A DNA stretch of 41,072 bases from Oscillospiraceae bacterium (lineage in GTDB: Bacteria; Bacillota; Clostridia; Oscillospirales; Oscillospiraceae). The stretch covers positions 1 to 41,072 of the forward strand of contig WQTE01000011.1 of the NCBI GenBank assembly GCA_009786445.1. Direction: 5' to 3'. The position numbers and the translations under genes were made by a program. Shown here one piece after another: positions 1 through 41,072 of this stretch (position 1 is its first letter; every line of letters starts with the position of its first letter). The notes under the pieces were generated by a model. It was not told the DNA's origin. It did no database searches and saw nothing but the letters and a program-made list of their open reading frames with translations.

Positions 1-243
1 AACAACCGAACGCTCCTTGTTAAGTGCCAATAAAAATGATATACCATTTCCACTGCCTTTGTGCAGTTCCAAGTCAAGAATAATCACATCAGGCAAATGG
101 GTTCTGGCATACTCCAAGGCTTTCTCTGCGTTGTTAGTAACCTCAATCAAACGTATATCGTGGTGTTGCTCTATACACTGCACAAAAGCAGTGCAATCAG
201 TGGGTTCATCTTCAACCAAAAGGACAGTCAGCGGCATGTTCAT
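1..243 (-). CDS. Response regulator receiver domain protein (partial, runs off the left edge)
   Basis: Minus-strand reading gives MNMPLTVLLVEDEPTDCTAFVQCIEQHHDIRLIEVTNNAEKALEYARTHLPDVIILDLELHKGSGNGISFLLALNKERSVV. The acidic pocket (VEDE) and phospho-acceptor region (DVIILDLEL) are present. Confidence 0.85.
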   Translation of the reverse strand, partial: MNMPLTVLLVEDEPTDCTAFVQCIEQHHDIRLIEVTNNAEKALEYARTHLPDVIILDLELHKGSGNGISFLLALNKERSVV

Positions 244-270
244 ATGAATCACCCTTTGCCTTTTTCTGCC

Positions 271-299
271 ATAATATCACAATATACAACTAATAACAA
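271..299 (-). promoter_or_regulatory. Candidate sigma-A promoter for the response regulator
   Basis: Minus strand TTGTTA-N17-TATTAT, about 30 bp upstream of the start codon. Confidence 0.45.
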
Positions 300-387
300 C
301 GATTTTATCCTCTGCAATGTACATCATCCGAGTAGCCAATCTATAACAATGTGACACAGTCGTATATCGTATACAATCCGACTATTT

Positions 388-528
388 TTAGCAAGTGTTT
401 TGCAATATTAACGTCAAAGGATTGTGGTCAATTTTTGAGGGGGAAATCAACCGCAGCAATGTTTCTCGTTCAAGCGCTGTGCGTTCTCGAAGCATATTGA
501 TAAGCGATACAGTGTTATATCTTGGCAT
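388..528 (-). CDS. Candidate small ORF, 46 aa, unknown function
   Basis: MPRYNTVSLINMLRERTALERETLLRLISPSKIDHNPLTLILQNTC*, with GGAGG 7 nt upstream of the ATG. Not in the supplied ORF track (below its size cutoff). Confidence 0.35.
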   Translation of the reverse strand: MPRYNTVSLINMLRERTALERETLLRLISPSKIDHNPLTLILQNTC

Positions 529-603
529 ATCATGGCCTCCATGCAAAGCCCGAAGTGTCTAATGTACATTACTCTATGGTTTACTTTATCAGAATTCCCT
601 GAA

Positions 604-1365
604 TTAGTAATACAACAATATTTCTGTTATGTGTGCGGCGTAGCGTTCGTCCATTGCTGACATTATGGCGGCACGGCTTCGCTCGGACATGTGAAGTAGC
701 AATCCGGCTACGTCTCGCGGGTCGTGCATTGCTTTCATTATGTTTGCAGCGACTTCGGGTGCCATTTGTGCGTAAGTTTCGCTAAGAGACAGCATCTCTG
801 CCATTTCTTGTTCTGTCAAATCTGTACGCCTATGGAGCGGAACAGACCTCTCTAACATTGCCTGAAGCTGTGCCTCACGGTGCAAAATTTCGTTCTCTCG
901 TCTGCTAATCTGCGCTTCCATTGCATCTAGTAGGATTTCCCGCTCCGTTATCTCAAAGATTCGTCCTTCCATTTCATCTTCCATAGCTCTGACACGTTCT
1001 TCTCGTATTGCCGCCTCGGCTCTCATGCGGGTATCTACGGAGTGAAACCAAGGGTCAAGCCAAATAACAAGGTCAAGCAAAGGGTCATTGATTGCCTCTC
1101 CGACTACAGTGCGTGCCCCGAGTGCATCAAAGTACAGTGCAGTACCAAATCCACCCACAAGAAGTATAAGCACGAGCAACATAAGAATGATTACGCCAAG
1201 TGAGCCGCCTTTTCTTTCGCTTCTAACCTTTGGTTCTTTCTCGCTATCGTCTTTTCCCTTTTTTGGCTCTTTAGGGGCCTTTTCTTTTTTCTTGCCCTTA
1301 CCTTTGCCTTTACCGTCACCGGAATCTTCATCTTCGGTCAAATCGGTTACTTCTTCCTCTGCCAC
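604..1365 (-). CDS. MotE-like / MgtE-N-domain flagellar protein (one TM helix, coiled coil)
   Basis: Lys-rich N-terminus, TM helix LGVIILMLLVLILLVGGFGTALYF, coiled coil, then AQMAPEVAANIMKAMHDPRDVAGLLLHMSERSRAAIMSAM (MgtE-N-like). Follows fliJ. Confidence 0.75.
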   Translation of the reverse strand: MAEEEVTDLTEDEDSGDGKGKGKGKKKEKAPKEPKKGKDDSEKEPKVRSERKGGSLGVIILMLLVLILLVGGFGTALYFDALGARTVVGEAINDPLLDLVIWLDPWFHSVDTRMRAEAAIREERVRAMEDEMEGRIFEITEREILLDAMEAQISRRENEILHREAQLQAMLERSVPLHRRTDLTEQEMAEMLSLSETYAQMAPEVAANIMKAMHDPRDVAGLLLHMSERSRAAIMSAMDERYAAHITEILLYY

Positions 1366-1384
1366 TGCGCTGCACCCCCTTTCG

Positions 1385-1834
1385 TCACGCTTCTTCGCTT
1401 ATTACCTTAAATGATACTAAGTCATCAATATTTTTTGCTTCTTCTGCTTGTGCTTCCGCTTTCCACGTCTGATATTGTTCATCGCGTAATTTGTCGTATG
1501 CCTTTAGCTCTCTCATCGTAATTATGAGTTTTTCCTGACATTTTCGGACGACTTCTTCTGCCCTTACAATCTTTTTTCGCACTTCAACCAACGAATCTCT
1601 TAAAAATCTGAAATATGCATCGTGCTCTGTGAGAGCGGCTACTATATTTTCACCCTTTTGCAATGCTTCATCAAGCGAACGCTCCGTATCTGCGTATGCT
1701 TGGATTATTCTTTGCTCTTCGTTTAGAAGCAGTTGCAATGCTTGCTGCGCTTTTGCCAGTTCTGCCTTTTGCAGTTTTTCTACTGTCAACTTGTAATTAT
1801 ATAGTGCTTGTAAGGTAAACTTAAACTTTTTCAT
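1385..1834 (-). CDS. fliJ: Flagellar export protein FliJ
   Basis: 149 aa coiled-coil protein starting MKKFKFTLQALYNYKLTVEKLQKAELAKAQ, directly after fliI. Confidence 0.85.
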   Translation of the reverse strand: MKKFKFTLQALYNYKLTVEKLQKAELAKAQQALQLLLNEEQRIIQAYADTERSLDEALQKGENIVAALTEHDAYFRFLRDSLVEVRKKIVRAEEVVRKCQEKLIITMRELKAYDKLRDEQYQTWKAEAQAEEAKNIDDLVSFKVISEEA

Positions 1835-1902
1835 TGCCAGTGCTCCGTTGCAGCCATGAAAAGATGCAGTGAGATTTGTGTAGTTATTTTGAAAACGGAG
1901 TA

Positions 1903-3219
1903 CTAGCTACTCGCTATTTGCCGCATCATTTCAAGGGTTTCATCGTAAGTGTAACTGTCCGTCATGCCTTGTTTTAAGAAGCTTTCGATGGGATAGTGCA
2001 GCTCAACAGATTTATCAATTTCGGGGTTTGCGCCTTGCTTGTATGCACCGATGTTTATAAGGTCTTCCGCTTCTTTGTAAATAGCAATCAGACTTTTTAT
2101 TTTACCGAAATCTTCAAAATGCTCTTTCGTAACAATTTCAGGCATTACACGACTTACGCTGCCTAAAATATCAATCGGTGGGTAATGATTGCGTTGAGCT
2201 ATCGCCCGGGATAGAATTATATGCCCATCGAGTATACCTCTGACTGTATCGGAAATCGGTTCATTCATGTCGTCGCCTTCTACGAGAACAGTATAAAGTG
2301 CTGTTATAGAGCCTTTATCCGACATACCTGTACGCTCAAGAAGTTTTGGGAGTATTGCAAACACCGATGGCGGAAAGCCTCTTGAAACGGGCGGCTCTCC
2401 GGCTGCCATGCCTATCTCACGCTGCGCCATTGCAAAGCGAGTGAGCGAGTCCATCAGCATCAGCACTTTGAGACCTTGATCTCTGAAATATTCAGCAACT
2501 GCTGTGCCTGTCATGGCACATTTCAGGCGGAGCAGTGCGGGCTGGTCTGATGTGGCGATGACCAGAACAGATTTTTTTAGCCCTTCTTCGCCCAAGTCTT
2601 TTTCTATAAAGTCGCGTACCTCGCGGCCCCTCTCTCCAACAAGTACGATAACATTTATGTCTGCTACAGCATATCTCGACATCATACCCATGATTGTACT
2701 TTTTCCAACACCCGTTCCCGCAAATATGCCGAGCCTTTGACCTTTGCCTACGGTCAACATGCTGTCTATCGCTTTTATACCGAGCGGCAAAGCTTCTTTT
2801 ATTCTTTCACGTTCCAGTGGGTTAGGCGGCATATTATCCGCAGGATACCAAGCTTCAATTTTATCGTGCTCACTCCCGTCAAACGGATTTCCCAAAGCAT
2901 CGAGCACCTTACCTACAAGTGACATACCGACCGGTACCCTAAGCTGCGTTCCCGTGTATACCACATAGCTTCCAAGCCCTATACCCTCTAAACTGCCAAA
3001 GGGCATGAGTAGTGTTTGCCCTTCTCTAAAACCGATTATTTCGGCTCGCAAAGACCTATCGTTGTCCAGAGTATACATTTCGCACACATCGCCTATTTTC
3101 GCAGGTGGTCCTGTTGCTTCAACAGCCAGACCAACTATCTTAGTGACCCTTCCTGCGCGTTCCAGTGTGTCGAACTTTGACAGTGAGTCCGCATATTTTG
3201 CTACATCAATCAGGCTCAT
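1903..3219 (-). CDS. fliI: Flagellum-specific ATPase FliI
   Basis: Walker A GIFAGTGVGKSTIMGMM, Walker B VLMLMDSLTRFAMAQREIG. Start taken at MSLIDVAKYADSL; the ORF is open to 3243. Confidence 0.97.
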   Translation of the reverse strand: MSLIDVAKYADSLSKFDTLERAGRVTKIVGLAVEATGPPAKIGDVCEMYTLDNDRSLRAEIIGFREGQTLLMPFGSLEGIGLGSYVVYTGTQLRVPVGMSLVGKVLDALGNPFDGSEHDKIEAWYPADNMPPNPLERERIKEALPLGIKAIDSMLTVGKGQRLGIFAGTGVGKSTIMGMMSRYAVADINVIVLVGERGREVRDFIEKDLGEEGLKKSVLVIATSDQPALLRLKCAMTGTAVAEYFRDQGLKVLMLMDSLTRFAMAQREIGMAAGEPPVSRGFPPSVFAILPKLLERTGMSDKGSITALYTVLVEGDDMNEPISDTVRGILDGHIILSRAIAQRNHYPPIDILGSVSRVMPEIVTKEHFEDFGKIKSLIAIYKEAEDLINIGAYKQGANPEIDKSVELHYPIESFLKQGMTDSYTYDETLEMMRQIASS

Positions 3220-4057
3220 ATTGGTTTGCTCTTTCAAATGCAATTTTCACATATTCCAGCTGCGAATCTATACCCGCATTAACTGTTCCCTCGTCTGAGT
3301 CTATTATGAGGTCGCCCTCATTCATTGTAAGGTCTTTCATAACTGTTGCCGAAACTGTAACGCCACTGTCAAGTTCTATGGTTGCTGCGCCTGACGAGAA
3401 GAATCTTTCAAATTCATCGGGGCCCACTCTGATTACTATTTTTCCATCTGAGGACATCTGGCGCAGGGCATTTTTTATGAGCGATGTAAATACCGTGCCG
3501 AGTTCGTCCTCAGCAGGAGCTATAATTTTCTTAACGATTTCAATTGCAAGCTCTATTGTTCCGCTCTCTGTCTCGGTTTTTATCCGTTCTTGCTCATTAT
3601 ATATTTCATCGAGTACATTTTTAAGTACCTTGTCGTCTGCTGCAATTTTTTCCTGTGTTTTTTCTTCGTAAGATTGCTTGCCCTCCGCTACACCTTCGAT
3701 GTAACCTTCTTGAAATCCTCGATTTTTTTCTTCTTCGATTTCATCACGGGTTTCAATCAAAATCTGCGCTGCTTCAGTCTTGGCATTATTTAAAACGGCT
3801 TCTGCCTTTTCTTGCAGTTCCTGCTCTGCCGCACTTATGTACTCGCGGAGCATTTCTTCGGCGAGTTCGGTAGGGTCAGGCGCAGGCGGATGTGCAGGTA
3901 CAGAGTCAAGTTCGGGGTCAGGCTCAAGGTGCGGGTCAAAGTCGGGGTCACCGGTGCTTTCCTCGTCTTTGCCTTTATCTTTGTCCTTGTTTTTAGCATC
4001 AAAGTTCATTACTTTGTGCCTTGACACGTTTACAAGGCTTCTGTCAATTCTAAACAA
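3206..4057 (-). CDS. fliH: Flagellar assembly protein FliH
   Basis: Between fliG and fliI; C-terminal FliH/V-ATPase-E-like region ELAIEIVKKIIAPAEDE...IVIRVGPDEFERF. Confidence 0.85.
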   Translation of the reverse strand: MFRIDRSLVNVSRHKVMNFDAKNKDKDKGKDEESTGDPDFDPHLEPDPELDSVPAHPPAPDPTELAEEMLREYISAAEQELQEKAEAVLNNAKTEAAQILIETRDEIEEEKNRGFQEGYIEGVAEGKQSYEEKTQEKIAADDKVLKNVLDEIYNEQERIKTETESGTIELAIEIVKKIIAPAEDELGTVFTSLIKNALRQMSSDGKIVIRVGPDEFERFFSSGAATIELDSGVTVSATVMKDLTMNEGDLIIDSDEGTVNAGIDSQLEYVKIAFERANQYEPD

Positions 4058-5057
4058 TCAGGTCATCCCCTTCTCCGCGGGCAACAATAATTTCGCCCTC
4101 GTCTTCAAGTTTGCGAATGACATTGACGATTTTTTGCTGGGCTTCTTCAACATCACGCACACGCACAGGCCCCATGACTTCCATATCGTCTTTTATCATT
4201 TCTTGCAGACGTTTTGAGATATTTGAGAATATTGATTTTGTGACATCTTCGCCCGCCATTTTGAGTGCGACTGCGAGGTCTTGGTTGTTGATATCGCGAA
4301 GAACGCGTTGGATTGTGACGTTGTTGAGCTTTGCGATGTCTTCAAATACGAAGAGGCGTTTTCTGATTTCGTCTGCAAGCTCGCTGTCGTTGACGTCCAG
4401 ACTTTCGAGGATGTTTTTTTCGGATGAGCGGTCTAGTGAGTTTATGATTTCGACTATTGTGTCGATGCCGCCGACAATTATGTTTTCCGTGAATCCCATG
4501 GATGTGATTTTTCGCTCTAAAATACGCTCGGCTTCTTTTACATACTCGGGGGATGTGCTGCCCATGCTTGAAATTCGGCTTATGATTTCTGTCTGCCTTT
4601 CCTGCGGGAGCGATGCTATGATTTGCGCAGATTGCTTTGAATCTATGTATGACAGAACAAGCGCAATTATCTGCGGGTGTTCGTTATGTATGACGTTAAG
4701 GATTTGGTTGGAGTCAACTTTTCTGATAAACTCAAACGGACGTACTTGAAGAGACGATGATAGTTTTCTAATCATCTCTTCGGCTTTGTCTTTGCCTATC
4801 GCCTGCTCAAGAATGTCTCTGGCATAGTCAATACCGCCCTCTGTGATGAATTTCTGAGTCAGGCACATCTCATAAAATTCGTTTATGATTTGCTCTCTGA
4901 TTTCAGGGTCAACACGGCGGGTAGTAGTGATACTCAGCGTCATATCGCTGATTTCTTCCTCCGACAAATACTTATACAGCTCCGCAGAATATTCCTTGCC
5001 AAGACTGATAAGCAATATGGCGGCTTTTTCTTTTGTTGACATTTCTTCCTTTGCCAT
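4050..5057 (-). CDS. fliG: Flagellar motor switch protein FliG
   Basis: MSTKEKAAILLISLGKEYSAELYKYLSEEEI...HPQIIALVLSYIDSKQSAQIIASLP...NIIVGGIDTIVEIINSLDRSSEKNILESL. Confidence 0.97.
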   Translation of the reverse strand: MAKEEMSTKEKAAILLISLGKEYSAELYKYLSEEEISDMTLSITTTRRVDPEIREQIINEFYEMCLTQKFITEGGIDYARDILEQAIGKDKAEEMIRKLSSSLQVRPFEFIRKVDSNQILNVIHNEHPQIIALVLSYIDSKQSAQIIASLPQERQTEIISRISSMGSTSPEYVKEAERILERKITSMGFTENIIVGGIDTIVEIINSLDRSSEKNILESLDVNDSELADEIRKRLFVFEDIAKLNNVTIQRVLRDINNQDLAVALKMAGEDVTKSIFSNISKRLQEMIKDDMEVMGPVRVRDVEEAQQKIVNVIRKLEDEGEIIVARGEGDDLIV

Positions 5058-5084
5058 CTATACAAACCCTCTTTTAATTGTTTT

Positions 5085-5160
5085 GCTGTCACCCTGAGCG
5101 AATGAAAATCTTATCACTTTCTCGGCGTTACAGATTCTTCTCTAAGCTCAGAATGACAGT
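5085..5160. repeat. Imperfect palindromic repeat in the fliF-fliG gap
   Basis: CTGTCACCCTGAGC (5086-5099) is nearly inverse to GCTCAGAATGACAG (5146-5159). In minus-strand RNA the mismatches become G.U pairs, giving a 14-bp stem. Resembles the dispersed TGTCATTCTGAGC-type palindromes of many genomes. Confidence 0.75.
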
Positions 5161-5174
5161 TTACTGCAATGTCA

Positions 5175-6785
5175 TTATGCCTCATCTGAGAGCCAGTTTC
5201 TTAGCAGCTGAGCTACCGATGCTGCATCTTTGTCTATGAATCTTTCTACTTGTTCAAGTCCGGCTGACTTTGCTGTGAGGTCAACATCTTCGTATTCAAT
5301 TGCGGTCTCAGCCTCATCGCTTATCAGGTAGTCAATGCCGTCCATACCTGCTGCTGCAAGTATAGGCTCGGGTTCCGGTTCTGGGCTGAGTGCCTTGACA
5401 ATTGTTCTGCCAAGCAGAAATACCATGACACCCAATAGGATTATTACTGCGTACATTAATATCATTTCGACGAGATCCCTGATTCTTTGCTGCTCTGCCA
5501 ATGCTTCCATTTGTGCCCGCATTTCAGCAATTTCCGGATCTTCAAAGAAGGGTAAAAGCTGAACCGATACGTTAGCGAGCGGTACGCCTATTGCCATTGT
5601 GACAAGGTCTGCAACTTCTGCCGAGAAATCGTATTCTTCTCCTTCCCTGCCTTCAAGGTCGCGGTTAATAACCACTGAGATTCCCAAATCTCTAATGACT
5701 CCGTATTCGTGTTCTATCATTCTTCTTGTTTCGTTTATCTCATAGTTCATGGTTTCGACGTGGCGCATCCACATATCTTGGTCGTCAAACTCGCCCCATG
5801 GGTATTCAATTGAGCCCATGGCATTGGAGTCTGTGCCCGGAACCCCTTCAGCCGGCCCCCATCTGCGAGATCTCTCATGTACTATTTCAGAGCTGCGGAC
5901 TATGCCGCCGAGCTCACCGGGAACGGGAGGGGTAAACACAACTTCTTCTGTTACCATTCTGTCAAAATTTAGTCTGACGTGTGGTTGTACTTGTATGTTG
6001 CTCATGCCGAAAATGGGTGACAGCAATTGCTGCACCTGTGTTTGGAATTGCGCGCTGAGTTGATTTTCAAGTGCTATGCGCTCTATGAACTCTATGTCCG
6101 GATTAATGATCTGAGCACCGACAGGGTAATGGTTGAGGTCTGAGTCGGTAATATGTATATCCTCAAACTCTATACCCGGTATTCCACCTCTGACTATTTC
6201 TGCTATTGCCTGTGCTTCTGCTTGTGTGAGCATACCTCCGCCGGCAAGCGTGAGTTGTACCGCAGCGGTCGGGCGCCTGAGATTTGTTTGGAGTCTGAAT
6301 GGAGATGTTTCGCCAAAGTTTACTATGACGAGTGCGTTTTGAATTCTTGCTGATTGTATTATTTGTGTTCTGATCCATTCTCCGCGCTGCGCTTCAGACA
6401 TTTGACGTGCGTAGCTCTCGGTTACGCCAAAGCCTGCTGCGCCGGATAATATATCCATACCGAACCCGGTTTGTACCAAAAGCCCCTGATCTATGAGCAT
6501 CATCTCTACTCTGCCCAGATTTTGTTGCGGGACTTCAAGCCCCGCGCCGACAACTCTGACAGGCTCATTCATTTCGGTGAGTGCCGTGAATATATGTGAC
6601 GTACTTACAGGGTCTCCGGTACCGGGCAATGCCACCCATACTGTCCGTGTGAGAAGGATTGTGGCAACTATCGCAAGAGTTATGACGACCCCAGACAATA
6701 TGGCAAGCTGTATTTTTGTCTTTCTCGATAGCTTCGCCAAATATTCTCTTAGGCTCGTGAGTGTTCTCTCAATTGTTTCTCTCAA
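5175..6785 (-). CDS. fliF: Flagellar MS-ring protein FliF
   Basis: 536 aa with two TM helices; YscJ/FliF ring domain (EMNEPVRVVGAGLEVPQQNLGRVEMMLIDQGL) and C-terminal FliG-binding tail. TTG start behind AAGGGGG. Confidence 0.96.
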   Translation of the reverse strand: MRETIERTLTSLREYLAKLSRKTKIQLAILSGVVITLAIVATILLTRTVWVALPGTGDPVSTSHIFTALTEMNEPVRVVGAGLEVPQQNLGRVEMMLIDQGLLVQTGFGMDILSGAAGFGVTESYARQMSEAQRGEWIRTQIIQSARIQNALVIVNFGETSPFRLQTNLRRPTAAVQLTLAGGGMLTQAEAQAIAEIVRGGIPGIEFEDIHITDSDLNHYPVGAQIINPDIEFIERIALENQLSAQFQTQVQQLLSPIFGMSNIQVQPHVRLNFDRMVTEEVVFTPPVPGELGGIVRSSEIVHERSRRWGPAEGVPGTDSNAMGSIEYPWGEFDDQDMWMRHVETMNYEINETRRMIEHEYGVIRDLGISVVINRDLEGREGEEYDFSAEVADLVTMAIGVPLANVSVQLLPFFEDPEIAEMRAQMEALAEQQRIRDLVEMILMYAVIILLGVMVFLLGRTIVKALSPEPEPEPILAAAGMDGIDYLISDEAETAIEYEDVDLTAKSAGLEQVERFIDKDAASVAQLLRNWLSDEA

Positions 6786-6881
6786 GTTGATACCCCCTTG
6801 TCTTCCCCATATTGCAATTTCAATGCATCATGGGCAATATAAATAATCCTCTTAAAAATTATTTTTTGCATACCACATCAA

Positions 6882-6910
6882 ATTTTAGCATTTTCCACTT
6901 TCATTTGCAA
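6882..6910 (-). promoter_or_regulatory. Candidate sigma-A promoter for fliF-fliG-fliH-fliI-fliJ-motE
   Basis: Minus strand TTGCAA-N17-TAAAAT, about 100 bp upstream of fliF. Confidence 0.55.
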
Positions 6911-7044
6911 CACTTTTTTAAAAAAATACACATTATTTAGTGCCACACTGCAAAAGTGTGGCTGTATCTTGTGTGGTACAAGCGCAGGGGCGTTCACTGT
7001 ACATTGCCGATTGCCTATATTTCACGTCGTTGCAGGTTTTGGCA

Positions 7045-7173
7045 AAAAAGGGGCTGTTGCAAAATAAGCGGGCGGTCAATGACCGCCCCTACATATGCCT
7101 AATATTTGCATTTTTGATACGATATGATTGGGTGCGCATTGCGCATCCGCATGATTTGCAACAGCCCCTTTTT
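7045..7173 (-). terminator. Long composite stem-loop after csrA, terminator-like
   Basis: 19-bp perfect inverted repeat (AAAAAGGGGCTGTTGCAAA 7045-7063 / TTTGCAACAGCCCCTTTTT 7155-7173) enclosing two internal palindromes. The outer stem ends in a T tract in the csrA direction. It starts a few nt after the csrA stop. Confidence 0.75.
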
Positions 7174-7181
7174 GTTTTTTA

Positions 7182-7415
7182 CTATTTCCCGGGTTTTTTC
7201 TTGATTTTTGAAAGGTCGAATGAGACAATTGGGGCATCCAATGCTTGAACGTTTGTGCTTTTTGTTGCTTCTAAGAGTTCTTCCCTGAATACCTTTACGT
7301 CTCTGGGAGCGTCTACGCCCAATTTTATTTTGTCGCCATCAATACCGAGTAGGGTTATGCGGATGTTATCACCAATGACAATGGTCTCATTAAGTTTCCT
7401 GGACAGGACTAGCAT
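7182..7415 (-). CDS. csrA: Carbon storage regulator CsrA
   Basis: [47 protein letters not shown]. Start trimmed to MLVLSRK. Confidence 0.98.
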
Positions 7416-7875
7416 CGCTGTCTCCCTCCTCCCTTGCAACCAACTTGCATATTTCTTGGAAGATGGGGACTCTGACATTGTATTCAGAGCCGCTGAGGAC
7501 TATTTGCTTTGCTCTCCCCGTGGCTGTGTTTATAATGACGGGAGCCGCAAGGTTTACGGTCATGCCTGAAATATCGTCGGGTATGACAACAACGCTCACA
7601 ACATACAAATCCTCGGGTTTTTTGAGTTTAAGTCTTTTTACGTCAGTCTCGTCAATATCGAACACATAGTCCGGCAGAACAGTGAATGTATCGAGCACAG
7701 GCAGACATATACCCTTTTCCTCTGTGGCTTGAAGCCACACAAGTGGGTAGCTGTCCTCAAATTGAAGCAGCGCATAAACATGGTATTGCTCAAGACCGGG
7801 GATGCCCTCTTCAAACTTGATAAACTTCGTCTCATCAACTTCGACAGTCCCAAATCGCAGGGTGTCAATTTGCAT
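7390..7875 (-). CDS. fliW: Flagellar assembly factor FliW
   Basis: [39 protein letters not shown]; overlaps csrA by 26 bp. Confidence 0.96.
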
Positions 7876-7963
7876 TTTTACTCTCCCTTTTTCTAAGTAA
7901 TACGAGTATCATATCACACTTATTTCGCTTTGACAATACTTCCCGAAGATAATGGGTAATTTG

Positions 7964-8542
7964 CTATGCGTACAGCGGTACTGCTGTTATATCCATGTGC
8001 GGTGGTATTGCAAAATAGGCGGAAACTGCGTGATGCGGGTGCAGTGATATTTGTGCCTGATTTTCGAGGCTTGCATTTACGGTGAGGCTGTGCCCTGAAA
8101 AATTTACATCTATTTGATTTACATTCCATGTCATTTGAATCAGGCTTCGCGGCATAAGCCCTATGTTGACTTCTCTCGGCCCAAGCCTTGCCATTGATGC
8201 ATTTCTCGCCAGCGTGGGCACGCCGTCTCTGCCTTGAACTTGAAACCTTGCAAGCAAGTCTCCGTCATTTGCTCTGCGGGCTGTCCCCTGAAGGGCTGCC
8301 TGTCTGCCCGCATTTGCGAATTCGCTCGCAAATTGCCCCGAGGTAAGAATCCCCATTTCGCGCCTGACTGCTTCTTTGTGCGCTGTAAATGTGGGTTGCT
8401 CGGAGTTTATATTTAGTTGTGAACGCTGACTGTTTATTTGGATAGCGGGTGTCGGGGAGTTTATGTTGAGGTTTGAACGCGTGATATTTAAGCCCACCTG
8501 AGCGCGCTGTTCATTTATGTTTATCCTCATTAACATTGACAT
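7964..8542 (-). CDS. DUF6470-type protein of the flgL-fliW region
   Basis: MRININEQRAQVGLNITRSNLNINSPTPAIQINSQRSQLNINSEQPTFT, in the usual position between flgL and fliW. Confidence 0.75.
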   Translation of the reverse strand: MSMLMRININEQRAQVGLNITRSNLNINSPTPAIQINSQRSQLNINSEQPTFTAHKEAVRREMGILTSGQFASEFANAGRQAALQGTARRANDGDLLARFQVQGRDGVPTLARNASMARLGPREVNIGLMPRSLIQMTWNVNQIDVNFSGHSLTVNASLENQAQISLHPHHAVSAYFAIPPHMDITAVPLYA

Positions 8543-8595
8543 TTTTTAAGTCACCCGCCTTAGATCATCCGTTATCTCGGCTTCATAGACACGAT

Positions 8596-8622
8596 GCGGG
8601 CGATCAATAACCGCCCATACAT
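8596..8622. repeat. Short palindromic repeat in the 5' leader of DUF6470-fliW-csrA
   Basis: GCGGGCGATCAATAACCGCCCATACAT. Diverged copy of GCGGGCGGTCAATGACCGCCCCTACAT inside the element at 7068-7094. Confidence 0.65.
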
Positions 8623-8634
8623 CGCTTTTGTCAA

Positions 8635-8663
8635 ATTATAGCATATTTTGCTCCAAATGTAAA
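8635..8663 (-). promoter_or_regulatory. Candidate sigma-A promoter for DUF6470-fliW-csrA
   Basis: Minus strand TTTACA-N17-TATAAT. Confidence 0.7.
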
Positions 8664-8665
8664 GA

Positions 8666-9778
8666 TTATCTCAGAAAATCCATCAGTGTCGGTTGGATTA
8701 TTCTCGCACCGGCAGATAGTGCCGCTTGATAGACTGTTTCTGCCATACGGAGATTCATTATAACCTCTGCAATATCGGCATCTTCTGCGTTTGATTGCAT
8801 CTCACGGTAGTTGAGCCAATCTGCATCAAATCTTGCATCTATAAGTTCCAGTCTGCGCTGTCTGCCGCCGACTTCTGCTGTTCTTGCCAACAGGTGATTT
8901 TGTGCATCTTGTATCTGGCCTATGAGCAAAGTCATTTCATCTGTCCTGATGGGGCGGGGACCATCAGACGGGTCGTTCGGGTTAATCCAGTTGCCGGTAA
9001 GGCCGTTATATACATCTGTGAGCATACTGAACACATTTCTCATCACCGGCTGATTGGGGTCGTCCGCATCAAACGGGTCCTGTGTTCTGAACATTACGAG
9101 GTCAATACCATTCATAGTCACGGGCATCATTATGCCGGGTCCCACTTCAAACTCAATGATATTACCCCTGAGAAAACTCAGCTCGGGAACTACTGTTCCG
9201 TCCGGCAATACGCCGTTCTCCATCGCGTACTCGTATTCAGCCGCTGTCAAGTTGTCTAACTGCGATAAATTGAAGCCGTTAAACAGGAGATTTCCATCAT
9301 CATCAAGTGTAAACGGTCTGGTTTCAGCGGGAGCTCCACCTGCAAAGTCACCCGGGGTATTGAATCCGCTGAATACAAACCTGTCGCCGAATGTGGTGTT
9401 GAGTGAATCAAGGAAGTGGGTTCTCATTTGCCCTACAAACCTTGAGATATTTACTTTGTCAGAAGGAGTCATTGTGCCGCCCGAGCTTACCATTTCCTCA
9501 TATATATATCCAAGAGTCCGTTGCATCTCCATGACACCTGATTCGGTTTGTGTCAGCCAGTCTTTTGCCGAGCCGATGGACTGCTGGAAATGGTCAATAC
9601 GGGAGAGCCTGTTGCGTGCCGCTTGCCCGAAAACAAGCGCAGAAGGATTGTCGCTGATATGCGCCCACTGTCTGCCGCTTGACAATTGATTTTGCAGTCT
9701 GTCTACTCTGCCGAGATTATTATTGAGGTTGCTGAGAAGCGTGTTTCTGAGCATTGAATTAGTGACCCTTGATACCAT
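8666..9778 (-). CDS. flgL: Flagellar hook-associated protein 3 FlgL
   Basis: MVSRVTNSMLRNTLLSNLNNNLGRVDRLQNQLSSGRQWAHISDNPSALV and C-terminal AEVIMNLRMAETVYQAALSAGARIIQPTLMDFL. Start set at 9778. Confidence 0.95.
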   Translation of the reverse strand: MVSRVTNSMLRNTLLSNLNNNLGRVDRLQNQLSSGRQWAHISDNPSALVFGQAARNRLSRIDHFQQSIGSAKDWLTQTESGVMEMQRTLGYIYEEMVSSGGTMTPSDKVNISRFVGQMRTHFLDSLNTTFGDRFVFSGFNTPGDFAGGAPAETRPFTLDDDGNLLFNGFNLSQLDNLTAAEYEYAMENGVLPDGTVVPELSFLRGNIIEFEVGPGIMMPVTMNGIDLVMFRTQDPFDADDPNQPVMRNVFSMLTDVYNGLTGNWINPNDPSDGPRPIRTDEMTLLIGQIQDAQNHLLARTAEVGGRQRRLELIDARFDADWLNYREMQSNAEDADIAEVIMNLRMAETVYQAALSAGARIIQPTLMDFLR

Positions 9779-9800
9779 GATTATTTCCTCCTTGTTTTGC

Positions 9801-9883
9801 GAGACGATGTTGGCACCGTCCCCTACGGTTATGCGGGAATACCCTTTGTGGGGGGCGGGATGCGCAAGGCGCATCCCCTACCC
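9801..9883. repeat. Two short palindromic repeats in the flgK-flgL gap
   Basis: GAGACGATGTTGGCACCGTCCCCTAC (9801-9826) and GGGATGCGC-AAG-GCGCATCCCCTACCC (9857-9883). Both end in CCCCTAC. Confidence 0.7.
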
Positions 9884-9905
9884 GGGCGCATAAAGTGCGT
9901 TATTA

Positions 9906-11729
9906 TTATAGTCCTACTCGACCTGTGCCGTTTATGAGCCTGTCGAGGGCTTCGTCTATTGCTGTTATTACACGGGCTGCGCCGTTGTATGCGTGCTGGA
10001 ATCTGACCAGTCCTACCATTTCTTCGTCAAGTGAAACTCCGGCGATTGCCGCTCTCTGGTTGCCGGCTGCGAGTGTCAGAAGTCTGCTTGTTGTCGTGTT
10101 ATTATGTGCTGTGTGCAGGGTGTTTGCAATGTCCAGCCTTATAATTGTGCCGTAATCGTCGAAAGTGCCTATCTCTCTTGTCCTTGCGTTTTCACCCGAA
10201 CCAATTGTTACGGTGATGCCCGTCTGCCCGAAAATGCTGTACATGGCATTCATATTTTCATTGTTACCTCTTTGGAGTTCTGTTGAATCTCCGCCGGTTC
10301 TGACGATACGCGATGAAGAGGCTGCAATGTTGTATTCACTGGCGAGAATGTCATCACTGACAAAGAAGTTTAAGGCTGTGATGTAGGCAAGTTCGTCAGC
10401 GGTAACTTCAAATCTTGCGCCAACAACGTCGGGATGACTTGAATCAGCTCCCGCAATTTCATTACCATCTTCGTCAACAAATATCATACGACCAATCGGA
10501 TTGCCCTCCGGGTCATAAGCATTAAAGAACCTTATACCTGTTTCCGAACCCAACGGATTGTCTGTCCAGCCTTGTGCGTGTTGTTGATTTATCTCTACAA
10601 ACAGGGCACGGGCGAGGTCATTTATCATCTCGATGTAGTATGGAATACCGCGCGATCTGGTGTCCGGAACATCTCCTATGCCATCACGGACATCCATGTG
10701 GGCTTTTATCTCACCGCCTGAAATTCTTCTCATATCTACTGCTGCGGCTCGTACAGAGTCCATATAACGCCGCATATCATCTCGCCATGCATCCATATCC
10801 ATGTCGAATCTCGGTACCGACGGGTCATTTCCTGAATCAAACGGGAATGGCGCACTGCGTGCGGGGTCGAACTCTCTGGGCATAAACTCCGCCCAAAGAG
10901 GTACCGCTACCATCGTGTTCACGCCTTGTACAGGGTTTTCCAGCCAGCCGATACTCATAGTCATGCGCCTGTCGTGGTGAACCGCTGTCTCGCCCGCAAT
11001 TGTGAGACTAAATACGCTCTGACCAAACTGATCTTCACGCTCTTCCCAATCTATGTCTATCAGACGTGAAAGCTCATCGAGTTCCAGATTACGCCTATCT
11101 CTCAGGTCGTTTGCTATAAGCCCGGTTACCTCAAAGTTATAGATTTGCATATTTAATTGACGTATACTCTCAAGACGTCTGTTTACTTCACCTGTTTTGG
11201 TGATTACCGCTCTGTTTTCTGATTCTTGGAGAGCTACCAGTCCATCGTGGTTCATGCGAAGCATTTGAACAAGGTCTTCGGCTGTTGTACGCATCAGCAC
11301 ACGCGGAGCACCTGCCACCGGGTCGTTAGTGGTAATTTTCATTGACCTGAAAAACTCTGCCATAGCGTGGTTTATGCTGGTGGCTTCATTTGCATTATCA
11401 AAAAACGACTCAACATATGAAAGACTTTGTGACCTGGTGTTCCAGTAGGAAAACGTTGTCATCTCACTACGAAAACGCCTGTCCAGATATGATGAGCGAA
11501 TCTGCTCAAGAATCTGTACACGCGTACCTCCGCCAACAGTTGCCGAAGATACGGGGGCATATCTTCCCACTGACTCAAACGGAGCATGTGCTGCCTGACG
11601 GACACTTTGACGGGTAAATCCTGCTGTATCTACGTTGGCAATGTTGTGACCTGTTACTTCCAGCCCGAATTGAGCTGTTGTGAGGCCGCTTCTGCCAATT
11701 TCAAGTCCGAAAAATGATGATCTTATCAT
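9906..11729 (-). CDS. flgK: Flagellar hook-associated protein 1 FlgK
   Basis: GLEIGRSGLTTAQFGLEVTGHNIANVDTAGFTRQSV and C-terminal GVSLDEEMVGLVRFQHAYNGAARVITAIDEALDRLING. Confidence 0.97.
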   Translation of the reverse strand: MIRSSFFGLEIGRSGLTTAQFGLEVTGHNIANVDTAGFTRQSVRQAAHAPFESVGRYAPVSSATVGGGTRVQILEQIRSSYLDRRFRSEMTTFSYWNTRSQSLSYVESFFDNANEATSINHAMAEFFRSMKITTNDPVAGAPRVLMRTTAEDLVQMLRMNHDGLVALQESENRAVITKTGEVNRRLESIRQLNMQIYNFEVTGLIANDLRDRRNLELDELSRLIDIDWEEREDQFGQSVFSLTIAGETAVHHDRRMTMSIGWLENPVQGVNTMVAVPLWAEFMPREFDPARSAPFPFDSGNDPSVPRFDMDMDAWRDDMRRYMDSVRAAAVDMRRISGGEIKAHMDVRDGIGDVPDTRSRGIPYYIEMINDLARALFVEINQQHAQGWTDNPLGSETGIRFFNAYDPEGNPIGRMIFVDEDGNEIAGADSSHPDVVGARFEVTADELAYITALNFFVSDDILASEYNIAASSSRIVRTGGDSTELQRGNNENMNAMYSIFGQTGITVTIGSGENARTREIGTFDDYGTIIRLDIANTLHTAHNNTTTSRLLTLAAGNQRAAIAGVSLDEEMVGLVRFQHAYNGAARVITAIDEALDRLINGTGRVGL

Positions 11730-11835
11730 AACAATATCTCCCTGTGCTATGCATCTTTGAAATGCTTTCGGGAGAATCCATTCTCTCTGCGGTTATTTGC
11801 AATCCTTGCTTATTTATCGCGGTGGTCGGAACACC

Positions 11836-11853
11836 GGGGACACCGTCCCTATA
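11836..11853. repeat. Short palindromic repeat upstream of flgK
   Basis: GGGGACACCGTCCCTATA, same family by its terminal CCGTCCCTA. Confidence 0.5.
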
Positions 11854-11860
11854 CTTTATA

Positions 11861-11888
11861 TTATCGTTGTTTTTTCAGTTTTCTTAAC
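11861..11888 (-). promoter_or_regulatory. Candidate sigma-28 (SigD) promoter for flgK-flgL
   Basis: Minus strand GTTAAG-N14-AACGATAA. Spacer is 1 nt shorter than in the other candidates. Confidence 0.4.
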
Positions 11889-11903
11889 TGTTTTTTGAAA
11901 TAT

Positions 11904-11943
11904 AATCGGAAACTATTTTGCTCTCATTTGCTAGTTTCCGATT
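11904..11943. repeat. Perfect 12-bp inverted repeat in the flgN-flgK gap
   Basis: AATCGGAAACTA (11904-11915) / TAGTTTCCGATT (11932-11943). Confidence 0.75.
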
Positions 11944-11948
11944 CATTT

Positions 11949-11997
11949 ACAACCTACAACTCGTATAGTGGTTGCGGGTTGTTTTTGTTTAATTTTT
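11949..11997 (+). terminator. Terminator-like hairpin oriented to the plus strand, in the flgN-flgK gap
   Basis: ACAACCTACAAC / GTTGCGGGTTGT (10-nt loop) followed by TTTTTGTTTAATTTTT on the plus strand. Confidence 0.45.
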
Positions 11998-12010
11998 ATG
12001 GTTTTACGGC

Positions 12011-12517
12011 TTACGCATGACCGTCGATAAATCCTGTTGATTTTCTGCGCTCGGTTGTGGATTTTCCATCGCCGCCATACATATTGTTGAGAGGGTCTTC
12101 TGCACCTGCCATTAGCTCAAGCATGGTCTCGGAATATTCCAGGTGAGATTTTATCAGCTCGCGGTTTTCCGCGTTGATAGTTGCGTGTTGCTCAACCATG
12201 ACGGTAAGCAGCTTTTGCATCGGCTCAAGCTTGGCTTTTTCGTTTTGGGTGGCAGTCTCAAGTATAGCTGTAATCGTAATGCCTGTTTCGGGAATCCCGA
12301 TTTCTCTTGCTATGTTCTTGTTAATCTCTGTACGCTTTTTCTCAAGCGCACCCAGTTTATTAATCTGCTTGATTTGAAGCCTGATAACATCCTCAAGTTT
12401 AGTAGACTCACCCGCTACGATAATCTCCCGCTCTTCTTTTGCAAGCTCAAGCAAGTCCGCAACGATGACTTTTTCATCCTGTAAAATAGAGTACAGGTCA
12501 AGGATGGTCTGTCTCAT
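12011..12517 (-). CDS. flgN: Flagellar export chaperone FlgN
   Basis: 168 aa coiled coil MRQTILDLYSILQDEKVIVADLLELAKEEREIIVAGESTKLEDVIRLQIKQINKLGALEKKR, between flgM and flgK. Confidence 0.85.
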   Translation of the reverse strand: MRQTILDLYSILQDEKVIVADLLELAKEEREIIVAGESTKLEDVIRLQIKQINKLGALEKKRTEINKNIAREIGIPETGITITAILETATQNEKAKLEPMQKLLTVMVEQHATINAENRELIKSHLEYSETMLELMAGAEDPLNNMYGGDGKSTTERRKSTGFIDGHA

Positions 12518-12813
12518 CAGCGAGATCCAAGGACACTTGAGAGAATTCTGTCGGCGATGTCTTCGCTGCTTACACTGTATGTACCGTTTTGTACAGCAAC
12601 TTTAATCGCATCGATTCGGTTCTTCTCTTCGGGCGTACGAGTCTCAACAGCTTCTCTGGCTTCTTGCAGTGACTTTTTGAAACTGAGGGCTTCAGCAGAG
12701 AATGTTACCTCATCGCGGCCTGCATTCGGCTTTTGAGGAGATGTTACGCTGCGGCTCGAATTTGCCTGATAGCTCCTTGCAATATTTGGATTAATGATTG
12801 GGTTAATTTTCAT
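12517..12813 (-). CDS. flgM: Anti-sigma-28 factor FlgM
   Basis: MKINPIINPNIARSYQANSSRSVTSPQKPNAGRDEVTFSAEALSFKKSLQEAREAVETRTPEEKNRIDAIKVAVQNGTYSVSSEDIADRIL. Start trimmed to 12813. Confidence 0.93.
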   Translation of the reverse strand: MKINPIINPNIARSYQANSSRSVTSPQKPNAGRDEVTFSAEALSFKKSLQEAREAVETRTPEEKNRIDAIKVAVQNGTYSVSSEDIADRILSSVLGSR

Positions 12814-12912
12814 CTTGATCACCTTCTTAAACCCGGCTCCGTGTATTTTTCGCACAGGTTTTTGATTAGTTTCCGCTTGGAGTATTACGGATAATACTTC
12901 CTTACACTTACA

Positions 12913-12941
12913 TTATCGTAACACTTAGCCTAAAACATTAG
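12913..12941 (-). promoter_or_regulatory. Candidate sigma-28 promoter for flgM-flgN
   Basis: Minus strand CTAATG-N15-TACGATAA. Confidence 0.5.
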
Positions 12942-12962
12942 CTTTTTTTAATAATAATTTAA

Positions 12963-13361
12963 TTATTTGTGCCCCAGTTTTGCCGAACTTTTGAGATTCG
13001 CTTCGTCTTCCCCCGGTTTTCGTCCCGAAACACTCTGCTCAAGCAGCGAAGCCGCCTTTTCCGCACAGCTTTTGCAAAGTCTTCCGGTGTTAATGGGTTT
13101 TTTGCATCTTTCGCAAAATAGCGAACCCTCTCCGGAAGGACCGTCAAGAATCAACCTGCCTTCTTTGAGAAGGTGGAGTATAATGGCTTTTGGTACTTCC
13201 GTTTCTTCTGCTACAGTGTCTATATTTGTCTGCTTGTGCTCGTAGATATAGTCTCTGACAGTAATAAAGTCCCTGTCAATCTGTTCCAGACAATCCGGAC
13301 ATATTCTTCCCCCTAAACTGGCAAACGGTTTTCTGCAATACTTGCACGATAAAATATTCAT
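12963..13361 (-). CDS. YvyF-like flagellar operon protein (Zn-ribbon/Cys motifs)
   Basis: MNILSCKYCRKPFASLGGRICPDCLEQIDRDFITVRDYIYEHKQTNIDTVAEETEVPKAIILHLLKEGRL...CERCKKPINTGRLCKSC; flanked by flgM. Confidence 0.8.
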   Translation of the reverse strand: MNILSCKYCRKPFASLGGRICPDCLEQIDRDFITVRDYIYEHKQTNIDTVAEETEVPKAIILHLLKEGRLILDGPSGEGSLFCERCKKPINTGRLCKSCAEKAASLLEQSVSGRKPGEDEANLKSSAKLGHK

Positions 13362-13404
13362 ATAGACATCCTCCTATTTAAACTAATATCTACTATATAT
13401 AATA

Positions 13405-14184
13405 CTACCGTCTCATGGTATTTGCAATACCTTCCATCTCATCTGCTGTAGTTAATGCACGTGAAGCGAGCTGAAAAGCCCTCTGAGTCCTGATAAGCCG
13501 GGTCATTTCTTCTGCCAAATTAACATTTGAACCTTCTAACATCCCCTGACGTACAAGTGTATCCGGAGCTATCGCCAATATTTCACCCGCTGATTCAACA
13601 TGGCGGAATAATCCTTGCCCTGATTGCTCAAGCCCGCCTATATTTGTGAATGTCACCATACCAAGCTGTGCGGTGCCGATAATTTCACCGTTTAGGACAA
13701 ATTGGAGTTCTCCGGTAGGTAGTACATCCATTCTGTCAATAGGGAAAGGTATTTCTATGCGCTCACCGTCGGGGTCAAGCACATAAAGTCCGTTTCCGTT
13801 TACCAAAAATCTGCCTTCTTCCTCGGCGCTGATGGCGAATGAACCGTTTCTTGTGAATACCGTTTCACCGTTTTCATCGGAAAGGGTGAAAAATCCTTCT
13901 CCCTGAATGGCGAAATCCAAATCTCTTTCGGTTCTTTGGAAATTTCCTGTTCTCCAGTCTCTGCCGATACCTGCAATCAGAACACTGTGCCCTTTCTGAT
14001 TGTGCTCCTCCGGCGATCTGGGAAAACTTGGATTCAGACCTGTTGTGTACATTGCGGATTGAAAATCCAACCTGGCATTTTTAAAAGCCGTTGTGTTTAC
14101 ATTTGCCACATTATTTGAAATTACTTCAAGTCTGGTTTGTTGCTGGCGCAGTGCTGTCGCTGCTATTGATTTGGCTTCAAACAT
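13405..14184 (-). CDS. flgG: Flagellar rod protein, FlgG/FlgF family (FlhP-like)
   Basis: ALRQQQTRLEVISNNVANVNTTAFKNARLDF and C-terminal SNVNLAEEMTRLIRTQRAFQLASRALTTADEMEGIANTMRR. Confidence 0.88.
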   Translation of the reverse strand: MFEAKSIAATALRQQQTRLEVISNNVANVNTTAFKNARLDFQSAMYTTGLNPSFPRSPEEHNQKGHSVLIAGIGRDWRTGNFQRTERDLDFAIQGEGFFTLSDENGETVFTRNGSFAISAEEEGRFLVNGNGLYVLDPDGERIEIPFPIDRMDVLPTGELQFVLNGEIIGTAQLGMVTFTNIGGLEQSGQGLFRHVESAGEILAIAPDTLVRQGMLEGSNVNLAEEMTRLIRTQRAFQLASRALTTADEMEGIANTMRR

Positions 14185-15014
14185 TATCTTAGTCTCCCTA
14201 TATCATTCACTGCTCTGCCTACTGTTTCATCTATCATCTGTAACATACGCTGATTTGTTTCGTAGGTTCTGAACATCGCTATCATATCTACCATTTCACG
14301 TCCGATGTCTACGTTTGACATTTCTATAAAGCCTTGAGCGATTCTGAATTCGTGAGGCTCAGGCAGCGGGTCTTCTGTTGCAAAAAACAGGTTTAGACCT
14401 TCTCTCCTGAGCGTTGTGTTGTCTTCAAATGAGACTACTCGTATGGTGTCTATGAATCCGTCATCATTCCACACGCCGCCTTGCTGGTCAACCCTGAAAT
14501 TGAGCCCGCCGACATTTATCGGACCGTTTTCTCCAAGTAAAAAATTTCCGTTGCCGTCTACGAGATATCCCAGATTGTCTAAATAAAATGCACCTGCTTT
14601 TGTAAATCTTTCGCCGTTTTCCGTAGACACGACAAAAAATGCATCTCCGATAAGCGCAAGGTCTGTCGGCCGCTCCGTACCTTCAAGATTACCCATAGCA
14701 AAATCGGTGTAAAGGTGGTCTACCTGAACACCAAGTCTCATCGGGCCTACTCCCGGAGCAAACCACGGCCCTGCCGGCCATCTCCCTGACTGCGGAACTT
14801 CTTCCGGGTAAACGCCATCCGGCACCCCGGGGCGCCTCATGGCTGTTCTATGGTCATTTATACGCCTGACAAGCACATCATCAAAGCTGTGCGAGATAAA
14901 GTGGTCTTTTTTAAAGGCTGTTGTATCGGCGTTTGCAATGTTATGTGAAATGGTCTCCATTCTCCTGCGTTGCAGTAACATTCCCTGTCCCGCTATATAC
15001 AGACCTCTTACCAT
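14184..15014 (-). CDS. flgF: Flagellar rod protein, FlgF/FlgG family (FlhO-like)
   Basis: MVRGLYIAGQGMLLQRRRMETISHNIANADTTAFKKDHFISHSFDDVLV and C-terminal SNVDIGREMVDMIAMFRTYETNQRMLQMIDETVGRAVNDIGRL. Confidence 0.85.
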   Translation of the reverse strand: MVRGLYIAGQGMLLQRRRMETISHNIANADTTAFKKDHFISHSFDDVLVRRINDHRTAMRRPGVPDGVYPEEVPQSGRWPAGPWFAPGVGPMRLGVQVDHLYTDFAMGNLEGTERPTDLALIGDAFFVVSTENGERFTKAGAFYLDNLGYLVDGNGNFLLGENGPINVGGLNFRVDQQGGVWNDDGFIDTIRVVSFEDNTTLRREGLNLFFATEDPLPEPHEFRIAQGFIEMSNVDIGREMVDMIAMFRTYETNQRMLQMIDETVGRAVNDIGRLR

Positions 15015-15068
15015 AGCTTTTCTCCCGTCTGACAAAATTTCAAAAAGATAAAATGTTTCTTACTTAAT

Positions 15069-15097
15069 ATATCGTGTTTTTAGCGATAAACCTTAAC
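15069..15097 (-). promoter_or_regulatory. Candidate sigma-28 promoter for flgF-flgG
   Basis: Minus strand GTTAAG-N15-CACGATAT. Confidence 0.55.
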
Positions 15098-15149
15098 AGA
15101 AATTTTTGGAGTGCTTTCACGTTTGTTTCAAGCGAGCTGTTGCGATTAC

Positions 15150-16085
15150 TTACTTGTGGCAGTCTTCGCTGCGCAACTTGAGTTTGCTGGCCTTAACCTC
15201 TTGGCGTGTGGGAATTGAATGTGATGCTCCTAAACTACTTACGGTGATTGCCGCAGCTTTACTTGTCAGCTCAATCGCATTAGGAACACTCATTTCTTCA
15301 AGTATACACGCAAGAAAAAATCCGGTGAATGTATCGCCTGCGGCTGTTGTGTCTACGACCGATACACTATAGCTGCCAAACGAAAAAGTAGTGTTTTCAT
15401 CACAATAAATGCAACCGTTTTCACCGAGTGTCAGAACTACTTTACATGATGGGTATCTCTTAAGAAGGGCATTACAGATGTCCGCACCGGACTTCTCCCC
15501 CGTAATCTCATATCCCTCTATTTCATTGAGTATAAACCAATTCACATACTTTAAGGCTTCCGAAGCGGCTAATTTTTTGTCTATGGGAGACGGGTTGAGG
15601 GCAATCTGCAATCCCCGCCTTTTTGCAGCCTCCATCGCATATTCGATATTGTTGGTCTCATTTTGGAGGAGTAGCAAGTCGCCGCGCTCGAAACCGGACA
15701 AGGCTTTATCAATATCTGCCTCTGTGAGGTCACCGTTTGCTCCCGCAAAAATGACAATGCTGTTTTGACCATTTTTATCTACCTGAATTATGGCATGACC
15801 TGTTGGGTGCTTTGAAGTGGTCACATAGGTTGTATCAACATTGTTTGCTATAAGTTGTTCCCGCAATAAAGCCCCGTCGTCGCCAATTTTACCGCAATGA
15901 TATACATTAGCTCCTGCTCTTGCCAGAGCGATGGATTGGTTAAGCCCTTTCCCACCGCAAAAGTTGGTCTTTGCCGTACTTGAAATCGTTTCTCCGGGAC
16001 GTACAATTGCCTCCACATTATATACATGGTCTATGTTGAGAGAGCCTAAACATAGGATTTTCACTTTATTGCTCATTCCTTTCAA
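15150..16085 (-). CDS. PfkB-family sugar kinase, ribokinase-like
   Basis: CLGSLNIDHVYNV, NFCGGKGLNQSIALARAGANVYHCGKIGDD and DTTAAGDTFTGFFLA (PfkB signature). Confidence 0.92.
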   Translation of the reverse strand: MKGMSNKVKILCLGSLNIDHVYNVEAIVRPGETISSTAKTNFCGGKGLNQSIALARAGANVYHCGKIGDDGALLREQLIANNVDTTYVTTSKHPTGHAIIQVDKNGQNSIVIFAGANGDLTEADIDKALSGFERGDLLLLQNETNNIEYAMEAAKRRGLQIALNPSPIDKKLAASEALKYVNWFILNEIEGYEITGEKSGADICNALLKRYPSCKVVLTLGENGCIYCDENTTFSFGSYSVSVVDTTAAGDTFTGFFLACILEEMSVPNAIELTSKAAAITVSSLGASHSIPTRQEVKASKLKLRSEDCHK

Positions 16086-16115
16086 AAATATATGAATGAC
16101 TCGCTTTCGGCATAT

Positions 16116-16751
16116 CTATCTTGTCAGGCTCGTTACAAGTTGTACTTCGCTTTGGGTTATACCCAGTTTGCTTGCTATCTCTACATCTGTTTTGCCTTCA
16201 CTTGCCAGGGCGCGGATTTTTTCATTTTTTGAGGGTGCGCCTGTGAGCGACTCATAGTCCTGCGGGGGGCTATCTGCCGCATCGTCAAAGAATTTTTGGA
16301 ACACTGCGGTATTTTGCTGCGTATTCTCGGGCTTAGGCACCGCCGCTTCTTCATTTACTATAACATCTTGCTTAATGATACGCTCGGCACGCTCTAAGAC
16401 GTCTCCGGCAGCTCTAATCCTGTTTGCAGTCAGGGGCTCAGTTCTGGGAAGCTGAACTTTATCAAAAACCTGCTCTTTTATCTCAAGCGCAGGCGGAAGC
16501 TCAAAGGCAGAAATATTGGCTGTTGCGCGGTGCTCCAGTGCTTTTATCTCATCCATTGATGCTTTTACCTGGTCGCCAAACTCTTCCATTATCGTCTCAA
16601 TGGTGTTATATAGTTGGAGAATCTGAGTTTCACGCTCGTCGAGCAATTTTTGCTGCCTTTTTACATTCGCAAACAGCACTTTGAACACTATTGCTATAAT
16701 GCATATGAGCGCAGCGATAAAAAGTGCAAATAGATAATATTCTATACCCAT
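16116..16751 (-). CDS. DUF6115/SwrB-like membrane-anchored protein with C-terminal HTH-like tail
   Basis: N-terminal TM helix, coiled coil, C-terminal IRALASEGKTDVEIASKLGITQSEVQLVTSLTR; downstream of sigD and DUF342. Confidence 0.7.
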   Translation of the reverse strand: MGIEYYLFALFIAALICIIAIVFKVLFANVKRQQKLLDERETQILQLYNTIETIMEEFGDQVKASMDEIKALEHRATANISAFELPPALEIKEQVFDKVQLPRTEPLTANRIRAAGDVLERAERIIKQDVIVNEEAAVPKPENTQQNTAVFQKFFDDAADSPPQDYESLTGAPSKNEKIRALASEGKTDVEIASKLGITQSEVQLVTSLTR

Positions 16752-16809
16752 GGATAATGATTAGTCCTTTCCGCTACTCTACAAGAACAACCCGGAGACG
16801 GGATGATAG

Positions 16810-17145
16810 CTAAATCGTAATGTCGATAAAGGCATTGTCTAAACTCCTACCCACTCGGAGCTCTGAATCCTGATTTTGGGCTGCTTCTTTGCCCTTTTTC
16901 CCTTGTCCTCCACCGCCGCTCCCGGCAGCGCCGTTGCCGCTACCGTCTTCATCTGTACGGACATTATCCATCTCAGATTCTGTCGTTGCTTGAACTTTGG
17001 ACTGATTTTGTGCAGCTTCTTGCTTGCCCACATTTGCCAGTTGCGCTTGAAAGGTTTCGGGATTCTTTAATAAAGGACTCGCATCCCTTACCATATCTGT
17101 TGTGCGCGCTACCATCATTTGTGTATCAATGGCTCTTATTGACAT
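16810..17145 (-). CDS. Short hypothetical flagellar-operon protein
   Basis: 111 aa; MSIRAIDTQMMVARTTDMVRD..., Gly/Lys-rich middle, C-terminal AFIDITI. Intact ORF within the gene string. Confidence 0.7.
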   Translation of the reverse strand: MSIRAIDTQMMVARTTDMVRDASPLLKNPETFQAQLANVGKQEAAQNQSKVQATTESEMDNVRTDEDGSGNGAAGSGGGGQGKKGKEAAQNQDSELRVGRSLDNAFIDITI

Positions 17146-17167
17146 GGCTCAGCACCTCCTGTCTGTG

Positions 17168-18997
17168 CTATGTGCGGCTTTTATCACTATACTCGCATGG
17201 ACCGAAAACTATTTCACCGCTTGAAACGCGGAAAGTGGCGAATCCAATTTCGTCGTTTACCTTATAAGAGCTCGAACCTATCGTTATGCGCGAACCGGCA
17301 AATGCCGTGTGAATCGCATGAACCCTGCTTTCTGAAGCGTGTGACAACTCTTCTTTTAGTTGCTCCAGCTCATGTTTGAATGCCTCTTTATCATCTGTGT
17401 TTATTTTTCTGTTTTCCACTCCGGAAATGTGGAGTTTTTCCCACATCGCCTGATCCATTGTCCCTTTTGACTTTTCAAGATATGCATCGAGTTGGTCGAG
17501 TTTTACCAAATCTGCATTAATCCGCTCCAGTTCCTTTTCAATGAGGGCAATGCGCGTACGTTTTATGGGCATAAATCCGACCTCAATCTCGGTTCTGGTA
17601 TTTGAGATTGCGCCTATGTAGTTTGCCACTATATCCCCTGTTGCCGCAACGTGTCCGCCTATTATCGCACCTCTTTTTCCCAGCGCATGAAGCGTACTTC
17701 CCGTCTCAACACGGCTGTGAATGCAGACATCGAGTTTAACAGGTCCGTCGGCAACAATTGTTCCACGCTCCGCATACAGTACGGTAACACTTCCTCCCGA
17801 CTCAATACGGCCTTTACTGGACCCTTGCAGACCGCCCTTTACTTCAACATTTCCCTTTGCAATGAGCGTCGCTGCTTCGACTCCACCTTCAACGGTGATT
17901 CTGTCTGTGGCTTTTATTGTGTTTCCTGATCTCACACTTCCCGTTACATGGACACTGCCGTCAAAATCTATATTACCTACACTCATATCGCAGTCGCCGT
18001 TAACTTTGTATATATTTGATACGTTGATTGAGTTGTTTATGTAGTCCACCATGCCCGAACTTGCCGAGTACATCTCAGTTTTTTCCGGATTCATCGTGAT
18101 GTTTTTACCTCTCGGGAGCATGGTTTCTTTTCCCGGTTTTTGCTTTATGGGATTGCCTTTGACTGTAATGCCCGGAGTGCCTTCGGTAGCCCCGGTCTTT
18201 GTGACCAGCAGTTGACCTTCCGTGACAGGAACATATAAGTCCAATGAGCGGTAATCGACTCTGCCGTGCCCAATTTCTCTTGGCCGTCCCGTCCTCTCGT
18301 CTGTTGCGAAGTGGAAAATCAGCTTTCCGTCCTCTCCGTCTATCGGTTCCGTTGCTTTTGCCACGGTTACTTGTCTGTTGTAAACCTTCGCCTCCAGCAA
18401 GATTTTAAGTTCATTGTCGTCAATGCCATGCACAACACCTGCTTTACTCAGCATTTGTTTTGCATTTTCCGGTGTAATGGAAGCTCCGCCGGGTTCCGGC
18501 GCTAAAAGCCTTGCCATGGCTTCCCTTTCATCGCCTGTAATTAAAACACTTATATCTTCACCATAGATGTGTTCATTTTGCGGAGGTGCAATTTTTGAGC
18601 GGCCGCGACCCGCTTCCGTGACTTTTTGTACAGCCGCTATATTCAAACCGGAAATATTTTTACGTCCCAGATGATGCGACAAAACTTTACTGTCAAATTC
18701 TTCCCCTATGCCACGTTTTGGGTAAACTTCAAGATAAACACCATCTTGCTCATAATAGAGAGTAAAAAAGGCCTTTAAATTAACCGTCTTGCGCGGTTCT
18801 TCATCTATTACAAGCAGTTCCCAGTTTTTTTCCTCTCCACCCTCGGTTACTACTTCTATTGTGAGCTGTGTAGTCTCGCAAGCAAAGTATTCCAAAGCAA
18901 GCGCCTGTGCGCGTTCTAGTGTATCTGCAAAAAAATACTTAGCTTTCAACGTATGCACCTCGCTCTCTGTATAAGAGGTTGTGGAATAGACAGGCAC
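17168..18997 (-). CDS. DUF342/FapA-family polymer-forming protein
   Basis: 609 aa; TEGTPGITVKGNPIKQKPGKETMLPRGKNI followed by beta-helix repeats (VEGGVEAATLIAKGNVEVKGGLQGSSKGRIESGGSVTVLYAERGTIVADG). Confidence 0.88.
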   Translation of the reverse strand: MPVYSTTSYTESEVHTLKAKYFFADTLERAQALALEYFACETTQLTIEVVTEGGEEKNWELLVIDEEPRKTVNLKAFFTLYYEQDGVYLEVYPKRGIGEEFDSKVLSHHLGRKNISGLNIAAVQKVTEAGRGRSKIAPPQNEHIYGEDISVLITGDEREAMARLLAPEPGGASITPENAKQMLSKAGVVHGIDDNELKILLEAKVYNRQVTVAKATEPIDGEDGKLIFHFATDERTGRPREIGHGRVDYRSLDLYVPVTEGQLLVTKTGATEGTPGITVKGNPIKQKPGKETMLPRGKNITMNPEKTEMYSASSGMVDYINNSINVSNIYKVNGDCDMSVGNIDFDGSVHVTGSVRSGNTIKATDRITVEGGVEAATLIAKGNVEVKGGLQGSSKGRIESGGSVTVLYAERGTIVADGPVKLDVCIHSRVETGSTLHALGKRGAIIGGHVAATGDIVANYIGAISNTRTEIEVGFMPIKRTRIALIEKELERINADLVKLDQLDAYLEKSKGTMDQAMWEKLHISGVENRKINTDDKEAFKHELEQLKEELSHASESRVHAIHTAFAGSRITIGSSSYKVNDEIGFATFRVSSGEIVFGPCEYSDKSRT

Positions 18998-19034
18998 ACC
19001 ACACCCCCTGCATTGACTGCGTTGACCTTTTCGG

Positions 19035-19808
19035 TCAAATCACCTTTTCCAGCTTTACCCTCATTTTTGTCAGCACTTTGGAGTGAATTTGTGAAACCCG
19101 AGATTCTGTTACTTGGAGTATGTCTGCTATCTCTTTGAGCAACAAACCATCGTAATAGTATAAAGAGATTACCATTCGCTCTTTTTCGGGGAGAGAATCA
19201 ATGACTTCCACAAGAATTTCTTTTTTTTCTTTTTCGATAAGTTCATCTTCCGGACTCTTCTCATCTACAGCTCTTATTTCAGCTTCAGCATTACCTGTAC
19301 CGAGTGCATCTTCAAAATTGATAAGATTAAACATATGTGACTGATTGAGAACCTTATGCACCTGATCAACGGGCAATCCGACTTTATCTGCCACTTCCTG
19401 ATCAACTACCTGCCCCGGATTTTTAGCTTCAAACTCCTCGTAAGCGTTTGTTATAGCTGTTATTTTCTTTCGCAGACTCGGCGATGCCCAATCTTGAGAC
19501 CGCATATAATCGAGTATCTCGCCTCTTACGCGGGTCACTGCATAAGTCTCAAACTTAACCTCATGCTTAAGCGAAAACTTATCAACAGCATCAATGAGCC
19601 CAATCATTCCGCAACTGACCAAATCATCATACTCGTTATAGTCATTATATTTTGGCATCATGCGCCTGACTATCCACTTTACCAGATAGCCGTAGTGGAT
19701 TAGCAGTTCGTCTTTTGCCCCGGTTTCGCCTTGTTCCTTGAAAGCAATCCACAACTGCCCTATTTCTTCAGGTGTCAGTTTGTGTTTTGTTTCAGCCATT
19801 TGCGTCAT
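19035..19808 (-). CDS. sigD: Flagellar RNA polymerase sigma factor SigD/FliA (sigma-28)
   Basis: YDDLVSCGMIGLIDAVDKFSLKHEVKFETYAVTRVRGEILDYMRSQDWASPSLRKK and region 4 LPEKERMVISLYYYDGLLLKEIADILQVTESRVSQIHSKVLTKMR. Start trimmed to MTQMAETK. Confidence 0.96.
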   Translation of the reverse strand: MTQMAETKHKLTPEEIGQLWIAFKEQGETGAKDELLIHYGYLVKWIVRRMMPKYNDYNEYDDLVSCGMIGLIDAVDKFSLKHEVKFETYAVTRVRGEILDYMRSQDWASPSLRKKITAITNAYEEFEAKNPGQVVDQEVADKVGLPVDQVHKVLNQSHMFNLINFEDALGTGNAEAEIRAVDEKSPEDELIEKEKKEILVEVIDSLPEKERMVISLYYYDGLLLKEIADILQVTESRVSQIHSKVLTKMRVKLEKVI

Positions 19809-19812
19809 CCTC

Positions 19813-20565
19813 TCAATTGAATCCTCTCTTGCTTTTGATTTGTCTTTGCTGTTCAATGAGTACGTATCTTGCAATTTTTTCGTTTACTGTTTTTATTTCA
19901 TCAAGAAAACTAAGCCCTACGTGGTTTATCTTTGTATTATTCAACGGTATACATCTTCGTACAACCGCTCTAAGAGTAATTGACGGAGTTCTTTTAATGC
20001 GTACAGACCCACCGATTACTTCTGAAGTGTTGTCTAAATCCATACCCAAAAAATACTCATCACCTATAGTATAAACTTTTTTGCTGGATAATGCTATACC
20101 TTTTATGCTAATATCTCTGCTTGCAACCGTTTCTAGTACCTTTAAGACACTTCCTGGGTCAACTATATCAGGGTTATTTAGATCTGCTGACGTAAAATTA
20201 CTGTCATACTCATAGACCACCACTGCCACAGTCGCCGCCAAACGATATGCTTCTCTACGTTGATTTCTCTCTGCTTTTGTCTCCTGTTGCAACCACATGT
20301 AGCGTATCGCACCGCGTTTCTCAAGTGCTAAAACTCTCATCTGCACAATATATCTGCCGCTCTCACGATAAAAAACCAAGTAGATGACATCATTTTGAGA
20401 GACATACATATATCTACCCTTTCTGTGGGGTACGCTTACGAGAAAAGGCCCGTCATCAAGCCTGTCTTCTACCATTGACCTATAGACTTGTCCGTCTGAT
20501 GATACAACATCAACTTTATCGCCGATTACAAGTATATCTTCGGAAATGTCTCTATTCTTTGCCAT
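19813..20565 (-). CDS. PilZ/YcgR-family flagellar brake protein
   Basis: YcgR-N-like N-terminus and PilZ motifs RNQRREAYR and DISIKG. Start trimmed to MAKNRD, which removes a large overlap with flhG. Confidence 0.88.
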   Translation of the reverse strand: MAKNRDISEDILVIGDKVDVVSSDGQVYRSMVEDRLDDGPFLVSVPHRKGRYMYVSQNDVIYLVFYRESGRYIVQMRVLALEKRGAIRYMWLQQETKAERNQRREAYRLAATVAVVVYEYDSNFTSADLNNPDIVDPGSVLKVLETVASRDISIKGIALSSKKVYTIGDEYFLGMDLDNTSEVIGGSVRIKRTPSITLRAVVRRCIPLNNTKINHVGLSFLDEIKTVNEKIARYVLIEQQRQIKSKRGFN

Positions 20566-20584
20566 AGTAGATAGTCCTTTTGTT

Positions 20585-21442
20585 TTATGTTCTTGCCACG
20601 CCGAGCATTCTGGAGAATACTTTTGAGAGAATGCCCGTAGAAACACTTGGGGTCTCAATATCGAGAATGGCTCTCGCGATAGTATCTACCTCTCTTGACG
20701 TCACGCTTTGAGGGTCGCTTACCGTTATCGGGATTTGTCGTTTTATTGTTGCCGTAATGTGGTGATTATAAGATATAAGCCCCAGAGGATTGATGTTTTT
20801 CCCCAGATGTCTGCCGCAAACGTCCACAAATCCTGTTTGGACACTTTGAGCTTCTCTCATGTTTTCACATTTGTTTGCGACAACATGTAAAGGATGAGTT
20901 GCATTGTGCTTAACTATAGTTTTAACCAGAGCGTATGCATCGAGTACCGAAGTAGGTTCTGCTGTGGTTACGACAATTGTTTCAGATGAAGCCAAAAGCA
21001 CCTGCATAATCGTGTTGTTGACACCGGCTCCTGCATCCATTATGATAACATCAATCGGAGCATCTATGTGAACTATTTTTGCGAGCAGCTCGGATAGCTG
21101 GTACTCGTCCATGTTTATGAGGTCCCCAACACCGGATCCTCCCGAAATAAAACGCACACCTTCATGTCCAAGCTGAATAATTTCATGTAGTGTCTTTTCG
21201 CCTTTTAAGAAGTAACTCAAATCAAGCCTTGTGGTGATACCCAACATGACATCTACATTTGCCAGTCCGAAATCGGCATCAAGGATTAGTACACGGACAC
21301 CGAGTCTGCTCATTGTTATGGCAAGATTCACAGCTAAACTCGACTTCCCAACGCCGCCTTTTCCGCTCGCTATGGATATAACCCTGATGTTTCGGGTTCT
21401 TCCCATAAGGTCTCTTAAATTTTGAGCTTGATCTATTATCAT
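20585..21442 (-). CDS. flhG: FlhG/YlxH MinD-like ATPase
   Basis: VISIASGKGGVGKSSLAVNLAITMSRLGVRVLILDADFGLANVDVMLGI, adjacent to flhF. Confidence 0.95.
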   Translation of the reverse strand: MIIDQAQNLRDLMGRTRNIRVISIASGKGGVGKSSLAVNLAITMSRLGVRVLILDADFGLANVDVMLGITTRLDLSYFLKGEKTLHEIIQLGHEGVRFISGGSGVGDLINMDEYQLSELLAKIVHIDAPIDVIIMDAGAGVNNTIMQVLLASSETIVVTTAEPTSVLDAYALVKTIVKHNATHPLHVVANKCENMREAQSVQTGFVDVCGRHLGKNINPLGLISYNHHITATIKRQIPITVSDPQSVTSREVDTIARAILDIETPSVSTGILSKVFSRMLGVART

Positions 21443-21498
21443 AATTATACCATATTCGTCAATAATTTTCCACTTTTTTTCTTAACACGATTTTTTTG

Positions 21499-22641
21499 TT
21501 ATCTTACAATCTTTTTTACGATTGAATCAACGTCAACAACTTCGATGTCGTCGGGTACATTTTGCCCTGTCGTCACGTACGCCAACGGCTTGCGAGTATA
21601 CCAACTGATGTTCAAAACTGCCCCCCTGTGCCGTGTTTCGTCCATCTTTGTCACCATCACTCTGTAGTCGTCAACAAAACCGTAAGTATCGGTTATTTCT
21701 TTTATCGATGCAAAGCCCGTTGTGGCTGAGAGGCAAAGCAAAATATCTTCGGGCCGGAGCACTCGCATAAACTCCAGTATATCGTCTTTATGCTGCTCGT
21801 CACCCGGTCTTTTGCCCGCTGTGTCTACAAAGATTATGTCTCTGTCTGACATACTTGCGAGGGTTTCTTCCAGTTCATCCGGGTAATAAACCATCCCCAG
21901 CGGAACTCCTAATATATCAGCATATGTCTGTAGCTGTTCCTGTGCGCCGATGCGGTACGTGTCAGTGTTTATGATTCCGACTTTTTTTCGCTGTTTTACG
22001 GAAAAATCTGCCGCAAGTTTGACTATACTTGTTGTTTTCCCAACACCTGTCGGTCCAAGAACTAAAATGACTTTTTGTGAAAATTTCTTGTGCAGTATCG
22101 GCTCTGACCTTCCCATTTGCTCGTGCATGAGATGTTCCAGTATTTCGTGCGCATTAGTGCCCTGCTGTGTACGGAGCATTTGCTCTGTCTGCTTTGCCAG
22201 CGAATGCGCAAGTTCTTCCCTCACTTGCTCTTCGAGCATTTTTGTGAGGAGTTGTTGCACTTCGTCCGTGTAATCATATGTCACATCGCGCTTTATGAAC
22301 GTGAATTTTTCCATAAAGTCGGTAAGTGTTTTTTCAAACGAGTCAATTCGTTTTTCCAGTTGCTGCGTACCGGCTACGGGAGCCGACTGCCTCTCGTACC
22401 ATTTTTCTTTCTGGGGTGCAGGAGGAGTTTCCGTATTTAGTGTATTATTTTTTACTACTGCGGGTGATTTTGACGGATCATATGCAAATTGTACTTCTAT
22501 TATGGGTTTGGTAAACAAGTTTTTAAACCCCTTTCTCCGTACTTTAGTGCTGCCAAGCATAACCGCATCCGACCCAAGTTCACGGATTGCGGCATCCATA
22601 GCCTGTTTCATGTTATTTGCACGATAACGTTTTACCTGCAT
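21499..22641 (-). CDS. flhF: SRP-type GTPase FlhF
   Basis: MQVKRYRANNMKQAMDAAIRELGSDAVMLGSTKVRRKGF; G1 LVLGPTGVGKTTSIVKLAA; IIFVDTAGKRPGD; VTKMDETRHRG. Confidence 0.96.
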   Translation of the reverse strand: MQVKRYRANNMKQAMDAAIRELGSDAVMLGSTKVRRKGFKNLFTKPIIEVQFAYDPSKSPAVVKNNTLNTETPPAPQKEKWYERQSAPVAGTQQLEKRIDSFEKTLTDFMEKFTFIKRDVTYDYTDEVQQLLTKMLEEQVREELAHSLAKQTEQMLRTQQGTNAHEILEHLMHEQMGRSEPILHKKFSQKVILVLGPTGVGKTTSIVKLAADFSVKQRKKVGIINTDTYRIGAQEQLQTYADILGVPLGMVYYPDELEETLASMSDRDIIFVDTAGKRPGDEQHKDDILEFMRVLRPEDILLCLSATTGFASIKEITDTYGFVDDYRVMVTKMDETRHRGAVLNISWYTRKPLAYVTTGQNVPDDIEVVDVDSIVKKIVR

Positions 22642-22655
22642 TTTCTAACCTCTTC

Positions 22656-24698
22656 TTATTGTAGTGACACTGTGCCTTCGGAAAGAACTTCTACGCCGCT
22701 GTCGATTTCGTTGTATGACAAAACTGCCAGTTCCGGCGAAATTTGCTCTGCAATTTTTCTAAACTGCCGTCTCACCAGCGGAGAAGTGAGAATTACCGGT
22801 GTCCTGCCCTTGTTTTTCATGTTTTCTATTATAGCCCTGAGTTTGTCAAATATTGAGTGTACCTGTGTGGGCTCTATAGCAAGATATGAACCGTGCTCCG
22901 ATTGTTTGGTGCTCTCTATTATGAGCTGCTCAAGGGACGGGTCAAGCGTTATGACATAGGCGACATCTTCGGGTATGAAGCGCTTCGATATCGAGCGTTT
23001 GAGTGCCTGACGTACATATTCGGTGAGCATATCCGGGTCTCTTGTGAGTGTGCCGTAATCGCCGAGCGCTTCGATAATTGATGCCATGTCGCGAATAGGA
23101 ATATTTTCCGAGAGCAGGTTTGCGAGGATTTTTTGTATCTCTCCGAGAGAAAACAGTTTTGGAACAACTTCGTCCACGAGCGCGGGTTGCGTTTTTTTGA
23201 GGTTATCAACTAAAGTCTGTACTTGCTGACGGTTAAGCAGCTCATGACCGTAGCGTTTGATTATCTCTGTGAGATGCGTTGCTATGACAGATGGCGGGTC
23301 AACAGTTGAGTAACCCAGAATTTCCGCCTCGTCACGGTCGCTCTTTGGAATCCATAGTGCAGGAAGTCCAAAGGTTGGTTCAACAGTCGGTATACCGTAG
23401 ATTTCTTCCTCTACTTCACCGCTGCTGAGTGCAAGCAGATGGTCAGCCATGACTTCACCTTTTGCAATTTCTACGCCCTTTATCTTAATCGAGTACTCGT
23501 TTGTGCCGAGTTGAATGTTGTCTCTGAGCCTGATGGCAGGGACAATAACCCCCATATCTATGGCGCATTGCCGCCTTATCATAACCACACGGTCAAGCAA
23601 GTCACCACCCTGAGACACATCTACCATAGGCACTATTCCGTAGCCAAATTCCAGCTCTATGGGGTCAACTTGCAGCAAAGCCGTAACACTCTCGGGCTTG
23701 CGTTTTTCCTCCGCTGCCACTTCCTCTTCGATGTGCTCTTCAACAACTTCTTCCTTTTTTATTCTGCCGCTTACTATATAACCCAGCACCATGAGTATAA
23801 TCGCTATAACCCACATCGGTATAGTCGGCAGACCCGGCATAAGACTGACAAGAATCAAAAGGATTCCGCCCATAATCAGGGCATGTGGTTGACTGAGTAT
23901 CTGCCTTGACATTTCAGAACCAAATGTCCCCTCTCCCCCGGAACGCGTTATGATGATACCGGAAGCTGTGGACACGAGCAGTGCAGGGATTTGAGTGATT
24001 AGACCATCGCCTATTGTGGCAAGTGTGAAAATTTGCGCTATTTCTCCAATATCTTCATCCATCGTCAAAACGCCCATGACTATGCCGCCTATGGCGTTTA
24101 TGAATGTTATGAGCAGACCTGCGATTGCATCACCTTTAATAAACTTACTGGCACCGTCCATTGCTCCGTGGAAGTCCGCTTCGTCTTGAATTTTTTGGCG
24201 GCGCTCACGTGCCTGATTTTCATCTATGAAACCGCTGTTCAGGTCAGCATCAATCGCCATTTGTTTACCGGGCATCGCATCGAGTGTAAATCTGGCACTG
24301 ACTTCTGCGACACGCTCGGCACCTTTGGTGATAACCATAAATTGAACTATGAGGATTACTATAAAAGCTATGATACCAACGGCAAGATTACCACCGACAA
24401 CAACTTGACCAAACGCAGCGATGATTTGACCCGCATCACCTTCGTTGCCGAGAATCAGGCGCGTGGAGGCGAGGTTCAAACCGAGCCTGAATACAGTTAT
24501 AAACAAAAGCACTGTCGGGAATACCGAGAAGTCAACAGGGTCTTTGATGTACAAAGAAAACAGGAGTATAATTATGCAAACAGCCATGTTGATTATGAGC
24601 AAAAAGTCCATCAACGTAGTGTTTGGAGGGAATATTATGATAACCAATATAGCAAGCAATATCAAAGCCAGCACGACATCTGATATTTTAAGTTTCAT
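22656..24698 (-). CDS. flhA: Flagellar export gate protein FlhA
   Basis: 680 aa; multi-TM N-terminus with PTVLLFITVFRLGLNLASTRLIL and FHIPEP-type signature RFTLDAMPGKQMAIDADLNSGFI. Confidence 0.98.
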   Translation of the reverse strand: MKLKISDVVLALILLAILVIIIFPPNTTLMDFLLIINMAVCIIILLFSLYIKDPVDFSVFPTVLLFITVFRLGLNLASTRLILGNEGDAGQIIAAFGQVVVGGNLAVGIIAFIVILIVQFMVITKGAERVAEVSARFTLDAMPGKQMAIDADLNSGFIDENQARERRQKIQDEADFHGAMDGASKFIKGDAIAGLLITFINAIGGIVMGVLTMDEDIGEIAQIFTLATIGDGLITQIPALLVSTASGIIITRSGGEGTFGSEMSRQILSQPHALIMGGILLILVSLMPGLPTIPMWVIAIILMVLGYIVSGRIKKEEVVEEHIEEEVAAEEKRKPESVTALLQVDPIELEFGYGIVPMVDVSQGGDLLDRVVMIRRQCAIDMGVIVPAIRLRDNIQLGTNEYSIKIKGVEIAKGEVMADHLLALSSGEVEEEIYGIPTVEPTFGLPALWIPKSDRDEAEILGYSTVDPPSVIATHLTEIIKRYGHELLNRQQVQTLVDNLKKTQPALVDEVVPKLFSLGEIQKILANLLSENIPIRDMASIIEALGDYGTLTRDPDMLTEYVRQALKRSISKRFIPEDVAYVITLDPSLEQLIIESTKQSEHGSYLAIEPTQVHSIFDKLRAIIENMKNKGRTPVILTSPLVRRQFRKIAEQISPELAVLSYNEIDSGVEVLSEGTVSLQ

Positions 24699-24800
24699 AG
24701 CTGTTCACCTCCTTCAGTAGGTTTGTATTAGTCGAGCAGATGATGGGCGGTTTGCGGAGTCTTTTTCGAGTGAACAATGGAGAGAAGACCGTTGGTGCGG

Positions 24801-25877
24801 TTATCGTATTTTGCCCTTTTGGCGGTAGACAAATACCAGTATATCGGCGACTGCTTGGTAGAGGTCTGCGGGGATTTCATCGTCTACTTCGCAGGCTTTG
24901 AAAAGAGCTTGTGCGAGCGGTGGGTTTTCTACAATCTGGATACCGTGCTCCGTTGCCGTTTCTCTGATTTTTCGTGCTATATAGTCTTGACCCTTTGCCA
25001 GAACCCGCGGCGCACTTGCCGTTGCATCATCGTAGCCAAGTGCTACGGCGTAGTGGGTGGGGTTTGTTATGACAACATCGGCTTCGGGAACCTTGCTCAT
25101 CATGCGCATCGCGCTCATCTGCATTTGTTTTTGCCTTATCTTGCCTTTTATCTTGGGGTCACCTTCGGTATTTTTAAACTCATCTTTGACCTCCTGCTTT
25201 GTCATTTTCAAGTCTTTTTCATATTTCCACCATTGATACAGAAAGTCGGCAATCGAGATGAAGACCATGGCAATGCACATTTCAAGCGCCATCATGAAGG
25301 CATCTCTCATTATGTTTATGACCGAGCCCTCGATATCGTGTCCGATGTATGCGGCAAAGGTCTCCAGCAGAGTTGTGTAGCGGTTATATGCCACGAGTCC
25401 GACTACTATGACCTTTAAAAGATTTTTTGCGAGTTCTACCAGCTTTTTTGGGGAAATCATCTCTTTAAAGCCGTTTATCGGGTTTAGCTTGTCAAACTTC
25501 GGCTGGAGCGGCTGTGTTGTGAAAAGAAATCCAACTTGGAGAAAATTTGCTGCTACACCGGCAAGCAAAGCCACACCCAGAAGCGGAAAAACAGCAGTAA
25601 ACAAGCTGAGCATCACGCGAGCTAAAATACCTAAAACTTCACCTTCTGTCATTCCTATATGCGCATTTTGCATATTGTGCGGCGAGAGAAATTCAAAGTA
25701 TACCGCCTGCATATTACCAAGGAAAGTAGGGCCTATAGCGAGCAATAATCCGAACATTATTACGGTACATAACGTGGTGTTTACCTCAGTGCTTCGGCGC
25801 ACTTGACCTTTTTTCCGCGCATCCTTGCGCTTTTTACCGGTCGCTTTTTCTGTTTTTTCGCCGCCGCCGCCGCCCAT
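24801..25877 (-). CDS. flhB: Flagellar export switch protein FlhB
   Basis: EKTEKATGKKRKDARKKGQV and autocleavage motif VVITNPTHYAVALGYD. Confidence 0.98.
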   Translation of the reverse strand: MGGGGGEKTEKATGKKRKDARKKGQVRRSTEVNTTLCTVIMFGLLLAIGPTFLGNMQAVYFEFLSPHNMQNAHIGMTEGEVLGILARVMLSLFTAVFPLLGVALLAGVAANFLQVGFLFTTQPLQPKFDKLNPINGFKEMISPKKLVELAKNLLKVIVVGLVAYNRYTTLLETFAAYIGHDIEGSVINIMRDAFMMALEMCIAMVFISIADFLYQWWKYEKDLKMTKQEVKDEFKNTEGDPKIKGKIRQKQMQMSAMRMMSKVPEADVVITNPTHYAVALGYDDATASAPRVLAKGQDYIARKIRETATEHGIQIVENPPLAQALFKACEVDDEIPADLYQAVADILVFVYRQKGKIR

Positions 25878-25892
25878 CGTCTCACCTGCCTT

Positions 25893-26702
25893 TTAAGGTT
25901 GGTCTACTGCTGCTCCCTCTGCGAAAGCTCCGAACATCAATTCTATGCCTAGAAACAGCTCTGTGAATATTCTATCTGTGAATCCTGCAAAAACCGGCAA
26001 TGAGAAAGAAAAAACTATTAAACCAACGAGCATCTTCAGAGGAATGCCTACTACAAACATATGTATCTGCGGAACAGCTCTCATCATCATACCAAAGCCT
26101 ATTTCAAGCGTGAGCCCTGATGCAAGTATCGGCAAAGCCATCATTATACCGAGTAAAAACGAGCGAATAAACACTTCAAGCGCTGCAAGACCTATCGCAT
26201 ATGATATTACCAGTGAACCAATCGGCATTGCATCAATAGTGATATGCACTATTTCTATAAGCCTTAAATGTCCGTTTACAAGGAAAAACAGTATGAGCAT
26301 CATTATGTTAAGCAAGTTACCCATCATGGGGACTTGGGTCTGGTTTTGCGCATCAAACACGTTTACAATACCGAAGCCTATTTGCATATCTATTAGTTGA
26401 CCTGCGGTAAATGCCGTCATGGAAAAGAAGATGTTTGTCACATATGCCAGTGCCATTCCCAGTAGTAGTTCCGCTGCACACAGCAGTATAAATCCCATGA
26501 GGGTGGCGTAATAAATATTTTCAACCTGCGGGAATCTGATAAAAAACATGAAACCCAGTGACAGTGACAAGCCTATTTTTGCCATATTCGGGACATTTAC
26601 TCTACCAAAAATAGGGGAACTAATAACGAGCCCGCTCACTCTGAACATGATGAGGATAAAATAATCCGCATGTGCTAAAACTAAGTTTGCCGCTGGAAAC
26701 AT
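25893..26702 (-). CDS. fliR: Flagellar export protein FliR
   Basis: Multi-TM protein: FILIMFRVSGLVISSPIFGRVNVPNMAKIGLSLSLGFM...NIFFSMTAFTAGQLIDMQIGFGIVNVFDAQ. Confidence 0.96.
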   Translation of the reverse strand: MFPAANLVLAHADYFILIMFRVSGLVISSPIFGRVNVPNMAKIGLSLSLGFMFFIRFPQVENIYYATLMGFILLCAAELLLGMALAYVTNIFFSMTAFTAGQLIDMQIGFGIVNVFDAQNQTQVPMMGNLLNIMMLILFFLVNGHLRLIEIVHITIDAMPIGSLVISYAIGLAALEVFIRSFLLGIMMALPILASGLTLEIGFGMMMRAVPQIHMFVVGIPLKMLVGLIVFSFSLPVFAGFTDRIFTELFLGIELMFGAFAEGAAVDQP

Positions 26703-26716
26703 TTTCTTTCCCCTGT

Positions 26717-26992
26717 CTATTGAATCATCATTGAGCCTACGGAATCAAAAAGTCTCACTACAAAGCCTCCGATATTGCTGAAAATGAAACTGCCGAATAT
26801 AATCAGGGCAAGCATAACGGTGACTATTTTTGGCACGAAAGCGAGAGTCTGTTCGTTGATTTGTGTGGTCGCTTGGAAAATTGAGACTATCAGACCGACG
26901 ACCATCGCCACAATAAGCATCGGCGCAGCGCTTATAACAACTGTTGTGACTGCCTGCGTTATTATGGATATAACATCCCCTTGAGAAATCAT
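26717..26992 (-). CDS. fliQ: Flagellar export protein FliQ
   Basis: MISQGDVISIITQAVTTVVISAAPMLIVAMVVGLIVSIFQATTQINEQTLAFVPKIVTVML. Start corrected from 27091 to 26992. Confidence 0.96.
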   Translation of the reverse strand: MISQGDVISIITQAVTTVVISAAPMLIVAMVVGLIVSIFQATTQINEQTLAFVPKIVTVMLALIIFGSFIFSNIGGFVVRLFDSVGSMMIQ

Positions 26993-27019
26993 TGTAGAGT
27001 CTCCTTTAATCTGTCCGGC

Positions 27020-27043
27020 GGGACAACTGCCATCGTCCCTTAC
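27020..27043. repeat. Short palindromic repeat in the fliP-fliQ gap, abutting the fliP stop
   Basis: GGGACAACTGCCATCGTCCCTTAC; its TTA is the complement of the fliP TAA stop. Confidence 0.65.
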
Positions 27044-27741
27044 GTTACCTGCACAAATGTATCCAGCATCGTACCTATAATGAGCTGCCAACCATCAATC
27101 ATAACAAATAGTAAAACCTTAAACGGCAGTGATATCATAGCGGGCGGGAGCATCATCATACCCAAAGCCATCAGTGTACTTGCAACTATCATATCAATTA
27201 CGATAAACGGCAAATATATGAAAAAGCCCAAAAACATCGCATGTTTTATTTCACTTGTGATAAATGCCGGAATCAGAATAGAGTTTGGGACGTCATATAT
27301 GTCGTCAAATTCTTCGCCCGAAAGGTTTATGAAGAAGTTGAGGTCTGTCTCAAACACCTGCGAAAGCATAAAATCTCGCATCGGATCCATTGCCGCTTCT
27401 AAAAACTCATCCTGAGTCATATAACCTTCCGTAAACGGAACGTAGGCATCCTCGTATACCCTTGCAAAGATAGGCTGCATGACAAAAAATGTAAGGAATA
27501 ACGCGAGACCTATAAGAACTTGGTTTGGAGGTGTCTGCTGCATACCGAGCGCTTGACGGACAAACGAGAGGACTATGATAATCCTGGTGAAGCCCGTGAG
27601 CATCATCAAAATTGATGGCAGAAGAGTCAAAATCGTTAGCAGGATAACGATGTCAGTCGCCTGTGCCCCTTCACCAAAGAGCGTATTGACTATCTCGTTT
27701 ATCGTGCCTACATTGTCTACATTGTCAATATCTATTGGCAT
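27040..27741 (-). CDS. fliP: Flagellar export protein FliP
   Basis: LTLLPSILMMLTGFTRIIIVLSFVRQALGMQQTPPNQVLIGLALFLTFFVM and GMMMLPPAMISLPFKVLLFVMIDGWQLI. Confidence 0.98.
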   Translation of the reverse strand: MPIDIDNVDNVGTINEIVNTLFGEGAQATDIVILLTILTLLPSILMMLTGFTRIIIVLSFVRQALGMQQTPPNQVLIGLALFLTFFVMQPIFARVYEDAYVPFTEGYMTQDEFLEAAMDPMRDFMLSQVFETDLNFFINLSGEEFDDIYDVPNSILIPAFITSEIKHAMFLGFFIYLPFIVIDMIVASTLMALGMMMLPPAMISLPFKVLLFVMIDGWQLIIGTMLDTFVQVT

Positions 27742-28241
27742 CAGTCATCCTCCGGCTCTTCCGGCAACTGCTCTGTATCGCTTCTTTCGGCAGCTTCTCT
27801 CATACTCTGCGAAAAATCACCGCCCGAAGACCCGGGTTCAGGCGGGAGTCCCCTGCCTGTTTTTGCGGCAATGAATGCCACAAGGCTTTTTGTGAGCTTG
27901 TTTCCATATTTCCCAACAGGAGTCATGCCCCACGGCGTAGCCGCGGCGGCTTCACTTTCTTTTGCAAGCTGCGCAAAATCCGCTGCATCAATCGTGTCGA
28001 GCAGTGTCATTGAGTTACCCGTAGTGCCTACAACGTAGACCTTACCGGCTATTTCGATAATACAAAAATTTGCGTTTCTGCCAATTGCGAAACGGTCATG
28101 GAGTCTTATATTTCTGTTGCGAACTGTGCCTAACTTTTGTCCGGAGGCTTTGGTTCCTATAAAATAGGTCACATAATAGGCTCCAAAAAGTATAATAATT
28201 GTGCCGATAATAAAACCTATTACCTGTCCGGGATCCATCAT
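27741..28241 (-). CDS. fliO: Flagellar biosynthesis protein FliO
   Basis: One TM helix, then RNIRLHDRFAIGRNANFCIIEIAGKVYVVGTTGNSMTLLDTID; upstream of fliP. Confidence 0.88.
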   Translation of the reverse strand: MMDPGQVIGFIIGTIIILFGAYYVTYFIGTKASGQKLGTVRNRNIRLHDRFAIGRNANFCIIEIAGKVYVVGTTGNSMTLLDTIDAADFAQLAKESEAAAATPWGMTPVGKYGNKLTKSLVAFIAAKTGRGLPPEPGSSGGDFSQSMREAAERSDTEQLPEEPEDD

Positions 28242-28320
28242 AACCCTCTAACCTCTAAAACCCTTTTTTTGTCTCCTCAGTTCGCGATTGGTGCCTTGCG
28301 TGACTCTCTGCCTTTATGAT

Positions 28321-28644
28321 TTAGACCTGCATCCTCATAATTTCTGTGTAGGCATCAATGAGTTTGTTTCTGATTTGAAGTGCAAGTTGGAGTGCAAGCT
28401 CCGCTTTTTGTGCATCTATCAGCAAGCCTGAAAGGTCATCTGCCTCTCCCGTTAAAAGCTGTAGCATGGAAGCTCTGTCTGCATGGTCTGTCGCATTTAC
28501 GTTTTCAAATGCAGCACTGAGTATGTTCGCAAAACCTCCTGTGAAGTCGTCGGTACCTGTTCTTCTTGCAGTAGAAGATGGCGGCAGTACCGGCGTGTTA
28601 TTAAAAAGATGCATCAGATTTGGTGCAAGCGGATTAGGATTCAT
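28321..28644 (-). CDS. fliE: Hook-basal body protein FliE
   Basis: C-terminal LSGLLIDAQKAELALQLALQIRNKLIDAYTEIMRMQV; downstream of flgC. Confidence 0.93.
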   Translation of the reverse strand: MNPNPLAPNLMHLFNNTPVLPPSSTARRTGTDDFTGGFANILSAAFENVNATDHADRASMLQLLTGEADDLSGLLIDAQKAELALQLALQIRNKLIDAYTEIMRMQV

Positions 28645-28662
28645 GCAAAATTATCCTCCAAA

Positions 28663-28692
28663 GTTTGAAAATAGTGCGTGCTATTTTCAAAC
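28663..28692 (-). repeat. Perfect 12-bp stem-loop between flgC and fliE
   Basis: GTTTGAAAATAG-TGCGTG-CTATTTTCAAAC; between the flgC stop and the fliE GGAGG. Confidence 0.85.
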
Positions 28693-28696
28693 GTAA

Positions 28697-29137
28697 TTAT
28701 CTGCCGATTTCCAGTGTTCTGGTTGCCATATCCTTAAATACGTTTAGTGCGGTGATGTTTGCTTCGTATGCGCGAAACGCCGACATCATGTCTACCATTT
28801 CTTGTACAACCTCTACGTTTGGAAGCCTGACCATGCCGTGTTCGTCGGCATCCGGGTGAGTCGGGTTGAAGTCGTATTTAAAATCGGACATATCTTCGCC
28901 GATATGGACAACTCGCACACCGCCACCACCTGTAGGCCGTCTTGCTCTGTGGAAAAACGATGCAAATTCTCTGTCGGAGTTGCGCTCTTGGAACACAACA
29001 AATCTTCTCCTGTACGGATCTCCGGTTTCCGTCCGTGTGGTGCTGCTGTTTGCTATGTTTTCGGCAATGACATCCATACGGAGCCTTGTCGCCGTAAGCG
29101 CAGATGCGCTGATATTCATTGAACTTAAAAATGACAT
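28697..29137 (-). CDS. flgC: Flagellar rod protein FlgC
   Basis: MSFLSSMNISASALTATRLRMDVIAENIANSSTTRTETGDPYRRRFVVF and C-terminal MVDMMSAFRAYEANITALNVFKDMATRTLEIGR. Confidence 0.97.
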   Translation of the reverse strand: MSFLSSMNISASALTATRLRMDVIAENIANSSTTRTETGDPYRRRFVVFQERNSDREFASFFHRARRPTGGGGVRVVHIGEDMSDFKYDFNPTHPDADEHGMVRLPNVEVVQEMVDMMSAFRAYEANITALNVFKDMATRTLEIGR

Positions 29138-29187
29138 TTATGATTATTCCTTCCTATGAATTACCTTGCTGTGTTTTGCGGGGAGCC

Positions 29188-29205
29188 GGGGCTTACGCCC
29201 CTAGA
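29188..29205. repeat. Short palindromic repeat between flgB and flgC
   Basis: GGGGCTTACGCCCCTAGA, terminal GCCCCTA as in the rest of the family. Confidence 0.5.
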
Positions 29206-29212
29206 GCTTTGA

Positions 29213-29635
29213 TTATCTGCCTTCGGCGATAGCTGTGCGCAGACGTCTTATCTCGCTGTTGAGTTTTTCTGTAACGGTGTTATAAAACAGGCTGTTTTGT
29301 GCAAGTGCTACATTTTCTGACTCAATGTCTACGTTATTGCCGTCAAAGCGCATTGAGAGCCCTCTTGTCTGGTAGAGCCGCGGCTGGACATTCAGTATGT
29401 TATCTACGCCTCTTGCCGTGGTGAATTCTCTGTGCACAGGATGAGTTCTGGTTGCCCTAAAGCCGGTAACATTGCGGGCAGCACTCGCCAAAATCGACTC
29501 AAACTCCACTGATGATGCCTTGAAATTTGGTGTCTCGATGTTTGCAATATTGTTTCGTATGACAGCGTTGCGTGTCCACGATGCCGAAAGGCTTCTCTGC
29601 ATCACATCCATGCCTCTGAACATTCTATCCCACAC
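29213..29635 (-). CDS. flgB: Flagellar rod protein FlgB
   Basis: SLSASWTRNAVIRNNIANIETPNFKASSVEFESIL. GTG start (VWDRMFRGMDVMQ) 8 nt after GGAGG. Confidence 0.95.
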   Translation of the reverse strand: MWDRMFRGMDVMQRSLSASWTRNAVIRNNIANIETPNFKASSVEFESILASAARNVTGFRATRTHPVHREFTTARGVDNILNVQPRLYQTRGLSMRFDGNNVDIESENVALAQNSLFYNTVTEKLNSEIRRLRTAIAEGR

Positions 29636-29681
29636 GAGTGATACCTCCCTTATGAGTTGCTTTATATACCCGAAATCACAA

Positions 29682-29731
29682 AGCCGCCATAGCATAATTT
29701 TCTGTATCTCGAAAATTATACCACGGCGGCT
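29682..29731. repeat. 21-bp imperfect inverted repeat overlapping the flgB promoter
   Basis: AGCCGCCATAGCATAATTTTC (29682-29702) / GAAAATTATACCACGGCGGCT (29711-29731), 18/21 complementary; the three mismatches are G.U in minus-strand RNA. Confidence 0.85.
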
Positions 29732-29743
29732 ATTGTTTGTCTA
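29715..29743 (-). promoter_or_regulatory. Candidate sigma-A promoter for the flgB operon
   Basis: Minus strand TAGACA-N17-TATAAT. Confidence 0.7.
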
Positions 29744-29879
29744 TATTTTTCTTACAAATTAACGCAACATATAGCGCTTTGTCTCAACTTCTGCGTCAAT
29801 TGCTACGATATATCGTGTTGGCGGTATCGGAAAATCCCTCTCGCAGCACCAAGCAACGGCTCTGCATATAGTATATTAT

Positions 29880-30692
29880 CTACTTGATTCTTCTATATAT
29901 TGAGGGTTGTACTTGCTGAAAATCGCCTTGGATTCCGCTCAAGGTTTCGCTCAGTCCAATGAACAAATACCCACCGACTTCCAGTGCATCGTGATACCTT
30001 TTTGCCAGCGCTTGTTTCGTCGGGGAGTCGAAATATATCATGACATTTCGACAGAATATAATGTGAAATTTCTTTTTGAACCTGCTGAAATTCCCCATCA
30101 GGTTGAACTGCCCGAAGTGTACACTTTTTGCCAGCACGTCTTTTATCTTGAATTTATCTTCACTTAATTTAGTGAAATACTTATCTCTCCACGCTCTCGG
30201 CAGATGCTCAAAGTGCTCCAAAGGATATACTCCTTCTTTTGCCATTTCAAGCACTCTGACCGATATGTCCGTGGCAAGTACCGTAGCATCCCAGCCCTGA
30301 ATCTTCGCTCCAAACCACTCTTTAAGAACCATTGCGGTTGTGTAGGCTTCCTCTCCCGAGGCGCACCCTGCGCTCCAAATACGAAGATCCTTTGTTTTTA
30401 GGTTTTGAGTCCAATACGGCAATGCAACTTCCTGCATAAATTTGTAATGAGTTTCCTCGCGCATGAAATATGTGTAGTTGGTCGTAAGCTTTGTCATGAG
30501 CGTGTTTATCTTACCACCCGACTTGTCTCTGAAGACATCATCCAGATAGTCATGAAAACCATCAAAACCTTCCTGAATTATGTAGTTTGACAAACGCCCT
30601 TCAATCAGAGTTTTCTTTTTCTCAAGATTTACTCCAAAATTGGATTTCACATACTCAAATAAGCGCCTAAAGTCTTTCTCGGCAATTTGCAT
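29880..30692 (-). CDS. cheR: Chemotaxis methyltransferase CheR
   Basis: LRIWSAGCASGEEAYTTAMVLKEWFG...IIFCRNVMIYFDSPTKQALAKRYHDALEVGGYLFIGLSETL. Confidence 0.97.
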   Translation of the reverse strand: MQIAEKDFRRLFEYVKSNFGVNLEKKKTLIEGRLSNYIIQEGFDGFHDYLDDVFRDKSGGKINTLMTKLTTNYTYFMREETHYKFMQEVALPYWTQNLKTKDLRIWSAGCASGEEAYTTAMVLKEWFGAKIQGWDATVLATDISVRVLEMAKEGVYPLEHFEHLPRAWRDKYFTKLSEDKFKIKDVLAKSVHFGQFNLMGNFSRFKKKFHIIFCRNVMIYFDSPTKQALAKRYHDALEVGGYLFIGLSETLSGIQGDFQQVQPSIYRRIK

Positions 30693-30712
30693 AAGTTACC
30701 CTCGCCTTCTTT

Positions 30713-31204
30713 CTACTTTCCTTTTTCGAGCCCATCGACATCAACTTCAAAAACTCTGTAGACATCAATAAGTTGCATAACCTCTCCCGCTGACACGCCA
30801 ACTGCCTTTATGAAGTGATTTTTAACTGCATTGCCCGTTGTTTGCGGTGGGTCTTGGATGCTGTCGTCCTCAATGTCTGTAACATCACGTACACCGTCAA
30901 CGAGTATTCCTACACTCATTTCATCCATACTCAAAACAATAATACAGGTTTGATCCGTGTACTCTACCTCTGTGCCTCCGAATCTGAGTCCCATATCAAT
31001 TACCGGCACAACCGTTCCGCGCAAATTGATAATGCCTTTGACATACGCATGTGTGTGCGGCACCAAGGTAATGTCTTGTACGCTGATAATTTCGACGACG
31101 TAGCTGATTTCGATACCGTAACCGACATCATCTACGAGAAAAGTGAGGTACTTCCCTTTCATTACGTCCTCTGTTGTTAAACTGACATCCATCATATCAT
31201 GCAT
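30713..31204 (-). CDS. cheW: Chemotaxis coupling protein CheW
   Basis: KYLTFLVDDVGYGIEISYVVEIISVQDITLVPHTHAYVKGIINLRGTVVPVIDMGLRFG. Confidence 0.96.
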   Translation of the reverse strand: MHDMMDVSLTTEDVMKGKYLTFLVDDVGYGIEISYVVEIISVQDITLVPHTHAYVKGIINLRGTVVPVIDMGLRFGGTEVEYTDQTCIIVLSMDEMSVGILVDGVRDVTDIEDDSIQDPPQTTGNAVKNHFIKAVGVSAGEVMQLIDVYRVFEVDVDGLEKGK

Positions 31205-31231
31205 TTTTTTGTCACCTTCCCTAATAAATTT

Positions 31232-31690
31232 CTACATCATCATATCAAGTAAGAGTCCTCTGATATCGTCAATTGCATTTAGAACTTCTATTTGGTCTGA
31301 TTGTTCTTTCATGACTTCCTTCGCCAACTCATCCAGACGCTTATCAATCACTTGCACTGTGGCGATATAACGATGTCTGCCCCGAGAGGCATATGCATCC
31401 TCTCTGGAGAAAGTATATCCGTTACTGACGATTTCGTCAAGAAATTCTCGTATAAGTCTGCGATATTTTTCAAATTCCCGTACATCCACCCTGTCGCTCA
31501 GGCGTGCGGCTTGCTCTTCTATCGCTTCTCGCATCTTGCTTAAACGCTCGGCGTACATTTCGTTTGACAACTCGGTAAGTGTTCTGCGAAATACTTTTGT
31601 GTCTCCATCGCCCTGATTTCCGGCATCAGTGTTGCGAACAGTCACAACTCCGGATTCCGTGGCTTTCTGCCCCTGAACTCTCATGCTCAT
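31232..31690 (-). CDS. DUF327 (YaaR-like) family protein
   Basis: FEKYRRLIREFLDEIVSNGYTFSREDAYASRGRHRYIATVQVIDKRLDELAKEVM. Confidence 0.82.
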   Translation of the reverse strand: MSMRVQGQKATESGVVTVRNTDAGNQGDGDTKVFRRTLTELSNEMYAERLSKMREAIEEQAARLSDRVDVREFEKYRRLIREFLDEIVSNGYTFSREDAYASRGRHRYIATVQVIDKRLDELAKEVMKEQSDQIEVLNAIDDIRGLLLDMMM

Positions 31691-31726
31691 ATTATATCAC
31701 CTGCCTAGCGGGTATTTGTATATAAA

Positions 31727-32176
31727 TTATGTCTTTTTGTCAAATTTTTCGGAACTGTTCGGTACTGCCTGTGCATACCCTCCGATGACTTTTCTTTTTG
31801 AGCTTTGCGTTTCTATTCTCTCTGCGTAATCTTGAGATTTATGTCTCAATTCTTCAACATTTCTGTTGTTTTGATCGTTGCACTCCGCAAGAATTTGCTT
31901 TATTTTACTTTTGAGCTCGTCTATTTTAACTACCATTTCGTAATCTGAGGACGAAACGCAAGATTGCATCAGGGGTGCTGATTCCTGATGCAATCCGTTG
32001 ATTTTTTCTATGAGTTCTTGCCTTTTGTCAAGCAATTTGCCCAGTTCTTCAAACTCATCTTTTTCAATATGCCGTGCCTGCTCATCCGTGAGCTTTTTCA
32101 TTTGCTCCAGCAAAACCCGTTCTTCACCTAAGAGCTTTAATAGTTTCCCTTCACCAGAAAGAACAATATCGCTCAC
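31727..32176 (-). CDS. FlgN/FliT-like flagellar chaperone candidate
   Basis: 149 aa coiled coil (LLGEERVLLEQMKKLTDEQARHIEKDEFEELGKLLDKRQELIEKINGL) directly after fliS. Confidence 0.6.
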   Translation of the reverse strand: MSDIVLSGEGKLLKLLGEERVLLEQMKKLTDEQARHIEKDEFEELGKLLDKRQELIEKINGLHQESAPLMQSCVSSSDYEMVVKIDELKSKIKQILAECNDQNNRNVEELRHKSQDYAERIETQSSKRKVIGGYAQAVPNSSEKFDKKT

Positions 32177-32592
32177 GCTAACTCCTCTCCAAGCTGTACC
32201 TGTCCCCTACTCATTGAACTGATTTCTTTCCACGCTTCTCTGATGTTGTCTACCATGTCAATGACAGCATCCAGCGGTTCGGCATCTTTTTTGGTATTTG
32301 CATGAACCAAACTGGTGAGAGCAAAGTCATACAAACTCATAAGTTCATTTGATATCTCGTAACTCATGTCAAGGCTGTTAATCAGCTCTGTGACAATCAT
32401 CTGTGCTTTGACAAGGTGCTTGTGGGCGAGTGTCACATCATGTTTTAGTATGCCGCGCTTACCGAGTACAATGTTTTTCTTCAGTGCATCATAGAGCATA
32501 ACAATCAGGTCAACAGGCCCGGCAGTCAGCACATCTTGTTTTTTATACGCATCCTGCGGACGCGTGTTTATCATTACCATTCCTTGCTGCAT
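32173..32592 (-). CDS. fliS: Flagellin export chaperone FliS
   Basis: DAYKKQDVLTAGPVDLIVMLYDALKKNIVLGKRGI...KAQMIVTELINSLDMSYEISNELMSLYDF. Confidence 0.95.
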   Translation of the reverse strand: MQQGMVMINTRPQDAYKKQDVLTAGPVDLIVMLYDALKKNIVLGKRGILKHDVTLAHKHLVKAQMIVTELINSLDMSYEISNELMSLYDFALTSLVHANTKKDAEPLDAVIDMVDNIREAWKEISSMSRGQVQLGEELA

Positions 32593-32631
32593 TTCTCTAA
32601 ACCACCCTTACTACTTAGCGATTCGGTTTTC

Positions 32632-32654
32632 GGGACGATTGTCATTGTCCCTTG
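32632..32654. repeat. Short palindromic repeat between fliD and fliS
   Basis: GGGACGATTGTCATTGTCCCTTG; closely resembles 27020-27043. Confidence 0.65.
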
Positions 32655-32659
32655 TATTA

Positions 32660-35107
32660 TCACATCGAGCCCAGCATTGAAGTGAACCATGCTCCTTGAT
32701 TTTGCATATTGGACATTGCTCCTTCCATTGCGGCAAACTGCCTGAAGAGCCTGTCTTCTTCTGCAAACATTCTAACCTGCATTCTTTCAATCTGCTCATT
32801 TGTTCGTCTGAGTGAATTTTCGAGGCTGGTCAGCGAGTCCGTCTGCATTCTTGTGAAGTCGTTGAAGCGTTCGTTAAGACGGTGTATTAAGCCGACACCT
32901 TCGTTTCTGCCTGTCTCCGGATTGACGTCGATTCTTGCGAAGATATCTGCCACCATTTCGGGATCTCTCTCAAGAGCTGCTCTGAGGCGCTCTTCGTCAA
33001 TCATGACTTGTCCGCCGGTTCCGTCTCTGTGTGTGCCTGTTGACAGACCTATTTGTGATGCAGATACCGGTCTGCCGTCTATTTGCATTCCTTCAATATT
33101 GTTGAAGAACTCTCTGCGTATGCCGAAAGCGAGCCTTTCAAGTGAGTTATCGTTTCTCATTATGCCGATCCTGGCGACTCTTTGCCACTCATCAACTTGC
33201 CGCTCTGTCATGCCTTGCTTTTCTTCGTCGGTCAGGGGTCTGTATGAGCGTTGTGCACGAGACTGTCTTTCGCTCGTAAGGGTTTCAAGCCTTGAGACAA
33301 GAGTGTTGTAGGCATCTATGAACGCTCTGATTGCATTGAACGCCTCATCTGTGTTGCGCTGAAAACTTACGTTTATAGGTTCCGGAGCCGGAGGCGGAAT
33401 TAGGTTTCCGGCTTCATCTTGAGTGTACTCACCTACAGTGGTGTGGTTAAGTGTAATGTCCAGACCGCGGAACTGGAATGTGTTGGTGTTTCGCTCAACG
33501 CGTTCGCCGTTGATGTATGCGACAGCCATGCTGCCTTCAGTAGTTTCGGCGGCAGCGCCCGTCAAGCCGAACAGGGAGAGCATATTTCCGCCTGCGCCGT
33601 CTGAGACAGAAAGACCGGTCGATATCATAATAGGGTCACCGCCGGCATCATACATGAGATTACCGTCATCATCGGTCTGCTGGACCGAATCTCCAAAGGT
33701 GCTTCCGACTGTATTTGACTCTATGGTGAATCTGTCGGTGAGTCTGTTGTAAGTCATTGTAACACCGAGGTTGCTTCTGTTGACTCTTTCCATCAAAGAG
33801 GTCATAGACTCCCTGCTGTCTACTGTGAAAGTCTGCGAACGACCATTATTGGAGACAGTAAACTCCGTGGTGAATCTTGGAAGATCGCCGCCGTTTGTGG
33901 CAGCACCGACACCTCCGGCAATGTTTGCTTGGCGCGATACTTCGATATCTGCGTAGATAAAGTTTCCGGCACCATCTGTGGCATATTCGTTGTTTTCATC
34001 AAGGGTTCTAACCTGAATTGTTGCAGTTTGTGTAAGTACCAAGCTATTAAGGTTTTGGTTAAACGGATTATTGGCACGCGGATGCGGGTCGTCGCCTTCC
34101 TCGGCCTCGGGGATGACTTCGACAAGCGACAAAGTGCCGTTGGCGTTTCTGTTAAGATCAAAAGTCATTCCGTCTGCCTCGAACCGTGCAAACGAAGCAG
34201 TACCTGATGTTACCTCACGAGGTATCATCCCAATCTGGGTACCGTTTAGAGTTATATTGCGGTCTCCGCTGTCATCAGCAGCAGGTACTACTGCAAGCAC
34301 AACACCATCGCCAAACTGGATAGAAATGGTTCCATCGTCTTGCCTTGTCACCTGTGGATTACCGGCAGCACCCGCATCCTGACCGGGGAGGGCAAATGAG
34401 CCGGTTGCGTCGCTCCATGAGCCGCCCGCAGCATTGTCCGGGTCGTTAAGGGCAGCCATGGCTCTTTCCCACTCAGACTGGCTTATATTTGCTGTTACAG
34501 GTACATCCTCGTATTCCATGACAGGGGTGTCGTCGGGATTAAACATGAGATTACCGTCCTCGTCACGCGCCTGTCGTGGTATTTGCACTGTTTGGGTCGT
34601 TTGTACCGATGTTGTGAAATTTATTCTGTTATCATTTCCGGGAAATCTTAATGCGCCTACTCCCGAAGCCGGGTTAAGACCTGCTCCGCCTACACCTGTC
34701 ACACTGTTACCGGAGCCAATTCTTGCGCCTTGCGCCAGAGACTCAATGCGGTCGATTCTCATAGAACCAACCGGAGTGTTTGTGCTTGTTCTGATTGATA
34801 CCGCACTTGAATTCGCTCCGTTGATGTTTGCTACCGTGGAGTTGAATGTGCGGCGGGACAACAGCGGGTTCATAGCGTTGGCTGACGCTGTCATGAAATT
34901 ACGCTGCAAGGCTGTAATTTCATCACGGATACTGTTGTGCGTTTCTTGACGCCACTGGAGTATCGTCCTGTCGCGTGTTCTGTTGTCAATTCTGAATTGA
35001 TGCATCCTGAGTGTTTGCTGGATAATCATATCCGTATCCATTCCGGATGCGAGACCCATCATTCTTATTGGGGAATGTCTGTTCATTGGGTTAATCATAA
35101 TTTTCAC
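32660..35107 (-). CDS. fliD: Flagellar hook-associated protein 2 (filament cap) FliD
   Basis: MMGLASGMDTDMIIQQTLRMHQFRIDNRTRDRTILQWRQETHNSIRDEI; FliD-C region FNAIRAFIDAYNTLVSRLETLTSERQ...; 815 aa. Confidence 0.95.
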   Translation of the reverse strand: MKIMINPMNRHSPIRMMGLASGMDTDMIIQQTLRMHQFRIDNRTRDRTILQWRQETHNSIRDEITALQRNFMTASANAMNPLLSRRTFNSTVANINGANSSAVSIRTSTNTPVGSMRIDRIESLAQGARIGSGNSVTGVGGAGLNPASGVGALRFPGNDNRINFTTSVQTTQTVQIPRQARDEDGNLMFNPDDTPVMEYEDVPVTANISQSEWERAMAALNDPDNAAGGSWSDATGSFALPGQDAGAAGNPQVTRQDDGTISIQFGDGVVLAVVPAADDSGDRNITLNGTQIGMIPREVTSGTASFARFEADGMTFDLNRNANGTLSLVEVIPEAEEGDDPHPRANNPFNQNLNSLVLTQTATIQVRTLDENNEYATDGAGNFIYADIEVSRQANIAGGVGAATNGGDLPRFTTEFTVSNNGRSQTFTVDSRESMTSLMERVNRSNLGVTMTYNRLTDRFTIESNTVGSTFGDSVQQTDDDGNLMYDAGGDPIMISTGLSVSDGAGGNMLSLFGLTGAAAETTEGSMAVAYINGERVERNTNTFQFRGLDITLNHTTVGEYTQDEAGNLIPPPAPEPINVSFQRNTDEAFNAIRAFIDAYNTLVSRLETLTSERQSRAQRSYRPLTDEEKQGMTERQVDEWQRVARIGIMRNDNSLERLAFGIRREFFNNIEGMQIDGRPVSASQIGLSTGTHRDGTGGQVMIDEERLRAALERDPEMVADIFARIDVNPETGRNEGVGLIHRLNERFNDFTRMQTDSLTSLENSLRRTNEQIERMQVRMFAEEDRLFRQFAAMEGAMSNMQNQGAWFTSMLGSM

Positions 35108-35176
35108 CTCAAATCCTTTTGATTTTTTTAGCTTTCCGTCAGTCCTCCTTGACAGACACAGATACCTCTGTATCTT

Positions 35177-35205
35177 TTATCGTAGCTTTTGTAGCGTTAC
35201 TTTAG
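35177..35205 (-). promoter_or_regulatory. Candidate sigma-28 promoter for fliD-fliS
   Basis: Minus strand CTAAAG-N15-TACGATAA. Confidence 0.6.
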
Positions 35206-35210
35206 CTTTT

Positions 35211-36527
35211 TTATATTTTTTTTCCGAATTTTATTAAAATTCCGTTCAGCGTGTCTGTGTCTGCATAAACTTGTCCCGACCATGAGCCGTATTCGTACTC
35301 AATTTCAGCGGTTGTTCCAAGTTGTGGTCCTGCATTTTTCCTTATTGTTTCAACAAGCCTGCTTATTATTGCATCAGCACTTCTTTTTCCGAGTTCCACA
35401 TACATTATGGCAAAAATCCCGTCCCCTGCATATGCAGGTACGTCTATCTCCCTAAGAGCATCTGAAATCGTCTTTGCCGCACTGCGCAGCAGCTCTGCCT
35501 GTCCGGTGTTTTTTTCGCCCCCGCTTTTTACCGACACTGCCGCAAATGTCATGGAGCCTCCGTACCTGCGCTGCCTGTAGAGTTCCCTTGATATTTGCTT
35601 TTTCATGCCATCCAGATTGAGCATATCAAACTCGGGGTGAAATCCTGCTTTATATTCTTCCCAGCGCTTTTCGACTTCGCTTTTTCTTTTTGATTCAAAG
35701 CGTTTGTCGAACGAGCGCGTGAGTTCTGTCACTTCCTTGTAACCGAGGAAAACTCCCCAGTTTCCATCTTCGTTTATAACAAGTTTATCTATGTCGCCTG
35801 ATTGTTTTTTGTTGTCAGTGTAGTCATCTTCCGTGACCATCACCCTGAATTTTCTCGCGTGGAACGATTTATCGCCGCCCCATGTTATGACAGCTACCGA
35901 AGAGCCTCCGGCTATTTGGAATTCCCGCATAGGATATAGCCTTGCAACGGATTCGCGCCATTTTATGAAAGCCTCAAGCGTTATGTTCTTTTTGTCATAT
36001 GCGCTTAAAAAGCCATATGATTTTTCGTAGTCAAACGAGTTTAGTGCCACAAAGTAATTGTGCAAAACTTCCCTCGCATCTTCTTCTGCTTCCTGACTGA
36101 CCGCTACTCTTTCGGCGGTTTTTTGTCTGTGCGCCTCCGCAGCTTGCGCTCTCGCATCTTGATGTGGCGAGGGTGACGTTTTTCTTTGCGGCTGCGGTGG
36201 GGGTTGCTGAGTATGCCTCGGCGGCGGAGGTTGCTGACTTTGTCTCGGCGGCGGCGGAGGCGGACTCTGCCGCGGCTCCCCTGCCGGGTATCTTTTTACG
36301 GGACGAGTGAACGTCTGACGGCTTCTAAAGCTCTCTTCGCGTTTAAATTTATCGCGTAGCACTGTGTAGGCGATGTTGATTTGCTTCATCAACTCTTCGG
36401 CTGCCGGGTCGTCGCTAATATCCGGGTGATATTCCCTGCAAAGCCTTCTGTATGACGAAGTGACATCGGCCATTCCGGCTCCGACTTTTACACCTAGCAC
36501 TCTATAGGATTCGAGTAAGTTGCCCAT
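35211..36527 (-). CDS. DnaJ-domain protein with Pro-rich linker, NTF2-like middle region and degenerate GGDEF-like C-terminus
   Basis: J domain SYRVLGVKVGAGMADVTSSYRRLCREYHPDISDDPAAEELMKQINIAYTVLRD (HPD present). C-terminal FDMLNLDGMKKQISRELYRQRRYGGSMTFAAVSV...AYAGDGIFAIMYVELGKRSADAIISRLVETIRK aligns by eye with GGDEF. Confidence 0.75.
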   Translation of the reverse strand: MGNLLESYRVLGVKVGAGMADVTSSYRRLCREYHPDISDDPAAEELMKQINIAYTVLRDKFKREESFRSRQTFTRPVKRYPAGEPRQSPPPPPPRQSQQPPPPRHTQQPPPQPQRKTSPSPHQDARAQAAEAHRQKTAERVAVSQEAEEDAREVLHNYFVALNSFDYEKSYGFLSAYDKKNITLEAFIKWRESVARLYPMREFQIAGGSSVAVITWGGDKSFHARKFRVMVTEDDYTDNKKQSGDIDKLVINEDGNWGVFLGYKEVTELTRSFDKRFESKRKSEVEKRWEEYKAGFHPEFDMLNLDGMKKQISRELYRQRRYGGSMTFAAVSVKSGGEKNTGQAELLRSAAKTISDALREIDVPAYAGDGIFAIMYVELGKRSADAIISRLVETIRKNAGPQLGTTAEIEYEYGSWSGQVYADTDTLNGILIKFGKKI

Positions 36528-36574
36528 CTTATCCCTCTGTTCCTTTATTTCTACCAGTATCATGAAACTAAATG

Positions 36575-36603
36575 ATTATCTCATATCATAGTTTCTTTTT
36601 CAA
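36575..36603 (-). promoter_or_regulatory. Candidate sigma-A promoter for the DnaJ-domain gene
   Basis: Minus strand TTGAAA-N17-GATAAT. Confidence 0.6.
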
Positions 36604-36695
36604 TATATATCTTCGGAATTTATTATTTTTTACATTAGCTTAATTTTTTGTTTATTATTGAAAAAGCGGTCCGAAGCATGGGGACGGGCGTTGCC

Positions 36696-37445
36696 TCACA
36701 GCACTATTCCTATGGGGCAGTGGTCGCTGCCGTATATTTTGGGTAGGATGAACGCATCTTTGACCGATTCGGTTAGTCTGTTTGAGCCTAAGAAATAATC
36801 TATGCGCCAGCCTACGTTTCGCTCTCTTACGCCCGCCATGTAGGACCACCATGTGTAGGCATCTGTTACATCGGGGTTCCTGTGCCTGAAGAAATCTGTG
36901 AAGCCGCTGCCTAGCAGTGCGGTCAGCTTTTCTCTTTCTTCTATGGTGAACCCTGCGTTTTTTTCGTTGCTTTTGGCATTTTTTATGTCTTTTTCCGTGT
37001 GGGCACAGTTTAGGTCGCCGCAGATTATTACCGGCTTGGTCTCATCCAGTTTTTTCACATACTTTCTGAAATCGTCCTCCCACTTCATTCTGTAGGAGAG
37101 GCGAGCCAACTCTCTTTGGGCATTCGGGGTGTAGACGTTTACAAGATAGAACCCCTCGTATTCCAGCGTTATCACTCTTCCCTCGCGGTCATGCTCGTCT
37201 ATACCCATGCCGTAAGTGTCACTCAGCGGCTCTACACGGGTGAATACCGCTGTGCCGGAGTAACCTTTTTTCTCGGCACTGTTCCAGTACTCTTTATAAC
37301 CGCTTAGGTCAATCTCTGCTTGACCTCGCTCCATCTTGGTTTCTTGCAGACAAAATATGTCTGCATCTATTTCCAAAAATGACTCCATAAAACCTTTTTT
37401 GAGGCAGGCTCGGAGTCCGTTTACATTCCATGATATTAATTTCAT
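36696..37445 (-). CDS. Exodeoxyribonuclease III / AP endonuclease
   Basis: MKLISWNVNGLRACLKKGFMESFLEIDADIFCLQETKME...ICGDLNCAHTEKDI...GWRIDYFLGSNRL...YGSDHCPIGIVL. Confidence 0.96.
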   Translation of the reverse strand: MKLISWNVNGLRACLKKGFMESFLEIDADIFCLQETKMERGQAEIDLSGYKEYWNSAEKKGYSGTAVFTRVEPLSDTYGMGIDEHDREGRVITLEYEGFYLVNVYTPNAQRELARLSYRMKWEDDFRKYVKKLDETKPVIICGDLNCAHTEKDIKNAKSNEKNAGFTIEEREKLTALLGSGFTDFFRHRNPDVTDAYTWWSYMAGVRERNVGWRIDYFLGSNRLTESVKDAFILPKIYGSDHCPIGIVL

Positions 37446-37747
37446 TATTTTGCAAGTCCTCTCCGCACTTTTTCTCCGTATGATTTATCCATTTCGCTGA
37501 CAAACGCAAGCACCTTTGCCACTGCATCATACATTTCGGGTGCAATCTCGTCTCCTACACTTATTTGCGATAACATATTTGTGAGTCCCGGCTCACGCAT
37601 TACCGGCACCCCTGATTCTTTCGCCACTTGAACGATTTTTTCCGCAAGATGCCCCTCACCGAATGCCGATAGTATCGGGACTTCATTTTCCGACGGGTCA
37701 TAACTTATAGCTGCCGCTCTTATTTTTTTGTTTGGATTTCCTGACAT
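37445..37747 (-). CDS. FlhB C-terminal-domain paralogue (FhlB/YlqH-like)
   Basis: AAAISYDPSENEVPILSAFGEGHLAEKIVQVAKESGVPVMREPGLTNMLSQISVGDEIAPEMYDAVAKVLAFV; no TM region and no NPTH motif. Confidence 0.88.
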   Translation of the reverse strand: MSGNPNKKIRAAAISYDPSENEVPILSAFGEGHLAEKIVQVAKESGVPVMREPGLTNMLSQISVGDEIAPEMYDAVAKVLAFVSEMDKSYGEKVRRGLAK

Positions 37748-37756
37748 TTGTTTGCC

Positions 37757-39607
37757 TCACCACTTTATGTCTATGCCGGTCTGTTTTTTGCCTTGATAGC
37801 GATCCAGTGCTGTTAGTGCGTTTAGGGGGGTTGTCTCTTCTTTGAAAAGTTTGATATTTGTGGCTACAAGCCTGAATCCATCCTCATCAAGCAGCCGGTG
37901 AAGCAAGACTGTGTTTTCGCCGAAGTGCTTTTTCTCCGTTTCTCCACGCACTTCCATGTTTAGGGTTACATCTTTACCCTTTATATTGAGCAATGCTTCC
38001 CAGCGACCCATGAACTCTAAATCTATAGCCATAAGAATATTAACATTTTCTGAGTCGGCTTGTCTACGCCCTTTTCTTTTGAAAATGTATAATTCTGCTG
38101 ATTTTCGCTGATCATTTTGCGAAACAGGCATCTGCATGTATACAAATTGTTCGATGTTGTTGAGTGTCCTCACATGATCCATCAGTCTGTGTGTCTGGCT
38201 CAGCAGCTCTGTTTTTGTATTCTGGTTTGAGCTTGAAACCGCCTCTTCAAGCATCGCAAGTCTTGCAAAGAGTTCTTCTCTGGCATGACGAAGCTCCGTT
38301 CCTGCATTTGCGCCGCCTGCATCAATTTTTGTAAACAGCTTTTCTATCTGTGCCTCCAGTGTTTCGCCATCCGCTGCTCCCACCGTGTCTCCGGCGACTC
38401 GCAAGAGCATTTCGGAAAACCGCTCAAGTGCTGAATGCGGAGTGCCGCTGAACTCGGGAACCTGTGATAAAAGTTGTACTACCATGCTCCTGAGACCTGA
38501 TTCAGGGTTTTGGGATAACGGCGAACCGGGACTGGCAAGCCCATCCCCCACGGGCGGCTCGGCAGCGAGTGGGGTTGCAGCTTGCGGTACGTCCGGACGG
38601 GCGAATCCGTCCCCAAGGGGCGTAGGCATGGTTGCAGTTTGCACATTCGCGGGACGAGCGAGCCCGTCTCCTATGGCAGGCTCGCCGGTTGGCATATTAT
38701 TTGAGAAATTTTCGCCGATTAAAGTCCCGGGCAAAGTAGATGCTTGTGTCCCCTGCAACACTTGCGGTTGCTGGGTTTGCGCCGTGCCTTGCTGTGTTGC
38801 GATTTCACTATTATTCCCTACTTGTGATAAATTTTCTGCAACATTTATCACATTTGTTTGCATATTACCTTCGCTTTGTGTTATAATACCTTGACTGCCT
38901 GATGAGGGTGCTTGATTAAGGTGATTTAAAGCCTCCATCAGACTCGACGAATTCTTTACAATAGCAGCGAGAAGGTTAGTTAAAGGTGCTGTATTTTGAG
39001 TTTGTGTTGCCTCCGGGTTTGCTATGCTCGGCTCCCCCATTGACGAAATGAGCTTTGCTATCAGCGCATCAGTTTTTTCTCCGCTTGCGAGCATTCGCAA
39101 AGCCGCTTGCATTATATCCGGGTCGTCTGTCAGTTTGTTCGACACCAGAAATGCCGCCTCGTCAAGTGTAAGTTTTGGATTTAGTGCCATCAAATCTCTC
39201 ATAAGCGCAGCAGATTTTTCATTGACAGGCATACCAAGTTCCGACAATTTACTCGCATAAGGTGCAAGGCTCTTATCTGAAAACTCTCTTACTATACTTC
39301 TCTCGGCGAGTGATAAGTCATCTTCCGCAGTTTCCGCGGAACTAAAAGATAAAGAAATCCGGTCATTGTCTTTCTCCATTACTTCAAGTACCAGCGCATC
39401 TCCCACAGATAACCTCAAACCGGTATCCAGTTTCGCGCTGAAGCTATGACCGTTTTCCATTTTAAGCGTAAGCATACCGCTTTTGTCTCTTGAGACAACC
39501 TCCGCTCTGAGCACATCGCCTTTTCTTAGGGAGTCAAGCCCTGAACCTGTACCCGCTTTTAATTTTATACCTCCCGTGGCAAGGAGTTGCGATGTATCTA
39601 CCCTCAT
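37757..39607 (-). CDS. fliK: FliK-like flagellar hook-length control protein
   Basis: 616 aa; FliK C-terminal-type domain FVYMQMPVSQNDQRKSAELYIFKRKGRR...ILMAIDLEFMGRWEALLNIKGKDVTLNMEV and Gln/Pro-rich central linker. Confidence 0.75.
   Translation of the reverse strand: MRVDTSQLLATGGIKLKAGTGSGLDSLRKGDVLRAEVVSRDKSGMLTLKMENGHSFSAKLDTGLRLSVGDALVLEVMEKDNDRISLSFSSAETAEDDLSLAERSIVREFSDKSLAPYASKLSELGMPVNEKSAALMRDLMALNPKLTLDEAAFLVSNKLTDDPDIMQAALRMLASGEKTDALIAKLISSMGEPSIANPEATQTQNTAPLTNLLAAIVKNSSSLMEALNHLNQAPSSGSQGIITQSEGNMQTNVINVAENLSQVGNNSEIATQQGTAQTQQPQVLQGTQASTLPGTLIGENFSNNMPTGEPAIGDGLARPANVQTATMPTPLGDGFARPDVPQAATPLAAEPPVGDGLASPGSPLSQNPESGLRSMVVQLLSQVPEFSGTPHSALERFSEMLLRVAGDTVGAADGETLEAQIEKLFTKIDAGGANAGTELRHAREELFARLAMLEEAVSSSNQNTKTELLSQTHRLMDHVRTLNNIEQFVYMQMPVSQNDQRKSAELYIFKRKGRRQADSENVNILMAIDLEFMGRWEALLNIKGKDVTLNMEVRGETEKKHFGENTVLLHRLLDEDGFRLVATNIKLFKEETTPLNALTALDRYQGKKQTGIDIKW
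38527..38690 (-). repeat. Three in-frame diverged palindromic repeats inside fliK, encoding GDG[LF]A[RS]P
   Basis: Plus strand GGGACTGGCAAGCCCATCCCCCACGGGCGG, CGGACGGGCGAATCCGTCCCCAAGGGGCGT and GGGACGAGCGAGCCCGTCTCCTATGGCAGG; translate on minus as VGDGLASPG, LGDGFARPD, IGDGLARPA. Confidence 0.75.
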
Positions 39608-39685
39608 AAATTTTCTCCCGTTTATATTTTCTTAACAATTTTCGTGTATTTTTATTTTATGCTTATACAATATCAATATATTTAT

Positions 39686-39714
39686 CTATCGGCAAAAACT
39701 CCGCAGGACTTAAG
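39686..39714 (-). promoter_or_regulatory. Candidate sigma-28 promoter for fliK-fhlB-exoIII
   Basis: Minus strand CTTAAG-N15-GCCGATAG, closest match here to TAAA-N15-GCCGATAT. Confidence 0.65.
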
Positions 39715-39752
39715 TATTCCAAATGTAACACAAAAGTGAGGTAAGTGCGACA

Positions 39753-40385
39753 ATGAATATTAAAGAAGACAATAACCTTGCAAAACACCTTGACGTTTTC
39801 AAAGAAATTGGTAATATAGGAGCCGGACATGCCGCCTCTGCTCTCGCGGGACTTCTCAACAAAAGGATAACCATGAGTGTCCCTGATGCATCTGTGGTTT
39901 CATTTGACGAAATTTTAGGCGTTCTTGACGGACCTGAAACCCTTGTTGCAGGCGTATTGATAGATTGCGCAGGCGATCTCAACGGTTACATTCTTCTCCT
40001 ATTGTGCATGAAAGATGCAATGTCAATGGTAGCACAAGCTCTTGAGGAGACCGAGCGTGATGTCACTGACCCTGATTTTGAACTCACCGATTTAGAGCAA
40101 GATACGCTTCTCGAAATTTCTAATATACTTGTCGGTTCATTTTTAACAGCAATCACGGATTTTTCAGGTTTAAGCGCAATACCCGCTGTCCCGCAACTGT
40201 CGGTTGATATGCTCGGTGCTATTTTGAGCATCGCAACCATAGAGTACGGCAAGATAGGTGACTCTGTGTTGTTCCTGAAAACACAGTTTAATGACCTTGC
40301 CGGAGATGTAAACGGACATTTTTTCTTGATTCCTGACTACAATTCGTATAAAATGCTTATTACTGCTTTAGGGTTGGACGGCTGA
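39753..40385 (+). CDS. cheC: CheY-P phosphatase / chemotaxis protein CheC
   Basis: LDVFKEIGNIGAGHAASALAGLLNKRITMSVPDAS and second active-site segment DTLLEISNILVGSFLTAI. Confidence 0.95.
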   Translation: MNIKEDNNLAKHLDVFKEIGNIGAGHAASALAGLLNKRITMSVPDASVVSFDEILGVLDGPETLVAGVLIDCAGDLNGYILLLLCMKDAMSMVAQALEETERDVTDPDFELTDLEQDTLLEISNILVGSFLTAITDFSGLSAIPAVPQLSVDMLGAILSIATIEYGKIGDSVLFLKTQFNDLAGDVNGHFFLIPDYNSYKMLITALGLDG

Positions 40386-40442
40386 TATGAGAGGAATTAG
40401 TATTTACAGCTTGACAAATTTCAGCAGAATCGGAGGTCTTTT

Positions 40443-40922
40443 ATGGCAGTGTTAGTTGTTGGCATGGCGGATCTAAAGGTCGCTAAAGCTCCCGATACCC
40501 TCACAACATTGGGCCTGGGCTCGTGTGTTGGGATTACACTTTTCGATAAGAAAAACAAGATTGGCGGAATGGCGCATTGTATGCTTCCCACCTATAAGGG
40601 CTTTGAGGGGCAAAACAAGGCAAAGTTTGTTGACTCAGCCGTTGTTGAATTACTCAACCAAATGGTCAGAATCGGTGCTTCCAGAGCTGGTCTTGTTGCA
40701 AAAATTGCCGGTGGTGCACATATGTTTGGCAAAAGTCAAAACAATGATTTGCTAAAAATAGGTGAACGCAACGCAGCAGCAGGACTTGCTGTTTTAAAGC
40801 AGCTCTCAATACCTGTGCAAGCAAACGATACAGGCGGTACTCATGGTAGAACCATAGAGCTCAATCCGGAAACCGGAGCACTTAGTATAAAGACCGTTGG
40901 ATTAGGTACAAAATCTATATAA
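40443..40922 (+). CDS. cheD: Chemoreceptor glutamine deamidase CheD
   Basis: LTTLGLGSCVGITLFDKKNKIGGMAHCMLP...AKIAGGAHMF; Cys and His catalytic positions present. Confidence 0.95.
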   Translation: MAVLVVGMADLKVAKAPDTLTTLGLGSCVGITLFDKKNKIGGMAHCMLPTYKGFEGQNKAKFVDSAVVELLNQMVRIGASRAGLVAKIAGGAHMFGKSQNNDLLKIGERNAAAGLAVLKQLSIPVQANDTGGTHGRTIELNPETGALSIKTVGLGTKSI

Positions 40923-41004
40923 TTTGGTTTTATATCCATCCCATGGAAATTATAATCGTTTACACGTTCGTTAGAGAAAAATTGTTTAACTAGGAGGATG
41001 AACA

Positions 41005-41072
41005 ATGGCAACAGTCTTAATCGTTGACGACGCAGCATTTATGCGGATATCGATTAAAAACATGCTCACAAA
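41005..41072 (+). CDS. cheY: Chemotaxis response regulator CheY (partial, runs off the right edge)
   Basis: MATVLIVDDAAFMRISIKNMLT behind AGGAGG. Confidence 0.85.
   Translation, partial: MATVLIVDDAAFMRISIKNMLT

Follow-up and report, generated by a model that had tools for sequence, protein, structure and literature searches.

The linker of the flagellar protein FliK in this Oscillospiraceae bacterium contains three copies of a palindrome that belongs to a dispersed, GTAG-tagged family with the consensus GTAG+GGGACGGGCTTGCCCGTCCC. We assign a probability of roughly 0.8 to the overall reading, in which the genome harbours low-copy GTAG palindromes of the REP type, one of them inserted in frame into fliK, and this copy was tripled locally and kept as protein. 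The window, that is the whole 41,072-nt stretch of DNA analysed, contains the following features at the fliK locus.

37757..39607, minus strand: fliK ORF of 616 aa, with an N-terminal part, a hypervariable linker and a conserved C-terminal FliK domain
37445-37747: FlhB-like Bac_export_2 C-terminus, adjoining the fliK ORF
38430..38880, minus strand: hypervariable Gln/Pro/Thr-rich FliK linker holding the three repeats, from an alignment of 15 orthologues
38651..38674, minus strand: copy A (R3), ATAG+GAGACGGGCTCGCTCGTCCC, encoding IGDGLARP; 27.9 bits
38594..38617, minus strand: copy B (R2), CTTGGGGACGGATTCGCCCGTCCG, encoding LGDGFARP, the most degenerate; 13.2 bits
38528..38551, minus strand: copy C (R1), coding strand GTGG+GGGATGGGCTTGCCAGTCCC, encoding VGDGLASP; 28.5 bits

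The window protein itself has no significant match in Pfam or NCBIfam, and a PDB profile search with it gave no match; its identity as FliK comes from the aligned family, five of six members of which match PF02120 Flg_hook (FliK), with a best E value of 4e-7. Across the 15 aligned orthologues, conservation is lowest in the linker, which precedes the conserved C-terminal domain and tolerates insertions in several species. The original prediction had described three repeats in one frame, encoding GDGLARP-like peptides in a Gln/Pro-rich linker, and this holds at all three positions. On the coding strand, copies A, B and C read ATAGGAGACGGGCTCGCTCGTCCC, CTTGGGGACGGATTCGCCCGTCCG and GTGGGGGATGGGCTTGCCAGTCCC in full; they are spaced by 57 nt (A to B) and 66 nt (B to C), share a single frame, and give VGDGLARP-like peptides.

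Their predicted kinship with the intergenic palindromes of the window was borne out by scoring. With a matrix built from eight other family copies, the fliK copies being left out, copies C and A reached 28.5 and 27.9 bits, compared with a top score of 15.3 bits on both strands of a Markov-1 genome of equal size. A matrix from the non-coding copies alone gave 29.2 bits for copy C, 26.4 for copy A and 14.3 for copy B, and with it the top score in 20 codon-shuffled gene sets was 23.9 bits. The score of copy B is insignificant genome-wide by itself, and its membership rests on its place between A and C and on the homology of its flanks. The terminal tags are GTGG (C), ATAG (A) and CTTG (B), the last lying outside the GTAG/GYRG/GTGG pattern. 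Taken by majority, the three copies give GGGGACGGGCTCGCCCGTCCC, which differs from the family consensus at one of 21 bases.

The host genome (G000) is a metagenome-assembled genome of 2.72 Mb in 201 contigs, 90% complete, of which 1.98 Mb were scanned, with genes called by a simple hexamer-based finder. The best PDB matches of its RpoB are to polymerases that we take to be from clostridia and other Bacillota; a search for Spo0A gave no match, and RecA did not help to place the lineage. Family copies consist of GTAG, a stem opening with GGG, a short loop and a stem closing with CCC. The tail CTAC, which is GTAG on the opposite strand, follows 17 of 156 GGG...CCC hairpins; the second-commonest tail occurs 6 times, mostly as one repeat in reverse reading. 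Stem subfamilies include GGGACGGGC/GCCCGTCCC, GGGACGAT/ATCGTCCC, GGGCGATTA/TAATCGCCC, GGGCGGTCA/TGACCGCCC and GGGATGCGC/GCGCATCCC. The core GACGGGCWWGCCCGTC, allowing up to two mismatches, was found at 13 sites, versus one for the reversed control, and the fliK-type subfamily has roughly 15-25 copies. A genome scan with the model from other copies found the family well beyond fliK, as predicted: strong matches are mostly non-coding or at gene ends, while 92% of the scanned sequence is coding, and some lie in frame in other genes. For the 24-nt consensus the folding energy is -15.7 kcal/mol (z -3.2); this gives the stem-loop, formed by a palindrome of 20-40 nt, by which the GTAG REP superfamily is recognized, together with an unpaired tag at one end only and multiple dispersed, chiefly intergenic copies. 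An Rfam search of the window gave no match. Two candidate copies, C15:22737 and C34:19623, were dropped for weak score or context.

Outside fliK, the window contains five hairpins of this layout.

9801..9828, minus strand: GTAG+GGGACGGTGCCAACATCGTCTC, non-coding family copy between flgK and flgL; hairpin z -2.2
9857..9881, minus strand: GTAG+GGGATGCGCCTTGCGCATCCC, same design with another stem; the copy at 9801..9828 is about 30 nt away
27020..27043, minus strand: GTAA variant of the GGGACGATTGCCATCGTCCC subfamily at a gene junction; 37.2 bits (itself a matrix seed)
32632..32655, minus strand: diverged copy of the GGGACGATTGCCATCGTCCC subfamily at a gene junction; 22.1 bits
7070..7092, minus strand: GTAG+GGGCGGTCATTGACCGCCC hairpin inside an inverted-repeat-bounded element (about 130 nt)

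The copy at 9801-9828, cited as an example in the original prediction, is a genuine family member with GTAG and hairpin. It lies within an ORF extension 5' of the likely flgL start, the FlgL model beginning at ORF residue 36. The final 4 nt of the gene upstream fall within the copy at 27020..27043, which reads TAA at this point; elsewhere in the genome, at C68:11432 and C74:798, the GTAG/GTAA end of family copies likewise overlaps the preceding gene's stop codon. Stop codons supplied by GTAG termini are already documented in PMC3733652. A putative gene at 32574-32690 was dropped as a spurious ORF. The element at 7045-7173 is MITE-like and about 130 nt long; its GTAG hairpin is flanked by AAAAAGGGGCTGTTGCAAA...TTTGCAACAGCCCCTTTTT, an inverted repeat that is long but imperfect, and near-identical copies of its hairpin and flanks are present on contigs C9, C14, C15 and C54. 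Separately, a 27-nt direct repeat lies at 36187-36240, within a DnaJ-domain gene (35211-36563).

Three further genes carry the palindrome in frame: polA (C54; GGAAAGGGCAAGCCCGTCCCCTGC, read as GKGKPVPC, 32.9 bits), an ABC transporter gene (C19; GTAGGGGACGATGGCAATCTTCCC, VGDDGNLP, 41.9 bits, a matrix seed), and the gene for a CPBP-type membrane protein, so labelled by eye from its sequence without a database match (C16; ACAGAGGACGGGCTTGTCCGTCCC, TEDGLVRP, 36.9 bits, a matrix seed). With matrices from which they were left out, they scored 32.8, 39.2 and 31.5 bits, the codon-shuffle maxima being 23.9 and 22.9. A frame-blind hairpin scan added a protein that is kinase-like by motif only, with no Pfam match (VGAITNRP), an amino acid permease (VGATVPGRP), and an E2 acyltransferase with the hairpin in the linker between two domains (RAAEDGRPY). 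These three rest on hairpin and tag, and some could have arisen by chance, since scans with other tetranucleotides gave 1-10 matches each. The phase GTA/GGG is used in five of the seven coding loci. One of the six frames of the consensus contains a stop and five are open; the chance that five of seven loci share any one frame is about 0.02 by a binomial estimate.

We then compared relatives, with one genome per species and G010 as the closest relative sampled. In polA, G010 (78% identical) reads FFDSVAVALNTGLYLLTR and G000 reads FFDSVAVALPASHDNTGDNCDTGKGKPVPCEGAVYSLTR; at the protein level, FFDSVAVAL is joined directly to NTGLYLLTR in G010, and G000 has about 21 additional residues there, including the palindrome. 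This is a variable loop in which some congeners have unrelated residues, and the GKGKPVPC segment is in no other aligned congener. In FliK, G010 reads TPLTAEPPT followed directly by LANMV, versus TPLAAEPPV, 18 aa and LRSMV in G000, and the 18-aa gap opens exactly at the GDGLASP of copy C. No fliK orthologue scores above 9.3 bits with the palindrome matrix. The core GACGGGCWWGCCCGTC is present exactly at two sites elsewhere in the G010 genome and at many variant sites in G014, with most other species near controls; the looser pattern GTAGGGGN{8,22}CCCC was discarded, its controls equalling the signal in several species. The ABC transporter (L220) also has an insertion at this site in G010, containing GTAG and an in-frame GTAGGGGACGCACACCAGGGCGTCCC hairpin (GGGACGC...GCGTCCC) that reads VGDAHQGVP; it is absent from paralogues and other species. 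Because G010 has the same insertion site, this event is older, and the two versions suggest an old insertion that has been changing ever since. At the CPBP site G010 aligns at equal length and so leaves no clean gap, and orthologues of the permease differ in length by +7 and -5 residues, with near-equal length across the site in G010. Judged from these alignments, clean absence in relatives is thus confined to polA and one fliK copy.

Events of a similar kind are apparent in the FliK linkers of sister species. In G007 and G008 (L012, L013), segments of the HPPSADGTLFTKEGE type are encoded by GCCGTCTGCGGACGGC and ACCCTCTTTACTAAAGAGGG or close variants. The in-frame segment with the palindromes GCCGTCTGCGGACGGC and CCCTCTTTACTAAAGAGGG is duplicated in G007; in the linker of G008, CCCTCTTTACTAAAGAGGG is present in a diverged form. 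Forward and reverse matches to CCCTCTTTACTAAAGAGGG number 72/63 in G007, 15/16 in G008, 22/22 in G010 and 3/3 in G000, with 0 for the control in all four, and one copy (G007:C157:757-775) falls within the fliK match. As far as the linker sequences tell, two unrelated palindromes have reached the FliK linker, in different species. The linker of G009 (L010) has a 45-nt tandem repeat (QGDGSSVLQGATAPG); its copies are almost identical and so it appears to be recently expanded.

Do the three fliK copies stem from one insertion or from three? Among six comparisons of their flanks, with nominal p values, A and B are alike downstream (p 0.0025), B and C are alike upstream (p 0.007), A and B are weakly alike upstream (p 0.027), and the remaining three are not significant. 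Since neighbouring copies share flanks, the triplet probably derives from a single insertion, after which a unit of about 57-66 nt was duplicated locally. Three independent insertions into the linker are unlikely: besides the common flanks, the 57- and 66-nt spacing and the threefold identity of frame and orientation argue against them, although the linker takes insertions in several species and the ABC transporter site in G000 has more than one palindrome-like segment (VGDGILDP, then VGDDGNLP). Local duplication had been offered in the original prediction as the alternative to a mobile element, for a coding unit palindromic by coincidence. The duplication is supported by the shared flanks (p ~0.0025-0.027), but the units also match the dispersed family. 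One could still suppose that an ancestral GDG linker motif of the genus was duplicated locally, and that its likeness to the palindrome is due to chance or to GC-rich codon use. The similar flanks, the tandem repeat of G009 and a single QGDGSVVQ in G007/G008 (GGGGACGG at the DNA level) would fit such an origin. However, palindrome-matrix maxima in fliK are 5.2 bits in G009, 4.2 in G007 and -1.7 in G008, versus 28.8 here; the 13 bases past GGGGACGG also fit the family, with the majority sequence agreeing at 12 of them; codon-shuffled genes stay below the score, and the same segment is found in unrelated genes. We therefore consider this origin quite improbable, more so than three separate insertions. 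The non-palindromic QGDGS in the sister linker may nevertheless mean that a GDG peptide was there before the palindrome.

The last alternative is that the hairpin is kept for a function in fliK mRNA or DNA, such as translation pausing, transcript stability or supercoiling. REP hairpins are reported to be active at the RNA and DNA level (PMC3733652), but the fliK hairpins are no more stable than shuffles (z -0.6, -0.3 and +0.7, compared with -2.2 for the copy at 9801 and -3.2 for the consensus). Codon changes from the consensus in the fliK copies are synonymous in 7 of 11 cases, versus about 31% expected (one-sided p ~0.02, a binomial estimate from small numbers that ignores shared ancestry), the opposite of compensatory stem changes. 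This explanation is the least credible of the three. Since the hairpins have decayed and the codon changes are chiefly synonymous, the data fit a segment maintained as peptide rather than as hairpin.

The sequence of events that we favour, insertion and then duplication, would be as follows. REP-type palindromes with the GTAG tag (5'-GTAG-GGGACGGGCTTGCCCGTCCC-3' and its sister stems) would spread as small non-autonomous elements, presumably by transposition and possibly mobilized by a RAYT-type transposase. Surviving copies lie chiefly outside coding sequence; a few entered loops or linkers in frame, and there the GTA/GGG/GAC phase yields the soluble, stop-free VGDGLARP. One copy would have entered the fliK linker, most simply after the split from the closest sampled relative, been tripled by local duplication, and persisted as protein, perhaps near-neutral or mildly conserved in function, while its hairpin decayed. 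Counting against this reading are a copy number low for REPs, the weakness of copy B by itself, the CPBP and permease sites with their near-equal lengths in G010, the older ABC transporter insertion, and the Y1 transposase family PF01797, which was not found in G000 (90% complete) nor in G010. In the same-genus species G001, G003, G005, G009 and G011, PF01797 matches exceed the cut-off or nearly reach it.

The original prediction likened the fliK repeats to Rickettsia palindromic elements (RPEs). The likeness holds for behaviour, as dispersed palindromes lie in frame in unrelated, unbroken proteins (FliK, PolA, the ABC transporter and the CPBP-type protein). RPE membership itself is rejected: RPE-4/6 have a CGTC tag and RPE-1 is a longer element (PMC3733652), whereas here the tag is GTAG and the unit about 24 nt; no sequence relation was seen, and the host is not a Rickettsia. 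The closer relationship is to the GTAG REP superfamily, whose in-frame copies, DNA polymerase I being one of the host proteins, have been on record since 2013 (Di Nocera et al., PMC3733652). Traits shared with the repeats of that survey are a short stem-loop, at one end of which GTAG is unpaired, degeneration of the GTGG type, several subfamilies of stem per genome, mainly intergenic location, a terminus that often supplies a TAG stop, and in-frame copies including DNA polymerase I. The superfamily's families there often have 20-100+ copies, compared with roughly 15-25 here, and association with RAYTs is reported for many, not all, of them. In RAYT/TnpA-REP systems, GTAG plus hairpin, the layout seen here, is the one proposed for the transposase substrate (PMC2817692, PMC8266576); unlike them, this genome yielded no PF01797 protein. 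The available text of the 2013 survey describes no local multiplication in a flagellar linker, and it records GTAG repeats in Proteobacteria, Cyanobacteria, Chloroflexi and the PVC group; Bacillota, to which RpoB assigns this lineage, is not among the phyla it lists. A 2025 survey reports REP-like sequences in Bacillota under a looser definition (PMC12306157).

The present family is thus a new member of the in-frame REP phenomenon, which it extends to a lineage beyond the list of the 2013 survey. Within one genus, a consensus, non-coding and in-frame copies, an insert-free relative and hairpin decay together document how a mobile hairpin may turn into protein sequence. The finding also opens the question of whether insertion of a palindrome alters a molecular ruler, FliK; in Salmonella, export switching is impaired when the FliK linker is made 40 residues longer (PMC6972891). 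It is conceivable, if rather doubtful, that the FliK linker repeatedly takes up dispersed palindromes across the genus; together with duplication, such insertions could alter linker length and thereby hook-length control or the export switch.
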